From: Singulisphaera sp. GP187
GTDB lineage: Bacteria; Planctomycetota; Phycisphaerae; Phycisphaerales; SM1A02
Length of the DNA stretch: 64,000 nt
NCBI GenBank assembly: GCA_945871915.1
Contig: CAMBXO010000004.1
Coordinates: 62,001-126,000, forward strand
Direction: 5' to 3'
Shown one piece after another: positions 1 through 64,000 of the stretch (within the stretch, counting starts at the first letter, position 1; the number at the start of each line of letters is the position of its first letter). The translations under genes were made by a program, and so were the position numbers. The notes under the pieces were generated by a model. That model saw only the letters and a list, made by a program, of their open reading frames with translations, was not told the DNA's origin and did not search any database.

Positions 1-186
1 ATGACACCAGCCTTCCGTCAATCTCCAGGTCGAACCCATCGCCGACGATCGCATCAAGCGATCAAGGCCGTTCATACTGTGCTCTGCCCAAATTGCGGAA
101 GTGCCAAGCGACCGCACACCGCCTGCTCGAGCTGCGGCTACGTACGCCCGGGTTTGCAGGTGAAGAACACCACTACGGGACAGTAA
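1..186 (+). CDS. rpmF: 50S ribosomal protein L32
   Basis: This is a small basic zinc-ribbon protein of the large ribosomal subunit. The 61 residues show the L32 pattern: an Arg-rich N-terminus ending in RRRSH at about residue 18, then CPNC (C29, C32) and CSSC (C42, C45) as the four zinc ligands. The distance from the first Met to RRSH matches ordinary L32 proteins, so the ATG at the first base of the window is probably the true start, although nothing upstream is visible. It lies 3 bases before plsX, the usual bacterial rpmF-plsX-fab arrangement, which couples ribosome and membrane-lipid synthesis. Confidence 0.9.
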   Translation: MTPAFRQSPGRTHRRRSHQAIKAVHTVLCPNCGSAKRPHTACSSCGYVRPGLQVKNTTTGQ

Positions 187-189
187 TCC

Positions 190-1224
190 ATGCGTCTCGG
201 TGTGGATGTCATGGGTGGCGACAATGCCCCTGACGAAATCCTGAAGGGTTGCCTTCAGGCGCTTCCAAAACTTCCGCCAGAGGATGAGTTGGTTCTCTAT
301 GGCGATCGCCGCATCATCGAAGAAACGCTGAGCGAGCGAGGGGTTTCGGACAAACGCATTTCAATTGTTGCCACCACTGAGGTGATTGGAATGAATGACT
401 CGCCGGTGGATGCGATCCGAAGCAAGAAAGACTCAAGCATTGTTGTGATGGCTCGTCACGCAAGCCCCAAGGCAGAGAATCGGCTGGATGCGATTGTCAG
501 TGCTGGAAACACTGGCGCCATGGTTGGTGCAGCACAAATGCACATGCGCCGACTTCCAAATGTCATCCGACCTGGCATTGCGGTCACCGTTCCAACTTTT
601 GCTGGACCGGTGGTGCTGATTGATGTGGGTGCGAATATTTCGCCAAAGCCAGTGCATCTTGCTCAATACGGCGTGATGGGCGAGGCCTACGCACGGGCGA
701 TTGTCGGAATTGCAAATCCGCGAGTGGCCATCATGAATGTTGGCGGCGAGGAGCAAAAGGGAACCGACGACATGCGTCTGGCTCGCGATCTGCTTCGCCG
801 CGCCGAGGGTGGCAACTTCACGGGCTTTGTCGAGGGTCGAGGTGTCTTCAACGGAGACGCCGATGTTGTGATCACCGATGGCGTTGTTGGAAATGTCATG
901 ATCAAACTGGCTGAGGGACTTTCGAGTGGAATTTTTCGAGCGCTTGCTCGCGAGGTCCTTGAAGTCGACCCGGAACTCGCCGCTCGCCTTGAGCCTGTGG
1001 TCAAGAGTCTCTACGCCAAACATGATTATCACGAATTCGGCGGCGCACCGCTGCTTGGCGTCAATGGAGTCTGCGTGATCAGTCATGGCAGTAGCCATGC
1101 TCGCACCATGATGAATGCAATCGTGCGCATGCGGCTCTTTGTTCTGAGCGGCGTGAATGCCAAAATCAGCCAGCGTCTTGGTGAACTTCGCTCCATCGGT
1201 GTCGATGCTGAGGTACCCGCGTGA
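190..1224 (+). CDS. plsX: Phosphate acyltransferase PlsX
   Basis: PlsX converts acyl-ACP to acyl-phosphate, the acyl donor for the first step of phospholipid synthesis; it is a peripheral membrane enzyme. The 344-residue product has the normal family length. It opens with the typical MRLGVDVMGGDNAP stretch and contains SAGNTGA and VVTDG-type glycine-rich segments expected of the phosphotransacetylase-like fold. It follows rpmF directly and overlaps fabH by 4 bases (GTGA), implying translational coupling. The neighbours fabH, fabD, fabG, acpP and fabF supply its substrate. Confidence 0.95.
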   Translation: MRLGVDVMGGDNAPDEILKGCLQALPKLPPEDELVLYGDRRIIEETLSERGVSDKRISIVATTEVIGMNDSPVDAIRSKKDSSIVVMARHASPKAENRLDAIVSAGNTGAMVGAAQMHMRRLPNVIRPGIAVTVPTFAGPVVLIDVGANISPKPVHLAQYGVMGEAYARAIVGIANPRVAIMNVGGEEQKGTDDMRLARDLLRRAEGGNFTGFVEGRGVFNGDADVVITDGVVGNVMIKLAEGLSSGIFRALAREVLEVDPELAARLEPVVKSLYAKHDYHEFGGAPLLGVNGVCVISHGSSHARTMMNAIVRMRLFVLSGVNAKISQRLGELRSIGVDAEVPA

Positions 1225-2225
1225 GTCAACGCCCCGGCGCCGTTGGCGTCCGGATCGCGGGCACGGGGAGCGCGGTTCCGGAAAGACGCCTGACCAATGA
1301 CGATCTCTCCAAGATGGTCGACACCAACGACGAATGGATCGTGCAGCGCACGGGCATCCGAGAGCGTCGCATTTGTGACCCAAGTAAAGAAGGCACTTTT
1401 ACACTCAACCGCGACGCATTGAAGAATGCGTTAGCGGCCGCCAATATGAGCGGTGCCGACCTTGACTTGGTCATCGTCGGCACATGTACGCAGGAAATGA
1501 ATTGTCCAAGCGTTGCTTGTCGAGTCGCTGGCGAGGTGGGTGCCGTGGGCGCCGGTGCATTTGATGTGGTGGCCGCGTGCAGTGGCTTTGTGTATTCGAT
1601 GAACATTGCTGATTCCCTGATTCGATCCGGGCGATTTCGACGCATTGGCGTGTGCGGCGGCGATGCCATGAGCAGCGTGATCGATTATCAGGAGCGATCG
1701 GTCAGCATTCTCTTTGGAGATGCAGCGGGCGCGGCCATTCTTGTGGCCGACGACAACCCAGATCGAGGCTGTATTTACCAGCAATTAGGAAGCGATGGCC
1801 GAGACTGGAGCGGTTTGTATCTACCCCGCCGCGCCGCAGAAGTTCCAGAGGCCGACCGCGACAATCCAATTCGCCTTGGGTGCCTGCGCATGAATGGACG
1901 CGAAGTCTTTAAGTTTGCGGTCACGCGCTTCCGGCAAATTATCGAGGATTCATTCAAGGCCACGTCCTTGACCGCTGACGACATGAGTCAGATTATTTGC
2001 CATCAGAGCAACATCCGAATCATCGACAGCGCCATTGAGAAATTGGGTCTGCCTCGCGAAAAAGTATTTGTGAACATCGACAAATTTGGAAACTCCAGCG
2101 CCGGCAGCGTGGGCTTGTGCTTCGATCAATTGTGGAGGGCGGGAAAAATTCCACAGGGCAAGCCCATGATGATGGTTGCCTTTGGTGGTGGCATGACGTG
2201 GGCCAGTGGGGTTTGGAACATTTAG
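1221..2225 (+). CDS. fabH: 3-oxoacyl-ACP synthase III (KAS III)
   Basis: KAS III starts fatty-acid synthesis by condensing acetyl-CoA with malonyl-ACP. The 334-residue protein shows the complete Cys-His-Asn triad: C120 in AACSGF, H261 in ICHQSN and N291 in FGNSSAGS. The DTNDEWI and RTGI segments near residues 34-46 are typical of FabH. Translation starts at a GTG that overlaps the plsX stop codon. Family length and all catalytic residues are intact, so an active housekeeping enzyme is expected. Confidence 0.96.
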   Translation: MSQRPGAVGVRIAGTGSAVPERRLTNDDLSKMVDTNDEWIVQRTGIRERRICDPSKEGTFTLNRDALKNALAAANMSGADLDLVIVGTCTQEMNCPSVACRVAGEVGAVGAGAFDVVAACSGFVYSMNIADSLIRSGRFRRIGVCGGDAMSSVIDYQERSVSILFGDAAGAAILVADDNPDRGCIYQQLGSDGRDWSGLYLPRRAAEVPEADRDNPIRLGCLRMNGREVFKFAVTRFRQIIEDSFKATSLTADDMSQIICHQSNIRIIDSAIEKLGLPREKVFVNIDKFGNSSAGSVGLCFDQLWRAGKIPQGKPMMMVAFGGGMTWASGVWNI

Positions 2226-2263
2226 GTATTGGATTTCGCGACACGAACGGCAGGAATATGCAC

Positions 2264-3232
2264 ATGACGCATCAACACATTTACCTCTGTCCAGGTCAGG
2301 GTGCCCAAGCCGTTGGCATGGGCCAGTCGTGGCGCGATGAAAGCCCGGCAGCCGCGTCGATCTTTGCCAACGCAGACGAGATTGTCGAACTTGATGGCGG
2401 CACGCGGCTGAGTGCGTTGTGCTTTCAAGGGCCAACGGAACTGTTGAATCGAACCGATGTCAGCCAACCAGCCCTTTTTACCTGCGGAATTGCCTGCCAT
2501 GCAGCCATGCAAGAGCGAGGCGGCCGCATCCCTTTGGCTGCAGCACTTGGATTATCCCTCGGCGAATACACCGCCCTTCAGATTGCTGGCGCGTTCAGTT
2601 TTTCAGAGGGTCTTCGACTTGTTTGCACACGAGGCCGACTCATGCAGAAAGCCGCCGACGCAAGCAAGGGCGGCATGGTGGCGCTCATTGGCGCCGATGA
2701 ATCACAAGCCAACGAGGTGTGTGCTTCAGCGGCCAAGGGACAAGTTCTGGTGACTGCTAATTTCAATGCCACCGGCCAAATCGTTCTGAGTGGCCATGCC
2801 GAAGCATGCGATCGTGCGGTAACACTTGCCGGAACCATGGGCCTTCGAGCCACCCGCCTGAGTGTTGCCGGAGCATTTCATAGTCCACTGATGGCGTCTG
2901 CTGCAGAGGGAATGGCTCGCGCGCTTGAGCATGTCGATCTTTGCCCACTGACAGCTCCTGTCTGGAGCAATGTCACCGGCGAACAGCACGCGGCCAATGA
3001 TTCCCACACGCTCAAGTCATTGCTGGTCGAGCAAATTGTGAAACCTGTACGCTGGGACAAGTGTTGCCTGAGCATGCTTGCATGGCGCACAACACAAGGA
3101 AACGGGGCAGAGACTTCACTTCACGAATTGGCTCCGGGCAGTGTGCTTCGCGGCCTGATGCGCCGCATCGATCGAACCGCTGAGGTGATCACCCATGACA
3201 CAATCGAGGAACACAACCGTGCGAAAGTCTGA
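2264..3232 (+). CDS. fabD: Malonyl-CoA:ACP transacylase
   Basis: FabD loads malonyl groups onto acyl carrier protein. The reading frame is open from 2117, inside fabH, but homology begins at HIYLCPGQGAQ. I chose the ATG at 2264 because AGGA lies 8 bases upstream (2252-2255); an ATG at 2258 is the alternative. The 322 residues carry the nucleophile S98 in GLSLGEY and the partner H206 in GAFHSP, with the expected Arg in the TRGRLMQ segment. The gene sits 38 bases after fabH and overlaps the following lipoprotein gene. Confidence 0.94.
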   Translation: MTHQHIYLCPGQGAQAVGMGQSWRDESPAAASIFANADEIVELDGGTRLSALCFQGPTELLNRTDVSQPALFTCGIACHAAMQERGGRIPLAAALGLSLGEYTALQIAGAFSFSEGLRLVCTRGRLMQKAADASKGGMVALIGADESQANEVCASAAKGQVLVTANFNATGQIVLSGHAEACDRAVTLAGTMGLRATRLSVAGAFHSPLMASAAEGMARALEHVDLCPLTAPVWSNVTGEQHAANDSHTLKSLLVEQIVKPVRWDKCCLSMLAWRTTQGNGAETSLHELAPGSVLRGLMRRIDRTAEVITHDTIEEHNRAKV

Positions 3233-3953
3233 ATCCATCGCTCGCACATTGCTCATTCTGACGCTCTGCCTCGCTGCATGCGGCCAAGAAGAATCAGCGC
3301 CGCCACCTGCGGCAGTTGCGAAGGCTGCACCGCCACCGCCGCCTCCTCAAGCCGTCGAGGAGCCGATTTCAGAAGTCATCGCACGACTCGGTATCGATCC
3401 GCGCATCAAGATGGATGAGAGCGAGCGGCCAAAGACGCCCGACCCTTCTGGCGACGGGCTGCGGCTTGAAGCAACGCTGAAGTTTTTTGATGCGATGGTG
3501 AAGGGAAATGCCGAGGCGCTCAAGCCCATGCTTTCTGACGACGATCAAACAACCCTTGCATCCATGCAGAAAGACGGCCAGTGGAAACGAGTGAATGCGG
3601 ATGTCACGCGCGTCGTGGTTGGATGTACCAATGGTCAGGAGCCCGACACCTTTCTTGCACTTGGCGTCTTTACCGTGGGCGATCGTTTTGAAGCACAACT
3701 GTGGAGCATTCAAAGCCCAATGGGCGGCGAACAAAATAAGTTTGTGGCCATGGCGAGTCCAACGGATGTCATGGAACAACTCAAGGGAACCAAGGCCGAA
3801 CCTCGCGTTCAGCAGTGGCTGAAGATTCTGAAGGATCTCGCTGACAAATCCAAACAACCTGATGTTGTTGTGGACCTTCCACAACAGGATCGCTCTGTAC
3901 AAGGCGAAACGCCTGCGGCCGCACCGGCTCCACCGCCTCCGGCCACTCCGTAA
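3219..3953 (+). CDS. Hypothetical proline-rich lipoprotein
   Basis: I do not recognise a family. The N-terminus is a lipoprotein signal: a basic start, a hydrophobic stretch LLILTLCLAA, then Cys with the lipobox CLAAC. It is followed by an Ala/Pro-rich linker and ends in another Pro/Ala-rich tail. The middle (about residues 50-200) is a soluble region with no visible motif. I prefer the GTG at 3219 because GAGGA sits 8 bases upstream and it gives a compact signal peptide; an ATG at 3195 is possible. The gene overlaps the end of fabD, so it is co-transcribed with the fatty-acid genes. A role in envelope lipid handling is only a guess. Confidence 0.75.
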   Translation: MRKSESIARTLLILTLCLAACGQEESAPPPAAVAKAAPPPPPPQAVEEPISEVIARLGIDPRIKMDESERPKTPDPSGDGLRLEATLKFFDAMVKGNAEALKPMLSDDDQTTLASMQKDGQWKRVNADVTRVVVGCTNGQEPDTFLALGVFTVGDRFEAQLWSIQSPMGGEQNKFVAMASPTDVMEQLKGTKAEPRVQQWLKILKDLADKSKQPDVVVDLPQQDRSVQGETPAAAPAPPPPATP

Positions 3954-4037
3954 TCGCAGCGAGGTCAACTTCTCACTCGGCCGACTCGATTCGCTTTGTA
4001 CACGTCAATAGGTTTCGAGACATCGTTACCATTCCAC

Positions 4038-4043
4038 AAGGAG
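4038..4043 (+). promoter_or_regulatory. Ribosome binding site that fixes the fabG start
   Basis: AAGGAG lies 7 bases before an ATC codon at 4051. The frame has a stop at 4009-4011 and no ATG, GTG or TTG between it and the GTG at 4072. The site therefore points to initiation at ATC. Confidence 0.7.
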
Positions 4044-4050
4044 CCTCTTT

Positions 4051-4785
4051 ATCGAACAACGCGTTGCCATCGTGACTGGAGCAAGTCGTGGAATCGGCCG
4101 AGCTATTGCTGAGCGGCTCGCGCGCGACGGACGCATGGTGGTTGGCGTTGCCAGAACTGCTGAGGCGCTGGCTGATGTGGTCTCCGCGGTTCAAACCTCA
4201 GGAGGTCGCATGGAAGGCCGCAGTTGCGATGTTGGTGACAGCACGGCACTCACGGCACTGGTTGAAGAGGTCGCAGAAAAATACGGCCGCCTTGACATTC
4301 TTGTGAACAATGCGGGCATCACCAACGATGGCCTGTTGATGCGAATGAGCCTAGAAGACTTTGAATCAGTGATCCGAGTCAATCTGACGAGCGCCTTTGT
4401 GGCATGTCGTTCAGCTGTTCGCCCGATGATGAAAAACCGTTTCGGCCGCATCGTGAATATGGGCAGCGTGAGTGGACTCACCGGCAACGCTGGGCAAGCA
4501 AATTATGCGTCCGCCAAGGCTGGATTGGTCGGATTGACCAAGAGCATTGCAAGAGAACTTGGTTCCAAAGGCATCACTGCCAATGTGGTCGCGCCAGGCT
4601 TTATCGAAACAGACATGACGAACGCGCTTCCACCACAAGTCAAGGAAACCGCCCTTCCGAACATTCCGCTGAAACGGTTTGGCAACCCAACGGACATTGC
4701 CGCGGCCGTGGGGTGGCTGACTGGCGAAGACGGCGGCTATGTCACTGGACAGGTGATTGTTGTGGACGGTGGCATGGCGATGTAA
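4051..4785 (+). CDS. fabG: 3-oxoacyl-ACP reductase FabG, apparently starting at ATC
   Basis: FabG is the NADPH-dependent ketoreductase of the elongation cycle, a short-chain dehydrogenase. It shows the cofactor motif TGASRGIG, NNAG, and the catalytic S139, Y152 (in QANYASAK) and K156. The first canonical start, GTG at 4072, would remove beta-strand 1 (VAIV) just before the glycine motif. Starting at ATC 4051 gives exactly 244 residues, the length of E. coli FabG, and places AAGGAG at ideal spacing. Either ATC is a true non-standard start or the base is a sequencing or assembly error for ATG. The gene lies between the lipoprotein gene and acpP. Confidence 0.93.
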   Translation: MEQRVAIVTGASRGIGRAIAERLARDGRMVVGVARTAEALADVVSAVQTSGGRMEGRSCDVGDSTALTALVEEVAEKYGRLDILVNNAGITNDGLLMRMSLEDFESVIRVNLTSAFVACRSAVRPMMKNRFGRIVNMGSVSGLTGNAGQANYASAKAGLVGLTKSIARELGSKGITANVVAPGFIETDMTNALPPQVKETALPNIPLKRFGNPTDIAAAVGWLTGEDGGYVTGQVIVVDGGMAM

Positions 4786-4884
4786 TTCACCCCGACTGTC
4801 ACCTCATGGCGGTTTCTGGCTGCTTGCGATACCCTGCAGCCCCAAGGCTCTGTTCAAGGGCCGCATCCATTAGGAGAAGCGACA

Positions 4885-5139
4885 GTGACTGAATCAGAGA
4901 TTGAAAATAAGGTGATCAAGATTGTGTCCGAGCAGATGAGCGTTGAAAAAGAAACGATCACTCGTGACACCAGTTTCACCAACGACCTCAATGCCGACAG
5001 CCTCGACACCGTGGAAATGGTGATGGCGCTCGAGGAGGAATTTGATATTCAGATTCCAGATGACCAAGCTGAAAAGATCCTCACCGTCGGACAGGCCGTT
5101 GAAATGATCTCCAAGGGCCTCGCTGCGAAGTCCTCGTGA
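4885..5139 (+). CDS. acpP: Acyl carrier protein
   Basis: ACP carries the growing acyl chain on a phosphopantetheine arm. The 84-residue acidic protein has the attachment motif DSLDTVEM with S39 as the modified serine, and the usual helix-III stretch [16 protein letters not shown]. Translation starts at GTG with AGGAGA 7 bases upstream (4872-4877). It sits between fabG and fabF, as in most bacteria. The 99-base leader after fabG contains a 6-bp hairpin (4818-4841) that might separate expression of acpP from the upstream genes. Confidence 0.96.
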
Positions 5140-5173
5140 ATCGTGGACTGATCGCCACGAGCACAACATTCCC

Positions 5174-6442
5174 ATGCTTCGGACCATCACGCTTCGCCGC
5201 GTCGTGGTGACGGGTCTCGGAGCCGTCACCGATATCGGTTTGGATGTGCCGTCTTTTTGGAGCAATCTGCTTGCGGGCCAATCGGGCATCGCCGCGATTC
5301 TTGGCTTTCCGCAGAATGATGATTGGACCACGCGGTTTGGCGGCGAGATCAAGGGCTTTGACCCAGAGAAACACATGGGCGTTGATGGCCGAGAAGCCAA
5401 GCGCATGGACCGCTTCTGTCTGTATGGGCTCGGCGCCGCCGTGGAGGCCGCTCGCGACTGCGGGATTGACTTTACAACCGGCAATTTTGAACGGCGCGGC
5501 GTTGCCATCGGCAGCGGAATTGGTGGCATTGACACCATCGAAACCAGCCATCTGAAATTGATGCAAGGCGGACCACGCAAGGTGAGTCCCTTCGTCGTTC
5601 CGCGACTCATGGTCAACGCGTGCGCCGGGCAAGTCAGCATTCGGTTCAATCTGCAGGGTTCAAACATTGCAACCGCCACAGCATGCGCGACTGGATCCCA
5701 TTCGATCGGGTCTGGGTATCACATGATTCAGCGTGGTGATGCCGATGTCATCCTGGCTGGCGGTGCTGAAGCCGCCATTGGTCCCGTTGCCATGTCTGCG
5801 TTCAGCGCGATGAAAGCACTCAGTACTCGTAATAGCGATCCAACTCGAGCCAGCCGGCCCTTCGACAAGGATCGTGATGGATTTGTTCTTGCGGAAGGCG
5901 CGGCGGTTGTGGTCCTTGAAGAACTGGAGCACGCCCGCGCACGGGGCGCTCGCATTTACGCAGAGTTGCTTGGATATGGATGCAGCGGAGATGCTTTTCA
6001 CATCGCGGCTCCCGACCAAGAAGGCGCGGGGGCATTTCGCAGCATGGTGATGGCACTCAAGGATGCTCAACTCAACCTCGATCAAATTGCCTACATCAAT
6101 GCCCATGGAACCAGTACCCAGCTCGGCGACAAAGCCGAAGTTGCGGCTGTCAAGCGGCTCTTTGGTGCTCACACATACAAACTTGCGATGAGCAGCACCA
6201 AGAGCGTCACGGGTCATGCACTTGGCGCGGCAGGCGGCATTGAGTCGGTCGCAACCATTCTGTCCATTGTGCACAACACGCTTCCGCCCACCATCAATCT
6301 AGATCATCCGGACGAAGGCATGGATCTCAATTTTGTTGCCCATACTCCGCAACAGCGTCCCACTGATTTCGCCATCAACAATAGCTTCGGTTTCGGCGGA
6401 CACAACACCAGCCTTGTGTTCGGTCGGTATCGCGGCGACTAA
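5174..6442 (+). CDS. fabF: 3-oxoacyl-ACP synthase II (KAS II)
   Basis: KAS II carries out chain elongation and temperature-dependent unsaturation control. The 422-residue protein has the full Cys-His-His triad: C171 in ATACATGS, H311 in NAHGTST and H348 in VTGHALGA. The C-terminal NNSFGFGGHN motif is intact. The N-terminal MLRTITLRRVVVTGLG start fits the family. It lies 34 bases after acpP and ends the fatty-acid cluster; no fabZ, fabA or fabI is present in this window. Confidence 0.95.
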   Translation: MLRTITLRRVVVTGLGAVTDIGLDVPSFWSNLLAGQSGIAAILGFPQNDDWTTRFGGEIKGFDPEKHMGVDGREAKRMDRFCLYGLGAAVEAARDCGIDFTTGNFERRGVAIGSGIGGIDTIETSHLKLMQGGPRKVSPFVVPRLMVNACAGQVSIRFNLQGSNIATATACATGSHSIGSGYHMIQRGDADVILAGGAEAAIGPVAMSAFSAMKALSTRNSDPTRASRPFDKDRDGFVLAEGAAVVVLEELEHARARGARIYAELLGYGCSGDAFHIAAPDQEGAGAFRSMVMALKDAQLNLDQIAYINAHGTSTQLGDKAEVAAVKRLFGAHTYKLAMSSTKSVTGHALGAAGGIESVATILSIVHNTLPPTINLDHPDEGMDLNFVAHTPQQRPTDFAINNSFGFGGHNTSLVFGRYRGD

Positions 6443-6465
6443 GTCATTCAAAGAGACCCCGACCA

Positions 6466-8493
6466 ATGCCACGCAACATTCCCATAGGCAATGGCGAAAT
6501 GCTGGTTGCGTTCGATGACTTGTATCGCATTCGTGATCTGTATTGGCCGCGTGTCGGGCAGCCAAATCACACTTGTGGGCACCTTCAGAGATTCGGGATT
6601 TGGGTGGATGGACAATTTGCGTGGGTCGACAGCGCTGGATGGACCAGAGAGCTGCGATACAAGCGCAACACGCTTGTGACCGAGGTTCGGCTGCGACATG
6701 AGCGGCTCGGTCTTGAAGTGGTTTGCAATGATGCCGTCGACTACTTCAGCCCAGTGTTTTTCCGCAAGGTCACCGTTTGTGACATTCTTGGTCGCGCCCG
6801 CGATGTTCGCGTTTTCTTTCATGCTGATCTCTCGGTCGACGAAAGTCCCGTGGGCGATACCGTGGCGTACGACCCCGGTACCGGTGGACTGGTCCACTAC
6901 AAAGATGATTGCTACTTTCTGTTCAACGGTTTGCACCCGGGCGGTTGGGGCATTGGGAGTTGGGCCACAGGTGCCAAGCGCATTGGTGACGCTGAGGGAA
7001 CGTGGCGGGATGCCGAGGACGGACTCCTAAGCCGCAATGCAATTGCGCAGGGCAGCGTGGACAGCACCGTTGGATTTCATTTGCCGATTGCGGCAGGTGG
7101 AAGCGAAAGTTGCACTTACTGGATCGCTGCGGGCAAGACCTATGAGGCCGTGGCACAACTGAATGACAAGGTGCGGCTTAAAACCCCGCAGCGCATGATG
7201 GACCGAACTGAGTCCTACTGGAAATTGTGGAGTCAGAAGGAATCGATCGCTGGCGATCCATTGCCGGATCATCTGGCTGAGATGCATCGCCGCAGTTCCC
7301 TCATTGTGCGCACACAAATCGACAACGGTGGCGCCATTATTGCGGCCAACGATTACGACATCACGCACTTCGCCGGTGACACGTATTCGTACATGTGGCC
7401 GCGTGATGGCGCGTTGGTTTCGTATGCGCTCACGCTTGCGGGCCAAAGTGAACTCAGCCGGAACTTCTTCACGTTCTGCCAACGCGTGCGTCACCCAGAC
7501 GGATATTTTCAGCACAAGTACAACCCCAGCGGAACCCTTGCAAGTTCGTGGCATCCTTGGCTCACGGAAAAGGGAAGGCTGCTTCCGATCCAGCAAGATG
7601 AGACGGCACTCGTTACCTGGGCGTTGCGCAAACACTTTCTTGCGTTCCGCGATGTTGAATTCATCAAGACGCTCTACAACCCGCTGGTCGTCGACACCGC
7701 TATCTGGATGCTGGATTACCGCGATCATGCAGGGCTACCCCTTCCAAGTTGGGATTTGTGGGAAGAGCGGCGAGGCGTGCACTTATTTACCGTGTGCGCC
7801 ACCATCGGCGCTCTGCAAGCCGCCGGCAACTTTGCAAGCGACATGGGGGCCATGGATCGTGCGGCAGAATTTAGCGAGGGGGCAGAGCGCATGCGTGGAG
7901 CCATGCTGCGACACATGTGGGATCCCGAACGGCATCTCTTTGCACGCACTGCTATTCCACATGGAGATGGTTCGTACCGCTTGGACTTCACCCTTGATGC
8001 GTCAGCCTTTGCGCTCTTTGCGTTTGGTGCACTTGAAGCAAGCGATCCGCGGGTGGTAAGTCACATGCAGGCGATTCGGGAACGGCTCTGGGTGAAGACC
8101 GACATTGGCGGCATTGCACGGTATGAACGAGATCCGTATCACCAGGTCGAACGGCATGCGCTTCATGATGTGCCTGGAAATCCATGGATCATTTCCACGC
8201 TGTGGTACGCACAGTGGCTTATTGCCAAAGCTGCCACCGAGCCAGAACTTCGAGAGGCGCTGGACTACCTTGAATGGGTTCATTGGCGGGCGCTTCCCAG
8301 CGGCGTGCTTGCGGAACAATACGATCCGTATTCGGGAGCGCAGATTTCCGTGAGCCCACTCACATGGAGTCACGCCACGTTGATGACCACGGTGAATCAG
8401 TATCGTCAGAAACATGCCGCCATCACTGGACAGAGTGCGGCGGGTGCCACTGTTTCAACAGACGAACCAGCTCGCCATCGTCTTCGCGGGTAA
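6466..8493 (+). CDS. Glycoside hydrolase family 15 (glucoamylase/trehalase-like)
   Basis: This 675-residue protein matches bacterial GH15 inverting alpha-glucosidases. An N-terminal beta-sandwich domain (about 1-260) precedes an (alpha/alpha)6 barrel. Visible barrel motifs are YMWPRDGALVSYAL, SWDLWEER with candidate general acid E433/E434, and LAEQYDPYSG with candidate base E617. No signal peptide is seen, so a cytoplasmic role in glycogen, trehalose or maltodextrin breakdown is likely; the exact substrate cannot be told from sequence. It starts 23 bases after fabF but is functionally unrelated to it, so co-transcription is uncertain. Confidence 0.88.
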   Translation: MPRNIPIGNGEMLVAFDDLYRIRDLYWPRVGQPNHTCGHLQRFGIWVDGQFAWVDSAGWTRELRYKRNTLVTEVRLRHERLGLEVVCNDAVDYFSPVFFRKVTVCDILGRARDVRVFFHADLSVDESPVGDTVAYDPGTGGLVHYKDDCYFLFNGLHPGGWGIGSWATGAKRIGDAEGTWRDAEDGLLSRNAIAQGSVDSTVGFHLPIAAGGSESCTYWIAAGKTYEAVAQLNDKVRLKTPQRMMDRTESYWKLWSQKESIAGDPLPDHLAEMHRRSSLIVRTQIDNGGAIIAANDYDITHFAGDTYSYMWPRDGALVSYALTLAGQSELSRNFFTFCQRVRHPDGYFQHKYNPSGTLASSWHPWLTEKGRLLPIQQDETALVTWALRKHFLAFRDVEFIKTLYNPLVVDTAIWMLDYRDHAGLPLPSWDLWEERRGVHLFTVCATIGALQAAGNFASDMGAMDRAAEFSEGAERMRGAMLRHMWDPERHLFARTAIPHGDGSYRLDFTLDASAFALFAFGALEASDPRVVSHMQAIRERLWVKTDIGGIARYERDPYHQVERHALHDVPGNPWIISTLWYAQWLIAKAATEPELREALDYLEWVHWRALPSGVLAEQYDPYSGAQISVSPLTWSHATLMTTVNQYRQKHAAITGQSAAGATVSTDEPARHRLRG

Positions 8494-8549
8494 CACGCGG
8501 CGTCCGCATGGACGACTCACGGTGCGCGGAACCTACAAAACGTTTGCTG

Positions 8550-10049
8550 CTACAAAATGTCCGCTGCCAGGCTGGCCAGTTCGCTGCGTTCAGTCTTGTT
8601 CAATGTGACATGACCTGCAATGCGTTGACCTTTCATGCGCTCGATCAGATACGAGAGCCCGTTGCTGGCGGCATCCAGATACGGGTTATCGATCTGGCCG
8701 ATATCCCCTGCAAGCACGATCTTGGTGCCGTCACCAACTCGACTCACAATTGTCTTCACTTCATGGGGCGAAAGATTCTGAGCCTCGTCCACAATCATGA
8801 ACTGGTGAGGAATGCTGCGACCGCGAATGTACGTCAGCGGCTCCATGACCAGTTTTCCGCCTGCAACCAATTGATCCAATCGCTGTTCAGTCGTCTTGCT
8901 GTCCGCGTCACTGCCTCCGCCGCCCCGCGTACTCAAGAGATAGGTCACATTGTCAAAGATCGGTTGCATCCACAGGCTCAATTTCTCGTCCTTATCGCCT
9001 GGAAGAAATCCAATATCACGACCGAGCGGCATGATGGGTCGCGCCACCAACAACTTGTCGAATCGCTCCTCACGAAACACTTTGTGCAGACCGGCTGCGA
9101 TGGCCATGAGCGTTTTCCCAGTACCCGCCAGCCCGATCAGCGTCACAAGCCGTACTTCGTCATCCAGAAGCAAATCCAATGCCATGGTCTGCTGCACATT
9201 GCGAGCCATGATTCCGTAGATAGGTTTGCGTGATCCGATCACGGGAATCAGATGCCCCGTGTCCGCCAAAACGCGAGCAAGTCCGGTGTGGCTCTCGTCA
9301 GAATCATCTTGAAGCGTGACGAATTGATTGGCCACAAGGTCGTGCGCCTTGAGTTCCATCCCCTCGGGGCGATTGAGAATGAGCCCGTCGAGTTGTTCAA
9401 TACTTAATTGGCGTTCCTGATACAGCTCGTCGATGGTCTCGCCCGGGCATCGCATGGTGGCATACCCGGCGTACAGCCAATCGGCATCCACCCGATCTGC
9501 TTCAAAGTCCTCACTGGGAATGCCAAGCGCGTCGCACTTCACTCGAGCGTTGATGTCCTTGCTAATAAAAACCGTACGCATCCCCTGCTCATGCATGCGA
9601 TGGGCAACTCCCAAAATCCTGTTGTCGGCCAGATCCAAGTCCAATGCAAAGGGCGTGGTGCGATTGCATCGCTCGATTCGAATAACTCCCCCTTGATCGT
9701 TCCACACGACACCCTCAAAGAGCCTGCCGATCGTTCGCAATTTGTCCAGCGCCCGAATGGTGCTTCGCGCATTGCGACCAGTCTCGTCATTGTTCTTCTT
9801 GAACTGATCGAGTTCCTCAATCACCTGCAGCGGAATGACAACCTCATGCTCCTCAAACTTGTAAATCGAATTGGGGTTGTGCAGCAGCACATTTGTGTCA
9901 AGAACAAAGTGCTTGCGAAGCGCTGTGTCGTCTTGATGGCTCGACTTGGCTTTCGGCTGGTGCGAGCCGGACTCGGACGGTTGCCGCTTTGCGGCGTTCG
10001 GAGCTTGCTTCAAGGTGTTGACCCCTGCGAAACCTGCAATCCTGACCAT
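8550..10049 (-). CDS. PhoH family ATPase with N-terminal PIN domain
   Basis: The protein combines a PIN-type nuclease fold (FVLDTNVLLHNP, early acidic residues) with a PhoH-type P-loop ATPase, the YlaK/PhoH2 arrangement linked to RNA unwinding and cleavage. The Walker A motif GLAGTGKT is encoded near 9112-9135 and the Walker B-like MIVDEAQNL near 8770-8800. A 30-40 residue Lys/Gln/Ser-rich lead precedes the PIN domain. I chose the ATG at 10049 because AAAGGG lies about 9 bases upstream; ATGs at 10076 and 10091 are alternatives. It is transcribed convergently with the GH15 gene and divergently from the Bax-inhibitor gene. Confidence 0.9.
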   Translation of the reverse strand: MVRIAGFAGVNTLKQAPNAAKRQPSESGSHQPKAKSSHQDDTALRKHFVLDTNVLLHNPNSIYKFEEHEVVIPLQVIEELDQFKKNNDETGRNARSTIRALDKLRTIGRLFEGVVWNDQGGVIRIERCNRTTPFALDLDLADNRILGVAHRMHEQGMRTVFISKDINARVKCDALGIPSEDFEADRVDADWLYAGYATMRCPGETIDELYQERQLSIEQLDGLILNRPEGMELKAHDLVANQFVTLQDDSDESHTGLARVLADTGHLIPVIGSRKPIYGIMARNVQQTMALDLLLDDEVRLVTLIGLAGTGKTLMAIAAGLHKVFREERFDKLLVARPIMPLGRDIGFLPGDKDEKLSLWMQPIFDNVTYLLSTRGGGGSDADSKTTEQRLDQLVAGGKLVMEPLTYIRGRSIPHQFMIVDEAQNLSPHEVKTIVSRVGDGTKIVLAGDIGQIDNPYLDAASNGLSYLIERMKGQRIAGHVTLNKTERSELASLAADIL

Positions 10050-10169
10050 GAAACCGATCCCTTTAGATCGGCTCATCCGACATAAGAACATATGAATTCC
10101 ACGAGACGATTTGTCAAGTTCACACTCCCTGAATAGGCATCGACTGTGGTGTGACTATCATCGTTCACC

Positions 10170-10985
10170 ATGAGAATGCTTGAATCATCCAATCCAGTCC
10201 TTGCCCAAGGTCGCCTCGGGCCCGCCCTCCACAATGCCTCTGCCGAACAGGCGACGGCTACGGTGGGTGGCGTCGTCAACAAGACAAGCCTTTGCATCGG
10301 CGTGGCTGTTGTCTTTGGAGCCATCGGAAATTCCGTTGTTCAGGCCAACCCAGGATTGCTTCCTCTTATCAGCATTGTTTCCTTCGTTGCAGCTCTTGGC
10401 GTTGGCTTTGCCTTGTACGGTCGACCCGCATGGGCTGCGTTTCTGGCACCGGTCTATGCCGCGACACAAGGGTTCTTTCTTGGTGCCATCGCTTTGGTGC
10501 TCGATTCCATGCTTGCGAAGCAGGGAATTAGCGTTGCAGGCGGCGTGGCCCTTCAAGCCTTTGTCATCACCATTGGAGTCTCTGGTGCGTGTCTATTTCT
10601 CTATCGCAGCGGCGCCGTACGTATCAGTCAACGCGGCGCATTTATTCTGTGGGTTGCCGTGCTTGGCATTGCAGCCACCTACCTCATCTCATTTGTGCTC
10701 TCGTTCTTCGGCGTCAGCGTTCCATTTCTTTCACTACCCACCGAGGCTGGTGGTAGTAACGCCGCGTATATCGGCCTTGCCATCAACGGTGTGATCTTGC
10801 TTGTGGCGGCATTCACTTTGCTCGCCGACATGCAGCAGGTCGATCAAGCGGTCTCCGGCGGCGCGCCTGCAAGTTGCGAGTGGTATCTGGCGTATGGACT
10901 CTTGGTGAGTCTGATCTGGATCTATCTGGAGAGCATGAAGATGGTTTTCCGACTGGCCATGATCTTCGGCGGCAAACGAGACTGA
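10170..10985 (+). CDS. Bax inhibitor-1/YccA family membrane protein
   Basis: The product is a 271-residue integral membrane protein with seven predicted hydrophobic segments and a soluble N-terminus of about 45 residues. The pattern matches the TMBIM/BI-1 family, known as pH-sensitive calcium leak channels in bacteria, including the late conserved segment DMQQVDQAV and a YLESMKM-type C-terminal region. Its physiological role in planctomycetes is unknown. It sits 31 bases before the Nif3-like gene on the same strand. Confidence 0.88.
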   Translation: MRMLESSNPVLAQGRLGPALHNASAEQATATVGGVVNKTSLCIGVAVVFGAIGNSVVQANPGLLPLISIVSFVAALGVGFALYGRPAWAAFLAPVYAATQGFFLGAIALVLDSMLAKQGISVAGGVALQAFVITIGVSGACLFLYRSGAVRISQRGAFILWVAVLGIAATYLISFVLSFFGVSVPFLSLPTEAGGSNAAYIGLAINGVILLVAAFTLLADMQQVDQAVSGGAPASCEWYLAYGLLVSLIWIYLESMKMVFRLAMIFGGKRD

Positions 10986-11016
10986 GCACATCAGGCCACT
11001 GAAGGAGGCTGGAGCA

Positions 11017-12135
11017 ATGATCGGTGAACTTGTCTTGGCATTGGAAGCCGTCGCGCCGTCCCGCCTCGCCGCTGAATGGGATCGAGTCGGCTTTCTTCTT
11101 GGCGATGCGTCGCGGCCCCTGCGAAGCGCCCTGCTCTGCATCGATCTCACGGAGCAAACACTTTCCGAAGCGATTCGATTGCGCTGTCAAGCAATCGTTG
11201 CCTATCACCCGCCGATTTTTGAACCCATTCACCGCCTAACAACGGGGCAATCGCGAGAATCGCTTCTGTTGAGGTGCGCGGAACACCGCATGGCCCTCCT
11301 CAGTCCGCACACGGCCCTTGATGCAGTTCAAGGTGGTGTCACGGATTGGCTGACCGATGCGATTGGACGGGGCGAACGATGGCCGATCACTCCCGCATCC
11401 GAGCATCACCCACGCGAGCGCCTCAAGGTGGTCACCTTTGTTCCCGCCTACGCAGTCCACGTCATTCGAGACGCCATGGTGGCTGCAGGAGCCGGACACA
11501 TTGGTGGCTACACCGCATGCGGATTTGAGTCAGCCGGTATTGGAACTTTTATCGCGGGTGCTGGAACCAAGCCAACAATTGGAAAGCACGGACGGCTGGA
11601 ACGCGTGCCCGAGGTTCGATTGGAAATGGTCTGCAGTGAGCATGAAAGTGTTGCGGTCATTCGTGCATTGCGTCAGGCACATCCATACGAAACACCGCCT
11701 GTCGAACTGCACCAATTGAAAGCACTCAGTGATTCCGATCAGGGGCATGGGCGAATCGTGCGCCTTGATCGACCGCTTGCACGCCAAGAGATTGTCACTC
11801 GCCTTCGTCGCGCACTCAGAATTCCCAAAGGAACCATGCAGATCGTTGAGGGGTCTGGAAAGAAAACGCACAGCCTGATTGGGGTGGTTCCTGGCGCGGG
11901 ATTCAGCATGTTTCCAAAGGCTGTGGAACAAGGTTGTTCCATGTTCATTACTGGAGAGGCTCGCCACCACGATCAACTTGCTGCACACGCACAAGGCTGT
12001 GATGTGGTGTTGGCGGGCCATTCACAGACGGAGCGAGGTTTTCTGCCACACCTGGCCCGCTTACTGCAATTCCATCTTCCAAAGGTTCGCATGCATGTCA
12101 GCCGCGTGGATGCGCCGCCTGCAAAATGGGCCTAA
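11017..12135 (+). CDS. Nif3-like dinuclear metal centre protein
   Basis: The 372-residue protein belongs to the Nif3/YqfO/GTP cyclohydrolase I type 2-like family, hexameric proteins with two metal ions per subunit. It has the long form with a central PII-like insert (about residues 130-230, KVVTFVP start). The first metal motif reads AYHPPIF rather than the usual bacterial HHP; the Tyr-His version is known from eukaryotic NIF3 homologues. The C-terminal motif GEARHHDQLAA and H in VVLAGHSQTE complete the site. An AAGGAGG-like site precedes the ATG. Cellular function is not established. Confidence 0.87.
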   Translation: MIGELVLALEAVAPSRLAAEWDRVGFLLGDASRPLRSALLCIDLTEQTLSEAIRLRCQAIVAYHPPIFEPIHRLTTGQSRESLLLRCAEHRMALLSPHTALDAVQGGVTDWLTDAIGRGERWPITPASEHHPRERLKVVTFVPAYAVHVIRDAMVAAGAGHIGGYTACGFESAGIGTFIAGAGTKPTIGKHGRLERVPEVRLEMVCSEHESVAVIRALRQAHPYETPPVELHQLKALSDSDQGHGRIVRLDRPLARQEIVTRLRRALRIPKGTMQIVEGSGKKTHSLIGVVPGAGFSMFPKAVEQGCSMFITGEARHHDQLAAHAQGCDVVLAGHSQTERGFLPHLARLLQFHLPKVRMHVSRVDAPPAKWA

Positions 12136-12152
12136 GTCAACAGTTGCGAGCG

Positions 12153-12187
12153 ATTCATTGTGCCGCTTTCCGCATTCATTGTGCCGC
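12153..12187. repeat. Two copies of a 14-bp direct repeat
   Basis: ATTCATTGTGCCGC occurs at 12153-12166 and again at 12174-12187, a 21-base period, between the convergent Nif3 and ROK genes. No coding or hairpin explanation is seen. Confidence 0.8.
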
Positions 12188-12210
12188 ATTGACCCGTGCA
12201 GGTGCAATGC

Positions 12211-13197
12211 TCATTCACTTCCAACAACTTCGCGCGCAAGCATGGCCGCTCCAAGCAAACCGGCGTCATCGCCGAGCTCGCTTCGAAGCACTTCGCATTT
12301 TCTCAGGCTTGAGGGGAATACATGCTGTTCCACACTCTCTTTCACTCGATGGAGCCAGGGCTTGCCGAGTGCCTCGGTCACGCCGCCCCCCAGGATGACC
12401 GTTGGAACGCTCAGAACCGTCAGAAAGTTTGCAATCGCAAGCCCCAGAAGATCCGCCGACGCGTGCACGACACTTGTCACCAGTGGATCGCCCTTCTCCA
12501 TACATTCAGCGATGACTCCACTACCAATGGAAGTCTCTTCGCCGTCATCACTGCGCTTGAGAAATTCTCGCAGCATGGTGTCGGGATAGTGGCCAAGGAG
12601 CAGCATCATGCTTCGCACCATCGCCGTGCGACTGCAGTGCTCCTCAAGTTTCCTGTGACCGGGGCCCGCACCCGGAAACATAATGACATGCCCAATCTCG
12701 CCGGCAGTGTGAAGCGGGCCTCGCCACAACTGACCGTTGAGCACAAGCCCGCCTCCAATTCCGGTGCCAACCCACACGGAGATCAAATCGCCTCGGCCCT
12801 TTCCAGCGCCCACTCGACTCTCCCCAAATGTTGCCACATTCACATCATTGTCCACCACCACGGGACGGTCGAGTTTTTTCGAGAGAATGTCCCGAAGCGG
12901 GACACGCTTCCACCCAAGATTGCCCGCATGTAACACAACACCGTTCTTCCAATCCACGGCACTCGGAGCACCGACTCCAACCGCCGTAACGCTCTTGAAT
13001 GAAATCTTTGCGTCATCGCACGCGCGACTGATGCCTTCGATGATCCGCTCGATCACCTTGTCGCGACCCTCCATGGCCTTGGTCTTGCGTTTACACCGAC
13101 CAAGCAATCGGCCCTTCTCGTCAACGACACCGATTGCAATGTTTGTGCCACCGCAATCCACACCGACCACGGGTCCACTCAGGCGATTCTTGCCCAT
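12211..13197 (-). CDS. ROK family sugar kinase (glucokinase-like)
   Basis: ROK proteins phosphorylate hexoses or act as sugar-responsive repressors. This one has no N-terminal helix-turn-helix, so a kinase is likely. The ATP phosphate motif is VDCGGTN (D14 to N19), and a candidate catalytic Asp lies in VVVDNDVNVATFGE. The ROK zinc signature (three Cys after GEIGH) is mostly lost: the segment reads PGAGPGHRKLEEHCSR with one Cys. The frame is open further upstream but homology starts at the Met at 13197, giving 328 residues. Divergent from gatC, separated by 52 bases. Confidence 0.86.
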   Translation of the reverse strand: MGKNRLSGPVVGVDCGGTNIAIGVVDEKGRLLGRCKRKTKAMEGRDKVIERIIEGISRACDDAKISFKSVTAVGVGAPSAVDWKNGVVLHAGNLGWKRVPLRDILSKKLDRPVVVDNDVNVATFGESRVGAGKGRGDLISVWVGTGIGGGLVLNGQLWRGPLHTAGEIGHVIMFPGAGPGHRKLEEHCSRTAMVRSMMLLLGHYPDTMLREFLKRSDDGEETSIGSGVIAECMEKGDPLVTSVVHASADLLGLAIANFLTVLSVPTVILGGGVTEALGKPWLHRVKESVEQHVFPSSLRKCEVLRSELGDDAGLLGAAMLAREVVGSE

Positions 13198-13249
13198 AAG
13201 CGCACAGCGTAGCGAAGGCTGCGTCACCGGCGATACACTCGATCGCTGC

Positions 13250-13558
13250 ATGAGCACATCGCACGCGCTCACCAAGGAAGAAGTTTCGCATGTCGCCACT
13301 TTGGCACGGCTTTCCGTGCCGCACGAGCAACTTGAAGTCATGCGCGGTCAGTTGGCGGGCGTGCTGGGGCACGTGGCCAAATTGACGGCCATTGATGTCA
13401 CTGGGGTGCAGCCCATGACCACACCCTTTACACAGATCAACCGGCTGGATGCGGATGTACCTGGACCCTGCCTTGAACTTGCGGACGTGCTTCGCAATGC
13501 GCCTGTCGTGGAAGGCCGCTTTCTGGCAGTGCCAAAAGTTCTGGTGGACGAATCGTGA
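13250..13558 (+). CDS. gatC: Asp/Glu-tRNA amidotransferase subunit C
   Basis: GatC is the small stabilising subunit of the GatCAB complex, which converts misacylated Glu-tRNA(Gln) or Asp-tRNA(Asn). The 102 residues show the family pattern LTKEEVSHVATLARL at the start and LRNAPVVEGRFLAVPKV at the end. The ATG at 13250 starts homology; a longer open frame upstream is a shadow of the ROK gene. The stop codon overlaps the GTG of gatA, so the two subunits are translationally coupled. gatB is not in the window. Confidence 0.93.
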   Translation: MSTSHALTKEEVSHVATLARLSVPHEQLEVMRGQLAGVLGHVAKLTAIDVTGVQPMTTPFTQINRLDADVPGPCLELADVLRNAPVVEGRFLAVPKVLVDES

Positions 13559-15039
13559 TCGATTTTTCTTCAGATGCGACCGCCATCCGCGATGCGGTGC
13601 GAGGGCGATCCGTGAAAGCAGTCGAAGTTGTGGCCATGTTTGTTGCAAGAGCTCACCAAGCCAACGCACAACTTCATGCCTTCCATGAAATCCTGGAAGA
13701 AGATGCAATGGCACAGGCGCAGGCCGTGGATGCGGCCATCGCCGCAGGCCGCGACCCTGGTCCACTCGCTGGTGTTCCAGTTGCGGTTAAGGACAACATT
13801 GCAACCCGCGTGGGTCACACCACTTGTTCCAGCAAAATGCTGGCGAACTACCGATCGCCCTTTGACGCAACCTGTATCGAACGATTGCAGAGAGCGGGCG
13901 CCATTGTCATGGGCAAGACCAACATGGACGAATTTGCAATGGGTTCAAGCACTGAACATTGCGCCTGGGGTCCTGTGCACAATCCGTGGGATGTGTCGCG
14001 CGTTCCCGGTGGCAGCAGCGGCGGCAGTGCGGTCGCGGCAACGGCCAGTCTTTGTGGTGTGGCCCTTGGCAGCGACACCGGCGGAAGTATTCGCCAGCCC
14101 GCGTCCCTTTGCGGATGTGTTGGTTTCAAGCCGACCTATGGGCGAGTGAGTCGATACGGACTGGTTGCCTTTGGGTCGAGTCTCGATCAAATCGGACCGC
14201 TGACACGTAGTGTGCGAGATGCTGCATTGACCTACGCGGCAATGGCCGGTGTGGATGTTCGAGACAGCACAAGTGCTAACACCGTTGTGGAAGATCCGCT
14301 TGGCGAACTTGAACATTCCATGAAGGGGCTTCGAGTTGGCGTGCCACACCAATACGCAAGTCAAGCCAACCATGAACAGGTCAACACCATTGTGCAGAGG
14401 GCTTTCGATCGACTCAAAGCCGCGGGTGCAACGATGGTTCCTGTTGATCTTCCGCTTACCGATGTCGGCATTAGCACCTATTACGTCATCGCTCCGGCAG
14501 AAGCGAGTGCCAATCTTGCTCGCTTTGACGGCGTTCGATATGGTCATCGATCGGCACCTCGTGCGGGCGACACACTCGACGCTCTTTACGCTCGCAGCCG
14601 CGGCGAAGGCTTTGGTCCTGAAGTGCAACGCCGCATCATGCTCGGAACGTATGTCCTCAGTGCTGGTTACTACGACGCGTATTACGGTCGGGCACTCAAA
14701 GTGCGCCGCCTGATCAAAGCGGAGTTTGACAAAGCGTTCACGCAATGTGATGTCATCGCCGGTGCGGCAAGCCCCATTCCTGCATTTCGCGCCGGTGGCA
14801 TGACGGATCCACTCCAGATGTATCTCTGTGATGTGTACACCGTCAACACCAACATCGCAGGCATTCCGGGAATCAGTGTTCCGCTTGGATGCATTGGAGT
14901 GGAGGGCACAGACTTGCCTGTTGGATTGCATTTGCAGGCACCCGCGATGGCTGATGCAAAACTTTTGCGCATCGCCCGCATGGTTGAGAAACTTCATCCA
15001 GAAGCTGCTCGTCCGCCCAACAAATACGCGACTCACTGA
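13555..15039 (+). CDS. gatA: Asp/Glu-tRNA amidotransferase subunit A
   Basis: GatA is the amidase that releases ammonia from glutamine for transfer onto misacylated tRNA. The 494-residue protein carries the amidase-signature triad K79 (PVAVKDN), cis-S154 (PGGSSGGS) and nucleophile S178 (DTGGSIRQP). Length and the C-terminal GLHLQAP segment fit GatA. GTG start overlaps gatC. The 3' end overlaps the last codons of a minus-strand gene by 7 bases. Confidence 0.95.
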   Translation: MIDFSSDATAIRDAVRGRSVKAVEVVAMFVARAHQANAQLHAFHEILEEDAMAQAQAVDAAIAAGRDPGPLAGVPVAVKDNIATRVGHTTCSSKMLANYRSPFDATCIERLQRAGAIVMGKTNMDEFAMGSSTEHCAWGPVHNPWDVSRVPGGSSGGSAVAATASLCGVALGSDTGGSIRQPASLCGCVGFKPTYGRVSRYGLVAFGSSLDQIGPLTRSVRDAALTYAAMAGVDVRDSTSANTVVEDPLGELEHSMKGLRVGVPHQYASQANHEQVNTIVQRAFDRLKAAGATMVPVDLPLTDVGISTYYVIAPAEASANLARFDGVRYGHRSAPRAGDTLDALYARSRGEGFGPEVQRRIMLGTYVLSAGYYDAYYGRALKVRRLIKAEFDKAFTQCDVIAGAASPIPAFRAGGMTDPLQMYLCDVYTVNTNIAGIPGISVPLGCIGVEGTDLPVGLHLQAPAMADAKLLRIARMVEKLHPEAARPPNKYATH

Positions 15040-15542
15040 GGACGCAGAATTCCACCGTAGACGCTGAGTTCCTTCCAAAAGGATTCCCGCAGTTTCGATG
15101 ATTCGGATTGGAGTTCGTCGAAGTACCCCATGACGACCACCACATCTGTTACGCCATCTTTCTCATTTCCATAGACGGTCATGGTTCCACTCTCATCTCG
15201 AATGTTTCGCAGCAAGAATTTCAGGCCGCCATCCACTTTCATTTGCTCCACCACCGCCGTTTCACGACTCTTGGCGGCGGCTGTCGCAGCCTTGGATGCA
15301 TCACTCCATCGCCCAAACTCACCGGCCTTTGCAAGTGGTCGGCGCGTGGCCGCAGAATTTGGCGGCGCGCTCTCCTCCATAACTTGAATCACTTGGGCCT
15401 GCTCGGCGGATGTCAGTTGTCGGTTGGTGGACGCCATTTCACCGGGCATGCGCACATTACTGTCGACCGTCATCTGCGTTGGCGCGCAACCGTGGATCGC
15501 TGACCAAGCTGCAAGACATGTGAGAACGAATGCAAACTTCAT
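15033..15542 (-). CDS. Hypothetical lipoprotein
   Basis: The 169-residue protein has a lipoprotein signal (MKFAFVLTCLAAWSAIHGC, Cys about residue 19). The rest is a charged alpha/beta region with no family I recognise; KFLLRNIRDESGTMTVYG is its most structured-looking stretch. It begins in a 4-base overlap with the mutY stop, so it is probably co-transcribed with mutY. It ends 7 bases inside the convergent gatA gene. Confidence 0.65.
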   Translation of the reverse strand: MKFAFVLTCLAAWSAIHGCAPTQMTVDSNVRMPGEMASTNRQLTSAEQAQVIQVMEESAPPNSAATRRPLAKAGEFGRWSDASKAATAAAKSRETAVVEQMKVDGGLKFLLRNIRDESGTMTVYGNEKDGVTDVVVVMGYFDELQSESSKLRESFWKELSVYGGILRPQ

Positions 15543-16735
15543 TTGGTCTGCAACTTATCTGCTTGGCACCTATGTTGTCCACGGGCTGCATCGACGACTT
15601 GGATCGTTGCCGAAGACACCGCCTGATCCCCCAGGTCTTTCAGCCTGATCCATTCCATGGGTGTCGTGGAAGGGAACATGGCCTCATACACCACAAATCG
15701 GACTCGACGATGGGTTGTCAGAAACTCAAACGATGCAATTTCCAGTTTCACCTTGACGGGGTCGGCTCGGTGCTGGATCACTTTCAATGGCAACCGCTTC
15801 GCTGACTCAATGACCGGTGGCGCAAGCAGCCCCTTCCACAAACCTGTCGGTCGCTGCTGAAGCCCGACTCGACCATTCTTGATTTGCACAAGAGCATGAA
15901 ACACCACTGCCGTTTTTTTAAGACCGGGCTTAGGAGGTGGAACACGATCCTGTGACTGATTCGCAAAGGACTTGCACTTGGCTCGCAAGGGGCACTCACT
16001 GCACTTCGGCTGATGCGGAGTACAGACCGTTGCACCAAGTTCCATAAGACCTTCATTCATGCGGCCTGCGTTCTTGGCCTGCATGACAAGATGGGTTGCT
16101 TGATTCCAGCACCATGCTTGCCCTAGCCGATCGTGAACAGAGGCGCGACGATCCGCCAACCGACTCAACACGCGGGCCACATTGCCATCCACGATGGGTT
16201 CATGCTGTTCAAATGCAATACTGGCCACCGCGCCAGCCGTGTAGCGCCCCACTCCCGGTAGCGTGAGCAACTCGACAACTGTTCTGGGTACACGCCCCGA
16301 ATGGATTCTGGTGATCACGCAAGCGGCCGCGTAGAGCGAGCGGGCTCTCCGGTAGTAGCCCATGCCCCTCCACGCCTGAAGCACGGACCGCTCGCCCGCC
16401 TTGACCATGGCCGCCGGCGTTGGGAATCGCTGCTTGAACTCTCCAAACCGCTCCACAACTCGTGATACCTGAGTCTGTTGAAGCAACGCCTCGCTCATAA
16501 ATGTCCCCCAGGGCGTTGACCGCTTTCGCCAAGGCAAGTCTCGGGCATTTTTGGAAAACCATCGTTCAAGGCGTCGGGCGATCGTCCGCCCGTCGAAACA
16601 AGGCCCGTTTCCCTTGGGTCTGCATGAAACCGTTTCATCGCCCCGTACGGACGCTGCCTTGCGGCTCGTTCCTGATCGCCGTAACCTACCGCACCCTACG
16701 ATTGGACCGACAGAACCTCGTCTCGAATTACCCAT
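15539..16735 (-). CDS. mutY: A/G-specific adenine glycosylase MutY
   Basis: MutY removes adenine mispaired with 8-oxoguanine. The helix-hairpin-helix core has LPGVGRYTAGA and the catalytic Asp in IVDGNVARVL; the first acidic catalytic residue is in SEALLQQTQV. The iron-sulfur ligands are present as C-x6-C-x2-C-x5-C (CTPHQPKC, ECPLRAKC). A C-terminal NUDIX-like recognition domain follows. Homology starts only about residue 49 (RTIARRLERWF). No ATG, GTG or TTG lies in frame nearer than the ATG at 16735, so the protein either has an unusual 48-residue extension or a non-standard start. Confidence 0.93.
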   Translation of the reverse strand: MGNSRRGSVGPIVGCGRLRRSGTSRKAASVRGDETVSCRPKGNGPCFDGRTIARRLERWFSKNARDLPWRKRSTPWGTFMSEALLQQTQVSRVVERFGEFKQRFPTPAAMVKAGERSVLQAWRGMGYYRRARSLYAAACVITRIHSGRVPRTVVELLTLPGVGRYTAGAVASIAFEQHEPIVDGNVARVLSRLADRRASVHDRLGQAWCWNQATHLVMQAKNAGRMNEGLMELGATVCTPHQPKCSECPLRAKCKSFANQSQDRVPPPKPGLKKTAVVFHALVQIKNGRVGLQQRPTGLWKGLLAPPVIESAKRLPLKVIQHRADPVKVKLEIASFEFLTTHRRVRFVVYEAMFPSTTPMEWIRLKDLGDQAVSSATIQVVDAARGQHRCQADKLQTK

Positions 16736-18047
16736 GGCAAAGCTGTTTTACACGCAGGAAGAAGCTTCAGTGAAACTGGGAAAATCCCAGCAGGAACTTG
16801 ATGCGCTGGTCAAACTTGGAAAGCTTCGCGAATTCCGCGATCCAACGACAAATAATTTGATCTTTAAAGTCGCCGAAGTGGACTTGATCTCATCCGATTC
16901 TGAAGCTGGGCTCAGCCTTTCACTTGCGTCTGATCTACCAACCGACAGTGATAGTTTCGAATTGGATCTTTCCGATTCGGACGAAACGGATCAATCCACT
17001 AGCGGCAAGTCGTCGAGCCCGATCGGACTTCAAGCGATTCCATCCGAAGCCAGTGCGCCCTTGGAGTTGGACTTTGATCTGGACTCTGATTTACAAACCA
17101 CTCCAATTCCCGCTCCTGCCGATGACTTGGCAATTTCTTCTGAGCCGACTCTGGAGCTCGATCTTGACCTTGGTGGCAGTGAAGCCTCTGGATTGGCGGC
17201 TGCTTCGGCGGCATCGGGTTCCGCGCCCAACAAACACGAGGAGCCGCTCGGTCTTGACTTCTCTGGAAGTTCGGGATCCATCGCTCCCGCAGGTTCCGCC
17301 GTGAACGCTTCGCCAGAGCAAGGTTCAGCTCCTGCTTTCGAGCAGACTCTTGAACTCGACCTCGGTGGAGACGAGATTGGTATGGCGGGATCCAAGGCAC
17401 CTCGCTCAAACAATTTGGAAGACAGTCTTGGAAGTGTCGGAGTTGCGCCCCAATCCATCGGCGACCTTGGTGCAACGGACGATCTCTCGCTCGAGTCACC
17501 TGGGGCGATGGGTAGCAATACAGACAGCAATGCCGGATCATCGATCAGTGATCGCGTCACGCTCGATGGCCCGGGTTCCGGCAGCGGTTTGATGGATCTC
17601 ACGAGTGACAGCGAAAGCAGCAGCATTGGCGCCGCGCTGATGGACGAGGCTTTCGCGTCGGATGACAATTCAGAATTGCCCGCCAATGCAAGTGGAATCT
17701 TTGGTGGCGAAGGCGCCGCCGCTGGCGGAGAGAGCGGCGCCGGCATGCCAGCCGCGGCTGGTGTCGCTGTGGCCGCAAAGGCCGCAGGCGTGCCCATCTT
17801 TACATCCGCTCCAGTCACAGCCGAGGTTTACTCCGGAACATGGAGTGGCTTAGCCATTGGTTTGTTGTTGCCCAGTTTCCTTGCTCTTATCGCGGCGGCG
17901 GCCATGGTGGTGATGAAGAACCTGGGAGCAACACCAGAATTCGCAGTCATGTATGCACAGGATGTGTGGATGTTTACCGGCGGTCTCGCTGGTGTCATCG
18001 CCGTCTCAGGTGTCATCGGCTTCTTTGTCGGCAAGGCGACCGAGTGA
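16734..18047 (+). CDS. Helix-turn-helix protein with acidic repeat linker and C-terminal membrane segments
   Basis: The 437-residue protein has three parts. Residues 1-55 resemble an excisionase/MerR-like winged helix (LFYTQEEASVKLGKSQQEL, then a REFRD wing). Residues 60-360 are a low-complexity Ser/Asp/Gly/Ala linker with repeated LELDLDLG-type units, strongly acidic. The last 75 residues hold two hydrophobic helices (GLAIGLLLPSFLALIAAAAM and GGLAGVIAVSGVIGFFVG). A membrane-anchored DNA-binding or scaffold protein is suggested, but the helix-turn-helix may bind protein instead. The start ATG overlaps the divergent mutY ATG in one CCATGG. No clear ribosome binding site is visible. Confidence 0.78.
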   Translation: MAKLFYTQEEASVKLGKSQQELDALVKLGKLREFRDPTTNNLIFKVAEVDLISSDSEAGLSLSLASDLPTDSDSFELDLSDSDETDQSTSGKSSSPIGLQAIPSEASAPLELDFDLDSDLQTTPIPAPADDLAISSEPTLELDLDLGGSEASGLAAASAASGSAPNKHEEPLGLDFSGSSGSIAPAGSAVNASPEQGSAPAFEQTLELDLGGDEIGMAGSKAPRSNNLEDSLGSVGVAPQSIGDLGATDDLSLESPGAMGSNTDSNAGSSISDRVTLDGPGSGSGLMDLTSDSESSSIGAALMDEAFASDDNSELPANASGIFGGEGAAAGGESGAGMPAAAGVAVAAKAAGVPIFTSAPVTAEVYSGTWSGLAIGLLLPSFLALIAAAAMVVMKNLGATPEFAVMYAQDVWMFTGGLAGVIAVSGVIGFFVGKATE

Positions 18048-18075
18048 TTCACATCGGCGCCTTCTGGACTCTGTA

Positions 18076-18762
18076 ATGCCATCCCGCAACGTGTGGCTCT
18101 CCCCGCTGGGTGCCGATCAGTGGATTCCGGCCACGCTCGTTTTCATTCCAGTGATCACTGCGTGCATCGCTCTGGTCAGCCACGGTGAATCCGGGTGGTG
18201 GATTCCTGGAATTCTTTCGTTCATGGTTTGGCTTGGCTTCGTGCTGTTCTTCCGAGATCCCAAACGAATTCCTCCTCGTGCGCACGATGGTTGCATGATG
18301 AGTCCCGCCGATGGTCGCATCAGCGCCATTACGCATCTCAGTCACCATGAAAGCGTGAATGGCCCCGCCACCGTTATTCGCATCTTCCTAAGTGTGTTGG
18401 ATGTGCATATCAATCGAGTGCCCTGGGATGGACACGTCATGTCGCAAGTGCATCGACCGGGTCGCTATTTGGATGTGCGAAATCCACTGAGTGCGCAGGT
18501 GAACGAAAGCATGCTTCTTTCACTTCGCGCGGCGGATGGTCGGCTTTTTGGAATACGGCAAGTCTCTGGAGCAATCGCTCGCCGCATTGTGTGCTTGCCT
18601 CGTGTCGGTGACCGCGTAATACGAGGCGATCGCCTTGGCATGATCAAGTTTGGTTCGACCACCGAACTCATTCTGGCCGAAGCGGATGCTGCGCACATTT
18701 TGGTGCGCCAAGGTGATCGAGTGGTAGGTGGAATCACCCCGCTGGCTCGATTCGCTCATTAA
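18076..18762 (+). CDS. psd: Phosphatidylserine decarboxylase proenzyme
   Basis: Psd makes phosphatidylethanolamine in the inner membrane. The 228-residue length fits the short form of the family. Two hydrophobic segments lie near residues 17-60, followed by FFRDP, the SPADG motif (D79) and VLDVHINR (H111). Autocleavage producing the pyruvoyl group is expected between G193 and S194 in KFGST. I start at the ATG 18076; the longer open frame is a shadow. Its stop overlaps that of the convergent unknown gene. The usual partner pssA is not seen next to it. Confidence 0.92.
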   Translation: MPSRNVWLSPLGADQWIPATLVFIPVITACIALVSHGESGWWIPGILSFMVWLGFVLFFRDPKRIPPRAHDGCMMSPADGRISAITHLSHHESVNGPATVIRIFLSVLDVHINRVPWDGHVMSQVHRPGRYLDVRNPLSAQVNESMLLSLRAADGRLFGIRQVSGAIARRIVCLPRVGDRVIRGDRLGMIKFGSTTELILAEADAAHILVRQGDRVVGGITPLARFAH

Positions 18763-19865
18763 ATTCTGTCGGATTGATCGTCCATTTCACCCTCTGGATC
18801 ACCATCGAAGGAACTCGGTGGCCAATCCGGCATCGCGCGAAGGTGAACGCGTTGAATCAATCCAAGATGATTTCCGAGGATGGTCCGCACGGAATCCAAA
18901 GCGGCAAGTGCGGGCACCGGGCGTGCTCCTTTGGCGCCCAGCAACAGAATGGCGGCATGGCAGTTTCCATCGCTCCGACACGCCGCAAGCATGGCCCATC
19001 GCCCTGAAAGTTCGAACACATCATCGTCACTACCCCATTGTGAAGCATCGTCGATCGACAGAATGCTTCCGCTGGTCATCAGTCCAGGAAGATGCTCTCG
19101 CTCCACACGAGCAACCAATCGAACGAGAGCATCCGCGTGGTGACCAGTATGGCCGCTGCATGCCGCCAGTCCAACGCCGTGGGCCGACCCGGCAAGCCAA
19201 ACGGAAACCATGGCATCCGGAAGACACCGAGTAATGAAATCAGCAGTTTCGCGAGCAGCACAGAGTGGATCAAGTTCTCGTGTAATGGATCGCTGCAGCA
19301 TCTCCAAACCAATGACGGGTGCCGCAGATTGTCCGTGATGCGGAAGTTCATGGATGAGTTCGGCAAGATTGTTAGTGCTCGCATAATCCGTTTCGCAACG
19401 ATGCACAAGACGACGCAGCACTTCAAGACGCTCACGCCGTTCCCGTGTCACGCGAGCCAATTGAACCGCAACATGGGCCTCTCGTGCGAAGGCTGGCGCC
19501 CCAAGCGATGCTGAAATGGCGCGAACGGAATCCGCTGTTGTCGCAGCGGATGCCTTACGCGAGGCACCCCGTTCACATCCTTGTCCGATCAAGAGCATGC
19601 TGGTGCATGGTGAGAGTCGGCGCAAACGCTCAAGCGTTTCGGAATCGCCCGCTGCCGTCTCCGCGGACACAATCACCAGATCAATCACGTGCTCAATGCA
19701 ACGCACAAACGCGCGATGCGCATCCGGCAACACTTCCACCCGAAACCCGTTGGCAACGAGTGTCTCAAGCCAATCCGGCCACCGTGCCGCATCGCCGATC
19801 GCCACGACATGGCTCGCCGACTTCGCTTGCTGTGGGCCAAGGTTGTTGAAAGGAGAATCCTGCAC
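18759..19865 (-). CDS. Unknown protein with receiver-like N-terminus and GAF-like C-terminus
   Basis: No family is recognised with confidence. Residues 16-100 have the alternating hydrophobic strands of a response-regulator receiver (VVAIGD, FRVEVLPD, DLVIVSAE, TSMLLIGQ) but the usual paired acidic residues and the Lys are not clear. A helical, Arg/Glu-rich stretch (about 130-165) looks like a linker or short coiled coil. Residues 195-345 resemble a GAF sensor (MVSVWLAGS, GRWAMLAACRS, AAILLLGAKG). It could be a degenerate signalling protein. It is the last gene of a minus-strand run and overlaps the psd stop codon. Confidence 0.7.
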   Translation of the reverse strand: MQDSPFNNLGPQQAKSASHVVAIGDAARWPDWLETLVANGFRVEVLPDAHRAFVRCIEHVIDLVIVSAETAAGDSETLERLRRLSPCTSMLLIGQGCERGASRKASAATTADSVRAISASLGAPAFAREAHVAVQLARVTRERRERLEVLRRLVHRCETDYASTNNLAELIHELPHHGQSAAPVIGLEMLQRSITRELDPLCAARETADFITRCLPDAMVSVWLAGSAHGVGLAACSGHTGHHADALVRLVARVEREHLPGLMTSGSILSIDDASQWGSDDDVFELSGRWAMLAACRSDGNCHAAILLLGAKGARPVPALAALDSVRTILGNHLGLIQRVHLRAMPDWPPSSFDGDPEGEMDDQSDRI

Positions 19866-19919
19866 ACTGCCATGTCGACCTAAAACACGGACGACTTTTG
19901 CAGTGCATGGACCGAAGGT

Positions 19920-20654
19920 CTAGGTTTTTTGCCGAATTCCGTCTGTGCAGGCAGCCTTCCGCTGCCGCCACAGTCGCACGGCTTCAGCTTCTCGCGGATA
20001 CAGCGGTAACGCCGCGTCAGGCGGCACCACCACGCCCTGCAAAAGCAGCCGCTGTGCAATCCGAGCCACTGCTTCTGCAGTCACAGCAAGCGGAACAATG
20101 GAAATGCGATGGTGAACCGCCCGGTCATGCCAAGACGGCGGAAGGTGTGGATCGGCAATCAAGTACTGCACATCACCCGGTTCCCACTCGCACGCCTCAC
20201 GCGATCGCATCTCCGTCGGAGGTGCGCCGCGATCAGCTGAGACACGGGCCGACCATGCTTCAAGTCCTTTGCAAGCAAGAGCCACCCAGCATGCTGCATC
20301 GACTGGAAGGGTTCCGGCCAAACGCGAAGCCTCGGCAGCTGCGGCGGCGGCATTCACCTGAACCAAACGGCACCCCAGTGCGAACGACATGGCTTGAGCT
20401 GTTGCATGTGCAATTCGTAAACCGGTGAATCCGCCGGGGCCCTGATTGAGTGCCACCACTTCAATCTGGCCTGGCCCAATCTTGGATCGATGACAAAGCC
20501 GATCGATCGCCGGCATCAAGTCATCACGATCTCGATCCGAAGTCTCAACCCTTTCAACCAGAATTTCATTTTCACTGAGCCGAAGTGCAACACTCTGTTC
20601 GCGCTGACTGGTTTCGAGAGCCAGCATTACACCTTTTGCCGTCACGATTCGCAC
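19920..20654 (-). CDS. tsaB: tRNA threonylcarbamoyladenosine biosynthesis protein TsaB
   Basis: TsaB partners TsaD in making the t6A modification at position 37 of ANN-reading tRNAs. The 244-residue protein shows the ASKHA-fold start MLALETSQREQSVAL and the diagnostic LNQGPGGFTGLRIAHATA (GPGSFTGLR in most homologues). The C-terminal half is divergent, as usual. The start at 20654 overlaps the metallophosphoesterase stop by 13 bases; an internal Met at 20627 is an alternative. No tsaD or tsaE is nearby. Confidence 0.88.
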   Translation of the reverse strand: MRIVTAKGVMLALETSQREQSVALRLSENEILVERVETSDRDRDDLMPAIDRLCHRSKIGPGQIEVVALNQGPGGFTGLRIAHATAQAMSFALGCRLVQVNAAAAAAEASRLAGTLPVDAACWVALACKGLEAWSARVSADRGAPPTEMRSREACEWEPGDVQYLIADPHLPPSWHDRAVHHRISIVPLAVTAEAVARIAQRLLLQGVVVPPDAALPLYPREAEAVRLWRQRKAACTDGIRQKT

Positions 20655-21541
20655 TCACCAATGGAAGCCAGCGTGACGGCCCTGGACACAGCGTCGCTCG
20701 CAGTGGGTGCCGTCTCACTTAGGTCGAGCACCAAAACCATGCCGTGTTCATGGTCGGAGTTGATCAGCAACAATTCGGGGAACGGTGACTCCACCCCATC
20801 TTCCACATGCTTATGCCCCGCAATGAACAGTTTCACATTCCACGCTTTGGCCAAAGCCTTGACCGACGCTTCGGTCTGGCCGCGACCCCACGTCATCGAC
20901 CATGCACTTCCAACAACGGCCTCAAAGTCCGCATCCACCAAGTCCCGCGAAAGAATTCCTAGATCAAACTGCGCCATGGTTTGCGGTGATGGAAGCGAAT
21001 GAGAACAAAAAACGCCGTTGGCGGATCGAATGGCCAGCGGCATGGCGCGAATAAATACGCCGATCGCGGCATCGACCATCTCGGCGTCATCCCCAAAACT
21101 CCACTCCAGACCATCTCCAAACAATCGCGTGTTTTCACCGGCACCCTTACTTACTTGCTGCCCAAATGCTTGAGCAATTTCGTGGTTTGCCAGCATTGGG
21201 TGCACACCCTCCGGATGCTGCATTCGCAAGATGGCAACCTTGGCAAGCATGCGCCAACTCAAGTCAACGCCGTGCATCAATGTGTCGCCATGAATCAGTT
21301 CGTGAAACACCACATGGTGGTCCGGTTTGTCTAACTCTGCATACTCCTTCACTTTTTGAAAGTGAATCGGATGGTCGTGCAAATCTCCGGTCACAAGAAG
21401 TCGCCCGTGGTCTGGAAGATGAACGCAGCAACCCTTTCGCCGTGGATCCGTCCTCATGCTGACTGCGGCTTGTTCCAATACCTCGGACACTCCTCGCGCG
21501 CCAAGACGATCGACGGCCACGCCGGTCACGGTTGTACCCAC
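20642..21541 (-). CDS. Calcineurin-like metallophosphoesterase
   Basis: The 299-residue protein has the five metallophosphoesterase motifs in order: VTGDLHDH, HELIHGD, LANHEIA, FCSHSLPS and IAGHKHVEDG. The family covers Ser/Thr phosphatases, nucleotidases and nucleases; the substrate cannot be predicted. There is no signal peptide, so it is cytoplasmic. It overlaps both neighbours (16 bases with the DUF1573 gene, 13 with tsaB), indicating one transcript. Confidence 0.85.
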   Translation of the reverse strand: MGTTVTGVAVDRLGARGVSEVLEQAAVSMRTDPRRKGCCVHLPDHGRLLVTGDLHDHPIHFQKVKEYAELDKPDHHVVFHELIHGDTLMHGVDLSWRMLAKVAILRMQHPEGVHPMLANHEIAQAFGQQVSKGAGENTRLFGDGLEWSFGDDAEMVDAAIGVFIRAMPLAIRSANGVFCSHSLPSPQTMAQFDLGILSRDLVDADFEAVVGSAWSMTWGRGQTEASVKALAKAWNVKLFIAGHKHVEDGVESPFPELLLINSDHEHGMVLVLDLSETAPTASDAVSRAVTLASIGECES

Positions 21542-22551
21542 GCCGCCACGAAGCAGCGGCCGTTTCCGGTGGCGGTCTGAATGGTTACCGGTGCGTACAC
21601 CAGTCCGCTCGCCTTGGTTGAAAGCGTGAATCGCATGGTCAACGTAGTGAAGGAGTCCTTCGCGGTCGTTGTAAGCAATTGTGCGTGCGCATCAGGCGAG
21701 GAACTCACCACACTTTGCACTTCGTTCCACTGCGGTCGCGAGGGTTTGCCCTTGGGTGCGCTCGATTCATAGGTCACCGAGAGATCCGCAGAACCGCCAG
21801 CCTTCATGACCCCCGCCAGCACGATGCTTTCCGGCAGAAACCAGCCTCGCATGTCTGCCTCTGGATCAAATCGAATCCCTGTTGCTTCGTTTCGAATCCG
21901 AAGTGGAATCAGCGGACAATCTTCGCGAGAGGTCTGCACGATCATCCATTGACGCAACTGCTCGTCGGCCACCATGCTGAGATCCCATCGAATCAAGTAG
22001 TGAGACCTTGGTGCGTCCTTTGACGGATCAAAATCTGCAAACACGGGCGCCGCGCCGTCGACGGCAATCACCTGAAATGGTTTTCCATCACCTGCGGTGA
22101 GATCAATGACGCCGTTTCGTTTGCCCTTGAGCGCATCAAGAAACGGTGGCGAGGGCTGCACCGGCATCGTCACCATGCCCTCCATCTTTGCAATCGCGGG
22201 CTTGGCCTGTCCAGCGAGGGTCACAAAAACTTTGGCATCCTTTTTCCCGGGCGATCGGGGCGCTTCAAGCGTGGCTTTCAATTCCACACTACTGCCTGGA
22301 GCAATTTCGACCCCCGTAAGATTGGTAAGCGTGGTGCACTTGCAACTGGGAAGGGCGCTCGCAATCTGCAACGGCTTGTCCGAGCGATTATGAAGCGTGA
22401 AGATGCCCACCTGCGACGAACCCGGAGCAATGGCACCAAAGTCGATCGACGTTGGTTCGATCACCAGTGATTCAGTCGCTGTGGATTGCGCTCCGCCACA
22501 CAGAGAGAGACCCAGAGCGATCATGATCATGAACCGAATCGCTGTTGCCAT
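21526..22551 (-). CDS. Exported DUF1573 domain protein
   Basis: The 341-residue protein has a signal peptide (MATAIRFMIMIALGLSLCGG, likely cut after a small-residue stretch). It then carries a DUF1573 domain, an ASH/MSP-like immunoglobulin fold: IDFGAIAPGSSQVGIFTLHN, then PSCKCTTL. Such domains are abundant in Planctomycetota and Bacteroidota; the role is unknown but extracytoplasmic. The rest (about 140-341) seems to be a second beta-rich region. It lies 31 bases after the M28 peptidase gene and overlaps the next gene. Confidence 0.85.
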   Translation of the reverse strand: MATAIRFMIMIALGLSLCGGAQSTATESLVIEPTSIDFGAIAPGSSQVGIFTLHNRSDKPLQIASALPSCKCTTLTNLTGVEIAPGSSVELKATLEAPRSPGKKDAKVFVTLAGQAKPAIAKMEGMVTMPVQPSPPFLDALKGKRNGVIDLTAGDGKPFQVIAVDGAAPVFADFDPSKDAPRSHYLIRWDLSMVADEQLRQWMIVQTSREDCPLIPLRIRNEATGIRFDPEADMRGWFLPESIVLAGVMKAGGSADLSVTYESSAPKGKPSRPQWNEVQSVVSSSPDAHAQLLTTTAKDSFTTLTMRFTLSTKASGLVYAPVTIQTATGNGRCFVAAWVQP

Positions 22552-22582
22552 GCCCTCAGTCTAGGGCACTCTCGGGTCTGCT

Positions 22583-24805
22583 TTAGGGAGCCTGTCCCGC
22601 TGAAAATTTGGGGGCCGCCCTTTCAATCAATTCCATTGCTTCAATCGCCCGTTGCTGCGCTTCAATCATGTCAAACACTGCGCCATCAAGACGAAGCTGG
22701 TCGCCATCAGCGATCGCTTCGGCAACAGCGGGCAGCGTTGTCACGCCATAGCCATCGTCTCGATCGCTGGCCAGCAGCATGTTGCGAAACCATGGTCGTT
22801 CGCGCAGGCCTTCATCCGAAAGAAACGCTCGCTGTAATTTTCTCACTCCATTGCGAAGGCGATATTCGTCCTGAAACCGAAGGCGGTCTGTTGTGGTGAT
22901 CCATTCGTCGACCACGGCTCCGCGTGTTTCCAATTGCACAAATCCTGGCAGAAGAGATTCCACCGAATTTCGCATCGCTGGATCTTTCGTCTTGCCAAGT
23001 AATTCACCAACGGCTTCAATTCCCATGGTTCCAAACGAGGCCAACGACCACGAAGTGAGTGGAGACTGCGCGGCCAGGCCTGCGGCAGCAATAGCAAGTT
23101 TGGTGACCATGGTTGCTCCCTCATAACCCTCACCGACCGTGGCGCGATACCAACCCACGGTGTCGTAATTGCTGTGGTAGCTCGTACCCGGCGCGCCATG
23201 CGCCGAAATAGAGATGCTTGGAATTCCAAGCCAGCACACAAACGCAATGTGGTCGCTGCCGCCTGCGACTTTGCCGAGTAATGGTGGCGAACCCTCCCGC
23301 TTCACCAGCCTTTCATGCACGGTCATCGAAGCATCAGCCGCTGCGGGAACTTTCGCGGCAGCCTCCACGGCTACCCGAGACGCGCCAGGTGAAACCGCAA
23401 GACCCGGCTCCGCCCCCATGGCCGCCATGTCAAGGTTGATATACAGAACCGCGTCTTCACGAAGTTCTCTGGCGTGACCCTCGCACCACTCGGTGCTTCC
23501 GATGATTCCAAATTCTTCCGCGCCCCATGCCGCAAACACCATCCCTCGCCGCGGGCGATGGCCTTTCTTTGCAGCGGCGGCAAAACTTTTTGCTGTTTCA
23601 AGAAGACACATGGTGCCTGCTCCTGGATCCGCGGCCCCAAATCCCCATGCATCGTGGTGACACCCAACGATCACAGATTCCGATTCTGCATTTTCCCCGG
23701 CAAGCGTTGCAATGACATTTGCACTGCTCCCAATGAACCGCTGCTGCTGCACTGCCAAGTGCACTTTCCATCCCGCCCCGCTTTCAAATCGATAGGGCAA
23801 CGAAAGCCCACCCCGCCACGACTCGGGTACATCTGCACTTTGGAAGCGCGCAAGAATCATGCCAGCCGCCGCGTATCCGATCGGTTGCACCGGAATGGCT
23901 GGCAGATCAAGCGCGGCAGGATCCGTTCGAGTGACATTGCTTGCCGCAAATACTCCGGGGGTTCCGGGGTCACCGGGATACGGAAGCGTGTTCACGGTGC
24001 CCCGCTGAATGCACCCGTCGTTTGCCCATCCGCCACCATCGGGCCACACTTTTCCCTTGGTGAATCCAGAGTCAGCCGGATCGGTGTACAGAATCAGGCC
24101 GACGGCGCCGCGTTCTTGTGCCACCCTGGCCTTGAGCCCACGAAAGCATCGACCGTAACGGGCAATCACAATCTTGCCTTTGACCTCAATGCCCAGTGAC
24201 TGCAGCGTATTGAAGTCCTCTCGCGTGCCGTAGTTTGCATACACAACCGGTGCGGTCACATCGCCACTTCCGCTGTAGGCGTTCCACCCGTAGGAAAGAT
24301 CGGGGTGCGCCGTCGCAGGATCCTGCAAGAGATTGTCTTCCCGCACCGAAAGCGCCACCACACCGCGACGCGCTGGCGGAGCCCCTGCTGCAGCGGGCGG
24401 AACAACCGTGCCTGCACTCGGAACATCATCCACAATTTCAAGTTGCGCGCTGATCGGCCGTGACAACAGACAACGGAAAGGTTCGACGCGGGTGACAAGC
24501 CCCATGGACTCGAACGCCTGCCGGATGCGTTCGATCTGGCGAACATCACCATCGGTTCCAGCGACATGTGGCTCGGTGGTGATGAGTTCGTGATAACGAC
24601 GAAGATCGGCAACGGTGACTTCAGACAACACAGAGTCAACAAACTTTGTCGCCCCGACCGAAGCAGAGGACGCGCTCCCCGCACTCGGCGGAGTTTGGTT
24701 CTTTGCAGTTGTCACTGGGCTCGGATCCGCAGCATGCGACTCCACCAGCACGGCAGTCGTCAAGATGAGAATGATGAATAACTTTACAGATGAGAACTGT
24801 TTCAT
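22583..24805 (-). CDS. Exported M28 family peptidase, glutamate carboxypeptidase II-like
   Basis: The 740-residue protein is arranged like eukaryotic GCPII: signal peptide (1-25), a PA domain (about 150-320), the zinc peptidase core and a C-terminal dimerisation domain. By alignment with GCPII the metal and catalytic residues are H383 and D393 (GCHHDAW, AADPGAG), E430/E431 (WGAEEFGIIGS), D459 (INLDMAA) and the His of SYHSNYDTVGW. All are present, so an active aminopeptidase or carboxypeptidase is expected in the periplasm. The ATG is 3 bases after the msrBA stop, so the two are co-transcribed. Confidence 0.93.
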   Translation of the reverse strand: MKQFSSVKLFIILILTTAVLVESHAADPSPVTTAKNQTPPSAGSASSASVGATKFVDSVLSEVTVADLRRYHELITTEPHVAGTDGDVRQIERIRQAFESMGLVTRVEPFRCLLSRPISAQLEIVDDVPSAGTVVPPAAAGAPPARRGVVALSVREDNLLQDPATAHPDLSYGWNAYSGSGDVTAPVVYANYGTREDFNTLQSLGIEVKGKIVIARYGRCFRGLKARVAQERGAVGLILYTDPADSGFTKGKVWPDGGGWANDGCIQRGTVNTLPYPGDPGTPGVFAASNVTRTDPAALDLPAIPVQPIGYAAAGMILARFQSADVPESWRGGLSLPYRFESGAGWKVHLAVQQQRFIGSSANVIATLAGENAESESVIVGCHHDAWGFGAADPGAGTMCLLETAKSFAAAAKKGHRPRRGMVFAAWGAEEFGIIGSTEWCEGHARELREDAVLYINLDMAAMGAEPGLAVSPGASRVAVEAAAKVPAAADASMTVHERLVKREGSPPLLGKVAGGSDHIAFVCWLGIPSISISAHGAPGTSYHSNYDTVGWYRATVGEGYEGATMVTKLAIAAAGLAAQSPLTSWSLASFGTMGIEAVGELLGKTKDPAMRNSVESLLPGFVQLETRGAVVDEWITTTDRLRFQDEYRLRNGVRKLQRAFLSDEGLRERPWFRNMLLASDRDDGYGVTTLPAVAEAIADGDQLRLDGAVFDMIEAQQRAIEAMELIERAAPKFSAGQAP

Positions 24806-24808
24806 GGA

Positions 24809-25936
24809 TCATGGACTCGAAATCGGTTCGGTGGACCTGGCCATTTGCGAAGCGCGGAAAACATCGGGCCATGGGTTGGTGGCGTGACATGCCCGACCCG
24901 TGGTCTCCACATAATCCTGGTGGTATGCCTCGGCCGGATAAAATGTTGTTGCAGGTTCGATCACGGTAACGATTGGATTCTTTGCAAACCGAGGAGTCAA
25001 TTGCAGGCTTGCCTTGAATGCCTGAGCCTCCTTCAATTGCTCCGAGTCCGTTGTCAAAATGGCGCTGCGATACTGGTCGCCAACATCAGGGCCCTGCCGA
25101 TTGAGTTGCGTGGGATCGTGCATTCGGAAGAATCCATCTATCAATTGCGTGAATGACACCTGACTGGGGTCATACACCACCTTCACCGCTTCAGCGTGGC
25201 CGGTTCCATGTCCACACACCTGCTCGTACGTTGGATTGGCGGTTGTGCCATTCATGTAACCGCTCTCCGCACGCACCACCCCTGGGCACTGTTGAAAGCG
25301 ATGTTCAATTCCCCAGAAACAACCACCAGCAAAATAGGCGGTCTTGGTTGGAATTGGCTGGCTCTCAAGTGGAAACGGCTGACCGGATTCGACAAAGTGA
25401 AGGGCCGCAGAGTTCAGACAATAGCGAAGGCCGGAGGGCTTGGGTCCATCTTCAAATACATGACCAAGGTGGGAACCACACCGCGCACACTGAATTTCGA
25501 TTCGATCCATTCCATGATTGGAGTCTTTGAGATTTCGAATGTGGTCTCGATCAATTGGCTGAAAAAAACTTGGCCAACCGGTTCCGGAATTGAATTTGTG
25601 CTCGCTTGAGAACAACGGAAGTCCACACACCACACAGGTGTAGACCCCGTTTTTCTTGTTGTCGAGAAGATTGCCGCAAAACGCTGCCTCGGTTCCGGAT
25701 TTCTGAGTCACGCGGTGTTGCTCCGGAGTCAGTTTCTTAGCCAGAAACTCAACCTGCGACGGAGCGAGTGGTGTGATGTTGAAACCACTACGAGAGATGG
25801 TGACGGGAGCGGCGTTCATGGGTGAGCCCTTCGAGTCGATCGGTGGAGTTTGGAGTGATCGGCCAGCCATGGCCACTGTTGCCGCCACCATCGCACAGGT
25901 GAGTCCGATGAGATACAGGTTTGCAAAGCGGCGCAC
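24809..25936 (-). CDS. msrBA: Exported MsrB-MsrA fusion, peptide methionine sulfoxide reductase
   Basis: The enzyme repairs both epimers of oxidised methionine. Residues about 50-195 form MsrB with zinc motifs CVVCG and CARCG and the catalytic Cys in RYCLNSAAL. Residues 200-350 form MsrA with the catalytic Cys in GGCFWGIE and the GYMNG segment. The order B then A is one of the two known fusion orders. The hydrophobic N-terminus ([17 protein letters not shown]) indicates export or anchoring, so it protects envelope proteins. It heads the minus-strand operon containing the exported peptidase and DUF1573 protein. Confidence 0.95.
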
Positions 25937-26006
25937 GATCGATTGATTCTACGGGATTAACCCATGAAAAAAGGTGCGACGCCATTGGCAGATAGACTTG
26001 ATTTCA

Positions 26007-27509
26007 ATGCACAGGCGGATTCAATCGCGATGGGTTCCACGGACTCTTGCAATACTGGGCACCACGGCGTGGCTTGCGGCTGCATGCAAGACGCAGCCGC
26101 CACCCGCAATCCCATTGTTTCAAGGCTCGGCAGAGACTTCCGTGGCGGCCAAACCGACTCGGCCGCCTATCGTTACGAATTCCTTCACCGCGGACGCGGT
26201 CATTCTTCCACCTGATCCAGAGGCCCAAGGATTCGGCGCCGCCATTGCAGTGGCCCAACATGTTCTGGTTGTCGGTGCGCCGCAAACTCGCCAAACGGGT
26301 GCTGCGTGGGTGTTTGAAACCAACGACCTCAGCAAGCCGCCGCTTTGTCTTCTTCCGCCACCGGGGCTGCAAGTGAAGGGGTTTGGTGCTTCGGTGGCCA
26401 TCGAAAAATCAAGCCACTACATCGTGATCGGCGCACCTGCGTCGGATGTGGACGGCTTGAGCGAGGCAGGACGAGTGTTTGTCTGGCGCCGTGACGGATC
26501 GGCATGGACTTTCGTCTCTGCCTTTCAGAGCAACGATCCACTGGAACATTCCAAACTCGGTTCAAGTGTTGCCATCAACCAAGACAGCATGATCGCGGGT
26601 GCGCCATGGACGGATATCGGAAGTGCACGAAGCGAGGGGCTGGCACTTGCATGGGTGCGCGATCCAGTCAAGGTCTGGCACTTGGCGCAACAGATGAAAC
26701 TTGCGACCACTGGACCGTTTGCACACTTCGGCAATTCCATAGCGTGCGTGGATCGAATCACCATGCACAACCTGAAGCCAATCAGCGAAGCGCTCGCCGT
26801 CGTTGGATCACCTGGTGCAAAAACCACGGGTGGTTCGCGCGTTGGCACCGTTTCGATCTTTCGAAGTCTTAAGGGGAAATGGCGCAACATTCCCACAGCC
26901 CTATTGGTCAGCAAAGACCCAGAAAGCATGGATCAATTTGGCTGGTCCGTCGCAGTTCATCAGGAACTCATCGCGGCAGGCGCCCCAAACTCAAATCTTC
27001 CGGATGTCACGGACTCCGGAAGTGCGCATGTTTTTCGTCAGGGCACCGACTTGGGATGGCGCGAAGAGTGTGAGGTGCATGCGTTTGAACCGCAGCGTGG
27101 ATCGCAGTTCGGATTTGCGGTTGGATTTTCAAAGGACCGCTTAGTCGTTGGTGCTCCACACGCTCGAGATGAAAACCTTTATGAATGTGGACGCGTGTTT
27201 TCTTATTACGCCAAACCCAATGCGAGTGGATATAGAACGGCTTGGGAACCTTTCTGTGAAATTCGGCCGGCGGCTCTTGTTGCGGGAGGAAGATTTGGTG
27301 CGTGCATTGCCGCCACAGATGAACTTGTTGCGGTCTCCGAACCCTTGGCTGGGCGAGGCCGAGTGCATCTCTTTCGCGCTACCGAGACTGGATTTGGAAT
27401 TCCGTCGAGTGCCTCAAGGCCTCCATCCGCACATGAAGCAGCGATGAAAGAAGCCCCCGCGGTTCCATCAGGCCAGACCGCTCCGCCTCCGGCTCCAAGT
27501 TCGCTATAG
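26007..27509 (+). CDS. FG-GAP repeat lipoprotein
   Basis: The protein is a predicted surface or periplasmic beta-propeller. After a lipoprotein signal (Arg-rich start, hydrophobic core, WLAAAC) come about seven FG-GAP-like repeats, each with GFGAAIAV or QFGWSVAV followed by a VVGAP-type turn. The order is GAPQT, GAPAS, GAPWT, GSPGA, GAPNS, GAPHA, SEPLA. The tail is Pro/Ala-rich. I chose the ATG at 26007 because it gives the best signal peptide; a GTG at 25974 extends it by 11 residues. It is divergent from msrBA and ends 12 bases before tRNA-Ser. Confidence 0.85.
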   Translation: MHRRIQSRWVPRTLAILGTTAWLAAACKTQPPPAIPLFQGSAETSVAAKPTRPPIVTNSFTADAVILPPDPEAQGFGAAIAVAQHVLVVGAPQTRQTGAAWVFETNDLSKPPLCLLPPPGLQVKGFGASVAIEKSSHYIVIGAPASDVDGLSEAGRVFVWRRDGSAWTFVSAFQSNDPLEHSKLGSSVAINQDSMIAGAPWTDIGSARSEGLALAWVRDPVKVWHLAQQMKLATTGPFAHFGNSIACVDRITMHNLKPISEALAVVGSPGAKTTGGSRVGTVSIFRSLKGKWRNIPTALLVSKDPESMDQFGWSVAVHQELIAAGAPNSNLPDVTDSGSAHVFRQGTDLGWREECEVHAFEPQRGSQFGFAVGFSKDRLVVGAPHARDENLYECGRVFSYYAKPNASGYRTAWEPFCEIRPAALVAGGRFGACIAATDELVAVSEPLAGRGRVHLFRATETGFGIPSSASRPPSAHEAAMKEAPAVPSGQTAPPPAPSSL

Positions 27510-27521
27510 TTGCGTTTTGTC

Positions 27522-27608
27522 GGACAGGTGTCCGAGCGGTTGAAGGAGCAGCATTGGAAATGCTGTATACGGGTAACTGTATCGTGGGTTCGAATCCCAC
27601 CCTGTCCG
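27522..27608 (+). tRNA. tRNA-Ser (anticodon GGA)
   Basis: An 87-base class II tRNA. Acceptor 27522-27528 pairs with 27601-27607. The anticodon stem CAGCA/TGCTG encloses loop TTGGAAA (GGA). A long variable arm (ATAC/GTAT) and T-arm GTGGG/CCCAC are intact. The 3' CCA is not encoded. It reads UCC/UCU. Confidence 0.96.
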
Positions 27609-27613
27609 CTTTC

Positions 27614-27634
27614 AGCGGCGCATGAAGCGCCGCT
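27614..27634 (+). other. Hairpin between tRNA-Ser and tRNA-Pro
   Basis: AGCGGCGC and GCGCCGCT form a perfect 8-bp stem with loop ATGAA, without a following T-run. It probably aids processing or stability of a joint tRNA transcript rather than terminating it. Confidence 0.6.
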
Positions 27635-27683
27635 CAAACCGACGGAACACCGACGCCTAGGCAGGTGGTCGGAGACATCTCGA

Positions 27684-27757
27684 CGGGCTGTAGCGCAGTT
27701 TGGTAGCGCGTTTGACTGGGGGTCAAAAGGTCGCAGGTTCAAATCCTGTCAGCCCGA
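27684..27757 (+). tRNA. tRNA-Pro (anticodon GGG)
   Basis: A 74-base tRNA. Acceptor CGGGCTG (27684-27690) pairs with CAGCCCG (27750-27756). Anticodon stem TTTGA/TCAAA encloses CTGGGGG. The T-arm is GCAGG-TTCAAAT-CCTGT. CCA is not encoded. Its 3' end (27746-27757) is the left half of the att repeat of the integrated element, and the stop codon of the minus-strand recombinase remnant lies in its T-loop. Confidence 0.96.
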
Positions 27758-28197
27758 TTTGTTTGAGAGTAAAGCCCTTCGATGAGCACATCGAAGGGCT
27801 TTCTCGTTGAAAACACGGCACTTGCGCCATCGAGGGTGCAGTTCAAACAGACGATTTCGAGGATTCGCCGCTTCGTGGCGTAATCCGCAGAAACCCACGT
27901 GTTTTGCAGTGTTTGCGAGAGTTCAAACACCTTGGCCGCGAGTTCGGCCGTTTCGTCGTGGGAGCGGTCCAAAAGTACAACCTGCCGGCGACGCGCGGCG
28001 GCCAGAGCGTGGTAGCCCAGCGTATCGCTTCGGCGCAGAACAACGCCCTTGCGGCGACAGGAATCGTAAACCGTGCCAACGCTGATACCGAACTCGTCGG
28101 CGACGCACTGGACGGGAGCGCCTTCGGCCACCGCGGCAGCGACCCGCGAGGCTCTCTCGGCCGATTCCTCTCTTGAAAGGCTCGGTTTGGCAACCAT
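27739..28197 (-). CDS. Helix-turn-helix plus serine-recombinase C-terminal protein, truncated by integration
   Basis: The 152-residue product has an N-terminal helix-turn-helix (VADEFGISVGTVYDSCRR, about residues 31-50). Its C-terminal part resembles the end of large serine recombinases (TKRRILEIVCLNCTLDG, then RKPFDVLIEGL). There is no resolvase catalytic domain with its Ser nucleophile, so it cannot cut DNA alone as it stands. The last codons (NRADRI and stop) are antisense to tRNA-Pro. The missing tail lies at 30543-30648 in the same phase; joining the halves at the 15-bp repeat gives about 180 residues. It could be a remnant of a longer recombinase or a directionality/DNA-binding partner. 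Confidence 0.72.
   Translation of the reverse strand: MVAKPSLSREESAERASRVAAAVAEGAPVQCVADEFGISVGTVYDSCRRKGVVLRRSDTLGYHALAAARRRQVVLLDRSHDETAELAAKVFELSQTLQNTWVSADYATKRRILEIVCLNCTLDGASAVFSTRKPFDVLIEGLYSQTNRADRI
27746..27760. repeat. attL: left copy of the 15-bp att core
   Basis: CTGTCAGCCCGATTT comprises the last 12 bases of tRNA-Pro plus 3 bases. It matches 30634-30648 at 14 of 15 positions. Confidence 0.85.
27771..27802 (+). terminator. Terminator-like perfect palindrome after tRNA-Pro
   Basis: AAAGCCCTTCGATG pairs over all 14 bases with CATCGAAGGGCTTT, loop AGCA, followed by TTTCTCGTT on the + strand. It is placed to end the tRNA transcript. The same bases encode KPFDVLIEGL of the recombinase protein on the minus strand. 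Confidence 0.75.
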
Positions 28198-28550
28198 TTC
28201 AGGCGAGTTCAGTACCCCCTTGGCCTATCGAGCGGTCGGCCGGAGACGACGGACCGACCAAATTTATGAAGCGGGAGACGCGCCCCCTCTCCCGCTCCAA
28301 ACCTCGCCCTCTACCCCAACGAGCAGTATCGAGACTGCCCCCACGATCCACGGCGTTTCTGTGCCAATTCGAGACGTGACTGAGTTTCGTTCCGCGGAGT
28401 AGGGAAGCGGCGTCACTTCGCCTTGACCTACGGGAAGGGTCGAGTGGTCTACGGGTCGCGTAGACCGAGCGACGGGAGGCGTGGATCGGCCGCTGGCGAC
28501 CGTGGCCCGAGCTTCAGGTATTCTAAACTTGGATAGTTTGAACACCCGGC
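28198..28550. other. Intergenic stretch of the element with short repeats
   Basis: This 353-base region lies between the divergent recombinase remnant and radical SAM gene, so it should hold both promoters. I see no gene. Three imperfect copies of a CTACGGG-type unit occur between 28431 and 28495. One contains an 8-bp hairpin (GGTCTACG at 28446-28453 with CGTAGACC at 28459-28466). The AT-richer segment at 28517-28545 (ATTCTAAACTTGGATAG) is the best promoter candidate for the radical SAM gene. Confidence 0.5.
28446..28466. repeat. Inverted repeat inside the element, possible operator
   Basis: GGTCTACG and CGTAGACC are perfect 8-bp arms around a 5-base loop, about 85 bases before the radical SAM start. 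It sits within a run of imperfect direct repeats. It could be the binding site of the element's helix-turn-helix protein; this is inference. Confidence 0.45.
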
Positions 28551-29444
28551 ATGCCCCTTCGCCGTGACCATTCCGACCCGCTGCCACTCTTCGTCCACTT
28601 GGCCGAGGCGAACGGCTCTACCTCGCCCACCCATCGCCCGACCCGGCTTGGTCTCGCGGTCATCGACTACAAGGAAGTCTCGGGAATCCTGACCAAGCCC
28701 AAGGGCTTCATGGCAGGCTACGACTTCACCATCAACCCCTATTCCGGCTGTGCTTTTGGGTGTGCCTACTGCTACGCAGCGTCGTTCGCACCCGATGAGC
28801 GTTCAGCGGACACTTGGGGTCGATGGGTCACTGTCAAAGAGAATGCGCTGGACTTGCTCAAACGGTCGCGCAGAGACCTTCGCGGCAAGTCAGTCTACAT
28901 CAGCAGCGTGACCGATCCGTATCAGCCCGTTGAAAAACAGCTCGAGCTGACCCGTGACATCCTTCGCGAGCTGATCCACCATCAGCCGCGCCTTGTCATC
29001 CAGACTCGTAGCCCGCTCGTGGCACGAGACGTTGACCTCTTCAAACAGTTCGAGGTTGCACAGGTCAACATGACCGTGACAACGGACTCAGAAGATGTCC
29101 GCCGAGCTTTCGAGCCGGGTTGCCCGGGCAATCAACAGAGACTGGAAGCCATCGCGGAGGTGTGCGCCGCGGGTGTCCAGTCATGTATCACAATGACGCC
29201 GCTCTTGCCGGTAGTGGACGCGGAGGGATTCGCCACGCGACTACTGGCCACGGGCGTAAAGAGATTCATCGTTCAACCGTTCCACTCAAAGAAAGGCCAG
29301 TTTGCCGCTGGCACAAAGGACACTGCTACACCGCTCATCGAGCAGTACAACTGGACCGGAGCAGGGTACATCGCTGTTCGTGACGTGCTGCGCCGACGGC
29401 TGCCGCAGTTGGGTGAGGGGAAGGACGGGTTCGCTCCGGTATGA
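28551..29444 (+). CDS. Radical SAM protein, spore photoproduct lyase-like family
   Basis: The 297-residue protein has the radical SAM cluster motif C-x3-C-x2-C in CAFGCAYCYA, preceded by TINPYSGC, the hallmark of the SPL-like/Rv2578c group. Downstream segments YISSVTDPYQPVE and LVIQTRSPLVARD also match that group. Members include DNA-lesion lyases and many enzymes of unknown substrate. The usual SPL catalytic Cys position cannot be assigned by eye. It overlaps the methyltransferase by 4 bases (ATGA), so the two are made together. It is cargo of the tRNA-Pro element. Confidence 0.85.
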   Translation: MPLRRDHSDPLPLFVHLAEANGSTSPTHRPTRLGLAVIDYKEVSGILTKPKGFMAGYDFTINPYSGCAFGCAYCYAASFAPDERSADTWGRWVTVKENALDLLKRSRRDLRGKSVYISSVTDPYQPVEKQLELTRDILRELIHHQPRLVIQTRSPLVARDVDLFKQFEVAQVNMTVTTDSEDVRRAFEPGCPGNQQRLEAIAEVCAAGVQSCITMTPLLPVVDAEGFATRLLATGVKRFIVQPFHSKKGQFAAGTKDTATPLIEQYNWTGAGYIAVRDVLRRRLPQLGEGKDGFAPV

Positions 29445-30358
29445 ACAAGTTTGAATCGCACTTCAACGGCTGGCTGCGCCCCTGGCAGTCGCAGCTCTGC
29501 GATGCCTGCGGCGATGCCATGCAAGATGGAATCGCTCCGCTGAGCGGCCCCGAACTCGATGGAGCAAACAAATCTCTCAACAATCTCTACGCCGACACGA
29601 GCTCCGGTTGGGCATGCGCTGGCGGCGATTGCGACTACTCGCTTCCCGGAACGGGGCCGCTATACACTGGACACTGGCATGGCAAACGCGTTCACGATGG
29701 CCTTTCCGTTCTACTGCCACTCTTGCCGGTTCTCTCCGCCCGCCCCGTTTGCGTGATTGACATTGGCGCAGGAACGGGAGCAGCACTTTGGGCATGGACA
29801 CTGCTAGCTCGCTGTGCACAGGAGTGGGGCTCTCCGCTGCCGGTGCACTCGTGGTACAGCATTGACTGCAGTCAGAGAATGCTCAAGCAGAGTGATCGAT
29901 TGTGGGGGAAGCTCTGCCGTGTGCTGCCCAATGCGCCCGAACTGGTCAATCGCCAACCGGCGGCCCTTTGCGATTGGAGAAACCATCCGCCACTTCCGAC
30001 GGGCGCCCTTGTTGTCGGGAGCTACCTGTTCGCGCGCGCGGATTTGACTAATCCCGCCGCAACGGCTGCCGCCTTTGTCGCCTTCCTGACCCGCCTTACT
30101 GCGTCAGGGGTCGTGCTCTGGACAAAGCCCAACAAATGTGCTGTCCAGGATGGGGTGAAGACGCAGCTCGTCGGCTGGATTGATCGCACTCCGCTGAAGC
30201 TATTTGATTGCGCACTTCAAGGACAGATGCGGAAGTGCTTGAGTGTCGCCCAGGCCAAGTTCGTTGAAGTGAACTTGCCACGCGACCCGGAGTGGAACAA
30301 GCGCCTCAATTGGGGCTGCGCTCCTACCAAGGTTGCCAGGCTCGCAATGACCCGTTAG
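29441..30358 (+). CDS. Putative SAM-dependent methyltransferase
   Basis: The 305-residue protein has a class I methyltransferase motif I, VIDIGAGTGAALWAW (about residues 104-118), and an acidic motif II-like stretch (WYSIDCSQRML). The N-terminal 85 residues are distinctive, with CDACGD and a CAGGDCDYSLPGTGPLYTG region that may hold a metal or recognise a substrate. There is no clear DPPY/NPPY or PC motif, so DNA methylation is not indicated. Translational coupling to the radical SAM gene suggests a joint two-enzyme reaction. The target is unknown. Confidence 0.72.
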   Translation: MNKFESHFNGWLRPWQSQLCDACGDAMQDGIAPLSGPELDGANKSLNNLYADTSSGWACAGGDCDYSLPGTGPLYTGHWHGKRVHDGLSVLLPLLPVLSARPVCVIDIGAGTGAALWAWTLLARCAQEWGSPLPVHSWYSIDCSQRMLKQSDRLWGKLCRVLPNAPELVNRQPAALCDWRNHPPLPTGALVVGSYLFARADLTNPAATAAAFVAFLTRLTASGVVLWTKPNKCAVQDGVKTQLVGWIDRTPLKLFDCALQGQMRKCLSVAQAKFVEVNLPRDPEWNKRLNWGCAPTKVARLAMTR

Positions 30359-30542
30359 AGCGGCCTTTGTCCTCCATCAGCGCCCCGGCTTGTGCATGCG
30401 CAAGCCCTGTCGGTCCGCTCCGCTCAACTAGGCAGAGCGAAGTGGACAATGAAGTGCTCGGCTGGCTTGAAGAAGCCGCGGCTCTGGAGCCGCAGCCGAA
30501 AGCGAAAGCAAAAAAAGCCGACCCGGCGCTGAGTGCCGCCCT

Positions 30543-30648
30543 TCAATCAGCTTCAACCCCTTTGGCGCTCAGCAAACGGCGTATCCCCGGCTCCCAGACC
30601 CTAACGCCCTCCAAGAAAAGTTCTATTGGTGTACTGTCACCCCGATTT
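30543..30648 (-). pseudogene. Detached 3' tail of the recombinase-like gene
   Basis: Reading minus from the att core gives NRGDS and then TPIELFLEGV, RVWEPGIRRLL and a stop at 30543. This type of tail follows KPFDxLxEGL in some serine recombinases. It has no start of its own. It continues the frame broken at 27746-27760 in the same codon phase. Confidence 0.7.
30634..30648. repeat. attR: right copy of the 15-bp att core
   Basis: CTGTCACCCCGATTT differs from the tRNA-Pro copy at one base. It lies 88 bases beyond the icd stop codon and ends the integrated element. Confidence 0.82.
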
Positions 30649-30735
30649 CCCTGCTCACGTTCGTTCGCTCTTTCCAAGGCGAGGATGGGTGCGATCAACA
30701 CCCATTTGGACCGCGCCAAACATCGCGGCGCAGAC

Positions 30736-32202
30736 TTACTGCCCCTGTGCCAGCGAGTAGCCGGCCTTTCCTGCAAAATTTCGCAAGAGCGTGTACGTGC
30801 TCACCGTGTAACGACGGGCAATCGCTTCAAGCAGCGCCATCACATCGCTCTGTTGAATATCGCGTGAGCCCGTTCGCAATTCAAAACGCACACACCACGA
30901 ATCGACACAGTCGGTGTAAACGCTTCCGCTTGGCCAAACTTGCGTCCCACGGTTGGCGATCATGGTCAGATGAAACGGTGTTGTCTTAGCGATGCCCTGA
31001 AGTGACCCTGCCAACTCAGAGAGTTTCTCACTGCCGTCAAGCGTGATGTCCGCGCCAACCACGCGTTCCGGCCGCTTCGCGAATGTGCGAACTTCCTCGA
31101 TCGAATCGGGTTTCACTGGCGGGCGATGCGTCAAGTGATCCACGCCATCAACGACTGGCTTCACGTGCCGCGGCTGCTGTCCCAATCGCTGGATAACCGC
31201 CTTGGCAAAGTCGCCAGTGCTGAGCGCCGGCTCGGTGGGGTCACCAAAGTCCGCCGTACGAACTCCCTGCTCCAATGCGGCAAGGATTGCATTTTCAATT
31301 CGAGCCGCATGACCCAGTAACCCCACATGCCTGAGCAACATGATGCTTGAAAACATCAGCGAGCAAGGATTGGCAACGCCCTTGCCTGCAAGATCGGGCG
31401 CGGTACCGTGAACCGCTTCAAAGATGCTGATGTGATTTCCGATGTTTGCACTTGGAGCAAATCCAAGTCCGCCAACCAATCCTGCCGCAAGATCGCTGAC
31501 GATGTCTCCCTGCAAGTTTGGAAGAACAATCACACGATACTGCTGTGGCCGCATCACCATGTTCATGCACAGTGCGTCCACCAACACATCCGCTGTCCGA
31601 ATCTCCGGATATTCAGAGGCCACCGATCGAAACCGTTCCAGAAACAGGCCGTCAGTCATCTTCATGATGTTGGCCTTGTGTCCACAGTGCACGATGTCAA
31701 TGCCAGATTTTCGTGCAAATTCAAAAGCGAATCGATGCACGGCATCGCAGCCAGGTGCGCTCGTTAGTCGCTTGCACTCCATCACATCATTGGAGATCTG
31801 GTGCTCAATACTTCCATAGGTGTCCTCAATGTTTTCGCGCACGATGTAAAAATCCACTCCGATACCCGCCATGCTGTAGGGAGTTCTGACCCCCGGCAAT
31901 GATCGAAAATGTCGCAGGTTTGCAAAGGCATTCCAAATCTTTCGGGCCGTGACATTGATGGACTTGCCGCCGCCACCGCTCATGGTTCCCATGGGTCCCT
32001 TCAACAAAAGGCCGCAGGACTCAACGGTTGAAATGGCTTCGCTGGTCATCCCTCGCGTTTCTCCGCGATCAAAAATGGCCTTGCCCATCTCCACCGGAAC
32101 CAACTCGATGTTGTTCAAAGCCCCTGATGCGCGAAGCAACGCCAAAGTTGCGTCCATGATCTCGGGACCGATGCCGTCGCCAGATGCAAGTGCAATTCGC
32201 AT
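30736..32202 (-). CDS. icd: NADP-dependent isocitrate dehydrogenase
   Basis: The enzyme oxidatively decarboxylates isocitrate in the TCA cycle. The 488-residue length and C-terminal extension match the Thermus/Rickettsia-like type II form. Recognisable stretches are SGDGIGPEIM, NVTARKIWNAFANLRHFRSLPG-type substrate contacts (given in part), RENIEDTYGSIEH, and the cofactor loop HGTAPDLAGKGVANP. The C-terminal 130 residues form the extra domain of this subgroup. Isopropylmalate dehydrogenase is less likely given that extension. It is a single-gene unit ending beside the integrated element. Confidence 0.88.
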   Translation of the reverse strand: MRIALASGDGIGPEIMDATLALLRASGALNNIELVPVEMGKAIFDRGETRGMTSEAISTVESCGLLLKGPMGTMSGGGGKSINVTARKIWNAFANLRHFRSLPGVRTPYSMAGIGVDFYIVRENIEDTYGSIEHQISNDVMECKRLTSAPGCDAVHRFAFEFARKSGIDIVHCGHKANIMKMTDGLFLERFRSVASEYPEIRTADVLVDALCMNMVMRPQQYRVIVLPNLQGDIVSDLAAGLVGGLGFAPSANIGNHISIFEAVHGTAPDLAGKGVANPCSLMFSSIMLLRHVGLLGHAARIENAILAALEQGVRTADFGDPTEPALSTGDFAKAVIQRLGQQPRHVKPVVDGVDHLTHRPPVKPDSIEEVRTFAKRPERVVGADITLDGSEKLSELAGSLQGIAKTTPFHLTMIANRGTQVWPSGSVYTDCVDSWCVRFELRTGSRDIQQSDVMALLEAIARRYTVSTYTLLRNFAGKAGYSLAQGQ

Positions 32203-32274
32203 GAATTCTCCGTAGCCACAAGCGTAGCCACCCTCATCAAGCCATGTGTTCTCTTAACCCACGCTGACACGGGG

Positions 32275-33975
32275 TCAGTCGATATACATTTGCTGCGCTT
32301 GGACCATTTCATCAAAATGATCGATGAGGATGTGCGCAATTTCGGGATCAAAGTGCGTCCCGGCCTCTTCCTGAATCGTTTTCTTGACACGCTCCGGTGG
32401 CCACGCCTCTTTGTACACCCTTGATGACATCAGTGCATCGAAAACATCCGCAATGGCGACAATCCGCGCAAAGAGTGGAATTCGATCTCCCACGGGTTCA
32501 TGCACATCCTTTGATTGCTTTCCAAACCGTTCAACAGATTTCGTGATCTCGTCCAGTTTCGGATAGCCCGTGCCATCCCACCACGTTTGGTGATACAGGA
32601 TCACATCGCAAATCGATTCATCAAGCCGGGTTGAACACTCGACCAGCATGCTGGCCCCGATCGCAGGATGCTGTTCCATGATTGCCCGCTCTTCCGGAGT
32701 CAGTTTGCCTGGCTTTTTTAGGACAGCATCCGGAATGCCAACCTTACCAAGGTCGTGCAGCATGGCCGCTGTGCGCAACAAGTCCACCTGCTTTTCAATT
32801 TCAATACTCGGCAGATGGCGCCGTACAGCCCAATGCTGATACAGCCTTGCACTCACTTCGGCCACACGCTTGACATGCGGCCCAGTTTCCTTGGGATCGC
32901 GCATTTCAGCTGCCCGAATCATGCGCAGAATCATGGTGCGGGTTGCCTGGGATCGTTCAAGTGCTAGTGAAGCCATTCCCGCAAAATGGCGGGCGAGTTT
33001 CTGATCAGTTTCCGTGAAGTCAACTGTGTGATGCGCGCCTTCCGGGCGCGGATTGATCAGTTGCAACACACCAAGCAGCCGCCCGAAGGCATCATGCAAA
33101 GCAACGGCCAGTACCGCTCGCGTTCGAAACCCAGTCGCCGTATCAAACGAACGATTGAACTGAAATGGTGACGAGGCGGGAATGTCGTAGGCATCCCGTA
33201 CCACCACCATTCCATCCACAGCGCCCGCTCCAGCAATACTGCTTCGGTCAATCGGAAGGTGGACCGGACTTCTCTTGGCATCCGGAAATCTGGTCTCCAC
33301 ATTCAGCACATCGTTTTGGGCGTAGGTAAATACCAATTCGTTGCCTTCAGGCAAGAGAATGCTCCCAGCTTCGCACGAGAAGATCGCCCTCGCCTCAGCT
33401 AGCAGTCGCCGCAGCAAAATGTCCAAGTCAGTCACTTCTCCAAGAATTCGAGAGACGCGTTCAAGCATCTCCATGCGACTGTGCTCTTGTTCGACCAGCC
33501 TCGAATTACTGTCGAGAAGTTCAAGAATTTCCTTATCTTCCCGTGGTAACCGATCAATCATGCGGCGATTCCGTTGCGCGGTTTCATAGACCCTGATGTA
33601 GTGCTTCAACCTTGCAATCAATTCACGAGCTGCTGGCATCTTCACAATAAAGTCGCACGCGCCGGCATCAAAGGCTGCACACTTGACTTCAGCTTCATCC
33701 ATAGAAGACAAAATCACCACCTGCATGTCCGCCAGTTCGGGGTGCTCCCGATAGCGGCCCACGATGGAGAGACCGGACGTGCCCGGCATTTGCAAATCCT
33801 GTAACAGCACGGCGGGCTTCAGTCGTTTGGCAACTTCTACGGCCTTCGAGGCGTCGTTGCAGAAGTGCAGCACCCATCCCGGTTCGGTCTGTGTGATCTT
33901 TTGAACCGCGGAAGCGATGATTGGTTGGTCATCAACAAGAAGAATCGTGTGCGTCGTGGATGCGTCATTCGCCAT
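32275..33975 (-). CDS. Response regulator with GAF and HD-GYP domains
   Basis: The protein is a likely cyclic-di-GMP phosphodiesterase. Order: receiver (1-125, phosphoacceptor D60 in LLQDLQMPG), a helical linker, a GAF domain (about 175-335) and HD-GYP (about 350-530) with HDLGKVGIPD, HPAIGA and YHQTWWDGTGYP. The HD and GYP signatures are complete, so hydrolysis is expected. I chose the Met at 33975, which follows GGAGAGGGGG, over the in-frame start at 34020. No cognate kinase is adjacent. It is divergent from truB. Confidence 0.92.
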   Translation of the reverse strand: MANDASTTHTILLVDDQPIIASAVQKITQTEPGWVLHFCNDASKAVEVAKRLKPAVLLQDLQMPGTSGLSIVGRYREHPELADMQVVILSSMDEAEVKCAAFDAGACDFIVKMPAARELIARLKHYIRVYETAQRNRRMIDRLPREDKEILELLDSNSRLVEQEHSRMEMLERVSRILGEVTDLDILLRRLLAEARAIFSCEAGSILLPEGNELVFTYAQNDVLNVETRFPDAKRSPVHLPIDRSSIAGAGAVDGMVVVRDAYDIPASSPFQFNRSFDTATGFRTRAVLAVALHDAFGRLLGVLQLINPRPEGAHHTVDFTETDQKLARHFAGMASLALERSQATRTMILRMIRAAEMRDPKETGPHVKRVAEVSARLYQHWAVRRHLPSIEIEKQVDLLRTAAMLHDLGKVGIPDAVLKKPGKLTPEERAIMEQHPAIGASMLVECSTRLDESICDVILYHQTWWDGTGYPKLDEITKSVERFGKQSKDVHEPVGDRIPLFARIVAIADVFDALMSSRVYKEAWPPERVKKTIQEEAGTHFDPEIAHILIDHFDEMVQAQQMYID

Positions 33976-34040
33976 AGCCAAGCCCCCTCTCCACCTTCCA
34001 CGGGACAGCCAAGCGCCCAAGATTTTCTTCGGAAGTCCTT

Positions 34041-34793
34041 ATGAGACAACCCAACGCCTTCATTGTTTTGAGAGAATACAAAGCGATTGCCATGGATGCA
34101 GCCTTGCAGGGAATCCTTGTGATTGACAAACCTCGCGGCATGACCAGTATGCGTGCCGTGGAGTGTGTGCGCAGACTTCTGGGTGGACCCAAGGCGGGTC
34201 ACGCGGGAACGCTCGATCCGCTTGCTTCGGGAGTGTTGGTGATTGCGATTGGTCGCTCCACCAAGGACATCCCCAGTCTCATGGGCCTTGAAAAACTCTA
34301 TGAAACCGAGATCGACCTCAGTGCAACAACCAACACACTGGACACCGAAGGCGTTCGCCAACCAGTCGAATTGCGTGGGCCACCTCCGACTCGATCAGAG
34401 ATCGAAGAGAAACTTGTTCAATTTCGCGGAACATTTCTGCAAGCACCACCAGCCTTTAGTGCTGTCAAGATCAATGGCCGGCGTGCCTACGACATGGCCA
34501 GAAACGGTGAAGATGTTCGTCCCGCGGAACGAAATGTGACCGTGCACGAACTTTCCATCGTGGGGTATTCGTGGCCTGTGCTCAAACTTTCGATTCGATG
34601 CGCCAAAGGGTTTTATGTGCGCAGCCTCGCCCGTGACCTTGCACAATCGCTTGGATTGGCGGGCCACTGTCTCTCCATTCGTCGATTGGCGGTGGGCCCT
34701 TACAGCGTGCAGACGGCGATGGCGATTACCGATTCTCCGCAGCCGCTGAGGGCTGCGATTCAGAGCATGAAGCCTCTGGACGATTCGCTGTAA
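34041..34793 (+). CDS. truB: tRNA pseudouridine-55 synthase
   Basis: TruB makes the universal T-loop pseudouridine. The 250-residue protein carries GILVIDKPRGMTS, the catalytic Asp in HAGTLDPLASGVL, PAFSAVKINGRRAYD and FYVRSLARDL. The start may be ATG 34041 (GGAAG upstream) or the ATG at 34092, which gives a shorter N-terminus closer to the family. The 3' end overlaps the convergent lspA gene by 68 bases. Confidence 0.95.
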   Translation: MRQPNAFIVLREYKAIAMDAALQGILVIDKPRGMTSMRAVECVRRLLGGPKAGHAGTLDPLASGVLVIAIGRSTKDIPSLMGLEKLYETEIDLSATTNTLDTEGVRQPVELRGPPPTRSEIEEKLVQFRGTFLQAPPAFSAVKINGRRAYDMARNGEDVRPAERNVTVHELSIVGYSWPVLKLSIRCAKGFYVRSLARDLAQSLGLAGHCLSIRRLAVGPYSVQTAMAITDSPQPLRAAIQSMKPLDDSL

Positions 34794-35352
34794 ACAAGAG
34801 TGTGGCCATTCCGGCCAGCAACAGCACATCGGCCACATTGAATACCCATGGAAAGAGTTCGGCATTTCCTCCGGGCCAATGCAGCCCCCATGGAAGATGG
34901 CACCGTGGCGTCATGTGAAGAAAATCACGCACCGCACCAAATGCCAGTCGGTCATACAGGTTTCCAAGCCCACCGGCCAGAACCAATCCGATTCCGATGT
35001 GTGCCCAGCGTGCTCGATCGGTGGTCCACCATCCAAACACGCTGACCGCTACCACAATCGCGATGACCGTAAAGACAACAAACACGGCGCGGCGATGCTG
35101 GCCGATTCCAAACACCGCTCCGTGATTCAACACCAGGCGAAAGTCAAGAAGGTCCGCGGGCAAGACTCGAATGCCTTCGTGCCACGGCAAGCGATATCCG
35201 GGGTTCCCAGCAATTTCTTCATGATGCAATTCAACGGGCTCGCTCGCTACGCGCTCGAACGCCCATGATTTGGTTAGCAGATCGCAACCAACGCCAACAA
35301 TGGTGACAAGTAGAAGCGTTGCCCATGCCCGTGGAGATCTCCATGCAGGCAT
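34726..35352 (-). CDS. lspA: Lipoprotein signal peptidase (signal peptidase II)
   Basis: LspA cleaves prolipoproteins in the inner membrane; several lipoproteins are encoded in this window. Four hydrophobic segments are present. The conserved boxes are RLVLNHGAVFGI, GLGNLYDRLAFGAVRDFL with the first catalytic Asp, and FNVADVLLLAG with the second. The loop between the last two boxes is longer than usual. I chose ATG 35352 (AGGG 8 bases upstream); GTG 35400 would add 16 residues. It follows the DksA-like gene and overlaps truB tail to tail. Confidence 0.92.
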   Translation of the reverse strand: MPAWRSPRAWATLLLVTIVGVGCDLLTKSWAFERVASEPVELHHEEIAGNPGYRLPWHEGIRVLPADLLDFRLVLNHGAVFGIGQHRRAVFVVFTVIAIVVAVSVFGWWTTDRARWAHIGIGLVLAGGLGNLYDRLAFGAVRDFLHMTPRCHLPWGLHWPGGNAELFPWVFNVADVLLLAGMATLLFTANRPEASCSESQPSAAAENR

Positions 35353-35402
35353 CTGAATCGCCCTGCCGCCTGTTGGAATTGTCACGCCTTCGGGCGGCAC
35401 GA

Positions 35403-36347
35403 TTACTTCGCCACACCGCGCTCAAAAAGCCGAGCGGCCTCAACCGTGAAGACCGCGAGCGGGTTGGCATCCAACCTCGCCTTGGGAATCGGCTTGCCCG
35501 TCAACTGACACACCCCGTAAATCTTGTCGGAAATGCGGCGCAGCGCCACATCAATTTCCACCAGTGTTTCACGGTCGCTGGCCACCATGTTCAACGCAAA
35601 TTCCTGATCAAATGTGTCGGTTCCCACATCTGCCATGTGCAGCGGCATATTGCTGAGATTGCCCCCATTTGATCGTAGCGCTTCGTCCTCAAGGCCTTCC
35701 ACGCGACCAATCAATTCTCGCCGGCTTGCAAGAAGAATGTCGCGGTAGGCATCAAGGTCTTTCTGTGAAAGCTTGGTGCGAATTGTGGAGACATCCACAT
35801 TCTCCTCAGTTTTTGCTTTGGCGATCGCTGCAGCAGACTTGGTTTTTTTCTTGTTGGAAAATGCCGCCTTGCCACTCAGAATGCGAACATGGCGACCATT
35901 CACCATGACACGCCCGGCACTGTCTGCTTTTTGGACCATGGCCACAGCCGCCACACTGAGCGCCGTTGCATAATCAATCTTTGGTGTCTTCTTGCCCTTC
36001 TCTTCAACCGGCTCCTTCTTGGGCATTGGTCGCGGCGCATTCTTTCCAATCGGAGGCGGCGGAACTCGATTCGGGTGCTTCTTCGTCGGCGGTGGCGGCG
36101 AGCTTGGAACAACAGCAACCACTGGCTTGGCCGTGTTGATTGGTTTCATTCCGGGCTTGGTTGGCAGCAGCACACCTGGCTTCGCGCCCTTCCCCTTCAC
36201 AAGTGGAGAGGTCTTGGCGGAGGGCGCGTGCTTGGCCGCTGATTTCTTGGATGGTTTTTTAGTTGGCAAGTCGTAATCCGGTTGTGGAAAGAACTCGTAA
36301 GAGCGTAGGGAATGAACGGGTGTTTGGAATCGCCCCGTTCGAGCCAC
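35403..36347 (-). CDS. DksA/TraR-like protein with long Lys/Pro-rich N-terminus
   Basis: The C-terminal 110 residues resemble DksA/TraR/YteA: a coiled coil (KLSQKDLDAYRDILLASRREL, in part), DVGTDTFDQEFAL, then IYGVCQLTGKPIPKARLDA. Only one of the four zinc Cys remains. The first 200 residues are a disordered Lys/Ala/Pro-rich region. The GTG start is supported by AAAGGA 6 bases upstream. DksA proteins bind the RNA polymerase secondary channel; whether this one does is uncertain. It lies 50 bases upstream of lspA and may share its transcript. Confidence 0.78.
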   Translation of the reverse strand: MARTGRFQTPVHSLRSYEFFPQPDYDLPTKKPSKKSAAKHAPSAKTSPLVKGKGAKPGVLLPTKPGMKPINTAKPVVAVVPSSPPPPTKKHPNRVPPPPIGKNAPRPMPKKEPVEEKGKKTPKIDYATALSVAAVAMVQKADSAGRVMVNGRHVRILSGKAAFSNKKKTKSAAAIAKAKTEENVDVSTIRTKLSQKDLDAYRDILLASRRELIGRVEGLEDEALRSNGGNLSNMPLHMADVGTDTFDQEFALNMVASDRETLVEIDVALRRISDKIYGVCQLTGKPIPKARLDANPLAVFTVEAARLFERGVAK

Positions 36348-36430
36348 TTATTGTCCTTTAGTTTGCCCGTCGCGTCAATCTGTTGAAGATGCCTGGGGCT
36401 CCAAAAGCACTCAAAAAGCCCTGCCAAACA

Positions 36431-37405
36431 CTATCCAGCCGTGTGACGGATGGAGCCGATCGATCGAAAACGGTCAAATCGAAGCCTGACCAGAGTCTCC
36501 GGAGCGATTCGCTGAAGTTCTCGAACCGAGTCAACAATCCAACCCTGCAAACGCTCCGCAGTTGCTTGAGGATCCCGATGTGCCCCGCCATGCGGCTCCG
36601 GAATGACGGCATCCACGAGTCCGTTTTGAAGATTGGATTCCGAAGTCAACGCAAGCGACGCGGCGGCCGCGTTGTTGGTCTGTTCGTTGGCCTTCTTCCA
36701 AAGAATTGCGGCACAGCCTTCCGGGCTAATGACTGAATACCAACTGTATTGAAGCATGGCCACTCGGTCGCCGACCCCGATTCCAAGAGCACCGCCGCTA
36801 CCACCCTCACCGATAATGGTGCAGACAATCGGTGTTGGCAATCGACTCATTTCGCGAAGATTCATCGCGATGGCCTCCGCCTGTCCTCGCTGCTCACTCT
36901 CAAGACCGGGATACGCACCAGGCGTATCGATCAGCGTGACGATGGGGAGTTTAAATTTTGCTGCAAGTTGCATCTTCAAGAGTGCTTTGCGGTAGCCCTC
37001 GGGATTGGCGCAGCCAAAGCGACACTTGATGCGCTCCTCGGTTGAACGACCCTTGTGGTGCCCGACGACCAGACACTTCAAACTACCGATGCGAGCAAAC
37101 CCGGTGACGATGCTCGGATCGTCACCAAAGTTTCGGTCCCCATGCAATTCGCACCAGTCCCGACAGATCATGCGGACATAGTCAAGCGTCTGCGGTCGTT
37201 GCGGATGGCGTGCCACACGAACGGTCTGCCAAGGCGAGAGATTGGCATATGTCTTTGCAAGCAAACTGTCTCGTGCCTGACGCAGTGTTGCAATTTCGTC
37301 CGCAAAGGTCTTAGCGTCCGGCTTCTGCTCAATGAGATCAATTTGCCGCTGGATCTCGTTGATGGGCTCCTCGAAATCCAGTGAAACAAGGCCGGGAGTG
37401 GACAT
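36431..37405 (-). CDS. accA: Acetyl-CoA carboxylase carboxyltransferase subunit alpha
   Basis: AccA with AccD transfers carboxyl from biotin to acetyl-CoA, the first committed step feeding the fab genes. The 324-residue protein has the AccA layout: N-terminal helix, DYVRMICRDWCELHGDR, LPIVTLIDTPGAYPG and IGEGGSGGALGIGVGDRVAML (in part), with the oxyanion glycines intact. Start at the Met 37405; an in-frame ATG at 37426 exists. accD is not adjacent. Divergent from proC. Confidence 0.95.
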   Translation of the reverse strand: MSTPGLVSLDFEEPINEIQRQIDLIEQKPDAKTFADEIATLRQARDSLLAKTYANLSPWQTVRVARHPQRPQTLDYVRMICRDWCELHGDRNFGDDPSIVTGFARIGSLKCLVVGHHKGRSTEERIKCRFGCANPEGYRKALLKMQLAAKFKLPIVTLIDTPGAYPGLESEQRGQAEAIAMNLREMSRLPTPIVCTIIGEGGSGGALGIGVGDRVAMLQYSWYSVISPEGCAAILWKKANEQTNNAAAASLALTSESNLQNGLVDAVIPEPHGGAHRDPQATAERLQGWIVDSVRELQRIAPETLVRLRFDRFRSIGSIRHTAG

Positions 37406-37470
37406 TGGGGCTAATTCTAGCAGCACTGCACGGCATTCCCATGCTCGATTGAAATAGGCACAATGAGTCC

Positions 37471-38265
37471 ATGATGCAACTTGCCGTGGCTGGATTTGGA
37501 AAAATTGGCTCCGCCATCACACGTGGGGCGCTGACTGCTGGCGTTGTGCAAAAACATCAAGTGGTGGTATGGGCTCGCAGCAAGGAGCGACAAGCCGAAG
37601 CACAAAGCTTTGGTCTTGCACTGGCTCCGTGGCCTGATGTCCTGCGGTTGGCTCCGAACATTCTTCTCGCACTGAAGCCGCAGGCTCTTGCCGACATGAC
37701 GGCCACGCATCACCCAATTGCAAAGGATGCAACAGTGATCAGTGTGATCGCCGGATGGACATGCAGCGCACTCGCGCAGCGACTTGGGGTTCAGCGCGTC
37801 ATTCGAGCCATGCCAAGCGTTGGCGCTTCGGTGCGGGCAAGCACCACAGCGATCGCGACCACCGACGCCGACGCCACGTTTGCAACTCAACTCTTTTCGG
37901 CCGTCGGACCAGTGGTGCATGTGCCCGAAGCGTTGATCGACGCGGCCACCGCAATTACTTCCAGTGGCGTTGCGTACGCCTGTTTGTTTATTGAGTCCTT
38001 GCAAAACGCTGCAGAAGAAATGGGGGTTTCAAAAGAAGCGGCGAGATTGCTGGCCCTTGGTGCGGCTGACGCGGCCGTGGCGTGCCTACGAGCGGGCGAC
38101 ATATCAGCGGCTGCGTTACGAAACAGTGTGACCAGTCCGGCTGGAACAACTGCGGCGGCCCTGCGAGTATTGACCGATGGCGGATTTGAATCACTCATTC
38201 GGAACGCCGCCATGGCGGCCCGTGATCGGGCGGCCGAACTGGCACATGTAGATCGCTCTAACTAA
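37471..38265 (+). CDS. proC: Pyrroline-5-carboxylate reductase
   Basis: ProC makes proline from pyrroline-5-carboxylate with NAD(P)H. The 264 residues show a Rossmann start (LAVAGFGKIGSAITRG), LALKPQALADM, VIRAMPSVGA and the C-terminal signature region with SPAGTTAAALRVLTDGGF (NSVTSPAGTT). Length is normal. Its stop overlaps the stop of the convergent ABC permease gene by 4 bases. Confidence 0.93.
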   Translation: MMQLAVAGFGKIGSAITRGALTAGVVQKHQVVVWARSKERQAEAQSFGLALAPWPDVLRLAPNILLALKPQALADMTATHHPIAKDATVISVIAGWTCSALAQRLGVQRVIRAMPSVGASVRASTTAIATTDADATFATQLFSAVGPVVHVPEALIDAATAITSSGVAYACLFIESLQNAAEEMGVSKEAARLLALGAADAAVACLRAGDISAAALRNSVTSPAGTTAAALRVLTDGGFESLIRNAAMAARDRAAELAHVDRSN

Positions 38266-39356
38266 AAGTCACGGCGGGAGAACACGCGGCAACCCCACGC
38301 CAGTACGGCAGCCTCAAATGCCAGTGACGTGCCGACCACCCACCAAAGGCTTCGTCCATGTTGGTCGCGCTCAATGGCGGCGGTTACATCTCTTTCCCTT
38401 GCACGCGTGGTTCCAAAGTTTCCATCTCCTCGACGGCGAGACCTTTTCGATTGCGTTTCGTCTTCATCGTCCGCTGCGGCCGCTTCCAAATTGGCGGCGT
38501 GAACCGTCCAACGCTGGAGAAGTTGCGCGGTCTCCTCTGTCTTTGGAAGAATGCTCTTGGTGATAAATAGAATCTGATGCGCCTTGGAAAGCGTTGCCAG
38601 AGTGCTGACAGCCTCCTCGCGTTCAAGCGTGAGATCGCTCGTATCCACGGCGACATCCTTCTCTCGCTGCGTTGCAACCAAGCGATCGATCGCAGCAATT
38701 TCTTCAATCTGTGCGATACGAAAACTATTCACAAGCATCTCACTCAGATTCAAACTAAAGAGAAAGCCCCAAATGAGAACCGTCAACAAAAGGGCCGCGA
38801 TTCCGCTTCGCGTCACAGTTCCGATGAGTGCGCTGATGGCAAAGAGATAGGAGTACAGAAGCGTGACCAGCGGAATGGCTAGGAACACCCCGGGCTCCCA
38901 TGCATCGCCGCGCACACCAATGACCACAAAACTGGCAAGGCAAAACATGGTGATCTGCAGTGCGGTGAACAGAAGGCCGCCGACAAACTTGGAAAGGTAA
39001 AGCTGATACCGCAGAATGGGTTTGGACAAAAGAGTTTCAACCGTTCCGCTGGACACCAATTCCGGAAAGAGACCGGCACTGGCCACCAGCGCCAGCAGAC
39101 ACGCCAGCCACGCGAGCCAGAACCGAACTCCGAGGGCGTAAAACACAAGTTTGTAAAACTCGCCCGGCTCAAGAACCGTTGAGTTCACAAAGGGAATTTC
39201 CAGAAGGATGCCGAAAATCGTCATCCCCTTCTCGTTGATTCCAACCATTGCGAACGCGGCCACAACCACCGTGGACAATCCGAGGCTGAGCCAAAAGAGG
39301 CGCTTGCTTGAAAGTTCGCGGTAGATGTCAATCAAGATCGCGGTGAACGCTCTCAT
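38262..39356 (-). CDS. ABC transporter permease (ABC-2 type)
   Basis: The 364-residue protein has about six membrane segments with a large soluble loop (about residues 215-320) between the fifth and last. The first helix follows DIYRELSSKRLFW, typical of GldF/NosY-like ABC-2 permeases. The segment SSGTVETLLSKPILRYQLYLSKF marks the conserved cytoplasmic region (in part). The start overlaps the ATPase stop by 4 bases. Substrate unknown; such pairs serve export or gliding-related systems. Confidence 0.86.
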   Translation of the reverse strand: MRAFTAILIDIYRELSSKRLFWLSLGLSTVVVAAFAMVGINEKGMTIFGILLEIPFVNSTVLEPGEFYKLVFYALGVRFWLAWLACLLALVASAGLFPELVSSGTVETLLSKPILRYQLYLSKFVGGLLFTALQITMFCLASFVVIGVRGDAWEPGVFLAIPLVTLLYSYLFAISALIGTVTRSGIAALLLTVLIWGFLFSLNLSEMLVNSFRIAQIEEIAAIDRLVATQREKDVAVDTSDLTLEREEAVSTLATLSKAHQILFITKSILPKTEETAQLLQRWTVHAANLEAAAADDEDETQSKRSRRRGDGNFGTTRARERDVTAAIERDQHGRSLWWVVGTSLAFEAAVLAWGCRVFSRRDF

Positions 39357-40312
39357 GGTGCGGCCCCTGGTGGCAGCGCTTCACCCGAAATCGGATCAGT
39401 CACGGCTCGCATAAAGAGATCTTCCAGCCGCTGCCGTTCCGCCGTGAGTGACTCGATCACTCCGCCGCGAGCTCTGGCGAAATCAATGGCGGCCTGCGCA
39501 CCCTGTGGTTCGGACGATGGAATGATGTAGTGCGCAAGCAATGGATCGGCTTGGTCCACCACCCTCGGAGTTTCACAACCGGGCAATTCCATGATCGAAC
39601 CGCTCCACCGAACCTGTAACACATAGCGACCCTTCAATTGAAGGAGGTCATTCAAATGCCCCTGCGTCACAATGCGCCCCTGCAGCAAAATGGCCACGCG
39701 ATCGCACACCTGCTCGGCCTCACTCAGCAAGTGACTGTTCAAGAACACGGTGCGGCCCTCGCTTCGCATTTTCACCAACAAGTCGCGTATTTCCTTGCGG
39801 CCAACAGGATCCACTCCATCCGTGGGTTCATCTAAGAACACCAGTTGTGGATCATTCACCAGCGCTGCGGCCAGTCCGGCGCGTTGCCTCATGCCTTTAC
39901 TGAATCCGCTCACGCGCCGATCTTTCCAATCTCGAAGCCCGACAGTTTCCAAAAGTTCGTCAGCGCGTCGTCGCCGATCCACTCGTGAAACACCCGACAG
40001 CGACCCGCTAAATTCGACCGCTTGCCGCGCCGTGAGATACGGAGGCAAACGATGCTGCTCCGGCAAGTACCCCACGCGTGCAAGCGATGCTTTGTCACCA
40101 ATCGGCCGACCAAGCATGGTTCCCTGCGCGAGGGTGGGTTTCACAACCGTCAGCAGAATCTTGACCAAGGTGCTCTTGCCCGAACCATTGGGACCCAACA
40201 GCCCAAAGATTTCGCCCCGCTCCACCCGAACACACACTTCGCGAAGGGCATGAATCTGCCCCTTGTAAGTCTTTTTGACTGAGGTCAAGTCAATCGCGGC
40301 TTCAGGCATCAA
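39353..40312 (-). CDS. ABC transporter ATP-binding protein
   Basis: The 319-residue ATPase has Walker A GPNGSGKST, Q-loop region YLPEQHRLP, signature SGFSKGMRQR (a variant of LSGGQ), Walker B LVFLDEPTDGVDP and the switch His in LNSHLLSE. It is the partner of the overlapping ABC-2 permease. The C-terminal 90 residues form the extra domain typical of this exporter class. Confidence 0.92.
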   Translation of the reverse strand: MMPEAAIDLTSVKKTYKGQIHALREVCVRVERGEIFGLLGPNGSGKSTLVKILLTVVKPTLAQGTMLGRPIGDKASLARVGYLPEQHRLPPYLTARQAVEFSGSLSGVSRVDRRRRADELLETVGLRDWKDRRVSGFSKGMRQRAGLAAALVNDPQLVFLDEPTDGVDPVGRKEIRDLLVKMRSEGRTVFLNSHLLSEAEQVCDRVAILLQGRIVTQGHLNDLLQLKGRYVLQVRWSGSIMELPGCETPRVVDQADPLLAHYIIPSSEPQGAQAAIDFARARGGVIESLTAERQRLEDLFMRAVTDPISGEALPPGAAP

Positions 40313-40396
40313 TCCGAGTCTACGGACTTGGCGTTCGCTTCATTCACACATGGCGTATGGGCGGTGTGTGCCGTAAGCGCCACCCGACGAACGAGA

Positions 40397-40445
40397 AACA
40401 GGGTGCGAAATCATCAAGGAATCAACGGCGATTTCGCACCCCGTT
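40397..40445 (-). terminator. Strong hairpin terminator of the lipoprotein gene
   Basis: GGGTGCGAAATC (40401-40412) pairs perfectly with GATTTCGCACCC (40430-40441). On the minus strand it follows the lipoprotein stop by about 20 bases and is trailed by TGTTTCTCGTT, fitting a Rho-independent terminator. Confidence 0.75.
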
Positions 40446-40460
40446 CACCTGCAACTCACA

Positions 40461-41105
40461 TCACTCAAAAGCGCGAACATCCACGATCTGGCCATTGAGC
40501 CGCGTGGCAAGCAGTGGAAACGTGGAGTCGCCATCAACATGCCACGTGCCGAATTCATCGGTGAACTCGATCGGGTGCATGCCTTGTCGCATCGCCTCCC
40601 CTGCAACAACTGAAAGATCACCGGACGCCACGACTTCCCATTGCCCATCGAACGCCCGTCCGCTGAGCGTGGCGGAATTTATTGACAAATCGATTTCAAA
40701 TCTGAGTTCGTCCATGTGCAGCGGCTCGTCCTCCTGCAATTCGCACGAACGCAACACATTGAACGGTCTCTTGGTGTCCAGTTCCACATCGGCCGGCGGG
40801 CGAGCCGCCTTGAAGTACAGCGGATCGCCAAACGGCGGAACGACTCGGTAAATCGTGGTTCCATCCTCCTTTTCGTAAATCTCAAATGGAATCTGATCAT
40901 CCGTTACGGCCCGACCCTTTAAACGAAACCCGGTCGGGTTGAATTGAAAATCTGGATCAAATGTTATGTCCCGCTGCGTATACGTGGTGCCGTCAGGATG
41001 CACCACGGTGACGTCCCGTGTTGCGCACCCAACAATCAACACAGAGAAACTGGTGATTGCAAAGCAACTCAAGGCCCACCCAAACAATCCGTGTTTCGAT
41101 TTCAT
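40461..41105 (-). CDS. Hypothetical lipoprotein
   Basis: The 214-residue protein starts MKSKHGLFGWALSCFAITSF and has a lipobox LIVGC, so it is a lipoprotein. The mature part is beta-rich and acidic with no known domain; VTVVHPDGTTYTQRDITF and FEIDLSINSATLSGRAFDG are its most regular stretches. I start at the Met at 41105 rather than 41162 because it gives a clean signal peptide. Divergent from ubiD and followed by a strong terminator, so it is a single-gene unit. Confidence 0.72.
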   Translation of the reverse strand: MKSKHGLFGWALSCFAITSFSVLIVGCATRDVTVVHPDGTTYTQRDITFDPDFQFNPTGFRLKGRAVTDDQIPFEIYEKEDGTTIYRVVPPFGDPLYFKAARPPADVELDTKRPFNVLRSCELQEDEPLHMDELRFEIDLSINSATLSGRAFDGQWEVVASGDLSVVAGEAMRQGMHPIEFTDEFGTWHVDGDSTFPLLATRLNGQIVDVRAFE

Positions 41106-41312
41106 AACACATGCCCTCCATGCATGGTGTGCGAAGTTGGAGCCGGCGGCCCCAATCTGCACGCAGGGTGCCTACGCCAACTGATGCGACTGCAATGTGT
41201 CCCTGTTTTTCCAATACAAATCCCAGCCCTTTCACCTATCCGACTCTTGCGGCAGCCCTGCCAATTTCTAAGGGACTTGCTCTCAGGGCGGAAGTGCCCT
41301 TCAATCAACGCC

Positions 41313-43367
41313 ATGGTTCCGTTTCGCACCCTCAAGGACTTTGTGCTGGCTCTCGAAGCCGCAGGTGAACTGGCTCGGATCGCCAGCCCAGTCAGTCCAT
41401 TGCTGGTGCCGGGTTGCATGGCTGAACGCCAGTCTCGCAGCCGCTGTGCACATCCATCCTTAAGTGCCGCGACATTCGACCCCGCCAACGCGAGCCTTGG
41501 AGGACGAGCGATCCTTTTTGAGCATGTCGATGGCTGCGACTTTCCGTTAGCCATGAATCTCTACGGAAGTGCTCGTCGCATGGAAATGGCATTGGGTGTG
41601 CATGAGCATCCTCGCGGGCTTGAATCCATCGCTGACCGAATCGCGAGCCTTTCAAAGCCGACGCCTCCACACGGATTGCGTGAAATGCTCGCAAAGGCCA
41701 AGGAGTTCTTGCCGCTCCTGCGAATTCCGCCACGCAGCGTGAAACATGGTCGCTGCCAGGAAATGGTCCAACTCACTTCAAGTGGCCAGGTAGATCTCAG
41801 GCGTTTGCCAATCATCAAATGTTGGCCCTTGGATGGTGATCCGCAGCGAGTCGGTGTTTCGGTTACTGCTGAGCAATCCGGAACCGCTGGCGGTGGTGGT
41901 CGCTTCATCACCTTTGCGGGCATGCACACCATTCACGCCGCCGATCGTGAAGCCGCATCACCGGCGAGTCACAACATTGGCATGTACCGCAGTCAGTTGC
42001 TTGGGCCAACCACACTTGCCATGCACTGGCACATGCATCACGACGGCGCCGCACACTGGCGAAGTTGGAAAAAACTTGGGAAGCCCATGCCGATCGCCAT
42101 TTGTTTTGGCGGCGAAAGCGTGATGGCGTACGGCGCCACCGCACCGCTTCCACCTGGGATCAGCGAGTTGCTGATGTGTGGTTTTCTCAATGGTCGTGGC
42201 ATTCCACTGGTGAAAGCAAAAACGGTTCCGCTTCGCGTGCCAGCCAATAGTGAAATCGTGATTGAAGGATGGGTGAGTACCGAATGCGGACCGCCTGACT
42301 GGGATCCACACGGCAACGAACCCCTCGGTCCCGGCGCCATCTTTGAAGGACCCTTTGGTGACCACACGGGTTTCTATTCGCTTCCAGATCGCTATCCGAT
42401 TATGCAGGTGACCGCCATCACGCACGCCCGCGATGCGATCTTTCCCGCAACGATTGTTGGTCTTCCCCCCCAAGAAGATTTCTGGATGGGTAAGGCGACC
42501 GAGCGCATCTTTCTTCCGCTGCTCAAAACGATCGTGCCTGATGTGGATGATTACCACTTGCCGCGTTTTGGTTGCTTTCACAACGCTGCGTTTGTTCGCA
42601 TTGACAAGGCGTATCCAATGCAGGGTCGTAGGGTGATGAACAGTGTGTGGGGCGCGGGCCAGATGGCGTGGACAAAGATGATCGTTGTTGTGGACGAGGG
42701 TGTTCCCATTCATGATGAGGCACAGGTGCTGTCGACTGTCTTCAAGCGATGCAATTTCAAGCGCGATGTCGAAACTATTCATGGCCCTCTGGACATTCTG
42801 GATCACTCCGCCCCGGCGCACGGCGCTGGTGTGAAATTGGGTTTCGACGCAACCATCAAAGTGGCCGGCGACGAGGCATTTGGTCTTCCGATTGGTGACC
42901 CGCTTATGCCGTCAGCCGCGGAATCCGAGGCATTTCTTGGCTCTTTGCGCACCATGGGTCTGAAAGCTGAAATGCCCGCGTGGGGACATGGTCGTTGCAT
43001 CTTTCTTTCTGTGTGCAAGAGCGAAGCGGGTGATGGAGCCGAATGGATCTCGCGCATTGCCAAGACGCTTCCAACGGCTCCCGGCCTTGCCGACATGATG
43101 GTGTTGGTGGACGATGGCGTGGATCTGCACGATTGGGAGCGTGTGCTTTTCTTTATGGTCGCCAATGCAGATTTTGGTCGCGACCTTTACAGACATGGCC
43201 ATCGCCTTGCAATTGATGCAACACGAAAACTTCCGGGCGATGCGCGCGGGGGGTACGCCGTGCGGCGATATCCGCCACTGGTCGGTTTTGATGACGCCAC
43301 GATGTCACGGGCCAGGACAGTGGAGCAGGCATCACAGTTACCCGTGAACGAACCCCGTGCGTGCTAG
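41313..43367 (+). CDS. UbiD family decarboxylase
   Basis: UbiD enzymes use prenylated FMN to decarboxylate aromatic or unsaturated acids, in ubiquinone, menaquinone or aromatic metabolism. The 684-residue protein is longer than E. coli UbiD (about 497), like menaquinone-pathway homologues. Key segments are AICFGGESVMAYGATAPLP, VTAITHARDAIFPATIVGLP and PPQEDFWMGKATERIFLP, where the catalytic acidic residues lie. I start at ATG 41313, where homology begins (MVPFRTLKDFV). A UbiX-type flavin prenyltransferase is not nearby. nuoC follows after 12 bases, consistent with a quinone-related role. Confidence 0.88.
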   Translation: MVPFRTLKDFVLALEAAGELARIASPVSPLLVPGCMAERQSRSRCAHPSLSAATFDPANASLGGRAILFEHVDGCDFPLAMNLYGSARRMEMALGVHEHPRGLESIADRIASLSKPTPPHGLREMLAKAKEFLPLLRIPPRSVKHGRCQEMVQLTSSGQVDLRRLPIIKCWPLDGDPQRVGVSVTAEQSGTAGGGGRFITFAGMHTIHAADREAASPASHNIGMYRSQLLGPTTLAMHWHMHHDGAAHWRSWKKLGKPMPIAICFGGESVMAYGATAPLPPGISELLMCGFLNGRGIPLVKAKTVPLRVPANSEIVIEGWVSTECGPPDWDPHGNEPLGPGAIFEGPFGDHTGFYSLPDRYPIMQVTAITHARDAIFPATIVGLPPQEDFWMGKATERIFLPLLKTIVPDVDDYHLPRFGCFHNAAFVRIDKAYPMQGRRVMNSVWGAGQMAWTKMIVVVDEGVPIHDEAQVLSTVFKRCNFKRDVETIHGPLDILDHSAPAHGAGVKLGFDATIKVAGDEAFGLPIGDPLMPSAAESEAFLGSLRTMGLKAEMPAWGHGRCIFLSVCKSEAGDGAEWISRIAKTLPTAPGLADMMVLVDDGVDLHDWERVLFFMVANADFGRDLYRHGHRLAIDATRKLPGDARGGYAVRRYPPLVGFDDATMSRARTVEQASQLPVNEPRAC

Positions 43368-43379
43368 CATTCATCCCCA

Positions 43380-43937
43380 ATGACTGCGGCTCCAAAACTA
43401 GATCATCCCACGCTTCCACTCGTCAAGGAACGATTTCCGGAAACCACTTTTCTGGCTGCGGAATTTCGCGGACAGACAACGCTTGTTGTTCCCAATGAAA
43501 CACTGCACGATGTCGCCCGCTTTCTGTGCGACGATTCTCGTTGTCAGTACAACTTTCTTGCAGATGTCACCGCGGTGGATTACTTGGAGTATCCCGCGCC
43601 GCAACCTGGTCGCTTTGCGGTGGTGTGGAATCTTCTTAGCCACGCCTTTGATCGCCGAATTCGGTTGAAGGTTTTCCTCTCGCCATCCATGGACACGACC
43701 GGCATTGATGTGGATCCGGCCCTCATCGTGGACAGCGTCACGGATTTGTGGGCTGGTGCCGAGTGGCCCGAGCGAGAGGTGTATGACATGTACGGAATTC
43801 GATTCCGCAATCATCCAGACCTTCGTCGCATTCTGATGTGGAAGGATTATCCCGCGCATCCACTTCGCAAGGACTATCCACTGCGAGGCCGCGGTGAACG
43901 CGAGCATTATCAAAAACTCGCTCGCAATTCTGTTTAG
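43380..43937 (+). CDS. nuoC: NADH-quinone oxidoreductase subunit C
   Basis: NuoC is the 30-kDa subunit of the peripheral arm of complex I. The 185 residues end with the family signature [20 protein letters not shown] then RRILM and LRKDYPLRG. Length fits NuoC alone, not a NuoCD fusion. No other nuo gene is in the window; the gene stands alone after ubiD, so either the complex-I genes are scattered or this is a second copy. Confidence 0.92.
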
Positions 43938-44002
43938 GGCGCTTAACGCGGCTGCACGATTTCACACACAGCAACCGGTGGAGCAACTTCTTGTTGATTC
44001 AT

Positions 44003-44258
44003 GGCCGTTTTCTGACCAGAAAGGCCGGTCGCGCCGTGGATTGTTCAGAAATTACAAAGAACCGCGCATGGATCGCCCGATGAATATGGTTCTGGTGGAT
44101 CTGTACCAAAGCGGGAGTGTCGTTGGGAAGCGACCTCCTGATTCGTTTGATGGCCACGGGAACTGGCCTCAACGATCTAAGCGGGCGATGGAAGGGAACT
44201 CGTCGCCCACCAACCAGCAGCAGGAACTGGCCTCCGTTTGGGGCCTTTTCTGTTTTTC
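44003..44258 (+). ncRNA. Candidate structured small RNA with GGGAA hairpin loops
   Basis: The 343 bases between nuoC and the next gene hold a series of stems on the + strand ending in a terminator. (1) 44003-44026: GGCC and TTTCT pair with AGAAAGGCC, 9 bp with a 2-base bulge. (2) 44114-44138: GGAG-T-GTCG pairs with CGACCTCC, loop TTGGGAAG. (3) 44147-44172: TTGA-T-GGCCA pairs with TGGCCTCAA, loop CGGGAAC. (4) 44183-44208: GGGCGATG pairs with CGTCGCCC, loop GAAGGGAACT. (5) the terminator. Stems 2 and 3 share a single bulged T above a 4-bp base. No protein is evident. The 5' end is unknown. GGA-rich loops recall CsrA-binding RNAs, but this is inference. Confidence 0.5.
44229..44258 (+). terminator. 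Rho-independent terminator of the candidate RNA
   Basis: GGCCTC (44229-44234) pairs with GGGGCC (44240-44245), one G-T pair, loop CGTTT, followed by TTTTCTGTTTTT. Confidence 0.72.
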
Positions 44259-44280
44259 GGTTTCTGCAAACGCCTAGGCG

Positions 44281-44907
44281 TCAGGGTTGCGTTGTGACTT
44301 CGCCGCGAAAGGTGATGTCATCCGCTTCCAGCGTGCGATTGGGCCCGGCGCTTTGCAGCGACCAATTCCAAGTGGGTGACGATCCACTCACTTGATACTG
44401 AAGCGGCGTTCCCCAACCGTCACTCAAAATATCCGTTGGAAGATTGAGATCCGCCAATGAACTTGGGGGCGCATTGTGCTGCCGTTCATATGTGCCGATC
44501 GCGCTGTCCACTTGGAAAAGATGGTCGATGGTCTCGATGGCTGGCAATCCACCGGCCACAACAAATGCAGCGGAACTCAACAGGGCAATTCCACCAGCCA
44601 ATGCAAGTGCAATCGCGGGGAAGAAGACGCACCCACCACAACTTCCTAAGAGTCCAATCACCACACCCGCAATCGCAAAGCCTCGCGGCGACCGACCGAT
44701 CGCAATCAGACTCAAAATGAGCCCGACCGGGCAGAGCAATCCGGCCGTGAGTGCAACTCCAACAAGAGATGTGAGAAAACCAGCAAGCCCCAACGTGTTG
44801 GACGCGGGCGGTTCCATGGGCGTGTTCTGAACAAAAATCGGTTCGCGCGGGTTTTGCATGTGACGAATACGCTCATCATAGTCGCTGGTGTTTGGTGACT
44901 CGCTCAT
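44281..44907 (-). CDS. Membrane protein, DUF4190-like, with pseudopilin-like C-terminus
   Basis: The 208-residue protein has a soluble Pro-rich lead, then hydrophobic segments (LAGFLTSLVGVALTAGLLCP, GFAIAGVVIGLLGSCGG, FPAIALALAGGIALLS). This is the DUF4190 pattern (segment, LILSLIAIGRSPRG, segment). The C-terminal 65 residues (IGTYERQHNAPPSSLADLNL, DGWGTPLQYQ) resemble the globular end of type II pseudopilin GspG. Such a fusion is unusual and its role is unknown. I start at the Met 44907; 44928 is an alternative. Divergent from tRNA-Arg. Confidence 0.72.
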   Translation of the reverse strand: MSESPNTSDYDERIRHMQNPREPIFVQNTPMEPPASNTLGLAGFLTSLVGVALTAGLLCPVGLILSLIAIGRSPRGFAIAGVVIGLLGSCGGCVFFPAIALALAGGIALLSSAAFVVAGGLPAIETIDHLFQVDSAIGTYERQHNAPPSSLADLNLPTDILSDGWGTPLQYQVSGSSPTWNWSLQSAGPNRTLEADDITFRGEVTTQP

Positions 44908-44939
44908 GGCAGAACGGCGTAAACTCATCGCGACTCTTT

Positions 44940-45013
44940 GTCCCGGTAGCTCAGTTGGATAGAGCGGGAGCCTTCTAAGCTCCAGGTCGCAGGTTCGAAT
45001 CCTGCCCGGGACG
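44940..45013 (+). tRNA. tRNA-Arg (anticodon TCT)
   Basis: A 74-base tRNA. Acceptor GTCCCGG (44940-44946) pairs with CCGGGAC (45006-45012). Anticodon stem GGAGC/GCTCC encloses CTTCTAA. T-arm GCAGG/CCTGC with TTCGAAT. CCA is not encoded. It reads AGA/AGG. Confidence 0.96.
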
Positions 45014-45064
45014 CTTTCGCGGATCGTCCGCTGCCCGAAGCCGTTTCAGCCCATACTTCGATCC

Positions 45065-46330
45065 GTGCAAATCTCTTCTCGCACATTCAGCCTGAAACCA
45101 TCGCTGTGGCGAACGGCTTGGTTCGTCGTTGCACTGCTGTGGCCGGTGGCCATGCTGAACTACCTCGATCGCCAGATGCTTGCATCCATGAAGTTTTCGG
45201 TGATGCAAGACATGCCAAGCATTGCCACCGATGCAAACTGGGGATTCATGCTCGGACAATTCAAGTGGGTGTATGCGTTCTTAAGTCCACTCGGTGGATT
45301 GGTCGCCGACCGATTTGGGAGGCGCCGCACCATCGTGGCAAGTTTGTGTGCATGGAGTGCCGTGACATGGTTCACTGGCCATGCCACCACCTACAACGAA
45401 CTGTTGTGGACACGCACATTGATGGGATTCAGCGAGGCGTTTTATATTCCTGCCGCGCTGGCTCTGATTGCAGATCATCACGAAGCACGCACGCGATCGC
45501 GCGCCGTCGGCATGCACCAGATGGCGATTTATGCAGGCGTGATGCTGGGCGGTTTCGGTGGATATGTGGCCGATGATTCTTCGCTTGGATGGCGGTGGGC
45601 CTTTCACGCGGCCGGAATCACCGGCATGGTGTACGCCCTTCCGCTTGCACTGCTTCTTGGACGAGCAGCCTCACCCAGTGCAGCAACTCCGAAAGTTCAC
45701 GATCGAGTGATCGTGTTGCTGGGCACCTTACTCAGAAGCCCAGCGTTCCTACTTCTGGTGGCGTGTTTCACCCTGCCGGCGCTCGCAGGATGGGTCGTGC
45801 GAGACTGGATGCCCGCAGTGTTGAAACAACAATTCAATATCGGCCAAGGGCAGGCCGGTGTTTCGGCAACGCTCTATTGGAACATCGCCGCGTTGTGCGG
45901 TGTCATGCTCGGCGGATGGGTCGCGGACGCATGGCAACGCGTGCATCAACGGGGCCGTATTTTCACCAGCGCCATTGGTATTGCATTGCTTGCACCGGCG
46001 CTTTTTGGTGTTGGTAATTCATCCTCCCTTTCCATGGCGGTTGGATTCCTCACACTCTTTGGCCTTGGCTGGGGCCTCTTTGACTGCAACAACATGCCGA
46101 TCCTCTGCCAAATCGCACAACCCTCTGTCCGTGCAACGGGATACGGATTGATGAATTTTGTCAGCATCGGCTGCGGCGGCTTGGCCGATTGGGGATTTGG
46201 AAGTCTTCGCGATGCGCAGATGCCGCTCAATGGAATCTTTGCGATATTCGCTGCCCTCGCCCTCATCGCCGCTGGCTTGATGTTGTGTATTCGACCGAAC
46301 GCCACGCAGTCCGCTCCGCATGGAACGTGA
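45065..46330 (+). CDS. Major facilitator superfamily transporter
   Basis: The 421-residue protein has about 12 hydrophobic segments. The MFS loop 2-3 motif is GGLVADRFGRRRTIV, and the first helix ends in MLNYLDRQMLASM, as in the hexuronate/organic-anion branch of the family. Substrate cannot be assigned. It starts with GTG 51 bases after tRNA-Arg. Its stop codon abuts the stop of the convergent cytochrome gene. Confidence 0.88.
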   Translation: MQISSRTFSLKPSLWRTAWFVVALLWPVAMLNYLDRQMLASMKFSVMQDMPSIATDANWGFMLGQFKWVYAFLSPLGGLVADRFGRRRTIVASLCAWSAVTWFTGHATTYNELLWTRTLMGFSEAFYIPAALALIADHHEARTRSRAVGMHQMAIYAGVMLGGFGGYVADDSSLGWRWAFHAAGITGMVYALPLALLLGRAASPSAATPKVHDRVIVLLGTLLRSPAFLLLVACFTLPALAGWVVRDWMPAVLKQQFNIGQGQAGVSATLYWNIAALCGVMLGGWVADAWQRVHQRGRIFTSAIGIALLAPALFGVGNSSSLSMAVGFLTLFGLGWGLFDCNNMPILCQIAQPSVRATGYGLMNFVSIGCGGLADWGFGSLRDAQMPLNGIFAIFAALALIAAGLMLCIRPNATQSAPHGT

Positions 46331-47491
46331 TCAGTTATCCAACTTGGCGCCCTCATTGATCCACGCCTGAATGAGTCCGATCTGCTGGGCGGTGAGCCGT
46401 GCCCCCTCTTTGGGCGGTGGCATGCGCTTCTTGTTGCCATCGGGCTTCATCACAGCGATGAACATCTCACTCTTGGCTGAATTGCCCTTCATAACAACGG
46501 CCTTCTTGCCAGTTGTCTTGATGAGTTCGTCCATGTGATCAAATGCAATTCCATCTTTCGCTTCTTTGCCACTGTGACACTCAAAGCAACGATCCTTCAA
46601 GAGCGGCATGAGATCATCCTTGAAACTCACCGGTTTACTCGGTGCAATTGGAGCGGTCGGTTTCGCTTGGTCTGCTGGATCTGAAGGCGGCGCTGCGACA
46701 AAATCTGATTCTTGATCGATGCGTGGATCACCACGAACCGCGCCGGGGCTTGCAACAAAAACTTCGACAGGCTTGGGTCCATCGGCTGGCTCTGCTGGCT
46801 TATCCGTTGGCTCTGCTGGCGTATCGGTTTGCTTGGGGGCAACCGTTGGCTCTGCTGGCTTATCCAATGGATCTACCGGCTTAGCCGTTGGATCCGCTGT
46901 TTTCTCCGCGGGCTCTGCCGGCTTATCTGTTGGCGGCAGCGATGGCTCGGCTTGTTCAGCCAATTTGGTATTCAACTTTTCGCCAGCGCGTTGCCATGTC
47001 AGTTTCAATGCCGCTCCAAGCGGTTCCGTGACATGCCCGTCCCCCCATTTCATTTCACCGCCAAGGTGTCCAGACCATGCGACACCTGCGGCAACAACGA
47101 TCGAAAGCAATCGGGTTGCTGCCACCATGCCCGGCCTGGCGTCCGTTCGGGACAGACTTCCAATCGCAACAAGAATGATCGCCGCGATGGTTGTGCCAAT
47201 CGAACTCCACCTGTGCCATTCAAGCCACTCCTCGTTCGTCTCTCCTTCGGCTAGAAACCATCCGGTGAACGATGCCGCGATCGCACATCCCGCTCCCAGC
47301 CAGAAGCAATGAAATGCAAAGTCACCAATTCCTTCTTCACCTCGAAACCAATGCCACACCACCGCAATGACGCCGATGACAAGCAGCGCAATGGGAAAGT
47401 GAAGGACAACGGGATGCAGTTGAGCAGCCACTTCAAGCCACGCAATGGCCAGCGGATCCTGTGCGATTTGTGCGATCAGCATGAAGGACAT
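46331..47491 (-). CDS. DUF2231 membrane protein with C-terminal planctomycete-type cytochrome c domain
   Basis: The 386-residue protein begins with four hydrophobic segments of DUF2231 type (LHPVVLHFPIALLVIGVIAV onward). A Pro/Glu/Ala/Lys linker (about residues 200-275) repeats DKPAEP/TDKPAEP units. The C-terminus is a cytochrome c domain with one CxxCH haem site, CFECHSGKEAKDG, and a MPPPKEG segment likely holding the axial Met. A role in membrane electron transfer is expected. I start at the Met 47491; a longer frame to 47602 crosses a terminator-like hairpin and is unlikely. Confidence 0.82.
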   Translation of the reverse strand: MSFMLIAQIAQDPLAIAWLEVAAQLHPVVLHFPIALLVIGVIAVVWHWFRGEEGIGDFAFHCFWLGAGCAIAASFTGWFLAEGETNEEWLEWHRWSSIGTTIAAIILVAIGSLSRTDARPGMVAATRLLSIVVAAGVAWSGHLGGEMKWGDGHVTEPLGAALKLTWQRAGEKLNTKLAEQAEPSLPPTDKPAEPAEKTADPTAKPVDPLDKPAEPTVAPKQTDTPAEPTDKPAEPADGPKPVEVFVASPGAVRGDPRIDQESDFVAAPPSDPADQAKPTAPIAPSKPVSFKDDLMPLLKDRCFECHSGKEAKDGIAFDHMDELIKTTGKKAVVMKGNSAKSEMFIAVMKPDGNKKRMPPPKEGARLTAQQIGLIQAWINEGAKLDN

Positions 47492-47565
47492 GCTAGTGAG
47501 AACGCTGCCAAGGCCCGGTCTTGCACAAAGCAATCTGAGTTGATGGAGAAAACGCGAAAAACAAC

Positions 47566-47612
47566 AAGGGCGTGAGTCGCCCGGATTTCGCCGAGCGCCC
47601 ACGCCCTTTTTT
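47566..47612. terminator. Hairpin with T-run upstream of the cytochrome gene
   Basis: AAGGGCGTG (47566-47574) pairs with CACGCCCTT (47600-47608), followed by TTTTTT on the + strand. On the minus strand it is trailed by TTGTTGTTTTTCG. It may stop antisense transcripts, or act as a leader attenuator 75 bases before the cytochrome start. Confidence 0.6.
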
Positions 47613-47886
47613 GCATGTTGACCTCAACCCATACGCGGTCGAGGTGTTGACCGATCCATCTAAATTCCGAACCCAGAAACAAGCCTGCGCCACCAATGCA
47701 AGCCATAAAGATGAAGACCATCGGAACAGACCGATAGCCTCATGAGCCACACTCCCCAAGATCACTGGGATCTTGGTGTGCACAAATGTCGCCGTTTTTT
47801 GTGCCATGTCAAGGAAAATCGTTCAGAGATTGTTCAAACACTACGAATTCATTGCTCGCAAGACGGTCACGGACGGCGCAATGGAT
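47613..47886. other. Intergenic stretch without a confident gene
   Basis: These 274 bases between crcB (minus) and the cytochrome gene hold only short open frames. One, 47476-47721 minus, has a hydrophobic start but contains the terminator above. A perfect 8-bp hairpin (47756-47776, loop ACTGG) has no T-run. I see no fluoride-riboswitch consensus. Confidence 0.5.
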
Positions 47887-48378
47887 TCATAACACCGCCT
47901 GAACTCGATTTCGACTCCCAAACCGAGTCCCGGTAGCTAGACCGAGCCAAGCGAATGGAAGCCCAATGGCTAGGGACAAACTCGCCGCAATGATGGCTTC
48001 CCCATGTTGGCCGGTCCGTTCAAGGTCATGGACCTCTAGGCCAAGGGTGCTGAATGTGCTCATTCCGCCGCAAAACCCTGTAATCAACAAAAGTGACAGC
48101 CGATGAGCCCTGACCTCGAAGGGATTCAGGATTTCCGTCTTGATGACCGTCTTGTCTGAAAGAGATCCAAGCAGAAACCGACCGAGCGAGCCTGCCAGAA
48201 ATGATCCAAGCGTGTTGACCATGCTTTGTCGCCGCTGGCCTCGCTGCCATTGCTCAACGCACTCGACTGCAAATGCACTGAATGTCGTGAATCCCCCGAG
48301 CAATCCTGTTGCAAGCGTGGCTGAGAGCCAATTGAATTGCCCCAAGGACGATGGCCAGAAGATGGCCAAGAGGAACAC
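47887..48378 (-). CDS. CrcB/FluC-like fluoride channel, abnormal
   Basis: CrcB proteins export fluoride as small dual-topology dimers. This 163-residue frame has two copies of the pore signature: GLLGGFTTFSAFAVE (about residues 28-42) and GFCGGMSTFSTLGLE (about 104-118). A normal CrcB of about 125 residues has one. The usual first helix and the complete VNxxG second helix before the first copy are missing, since the GTG start directly follows the CDF gene. Between the copies, MVNTLGSFLAGSLGRFLLG can serve as helix 4 of the first unit or helix 2 of the second. It may be a decayed tandem fusion. Function is doubtful. Confidence 0.68.
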   Translation of the reverse strand: MFLLAIFWPSSLGQFNWLSATLATGLLGGFTTFSAFAVECVEQWQRGQRRQSMVNTLGSFLAGSLGRFLLGSLSDKTVIKTEILNPFEVRAHRLSLLLITGFCGGMSTFSTLGLEVHDLERTGQHGEAIIAASLSLAIGLPFAWLGLATGTRFGSRNRVQAVL

Positions 48379-49293
48379 TCATCTGGCCACACGACACCGT
48401 TCACACGTTGCCCGATCGCACGGTTCGGTATGCGCGGTGGCAGTTCCGCCCAAGTTGCGTTCGATGGCCTCTTCCAATTGCGTGGCAATGGTGTGTGCCG
48501 CGTGCAAGTCGGTTGACGAAGGCAACTGCACATGAAAATCCACCCAATGCTCACGACCGCTGTGGCGACTGCGCACCTTATGAAAGGAACAGATTTGCGG
48601 CGACCCACCGCCGGATTTGCAATGGGTTCGCAAGAGTTGCTCAACCCGTGCCAAATCTCCCTGATCCTGTTCATCCATCAGATTTCCAAGCGAACGGCGC
48701 ACCACTCGCCAACCGCAACGAATCAGCCACATGGACATGAGAAATGCGATCAAAGGATCGACCCATTGCACGCCAGTGGTTCGAACAAGAATCAGACTTA
48801 CCATTGCCGCTCCGGTTGTCCACGCATCGGAAAGCAGGTGCAATCCATCCGCTTCAAGAGCTGCGCTGCCACCGACTTTGCTCAGACGAAGCAACCATCC
48901 CCCCACCAATCCGTTGACAACAGCGGTTCCTGCAAGAAGCATCAGACCCATGTCAATTTCTTGAATGAGCGTTTGCCCGGCGCGAAAGTCCAGAACGCAT
49001 TTGAACACCAATGCACCTGCAGCGGCCACGATCAGTCCACCTTCGACACCTGCGGAAATAAATTCCGCTTTCCCGTGCCCGTAGGGATGCGTCGTGTCGG
49101 CTGGTCTGTGTGCCATCCACACGCTCCACACCGCAAGCACCGACGCAGCGACATTCACAAACCCCTCAAGAGCATCGCCAAATACCGCCGTGCTTGAGGT
49201 GATCCGATAGGCGATCAACTTGACCGTGACAAGGGTGAGAGCCACGGCGACGGCAATCCACGCGGCTCGGCGTTCCACGGCACCCAGATCCAT
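48379..49293 (-). CDS. Cation diffusion facilitator transporter
   Basis: CDF proteins export zinc, iron, manganese or cobalt by proton antiport. The 304-residue protein has six hydrophobic segments and the paired metal site: FGDALEGFVN in helix 2 and LHLLSDAWTT in helix 5 (H-x3-D). The C-terminal cytoplasmic domain (about 205-300) includes HKVRSRHSGREHWVDFHV; the extreme C-terminus adds CDRATCERCR, a possible extra metal site. The stop is directly next to the crcB start. Confidence 0.9.
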   Translation of the reverse strand: MDLGAVERRAAWIAVAVALTLVTVKLIAYRITSSTAVFGDALEGFVNVAASVLAVWSVWMAHRPADTTHPYGHGKAEFISAGVEGGLIVAAAGALVFKCVLDFRAGQTLIQEIDMGLMLLAGTAVVNGLVGGWLLRLSKVGGSAALEADGLHLLSDAWTTGAAMVSLILVRTTGVQWVDPLIAFLMSMWLIRCGWRVVRRSLGNLMDEQDQGDLARVEQLLRTHCKSGGGSPQICSFHKVRSRHSGREHWVDFHVQLPSSTDLHAAHTIATQLEEAIERNLGGTATAHTEPCDRATCERCRVAR

Positions 49294-49333
49294 GCGGAAA
49301 GGCTACCCCTTGGATAGGCTTTGCGAATTCTCT

Positions 49334-50185
49334 ATGGCTCTTCAACCCATTCGCCAGATCGCCGTCGGAACAGACTTTAGCCAACCTGCAGCAACGGCTG
49401 TTGGTTGGGCATCTGCACTGGCTCGTGCGCATGGTGCAAGCCTTCTGCTGATTCATGCCTACGCCAAAGCGGATCAGGGACTTTCACCATCTGAAACGCG
49501 AGCCGCGCTGTCGGGCATGGCTTCCATCGAAACGAGTCACGGACTCCATGTGCATGTGGAAATGCGAGAAGGCAGTGCGGCCAAAATTGTGAGCACGGTG
49601 GCTCAAGACTCTGGAGCAGACCTGTTGGTGATTGGGAGTCGCGGTCGCAATCCAATCAGCCGGCTTGTCTTGGGAAGTGTTGCCGATGCAACACTGAAGC
49701 AAGTTCGCATGCCAACGTTGATTGTGCATCCGAAGGACGCCGCACGAATACCCCGTGCAAACTCGCTGCTCGTTGGAATGGATTTTTCAGAAGAATCTGA
49801 CCGAGCCGCTGCGTTTGCCCAGCGTCTTGCGGCGCCGCGTGAAACGGCACTTGTCACGCTGTTTCACTCGGTTCTTGTGCAAGGTCCATTTGTTGGTGTG
49901 GAAATGCCCGCGGTTCCCATTATGGAACCAGCGGAAAATCTGACCCCAGCCCGTGAAGCACTCGCACAGCGCATCAAGTCCATGGGAAATGAAGGCATTC
50001 GGATGGAGGCGCTGACTTGCCTTGGTGCTCCCGTCGAAGCGATCCGCGATGTTGCCGAAGATCGGAATGCCGATCTCATTGTGGTGGGAACAACCTCGCC
50101 GACCGGGGCCGCCAAGATGTTGCTTGGAAGTGTCGCGGCTGACTTGGTGCACCAAGCCAATCGGCCCGTGCTGATTGTGCGATGA
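49334..50185 (+). CDS. Tandem universal stress protein
   Basis: The 283-residue protein has two Usp domains. Domain 1 (1-145) starts IAVGTDFSQPAA and ends with the ATP-binding G-x2-G-x9-G motif GSRGRNPISRLVLGS. Domain 2 (146-283) starts LLVGMDFSEESD and ends GTTSPTGAAKMLLGS. Both look competent to bind nucleotide, the first more canonical. I start at ATG 49334. It overlaps the following lipoprotein gene by 4 bases. Confidence 0.9.
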   Translation: MALQPIRQIAVGTDFSQPAATAVGWASALARAHGASLLLIHAYAKADQGLSPSETRAALSGMASIETSHGLHVHVEMREGSAAKIVSTVAQDSGADLLVIGSRGRNPISRLVLGSVADATLKQVRMPTLIVHPKDAARIPRANSLLVGMDFSEESDRAAAFAQRLAAPRETALVTLFHSVLVQGPFVGVEMPAVPIMEPAENLTPAREALAQRIKSMGNEGIRMEALTCLGAPVEAIRDVAEDRNADLIVVGTTSPTGAAKMLLGSVAADLVHQANRPVLIVR

Positions 50186-50823
50186 TCCGCAGCACACTCG
50201 GCATCATTCTCTGTCTCACGGCCTGTGGATCTCTGCTCCCTCATGAGAAACCGTCGGGGCGTGCGGCCCCGGGATTCCTGAGTTCATACAACAATCTTCG
50301 ACCAGATCAGACTCGCCCCGATGTGTTGGTGTGGCGATTGGATTCTGCGGATTTCGCGTCGTATGACTCCGTCTTGGTGGAGATGCCGCTCCTCCGGCGT
50401 CGTGCAGATGATTCGTTGCCGTCCCCCGTCGAATGCGCTGCGTTGTGCACGCAACTTCAAGGGGCTGTGCAGTCCGCGCTTTCGCCGCACTGGAAACTGA
50501 TTCACGAACTGCCGTCCGATGCGCAGTCGCGAAGTCAGGTCCTTCGGGTCAAGGTTGCGGTCACCAGCGCGTTGCATGACAACGGTGACTTGCCTCCAAA
50601 TGGTCAGTGGCAGTTATGGACGGACCACCCACGAAACTTTGCTTTCGAGTGCGAAGTGCTCGACGGATCGAATGCTCGTCCGCTTGCGAAATTGGTGTCG
50701 TTTGATCGCACGCACCTGATTCAACACACACAGATCACTCCGTGGTCAGACATTCAGCCGGTTTTCCCAGCGTGGTCGGCCGATGTGGAATGGCTTATTC
50801 GCCCACGCAAGCCGCCGGCTTAA
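50182..50823 (+). CDS. DUF3313-like lipoprotein
   Basis: The 213-residue protein has a short lipoprotein signal (MIRSTLGIILCLTAC). The mature part begins GFLSSYNNLRPDQTRPDVLV, the start pattern of DUF3313 outer-membrane lipoproteins, and has a conserved-looking mid region LRVKVAVTSALHDNG. Function is unknown. ATGA overlap with the Usp gene implies co-expression under stress. Its end overlaps the convergent HlyD gene. Confidence 0.78.
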   Translation: MIRSTLGIILCLTACGSLLPHEKPSGRAAPGFLSSYNNLRPDQTRPDVLVWRLDSADFASYDSVLVEMPLLRRRADDSLPSPVECAALCTQLQGAVQSALSPHWKLIHELPSDAQSRSQVLRVKVAVTSALHDNGDLPPNGQWQLWTDHPRNFAFECEVLDGSNARPLAKLVSFDRTHLIQHTQITPWSDIQPVFPAWSADVEWLIRPRKPPA

Positions 50824-51914
50824 GAACTCGGTGGCGCGTCCGCTGGCCGCTGCGTAGCAGTTGCTTCATCGGTTTCAACATAGACATCCAACACTTGCCC
50901 CGGCAGCACTCGCGGGTTGGTTTCTGTAAATCGATAAATCAATTGAAGCACACGGGTATCAATGCGCTCCGCATTTTCACCGGTGAGTGTGCGCTTGGGA
51001 ATGACCACCGGGACGGTGCGCACATATTCGATGGGAAACTCAACATGCTTGCCCCCTCGCAACATGGCCACGGCCTTTCCACTTGGAACAAATCTCCACG
51101 CGTCGAGTTCATCCACATCCACTCGAATGTGCAATTGAGAAAGTTGCCCCAGCGTGACCAGCCCATCGCCAACGCCGAGCCCGGCTGCAGCAAATTGTCC
51201 CGGTCTCGCGGTCACACGAAGAATGGTGGCATTGATCGGCGCTGTTACTTCGCACCGCTGGACATCTGTTTGCAAAGCACTCACTCGAGCCTGTTCCAAC
51301 GACACATCGGCTGCCGCCACTTCCAAGTCCTCTGGGTAGGCGCCCTTGCGAACTTCGCCGAGGTCTGCAACCGCTTCGGCAAGGCGAGCCTTGGAATTCG
51401 CCACTTCAAACTCGTGTGTGGGTCGTTCGTTTGGGCTAATCGCGGTGGGATCCGTGATCTGATTCAGCCGATCGAGTCGCGACTGCGCATCTCGAAGTGC
51501 GGCCTCTCGCTGATCCACAACGGCCTGAGCCTTGGCAAGATCTTCGGTGCGCGGAAGCGATTTCAACTGGTCAAACTTGCGGCGAGCCACTTCTAATTGT
51601 GCCACTGCCGATCCCAACTGACTTTTATACATGCGCTGATCGATGACAAAAAGTGGTTGCCCCTTGGTGACTTCGTCGCCCTCTTTGACGAGGACATCTT
51701 GCACAATTCCACTCAACGGAGTTCCCACACTCACCACTTCGGTTTCCGGTTCAACCAGACCGGAGCCAGCCACACGCGTTCCGAAAGGACTTCGTGTTGG
51801 TTCACCACTTGGTGATGCAGTCGGCACAGGTCGTGCCTGCCGGTTCACCGTGTAGGCCGCCAGACCGATGCCGGCGATTGAGGCTGCCAAGAGAATCACA
51901 GAACGAACTCTCAT
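50820..51914 (-). CDS. HlyD/DevB-like membrane fusion protein
   Basis: The 364-residue protein has an N-terminal anchor (SVILLAASIAGIGLAAY). A split lipoyl (barrel-sandwich) domain follows, with VVSVGTPLSGIVQDVLVKEGD, and a coiled-coil hairpin (about residues 90-215). The second lipoyl half, VTAPINATILRV, and a beta-barrel complete it. It links the inner-membrane exporter encoded upstream to the outer membrane. It overlaps the ATPase gene by 4 bases. Confidence 0.9.
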   Translation of the reverse strand: MRVRSVILLAASIAGIGLAAYTVNRQARPVPTASPSGEPTRSPFGTRVAGSGLVEPETEVVSVGTPLSGIVQDVLVKEGDEVTKGQPLFVIDQRMYKSQLGSAVAQLEVARRKFDQLKSLPRTEDLAKAQAVVDQREAALRDAQSRLDRLNQITDPTAISPNERPTHEFEVANSKARLAEAVADLGEVRKGAYPEDLEVAAADVSLEQARVSALQTDVQRCEVTAPINATILRVTARPGQFAAAGLGVGDGLVTLGQLSQLHIRVDVDELDAWRFVPSGKAVAMLRGGKHVEFPIEYVRTVPVVIPKRTLTGENAERIDTRVLQLIYRFTETNPRVLPGQVLDVYVETDEATATQRPADAPPSS

Positions 51915-52657
51915 GCGGAATCTTTCTCGGCAGCGAAGGCTGCTCTGAGTGCTGCAATTTCAACCTGCGCATCCGTAACGCGAGTAACGCGACCATCATC
52001 CATGTGGACGATGCGATCCGCAAAATGAAAAATCCGATCGTCGTGGGTCACAATGACCACCAATCTATCCTCTCGGCATCCCTGTTCGCGGACAAGTTCC
52101 ATCACGCGCTGGCCAGTGGCTCCGTCAAGGGCGCTGGTGGGTTCGTCACATACAAGTATGCGAGGCTCATGCACCAAACTTCTCGCCATGGCAACCCTTT
52201 GTTGTTGCCCGCCGCTCAACTTGTCCGAACGGGAATATTCACGCCCTTGCAGCCCCATGCGTTGCAGCATGGCTGCTGCCCGTTCGATGCTTGAATTGCG
52301 TGAATCGCCTCGAAGCAAAAGTGGAATGGCTACATTTTCAACCACACTGATTTGTGGAATCAGGTTGAACTGCTGAAAGACAAATCCTATGTTGTGCCGT
52401 CTCCACAGCGTGCGATCGTGATTGCTGAGGGCGTCGGGGTCCACCCCAGCCAACTGCAGCATTCCACCGTCACGAGAAAGTAGACCTGCCAGAATTGAAA
52501 TGAGTGTGGTCTTGCCACAACCGCTCGGACCAACCAGCGCCACCATTTCGCCATACCGCGCGGTGAGATCCACCCCACGAAGTGCGGTCACGGCCGCATC
52601 GCCGGTTCCGTAGGTCTTCTGAAGACCACGTGCATCGATGGCTGCCATCTCGATCAT
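51911..52657 (-). CDS. ABC transporter ATP-binding protein (MacB/LolD/DevA type)
   Basis: The 248-residue ATPase has Walker A GPSGCGKTT, Q-loop FVFQQFNLIPQ, signature LSGGQQQRVAMAR, Walker B ILVCDEPTSALD and switch His in IVTHDDRIF. All are complete. It lies between permease and fusion protein genes with 4-base overlaps on both sides, so the three form one export machine. Confidence 0.94.
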   Translation of the reverse strand: MIEMAAIDARGLQKTYGTGDAAVTALRGVDLTARYGEMVALVGPSGCGKTTLISILAGLLSRDGGMLQLAGVDPDALSNHDRTLWRRHNIGFVFQQFNLIPQISVVENVAIPLLLRGDSRNSSIERAAAMLQRMGLQGREYSRSDKLSGGQQQRVAMARSLVHEPRILVCDEPTSALDGATGQRVMELVREQGCREDRLVVIVTHDDRIFHFADRIVHMDDGRVTRVTDAQVEIAALRAAFAAEKDSA

Positions 52658-53817
52658 CCGCTGAAGACCTCCTTCGGATCAAGGCGGATCACTTTCAGCA
52701 TGCTCAGAGCGCTGGCACCCACCACAATAATGGTGACGGCCGTCGCACTCATGATCGGCAGATGCCACGTCAACTTGAAAGCCAGCCGATCCGCAGGAAT
52801 CGAAAGACCAAACGCTGCCGTGAGTCCGAGGCCTAGACCAAGCCCAAGCACACCAGCCGAGAGTCCCTGCAACGCGACCATGCCGAGCAACTGGCGGCTT
52901 GTGGCGCCCATCGCCTTCATGGCTCCGAAGTATTTTAAATTGTCGAGCGTAAAGTTGTAAAACATTTGCCCGGCGATGGCGACACCAACAAGAAACCCAA
53001 GCACAATCGCCATGCCGAAGTTGATGGGGATGCCCGTTTGCGTCATCCAGTAATTCAGCGTTTTCCAGCCAAATTCTGCTGGTGTGTAGGCGCTCAGGCC
53101 GGTTTCGGCAGCGATGCGTTGCTGTAACTGCACAATGTCCTGTCCAGGTGCGGCCTTCACGATCACCATGCTGAGCGTGCGACGATTCTCAGGAGCAAAT
53201 CCAATCGCACGACGATAGGTGGTGTAAATGGTTGGAACATTCTGAAACGTTGGCCGCGTGTCAGCGATCCCGACAACTTCGGCACGCCGTTCGTTGAGTT
53301 CCAAAATGTCACCAACGCGCATCGGTCGCTTGGGGCCATTGGGATCATCGGTTGCAGGCTGCATCAATTGCTTGTTGGCGCCACGCAACTCCACAAAGAT
53401 TGCATCGGGCCGACGAAGATCTTCCACCTTGCCCTCCACCACTAAGGCCGGCGCACCAATCAAGGTTGCATCATCCACACCAACCACATCGCAGAGTTGC
53501 CGACCGCCATTTGGAAGTTTTGCTACAAGAATGCTCTTGAACAACGGGCTAGCCCATTCGACTCCTCGCACGCTCCGCACGCGATCCAAAGCCGTGACTG
53601 ACATGGGTTTGGTGTCGTCGACAAATTGCAGCGTGGGATCCGCCACCCACAGATCCACTTGAGGAACCTCCTCAATCAGCGCGTAGGTTCGTGTCATAAG
53701 GCCAACAAAGATGGCGCTTTGCTGAGTAATCAGGAGCGTGGCAAAGGTGAGGCCAAGCAGAATGCCGTAGAACTTGGCGCTGTCGCCAAAAAGCATCTTC
53801 AGTGCGATTCGATGCAT
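52654..53817 (-). CDS. ABC transporter permease (DevC/MacB-like)
   Basis: The 387-residue protein has one N-terminal helix (YGILLGLTFATLLITQQSAIF), a large periplasmic domain (about 45-265) and three C-terminal helices, the FtsX/MacB topology. The segments VDLWVADP and MKAMGATSRQLLGMV match DevC-like permeases. With the ATPase and HlyD protein it resembles DevBCA, which exports lipids or glycolipids in cyanobacteria; the cargo here is unknown. It begins 2 bases after the kup stop. Confidence 0.9.
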   Translation of the reverse strand: MHRIALKMLFGDSAKFYGILLGLTFATLLITQQSAIFVGLMTRTYALIEEVPQVDLWVADPTLQFVDDTKPMSVTALDRVRSVRGVEWASPLFKSILVAKLPNGGRQLCDVVGVDDATLIGAPALVVEGKVEDLRRPDAIFVELRGANKQLMQPATDDPNGPKRPMRVGDILELNERRAEVVGIADTRPTFQNVPTIYTTYRRAIGFAPENRRTLSMVIVKAAPGQDIVQLQQRIAAETGLSAYTPAEFGWKTLNYWMTQTGIPINFGMAIVLGFLVGVAIAGQMFYNFTLDNLKYFGAMKAMGATSRQLLGMVALQGLSAGVLGLGLGLGLTAAFGLSIPADRLAFKLTWHLPIMSATAVTIIVVGASALSMLKVIRLDPKEVFSG

Positions 53818-53819
53818 GT

Positions 53820-55790
53820 CTAGAGCTCGATCTGAACGCCGAATTCAACAACTCGATCGGGCGGCAAATTGAAAAAGCGGATGCTGTCAACGGCTTGCCC
53901 GTTGAGATGGGCGAAGAGTCGCTTGCGCCACCCGGACATGGGGGCGTCGCCGGTTGGCAAGACCAACATGCGCCGTGCAAAGTACGTGGTGGTCGCGGGA
54001 TCCCACTTGAGGCCGTGTTCACGAGCTCGTTCCAAAAACCGCGGAATGTTCGGCGTTTCCATGAACCCGCACTGCGCCGTCAATTTCCAAAACCCATCGG
54101 GCATCCACTCCACTCGCACTTGTCGCTTGGGAGAAACCACCGGAACATGCGCAGGCTGAACACTGATCAGAATGACCTGCTGGTGCAACACATGACTGTG
54201 TTCCACAAATGCTGCTAACGAAAATGGCGTTGCGCTGCTGGTGGTCAGAAACACCGCTGTGCCTGGAACCCGCGGAACCGCCTCACTCCATAGACCGGCG
54301 AGAAACTCGTGAATGTTTCCGGCCGACTCCGCCATTTTTCTTCCGATGTAGTAGGTGCCCTGCATCCAGGTGTTCATGACGATGGCAACTGACATGCCGA
54401 TGAGCAGCGCAAACCATCCACCCGACGGGAACTTCAACAGGTTTGAAAGAAGCATGGAGCCATCAATCAGCAACAAGACAGTCATCATGATGGCGACCTG
54501 CCAGCGTTTCCAACGCCACAGGCGCCGTGCGACAAACCCAAGCAGAATAGATGTGATGACAAATGTCGCCGTCACTGCCATGCCATAGGCGTGCGCAAGA
54601 TTGTCGCTGGTCTCAAACCAAATCACTGTAATCACGCATCCGACCAGCATGATCAGATTGACGGCCGGAAGGTAGATCTGCCCTTCTTCGCTTCGACTGG
54701 TGTGAATGACTTCAAGCCGCGGCAAGAACCCCATGCGCGTCGCTTGTCGCGCAATGGTGAACACTCCGCTAATCATGGCCTGACTTGCAATGATGGCGGC
54801 GGCCGTTGCAAGCAACACCAGAGGCATGCGAAACCACACCGGCGCCATTTCAAAGAACGGATTGAAGCCGGCGATCGAACCGGTCTGCAACTCACCCGCT
54901 TGAATCTTGGACAGCGTAAAAGCTCCTTGGCCAAAGTAATTCACAAGGAGCGATGGAAGGACCAGTGCGTACCACGCAATCCGAATCGGTTTCAGTCCAA
55001 AGTGCCCTACATCGGCATAGAGCGCCTCGGCACCGGTGGTCACCAACACCACTGAACCAAGCAGTGTGAAGGCATGCCACGGTTCTTGCTGAAAGAGCGC
55101 AATCGCCCATGCGGGGTTCAGCGCCCGAAGCACATCCGGTTCCTGGCGAATTCCGTGAACCCCAAGCACAGCAAGGATGACAAACCATCCAATCATCACC
55201 GGCCCAAAAATGGATCCGATTCGCTTTGTTCCAAACTGCTGGCCGAAGAAAAGAAGCACAAGAATCACAAGGGTCAGGGGCATCACAACAAGATCGGTCC
55301 ACCCCATAGACGCATCCACTTTGTCCAGCCCCTCCACCGCCGAGAGCACAGAAATGCTCGGCGTAATGATGCCGTCGCCAAAGAGCAGTCCGGCTCCAAG
55401 AATTGCCAGCAGCGTGAGCCATATCTTTTCTTTATTTGGACGCTCGCCCAAACTTCTGGGAATCAACGAAAGAAGTGAGAGAATTCCACCTTCTCCATGG
55501 TTGGTCGCACGAAGCACCACCAGCAAGTACTTCATGTTCACCATCAACATGAGCGCCCAAAAAATGAGGGAGAGTGCACCAAGAACAAAGGTTGTATTCA
55601 ACGCCCCAGACGCGCCGTGATGCAGCACGCATTCCTTCATGGCATACAGCGGACTTGTGCCGATGTCGCCAAAGACCACGCCAAGAGCAGCGAGTGAAAG
55701 CGCCGCCGAACTGGAACGCTTGATTGAATGATGCCCTTCCTCGTGCTCCGAGTGGTGCATGGAATTAGGTTGGTCTGGGTTGGCCTGCAT
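53820..55790 (-). CDS. kup: KUP/Trk-type potassium uptake protein
   Basis: Kup is a proton-coupled potassium importer. The 656-residue protein has 12 hydrophobic segments in the first 440 residues and a C-terminal cytoplasmic domain. The family signature GVVFGDIGTSPLYAMKEC (about 40-57) and NHGEGGILSLLSLI are intact. The N-terminus has a His/Glu-rich stretch (HHSEHEEGHHS) that could bind metal. I start at ATG 55790. It leads the minus-strand unit with the DevCAB-like exporter. Confidence 0.94.
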   Translation of the reverse strand: MQANPDQPNSMHHSEHEEGHHSIKRSSSAALSLAALGVVFGDIGTSPLYAMKECVLHHGASGALNTTFVLGALSLIFWALMLMVNMKYLLVVLRATNHGEGGILSLLSLIPRSLGERPNKEKIWLTLLAILGAGLLFGDGIITPSISVLSAVEGLDKVDASMGWTDLVVMPLTLVILVLLFFGQQFGTKRIGSIFGPVMIGWFVILAVLGVHGIRQEPDVLRALNPAWAIALFQQEPWHAFTLLGSVVLVTTGAEALYADVGHFGLKPIRIAWYALVLPSLLVNYFGQGAFTLSKIQAGELQTGSIAGFNPFFEMAPVWFRMPLVLLATAAAIIASQAMISGVFTIARQATRMGFLPRLEVIHTSRSEEGQIYLPAVNLIMLVGCVITVIWFETSDNLAHAYGMAVTATFVITSILLGFVARRLWRWKRWQVAIMMTVLLLIDGSMLLSNLLKFPSGGWFALLIGMSVAIVMNTWMQGTYYIGRKMAESAGNIHEFLAGLWSEAVPRVPGTAVFLTTSSATPFSLAAFVEHSHVLHQQVILISVQPAHVPVVSPKRQVRVEWMPDGFWKLTAQCGFMETPNIPRFLERAREHGLKWDPATTTYFARRMLVLPTGDAPMSGWRKRLFAHLNGQAVDSIRFFNLPPDRVVEFGVQIEL

Positions 55791-55865
55791 GGTGCGGCCG
55801 CGATGGATTTCGCAATGATACCTCACGAACCGTTATGCTTGTACCCCTTATGGAGAATTCATCAC

Positions 55866-56171
55866 ATGTCCATGACTGACAAGGGTTACAACGAACTTGA
55901 GCGAATCTTTCATGAGCGCGACGCAGCGTGGCTTGCCGCCAGACGCGAGGCCTTGAACCGAGAGCGACAAGCCTTAAAGGAGAAATCCTCCAAGGGTGCT
56001 TTCTGGATGATCTGCCCAAAGTGTGGTGGTCAGATGAAAGAAGAAAGCCTGCATGGAGTGATGATTGATCGATGCGGGTCTTGCGCGGGCATTTATCTTG
56101 ACCGCGGAGAATTCGAGTTACTGGCTCGCGCTCAACAGGGTGGATTGAAGCGCCTTTTCGGCGCATCCTGA
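55866..56171 (+). CDS. Small zinc-ribbon protein (zf-TFIIB family)
   Basis: The 101-residue protein has a basic, helical N-terminal half and a zinc ribbon: CPKCGGQM then CGSCAGIYLDRGE, typical of the zf-TFIIB/COG3809 family. Members are implicated in nucleic-acid binding without a defined role. GGAGA lies 9 bases before the ATG at 55866; another ATG follows at 55872. Divergent from kup. Confidence 0.85.
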   Translation: MSMTDKGYNELERIFHERDAAWLAARREALNRERQALKEKSSKGAFWMICPKCGGQMKEESLHGVMIDRCGSCAGIYLDRGEFELLARAQQGGLKRLFGAS

Positions 56172-56182
56172 AATCGCCGCTT

Positions 56183-57196
56183 TCAGGCGATCGCTTCTGC
56201 CAACTGCACCATCAAGCATTCAAAGGCTCGCGCGGGCTCAGGTGCTGTGCCGTTTTTTGTCGATCGATCGGTTTCGATGGCCATGCAATACAGCCTTTCC
56301 GCCTCTACGGGGCGAATGCGGCGAGCCGCGCGAATCACGCTCGATGTCGACGGCCCCCACAATTTCAACGCCTTCGAAACCGCCCCCTCACTCTGCCCCT
56401 GGTTCAGAAGACAACTTGCGTCGTGCACCTTTCGTGCCAGGTCCACAAGGCTCCAACCGATCATGACTTCTGGAACGCGGCTGATGCGAAGCAATTCATC
56501 AAGTTTGGTGAGCGCCGCAACTGCATTGCCTTCGAGTACTGAAGACTGAATCTCCCACGCCTGTTCTTCGCGCGAAAGCCCGGTGAATTCTTGCACGGTT
56601 GATCGCGTAATGATGGCCTGCGTTTGCCCTGGCTGTGCAACAGCCGCAGCGAGTTTGCCAAGTTCGGAATCCAATCGGCCAAGATCTGGACCGAGTTTTT
56701 CTACAAGAAGTTGCGCTGCCGCGGATTCCAATTTTGCCCCGTGCCGCTTGGCAGCCCGCGCCTCGCACCAGAGCATGGCTTCTTGAACCGATGGGTTGTC
56801 GCACTTGATCACCATGCCAACCTTGGCCACCATTTTGTCAAAGTTCCCGGGGCGCCAGCCACTCGCCGATCGCATCAGCAGCGTGGACGCTTGACTTGGA
56901 TTTGAGGCATACGCCTCCATGGCACGACGGCGATCTTCAACACCCATCAACACCTCGGCGTTGTCCACCACCACAAGTTTGTGAGGGGAGAACAATCCAG
57001 CCGTACGCAGGTTGTCCAAAATATCTGCCAGACTGGTTGTCGTTCCATCCAAATCCAAGCGATCGACGCCACCAAACCGCTCGTGGAGTGCTGCTTCCAG
57101 TTGCCGCCCGCGTTCAAGCCGAAGGAATGCGTCTTTGCCATGCAACACCACCACACGCATGTCGGCATCGGGAGTTGACTGGGATTTCGCCGCCAT
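56183..57196 (-). CDS. holA: DNA polymerase III subunit delta
   Basis: HolA is the wrench of the clamp loader that opens the beta ring. The 337-residue protein follows the HolA plan: VVVLHGKDAFLRLERG, FSPHKLVVVDNAE, domain II, and the helical domain III with EFTGLSREEQAWEIQ. Sequence is divergent, as normal for this gene. Convergent with the zinc-ribbon gene and divergent from astB. Confidence 0.9.
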   Translation of the reverse strand: MAAKSQSTPDADMRVVVLHGKDAFLRLERGRQLEAALHERFGGVDRLDLDGTTTSLADILDNLRTAGLFSPHKLVVVDNAEVLMGVEDRRRAMEAYASNPSQASTLLMRSASGWRPGNFDKMVAKVGMVIKCDNPSVQEAMLWCEARAAKRHGAKLESAAAQLLVEKLGPDLGRLDSELGKLAAAVAQPGQTQAIITRSTVQEFTGLSREEQAWEIQSSVLEGNAVAALTKLDELLRISRVPEVMIGWSLVDLARKVHDASCLLNQGQSEGAVSKALKLWGPSTSSVIRAARRIRPVEAERLYCMAIETDRSTKNGTAPEPARAFECLMVQLAEAIA

Positions 57197-57241
57197 GCGT
57201 TCACTCTAACCGGAAGAAGGCATTACATTCCCTGCGCACCA

Positions 57242-58576
57242 ATGATCGAAGCAAACTTTGACGGTCTTGTGGGGCCAACCCACAATTACGCAGGCCTGAG
57301 CGAGGGCAATTACGCCAGTACGGCGAATGCTCTTTCGGAATCTCGCCCACGGATGGCTGCGCTGCAGGGCCTGGCCAAAATGCAGGTGATTGCGTCGCTT
57401 GGCGGCGTGCAGGGATTTCTTCCGCCCCATGAACGCCCCGCCATGTGGGTTCTGCGCCATGCGGGACTCACGGGTACCGATGCGCAGATTCTTTCTGCCG
57501 CAGCCCTGCAACAACCCGCACTGCTGGCGCAGGCCTACAGCGCAAGTGCGATGTGGACCGCCAACGCGGCAACGGTTGCTCCTGGCGCCGACACTCTGGA
57601 CGGACGAACCCATTTTGTGGTGGCCAACCTCCGCGCCATGCCGCACCGCCGAATCGAACCGAGTCAGACCCTTCGAACTCTTCGCACAGTTTTTCACGGT
57701 CGTGATCGCTTTCAGATTGACGAGGCGCTTCCAGGCGATGGCGCTTTCGGTGATGAGGGCGCCGCAAACCACACTCGGCTCACCAATGCTTCGGGTGTAA
57801 GCGCGCACCTGTTTGTGTACGGCACCAGTGCCGCATCCGGCGCTCGAGCAACTCGCAACCCTGCTCGCCAAACGCTCGAAGCCAGTCGGCGCGTCGCCGA
57901 ATTGCTGCAGTTACCAGCCGATTGTTGCGTGTTTGCGCAGCAATCCCCCAAGGCAATCGATGCCGGTGCATTCCACAATGATGTGCTCGCGGTTGGCACG
58001 GGCACCACCCTTCTCTTTCATCAGGAAGCATTTCAGGATCAAGCGGGAACACTTGCGTCGCTTCGAAAAATTCTCGGCAATGAATTTTCGCCAGTCATGG
58101 TGACGACTGATGAACTTTCACTTGATGAGGCGGTGTCCACGTATCTGTTGAATTCACAACTCCTTCACACATCGTCTGACAACCTGATGCTGATTTGTCC
58201 CAATGAAGTACGCGAACATGATCGCGCCAGAAATGTGGTGGATCGTTTGCTCGTCGATGCGTCTCAACACATCACGTCTGTGGTGTATCTGGATGTACGT
58301 GAAAGCATGAGGAATGGCGGTGGCCCAGCGTGCCTCCGACTGCGAGTTCCCGTGGCCGATGCCTCCATGACGGGAGTTCATCCCAGATTCTTGCTCACTC
58401 CAGAGCGGGCCTTGTGGTTACAGGGATGGATCGAGCGTCATTATCGCGAGGTGCTCAGGCCCGATGACCTTGCGGACCCCGAACTTCTTCGCAGTGTTCG
58501 CGATGCCCTTGATGAACTCACTCGGTGGCTAGGTGTTACGGCTCTTTATCCATTTCAAGGGGCCTCGCCACCCTAG
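57242..58576 (+). CDS. astB: N-succinylarginine dihydrolase
   Basis: AstB hydrolyses succinylarginine to succinylornithine in the arginine succinyltransferase pathway. The 444-residue protein starts with EANFDGLVGPTHNYAGLS and carries candidate catalytic residues E in DEGAANHTRL, H in GAFHNDVLAVG and C in GGGPACLRLRV. No astA, astC, astD or astE is adjacent, so it may work in a scattered pathway or on another guanidine compound. Confidence 0.93.
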   Translation: MIEANFDGLVGPTHNYAGLSEGNYASTANALSESRPRMAALQGLAKMQVIASLGGVQGFLPPHERPAMWVLRHAGLTGTDAQILSAAALQQPALLAQAYSASAMWTANAATVAPGADTLDGRTHFVVANLRAMPHRRIEPSQTLRTLRTVFHGRDRFQIDEALPGDGAFGDEGAANHTRLTNASGVSAHLFVYGTSAASGARATRNPARQTLEASRRVAELLQLPADCCVFAQQSPKAIDAGAFHNDVLAVGTGTTLLFHQEAFQDQAGTLASLRKILGNEFSPVMVTTDELSLDEAVSTYLLNSQLLHTSSDNLMLICPNEVREHDRARNVVDRLLVDASQHITSVVYLDVRESMRNGGGPACLRLRVPVADASMTGVHPRFLLTPERALWLQGWIERHYREVLRPDDLADPELLRSVRDALDELTRWLGVTALYPFQGASPP

Positions 58577-58625
58577 ATGATTCGCTGCACCGAGGCGCCG
58601 TCATCGCACTATCATTCCGCCTTCT

Positions 58626-59264
58626 ATGTCGCAGACCCTTCGAATGACTTCGTCCGAGATGCTCGCCGGACTGCCGCGCGAGCTTGTCGCCTCCATCAAC
58701 TATCAGCGCACGCGCGAAATGACCATCGATGAGCTTTTGCTCGAAAACCGCGTGGTCTTTCTAATCGGGGAGATCAATCAAGCCAGTGCGGCGCGTGTGA
58801 TGATGCAGATGCTGTATTTGGAAAACCAGAAGCGTGGACAGGACATCAACTTTTACATCAACAGTCCCGGTGGCGCCGTGGATGACACGCTGGCGATTTA
58901 CGACACCATGCAGTTCATCAGCAGCGAAGTCGCGACCTTCTGCATCGGACGCGCGTATTCCGGTGGCGCGGTGCTGCTGGCAAGCGGTCACAAAGCCAAG
59001 CGGGTCATTCTTCCCCACGCCAAAGTCATGATTCACCAGCCTTATGGTGGAGTCGGTGGTCAGACAACCGACATTCAGATTCAGGCTGAACAAATTCTGA
59101 AGGACAAGCGGACCCTGAACGAAGTTCTTGCACGCCACACCGGTCAAGCAGTCGACCGGATCGCCAAGGACGCTGAACGCGACAAATACTTCAATGCAGA
59201 TGAGGCCAAGGCGTACGGTCTCGTTGATGAAGTCGCTTCCTTTCCTGACAAAGGCAAGAAGTGA
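58626..59264 (+). CDS. clpP1: ATP-dependent Clp protease proteolytic subunit, ClpP1
   Basis: ClpP forms the tetradecameric peptidase chamber. The 212-residue copy has H137 (MIHQPYGG) and D186 (ERDKYF). The nucleophile S112 sits in a divergent context RAYSGGA instead of QAASMGA. A long N-terminus precedes [17 protein letters not shown]. It is followed at once by clpP2; in other bacteria paired ClpPs form mixed barrels. No clpX is adjacent. Confidence 0.93.
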
Positions 59265-59299
59265 ATTTTCCACACCTCACCACTCCAACGGAACCAGCC

Positions 59300-59917
59300 A
59301 TGACCCTTGTGCCCATCGTCATCGAGAAGACCGGCCGCGGCGAACGCGCCTACGACATTTACAGCCGTCTCCTGAATGACCGAATTATTTTCCTTGGCGG
59401 TCCGGTGAATGACATGATGGCCAACCTTGTGGTTGCGCAACTTCTCTTTCTTGCTAATGAAGATCCCAAGGGCGACATTCACTTGTATGTGAACAGTCCT
59501 GGCGGAAGTGTGACCAGCGGTCTGGCGATTGTGGACACGATGCGCTTTCTGCCTTGCGAGGTGGCCACCTACATCATCGGGCAGGCCGCCAGCATGGGAA
59601 GCGTGATTGCATGCAGCGGCGCTAAGGGAAAGCGGTTTGCACTTCCCAATGCGGAGAATTTGATGCACCAGCCGCTCATTGGCGGCGTGCTCGAAGGTCA
59701 GGCCACCGATCTAGAGATCGAAGCCAAACACATTCTGCGAATGCGTGATCAGCTGTATGAGCTGTATGCACGACAGACTGGCAAGAGCAAGCAGCAGATT
59801 TCTGACGACTGCGAGCGCAACAAGTGGCTGACTGCGGATGAAATGAAGACCTACGGTCTGATCGATCGAGTGCTCGACAAACTCGCCGTCAAGGCGCCGA
59901 CGGCACCGCGCGATTGA
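59300..59917 (+). CDS. clpP2: ATP-dependent Clp protease proteolytic subunit, ClpP2
   Basis: The 205-residue copy has the canonical nucleophile S98 in GQAASMGS and H123 in NLMHQPL. The position of the third triad member, normally Asp in TERD, reads CERN (N174). The start ATG at 59300 gives the conserved N-terminus [23 protein letters not shown]-like (in part); a GTG at 59261 overlapping the clpP1 stop would add 13 residues. The 3' end overlaps the convergent PAP2-like gene by 29 bases. Confidence 0.94.
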
Positions 59918-60563
59918 TTCGCGGCATGGTGTCGGGTTGAACGCGCCACCACACCCACGGAAGAACGACCGCCGCCACAACACCGATCCACGCACCTGCA
60001 ATCGCGTCGGAGAGAAATACCGTTCCCAGAGCAATCTCGGCTGCGATCACCATGGCCACCGTCACCGCACCAAACACGCGTGACGCTGGCCAGCGAAGCC
60101 GGCACGTCCACGCTGCGGCAGCAATGGTGGCGCACCGCACACTTGGAATCAGATGGGACCATGTTGGTGCGCCGGAACCGTCCATGAATCTTTCAAACCC
60201 ATTCGCAAGCAGGTGGATGAAACCGCATACAAGGATTGCAACGGCGATCTCAGCCAGCAAAAGAAACGCCCAGCGCGCGGCATGCCGTGCTCGAAGCGCC
60301 GCCGCCGCCAAGTAAATCGATGCACACACAAGCAGCCATGCAGCAGGCGAACCCAGCCCTGACACGCGCGTGAAAAGTGTGGGCCAGTTCGCTTCCATCC
60401 AGTGACCAAATGGAACATCTATGAACGCCCATGCGACCGCAAGAACGGGAACGAGGCCAAGCGAAGTTCCCGCAAAGAGCGTGCGCCACCACCATGATGC
60501 AAACAGTGGAATGCCGTCCGGTACGCGCCTGTCAAGAATATGAAACGCCTCAACTCGGGACAT
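59889..60563 (-). CDS. PAP2-like membrane protein with degenerate active site
   Basis: The 224-residue protein has about six hydrophobic segments and the layout of membrane PAP2 lipid phosphatases. The region that should contain PSGH reads [11 protein letters not shown], so the acid-base His is missing. The final [11 protein letters not shown] keeps the usual Asp but the preceding H is Phe/Leu. It is probably not a standard phosphatase. It overlaps clpP2 at the 3' end and lies 27 bases upstream of nothing else on its strand except the PEP-CTERM gene behind it. Confidence 0.65.
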
Positions 60564-60590
60564 GGTGGCACGATACCCACCATGACTCGC

Positions 60591-61139
60591 TCAGTTTGTG
60601 CTTCGTGCGATTTGCGATTCGGTGCGCCGGCGCCGCATGGCCGCCAGCCCAATCACCAGCACTGAACCTGCAGACGGAACAGACTGTGGTGCTGCGTTTG
60701 ACCCAAACACCCATGCATCTCGGGATCCGTCAACAAGTTGCCGGCTGTCGGAACCGATCATGGAGGAAACCCATTCGCCATTTCCGTCCGCAGTCCAGTA
60801 GTGCCAGAAATTCTCAATCGGCCACAGATCGCCCTCACCATTGTTGTAGTCGCCATAGATGCCAATGCCGGTCACAAACTTTCCAAAACTAAAACTCTGA
60901 TATTGCAATTGCCCTCCATCAAGCTCGGCGGCAACCATGGAAAGAGCTTGAAATCCGTCGAGTGCACCATCCCAATGCACCGTCACGTGATGAGCATGGC
61001 CATTGTCAAAATCAAATTGCAACCACGCAGAATTTTCGCCACTTCCTAGTGTGGAACTGCTCACAAAACCGGCCAAAGCATTCGACACACCGAACAAACA
61101 CACCGCGCTGGAGACCAGCAATTGAATTTGCATTGTCAT
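60591..61139 (-). CDS. Secreted protein with PEP-CTERM-like sorting tail
   Basis: The 182-residue protein has a signal peptide (LLVSSAVCLFGVSNALAG). A beta-rich domain follows (AWLQFDFDNGHAHHVTVHWD, GFQALSMVAAEL, FGKFVTGIGIYGDYN), which resembles the DUF4430/transcobalamin-like fold. The C-terminus VPSAGSVLVIGLAAMRRRR is a PEP-CTERM-type exosortase signal. It should be exported and processed at the cell surface. I start at the Met 61139; Met 61133 is also possible. The exosortase is not in this window. Confidence 0.78.
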   Translation of the reverse strand: MTMQIQLLVSSAVCLFGVSNALAGFVSSSTLGSGENSAWLQFDFDNGHAHHVTVHWDGALDGFQALSMVAAELDGGQLQYQSFSFGKFVTGIGIYGDYNNGEGDLWPIENFWHYWTADGNGEWVSSMIGSDSRQLVDGSRDAWVFGSNAAPQSVPSAGSVLVIGLAAMRRRRTESQIARSTN

Positions 61140-61375
61140 GGAGAACAAGAACTTTCTGCCAGCCGATCGCGCGGCGAGCTGCGAATACGAAACTCTCTGG
61201 CGATAGACCCGACTCGCCTGCCGCAATCGCTTGCGACTGGCATACGGTGACGCGTTCGTGGCGGATTCTCACCGCCTTCCCCGCCTAGGGAGCCACCCGA
61301 CAACGACTGTCGGCTCAATGCATCCTACCGAAACCGTTTGTGCATGTCGTCAGAACCTTGAGAGTTTTCCGTACC

Positions 61376-62392
61376 ATGGAACGCATGGCCGACCATGCCG
61401 CCGATCAAATGATCGAACGATTCCGTGGTGACTTTGAGCGCGTTCGCGCAGAGATTGCCAAAGCGATCGTGGGTCATCCCGATGTCATTGAAGGGACGCT
61501 GGTGTGCCTCTTTGCCAATGGCCATGTTCTTCTTGAGGGAGTTCCTGGACTTGGAAAGACGTTGCTCATTCGCACACTCAGCCAGGCGTTGCAATTGAAA
61601 TTCAGCCGCATTCAATTCACTCCCGACCTCATGCCCGCCGATGTCACGGGCACAACCATTGTGGTTGAGAGCGATCATGGCCGCGATTTTCAGTTTCGCA
61701 AGGGTCCAATCTTTTCGCAGATCTTGCTTGCCGACGAAATCAATCGCGCCACACCGAAAACGCAAAGCGCGCTGCTTGAAGCCATGCAAGAACGCAGTGT
61801 GACGGTTGGTGGCGTCAGTCACCAATTGGAGAAACCGTTTCTCGTGATGGCAACGCAGAATCCGATCGAGCAGGAGGGAACTTATCCACTGCCCGAAGCC
61901 CAGTTGGATCGATTCTTCTTCAAGCTTCTTCTTGGCTACAGCAATCGCCAGGAACTCGCCACCATTCTTGATCGCACCACAACAACTGCTTCGCCCACCA
62001 TCACCGCAGTCTTGAATGGCGAGACCATTCTGGCTCACCAGCAACTGGTGCGTCGCGTGCGCGTAGAACCCGTGGTGCAGGACTTTGCAGTACGGCTCAC
62101 GCTTGCAACCCATCCCAAGAGCCAATTTGCAACTCCTCTTGTGAACCAGTATTTCCGCTTTGGCGCGAGCCCCCGTGCTGCACAAACCATTGTGCTCGCG
62201 GCCAAAGTCAAGGCACTCTTGGCGGGTCGGTCGTTTGTGAACTCGGACGATCTCAAAACGGTGGCGCTGCCCGCCATGCGTCACAGGGTTCTTACCAACT
62301 TCGAGGCGGAAGCTGAAGGCAGAACCACCGACGAGATTCTGCAGAACATTCTTGAGACCGTTCCGGCCACCGCTGATTTGGCAGTGCGCTAG
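61376..62392 (+). CDS. MoxR family AAA+ ATPase
   Basis: MoxR ATPases act as chaperones that insert cofactors or activate VWA-domain partners. The 338-residue protein has Walker A EGVPGLGKT, Walker B ILLADEINRATPKTQ, sensor 1 MATQNPIEQEGTYPLPEAQLDR-type region (in part) and the arginine region GASPRAAQ. The usual DUF58 and VWA neighbours are absent here; the next gene encodes an outer-membrane protein. Start chosen at ATG 61376; 61385 and 61340 are alternatives. Confidence 0.92.
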   Translation: MERMADHAADQMIERFRGDFERVRAEIAKAIVGHPDVIEGTLVCLFANGHVLLEGVPGLGKTLLIRTLSQALQLKFSRIQFTPDLMPADVTGTTIVVESDHGRDFQFRKGPIFSQILLADEINRATPKTQSALLEAMQERSVTVGGVSHQLEKPFLVMATQNPIEQEGTYPLPEAQLDRFFFKLLLGYSNRQELATILDRTTTTASPTITAVLNGETILAHQQLVRRVRVEPVVQDFAVRLTLATHPKSQFATPLVNQYFRFGASPRAAQTIVLAAKVKALLAGRSFVNSDDLKTVALPAMRHRVLTNFEAEAEGRTTDEILQNILETVPATADLAVR

Positions 62393-62419
62393 ACCTCGAT
62401 GCTCACACGGAGACCCACC

Positions 62420-63403
62420 ATGCATGCCATCACCGTCGCCGCTGCCGCCATACTTTCATTGACACTGTCTGCCATGGCGCAGAATGTTGATGGCGGGCCT
62501 GAAACAGCCCGCGAAGTGAAACTGCCAGCAACGCCTCCTGCGAACTCACCAGCCACACCGCCAGCGGCGAAATCGGAACCGGCTGACAAAAAATTTACGG
62601 TCTCTGGCGGTTACCTCCACCAATTCAATACCTCGCTGAACACTGGGGGTAATTACGCGGCCGATCGTGCTTATGCGGCGTTTGCAAGCCGCTACCAATT
62701 GTCCGAGACGCTGCGACTGGATGTCGACCTTGGATATGAGTTTGACCACTATCAATTTCATGGCACTGCACAGGGGCTTGGCAGCACCCTCAACACCGAG
62801 ACTTTGAGCGTGGTGCCGCGATTCACTGTTTCACTGGACGATCACTGGACTGTCAGTGCGGCGCCAGTTCTTCAACTCTCAGGTGAATCGCAAGCCAACG
62901 CTGGCGACACGATCACTGGTGGGGCCATCGGAAGTTTTCGCTACGCCTTCGATGACACGCATGTGCTTGGTCTTGGATTGCTTGTGAAAAACATGCTCGG
63001 CTCTGGCGTGCTTGTTGTGCCGGCGCCATTGGTGGATTGGGAAATTAAAAAAGGTCTTCGACTGAGCAACATTCGAAGCCCGGAAGCCAATCCATTTGTA
63101 AGTATTGAACTCGAACAAGAATTGTCAGAGCAATTCGACATCGCCCTTGGCGGTGCGTGGCAATTTAGGCAATCGCGTCTTGAAGACAGCGGCGCTAATC
63201 CCAATGGCGTGTTTCAGGAATCCAACACCGCCATCTATGGGCGATTCGAGTGGCACCCCATACCATCGCTGCGGATGGATCTGCTTGTTGGAACAGCGAT
63301 CTATAGCCGCGTTAAAACTCTGGACGGTGGCGGAAATACGCTTACCAGCACCGGCGGCGACCCTTCGTTGGTGCTTGGCGCGTTCATTTCATACAAATTC
63401 TGA
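62420..63403 (+). CDS. Predicted outer-membrane beta-barrel protein (DUF6268-like)
   Basis: The 327-residue protein has a signal peptide (ITVAAAAILSLTLSAMAQ), an Ala/Pro-rich stretch, then many amphipathic strands (LRLDVDLGYEFDHYQ, FTVSLDDHWTVSAAPVLQLS, FDIALGGAWQF). It ends with the terminal Phe (AFISYKF) typical of outer-membrane barrels. GGAGA lies 6 bases before ATG 62420. Function unknown; a porin-like or sensor barrel is plausible. Confidence 0.8.
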   Translation: MHAITVAAAAILSLTLSAMAQNVDGGPETAREVKLPATPPANSPATPPAAKSEPADKKFTVSGGYLHQFNTSLNTGGNYAADRAYAAFASRYQLSETLRLDVDLGYEFDHYQFHGTAQGLGSTLNTETLSVVPRFTVSLDDHWTVSAAPVLQLSGESQANAGDTITGGAIGSFRYAFDDTHVLGLGLLVKNMLGSGVLVVPAPLVDWEIKKGLRLSNIRSPEANPFVSIELEQELSEQFDIALGGAWQFRQSRLEDSGANPNGVFQESNTAIYGRFEWHPIPSLRMDLLVGTAIYSRVKTLDGGGNTLTSTGGDPSLVLGAFISYKF

Positions 63404-63415
63404 TTGGCTGCGTCC

Positions 63416-64000
63416 TCACACCGCCGCTGCGACCAGTGATCGCAGCCGCTTCCCCGCCTCAATCACATTGTCTTGAGAGTTGAATGCACTCACGCGAATA
63501 AATCCCTCCCCGCAGCGACCGAATCCTGCCCCTGGCGTGACAACAAGTTGAGACGCGTGCAGCAGCTGGTCAAAGGCCTGCCAACTTCCAAGTCCATCGG
63601 GGCATTTCAACCACACATAGGGTGCGTGCACACCGCCCCAACACTGCAACCCCAATTCTTCAACGGACGCTCGAAGAATGCGCGCGTTCTCAAGATAAAA
63701 ATCGGTCAGTTCTCGCATCTGGCGCCGACCCTCTGGAGTGCACAGCGCGGCAGCCGCCCGCTGCACCGGCCAACTCACGCCATTACTGCACGTGCCCCAG
63801 TGCCGCATCCACAATCCATGCAGTGGAATTCGTTTGCCATCTGGACAGGATCCCGTCACCTCTTTGGGCACAACCGTGTAGCCGCAACGCAGACCGGTAA
63901 ACCCGCCGTTCTTGGAGAAACTTCTAAATTCCACGGCGCAACTGCGCGCACCCGGTATTTCAAAAATGCTGCGAGGGATCGATTCGTCACGAATGAACGC
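63416..64000 (-). CDS. dapL: LL-diaminopimelate aminotransferase, 3' part
   Basis: DapL makes LL-diaminopimelate directly from tetrahydrodipicolinate, for lysine and peptidoglycan. The frame stays open to the right window edge, so the N-terminal half is missing. The visible part includes IRDESIPRSIFEIPGA, the PLP-lysine motif EFRSFSKNGGFTGLR, VSWPVQRAAAALC and GAGFGRCGEGFIRVSAF. Apparent internal starts such as GTG 63934 are not the real one. DapL occurs in planctomycetes, chlamydiae, cyanobacteria and plants. Confidence 0.93.
   Translation of the reverse strand, partial: AFIRDESIPRSIFEIPGARSCAVEFRSFSKNGGFTGLRCGYTVVPKEVTGSCPDGKRIPLHGLWMRHWGTCSNGVSWPVQRAAAALCTPEGRRQMRELTDFYLENARILRASVEELGLQCWGGVHAPYVWLKCPDGLGSWQAFDQLLHASQLVVTPGAGFGRCGEGFIRVSAFNSQDNVIEAGKRLRSLVAAAV

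Follow-up and report, generated by a model that had tools for sequence, protein, structure and literature searches.

Repeated GGGAA hairpin loops point to a new, sponge-like small RNA family in Planctomycetota

Introduction

Behind nuoC in the window (the whole 64-kb stretch of DNA analysed, from genome G000 in our numbering) lies a short element whose hairpins repeat GGGAA in their loops. A preliminary description, made from the letters alone, took it for a candidate novel structured RNA that might titrate CsrA or represent a new class. The locus thus raises the question of whether such an RNA exists and recurs in relatives, and what its loops would bind.

The regulation of CsrA gives this question its context. 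One study reports a strong anti-correlation between fliW and BarA-UvrY, the switch for sRNAs that antagonise CsrA; it proposes FliW as a possible route in Planctomycetes and assigns sRNA antagonists driven by BarA-UvrY to Gammaproteobacteria (PMC4682653). Another presents sRNA mimicry and FliW as two mutually exclusive mechanisms so far described (PMC7366521). For the whole PVC group, one count gives eight described sRNAs (PMC9029176), and in the open-access literature we found no report of a Csr-type sRNA for Planctomycetota. A sponge-like RNA in genomes that mostly carry fliW-csrA plus a second csrA makes the exclusivity rule testable.

Results and discussion

Architecture of the element in the window

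Upstream of the element is nuoC (43380-43937, with a Complex1_30kDa Pfam match), and its 3' neighbour is a convergent gene (44281-44928) without a Pfam match. The window also holds three tRNA genes, at 44940-45013, 27684-27757 and 27522-27608. The parts of the element are the following.

44067-44091, + strand: degenerate counterpart of the promoter-like TGA-N20-CGTT block of other copies (CATGG...GGTT), from upstream regions lined up
44085-44258, + strand: candidate small RNA ending in the T tract, its start inferred; extent as common to relatives
44095-44101, + strand: 5' GGA site GTGGATC, equivalent to GTGAAGGA in most other copies of the genus, from alignments
44113-44139, + strand: hairpin 1 (H1), loop TGGGAA, from folds and compensatory changes
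44143-44175, + strand: hairpin 2 (H2), loop CGGGAAC, from folds and compensatory changes
44183-44208, + strand: hairpin 3 (H3), loop AAGGGAAC, from folds
44219-44258, + strand: Rho-independent terminator with T tract, core 44229-44245, from the fold

GGGAA begins at 44125, 44158 and 44194, once in each of the three hairpin loops as first described, and the original hairpin positions hold within a few bases. The H1 stem is made of GGAG, a bulged T (44118) and GTCGT, while the H2 stem is two-part with a bulged T in its lower part; among the three window loops, A(G)GGA occurs in that of H3 alone. The original 5' boundary, 44003, was wrong, as the parts common to relatives begin at about 44085-44097. 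Directly after nuoC, upstream of these shared parts, stands a separate hairpin (44003-44026), which more likely goes with the 3' end of nuoC than with the element. By eye, an inverted repeat or terminator-like hairpin can be seen near the same place after nuoC in some relatives.

The preliminary description saw no sign of protein coding. An open frame (43894-44277) does cross the element, but the aligned copies have gaps of one and two bases and stops in shifting frames. Of 20,000 dinucleotide shuffles, 2 produced three hairpins with GGGAA in the loop, and the triple is unique in the window with both strands scanned. The nine GGA triplets, although correctly counted, are ordinary in shuffles (mean 6.8, p 0.17). 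Likewise, the terminator is present and kept in relatives, but alone it is no commoner than chance, with four terminator-like sites in 2.5 kb against 2.8 in shuffles. The overall folding energy of the element is only mildly low (z -1.74), and a scan for sigma-70 promoters gave nothing at the window element.

Recurrence in two genera

From 15 of the 16 genomes of the window's genus, g1, nuoC could be retrieved, and in six of these the element follows it (G000, G003, G006, G008, G010 and G012); in the other nine it is absent from the 420 bases after nuoC. A covariance model (R1), built from four of the six nuoC-linked copies with the window excluded, finds the window element at E 1.2e-19. It also finds second copies elsewhere in the five other nuoC-linked genomes and, with a third place in G012, the genus holds 12 copies. 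The window copy is the sole copy found in its own genome, and neither covariance model found a true copy elsewhere in the g1 genomes that lack a nuoC-linked element.

A second model (R2) matched 32 of 181 family genomes at E 0.01, of which 18 were kept, six from g1 and 12 from a second genus, g43. The 14 matches that were dropped scored 23-31 bits, and the 12 among them with loci showed no pair of GGGAA hairpins (G178 and G199 fell outside this check). In g43 the design is the same, with up to five hairpins; the copies of G064 and G204 were read by eye, four genomes (G180, G145, G153 and G118) carry two copies in tandem, and two incomplete genomes (G201 and G203) are absent from the R2 matches. 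Altogether our reading gives 28 copies, spread over two genera and 18 genomes, nine of which have at least two copies.

Wider searches added matches of lower quality. At E 0.1, R1 matched 65 of the 181 family genomes, mostly weakly, and the weak matches examined (L077, L078, L081-L098) gave no further GGGAA row in a scan for GGA hairpins. Among 301 genomes sampled evenly from the order, 20 matched at E 0.001, and the 11 that lie outside the family (L138-L148, L150) had no row of GGGAA hairpins. The row filter requires GGGAA; it missed the G064 copy recognised by eye, and more such diverged copies, from other genera, may have escaped it. Nine matching stretches came from a pattern scan of named genomes. 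We set aside as noise a triple CGGGAA pattern that matched 155 of 392 phylum genomes: its backward control also matched many, forward and backward totals not being compared, and the matches were often tandem repeats. Among phage records, one g43 copy had no match.

The copies lie in at least four different, unrelated loci. With names read from translations, the neighbours in g1 are nuoC, a DUF1501-like gene and an ABC exporter, and those in g43 are an ABC ATPase and an acetyltransferase.

Conserved structure, terminators and upstream block

Each copy has three to five hairpins. Their stems vary with compensating changes, whereas the loop is kept, typically as (A)CGGGAA(A)C. The folds repeatedly show two-part stems, in which a small bulge or internal loop separates a lower from an upper helix. 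When eight g1 copies (alignment A9) were folded together de novo, the consensus had three hairpins and a terminator, with double compensatory changes in 19 of 44 pairs, a number that none of 500 shuffles reached; slid versions of the alignment have 3-7 such pairs. The covariation score is 0.329; shuffles give 0.192, and slid alignments no more than 0.108. The measure of further pair types was reached by 12 of the 500 shuffles, and the other four measures by none. Within this fold the terminator has double changes in 4 of 12 pairs, and H3 has a double change in one of nine pairs and a one-sided change in three. A9 combines five nuoC-linked copies with three found by the structure model, which favours structure, and leaves out L008 (near-identical to L006), L102, L103 and L183. 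In a smaller alignment of the five nuoC-linked copies (A1), which were located by position and trimmed to the surroundings of their GGGAA rows, 10 of 41 pairs are compensatory. The preliminary description had named an absence of covariation in relatives as refuting it; our claim that covariation is present draws on A9 and A1. In g43, folding recovers most of the hairpins and 16 of 57 pairs covary; the fold also pairs the 5' end to the T tract, which we distrust. A further alignment (A8, 9 of 10 pairs covarying) was rejected as biased, its hairpins having been picked for having stems.

A terminator hairpin with T tract follows 25 of the 28 copies; of the three exceptions, one is cut by a contig end and two (L103 and L183) lack the T tract. 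Upstream, TGA-N20-CGTT stands at a fixed spacing in 24 of the 28, where chance would give about 0.005 per copy, the copies not all being independent. The exact block is absent from the window copy, L103, L183 and L102. Many copies have GAAGGA or GACGGA within about 15 bases after it. We take the CGTT and the spacing to resemble promoters of ECF-type sigma factors, and the block is perhaps an alternative sigma promoter. By eye, it is unlike the UvrY palindrome given in PMC4682653.

No Rfam family reached its cut-off over the element; permissive searches gave sub-threshold matches only, and no Csr/Rsm family was among them. Given the relatives, the covariation, the repeated copies and the terminators, the element is a novel structured RNA, as first supposed, and almost certainly a real new sRNA family in Planctomycetota.

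Likeness to known RNAs

The nearest designs are the Csr/Rsm sponges (CsrB, CsrC, RsmX, RsmY and RsmZ). Like these, the element carries GGA in the loops of a series of short hairpins and has a terminator; many copies have a 5' GGA site, a genome often holds more than one copy, and csrA is encoded by the host. The differences lie in the loop core, which is (A)CGGGAA(A)C and not A(N)GGAX, in host genomes that mostly bear fliW, and in the upstream block. RsmE is described as needing A(N)GGAX, which the protein reads by way of its own backbone, and these bases are said to be irreplaceable (PMC4005645). The element seems to work like a Csr sponge, but most of its loops depart from A(N)GGAX, one defining feature of the known family, and we do not file it under Csr/Rsm; it may be called Csr-like in design.

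Two other RNAs offer looser parallels. Acido-1 (RF01686) has two hairpins and matches weakly over H2 and H3 of the window (18 bits, E 0.16); its cut-off is 50 bits and its loops and first stem fail to align, so we rejected the match as chance. The TwoAYGGAY motif, judged from its name, presumably consists of paired hairpins with GGA-containing loops. Its listed sources are human gut, Gammaproteobacteria and Clostridiales (PMC2864571, Table 1).

The loop motif

We folded 27 distinct copies without reference to the motif and found GGGAA in 93 of 130 loops and GGA in 103, not counting the last loop of each copy, which is usually the terminator; the copies had originally been found by GGGAA rows or models, so that the sample is not unbiased. 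The dominant loops are ACGGGAAAC, ACGGGAAC and CGGGAA(C), and several fold as smaller GGAA loops. Loop lengths are 6-9 bases, those of six bases beginning with C or T. Of three rare variants, two keep GGA (ACGGAAAC in G064 and ACGGGAGAC in G204) and one is without it (ACGAGATC in G064). In most loops the base two positions ahead of GGA is C instead of A. The fit to A(N)GGAX is limited to some loops, such as H3 of the window and ACGGAAAC, and to the 5' GAAGGA or GACGGA of many copies.

CsrA and FliW in the host genomes

The preliminary description had suggested checking whether the genome encodes CsrA, and G000 has two csrA genes (loci L203 and L204 are their regions). The first (G000:C6:55268-55423) directly follows fliW (G000:C6:54865-55218), the single fliW match of that genome. 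The second (CsrA2; G000:C7:15284-15517) is divergent and lies on another contig without an adjoining fliW; compared with the solved CsrA 1y00, its product has a four-residue insert and keeps the VHRRE stretch. In the family, csrA was found in 148 of 151 genomes and fliW in 131 of 181, and a CsrA2-type protein in all 24 genomes tested. Among the RNA-bearing genomes 15 of 18 have a fliW match, the exceptions being G003, which is listed with no match, and G161 and G168, which do not appear among the matches listed. Since csrA is near-universal in the family and the RNA is confirmed in two genera only, their co-occurrence is uninformative. The listed genomes of another genus, g59, have no fliW match and only one csrA, which scores more weakly.

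The csrA2 leaders (L208-L231) have A-N-GGA in 23 of 24 cases, the remaining one being shortened by a contig end, within GCAYGGA blocks in g1 and CACAWGGA blocks in g43. These look like autoregulatory CsrA sites, and because the csrA2 leaders carry A-N-GGA, the loops of the sponge-like RNA differ from the likely CsrA site. In a separate count of motifs near gene starts, A-C-A-N-GGA was counted 12 times within 60 bases upstream of predicted starts, where about 4 would be expected; it is one of 45 uncorrected counts and is not used as proof.

A proposed way of working

The element probably works by protein titration. The sRNA would be transcribed from its own promoter, its repeated loops would serve as several equal docking sites for one RNA-binding protein, and once made it would withdraw that protein from its mRNA targets. 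Less certainly, the docked protein may be one of the two CsrA, perhaps CsrA2, which has no adjoining fliW. The design and the two encoded CsrA favour the original idea of a CsrA-titrating RNA; most loops are without A(N)GGAX and the GGA count is at chance, and these count against it, as does a window copy that lacks TGA-N20-CGTT and is solitary in its genome. Further points against it are that CGGGAA is not enriched near predicted starts in a sample of the genome and that two copies (L103 and L183) have neither T tract nor upstream block. CsrA as the partner is a tentative proposal, to which we give slightly less than an even chance. Taken whole, our leading reading is a multivalent sRNA that acts in trans to titrate an RNA-binding protein, with CsrA as the best candidate, and we hold it with slightly less than even confidence. 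We give similar, guarded credence to a titration system of Planctomycetota with its own CGGGAA loop code, in which the motif read by CsrA2 has widened or else some unrecognised protein is controlled by a sponge RNA through a shared alternative-sigma-like promoter.

The consequences depend on the partner. If it is CsrA, sRNA titration and FliW would coexist, against the mutual exclusivity described. If CsrA2 reads a widened motif, a FliW-governed CsrA1 would work beside an RNA-sponged CsrA2 in one cell. If the partner is not CsrA, the family would point to an RNA-binding regulator so far unrecognised, in a group for which few sRNAs have been described.

Alternative explanations

It is rather unlikely, though the best placed of the alternatives, that the RNA is a sponge for some other RNA-binding protein, of the ANTAR type or not, with CGGGAA as its own site. 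The common core does exceed GGA, with GGGAA in the 93 of 130 loops counted above, and the recurring two-part stems would suit a protein that reads loop and stem together. EutX/Rli55 offers a precedent, an sRNA with ANTAR hexaloops, whose sites need A1 and G4 (PMC8934654). Our element resembles it in having repeated hairpin loops able to hold a regulator. Against the ANTAR version, its loops of 6-9 bases, with C or T at the start of the six-base ones, depart from the rule of a hexaloop with A1 and G4 given there (PMC8934654).

A base-pairing sRNA, in which the repeated loops would pair with UUCCC-type stretches at mRNA starts, seems less probable still. This reading was weighed on counts of nine motifs in five windows, uncorrected, with a home-made gene caller over 464 kb (the G000 stretches L238-L257 plus the window). 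TTCCC occurred 17 times in the 30 bases before 358 predicted starts, against about 8.6 expected, but this is one of 45 counts, and the longer TTCCCG reached only 4 against about 2.7. CGGGAA itself was not enriched near 359 predicted starts (0, 1 and 2 in three 30-base windows, against about 2.7 each). These counts give CGGGAA no support as an mRNA site and show a weak excess of its complement, which leaves a pairing sRNA as an outside possibility; repeated identical loops are more typical of protein sponges.

That the element is a 3' untranslated part of the nuo genes, or a local cis regulator, is very improbable: six copies, the window's included, follow nuoC, but the remaining 22 adjoin other genes, and in G012 and G008 the element is separated from nuoC by a terminator-like hairpin that has a T tract. 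Least credible of all is the idea that the window copy itself is decayed or a chance structure, for although this copy lacks TGA-N20-CGTT and its fold is only mildly stable (z -1.74), its hairpins and terminator have been kept despite sequence divergence.
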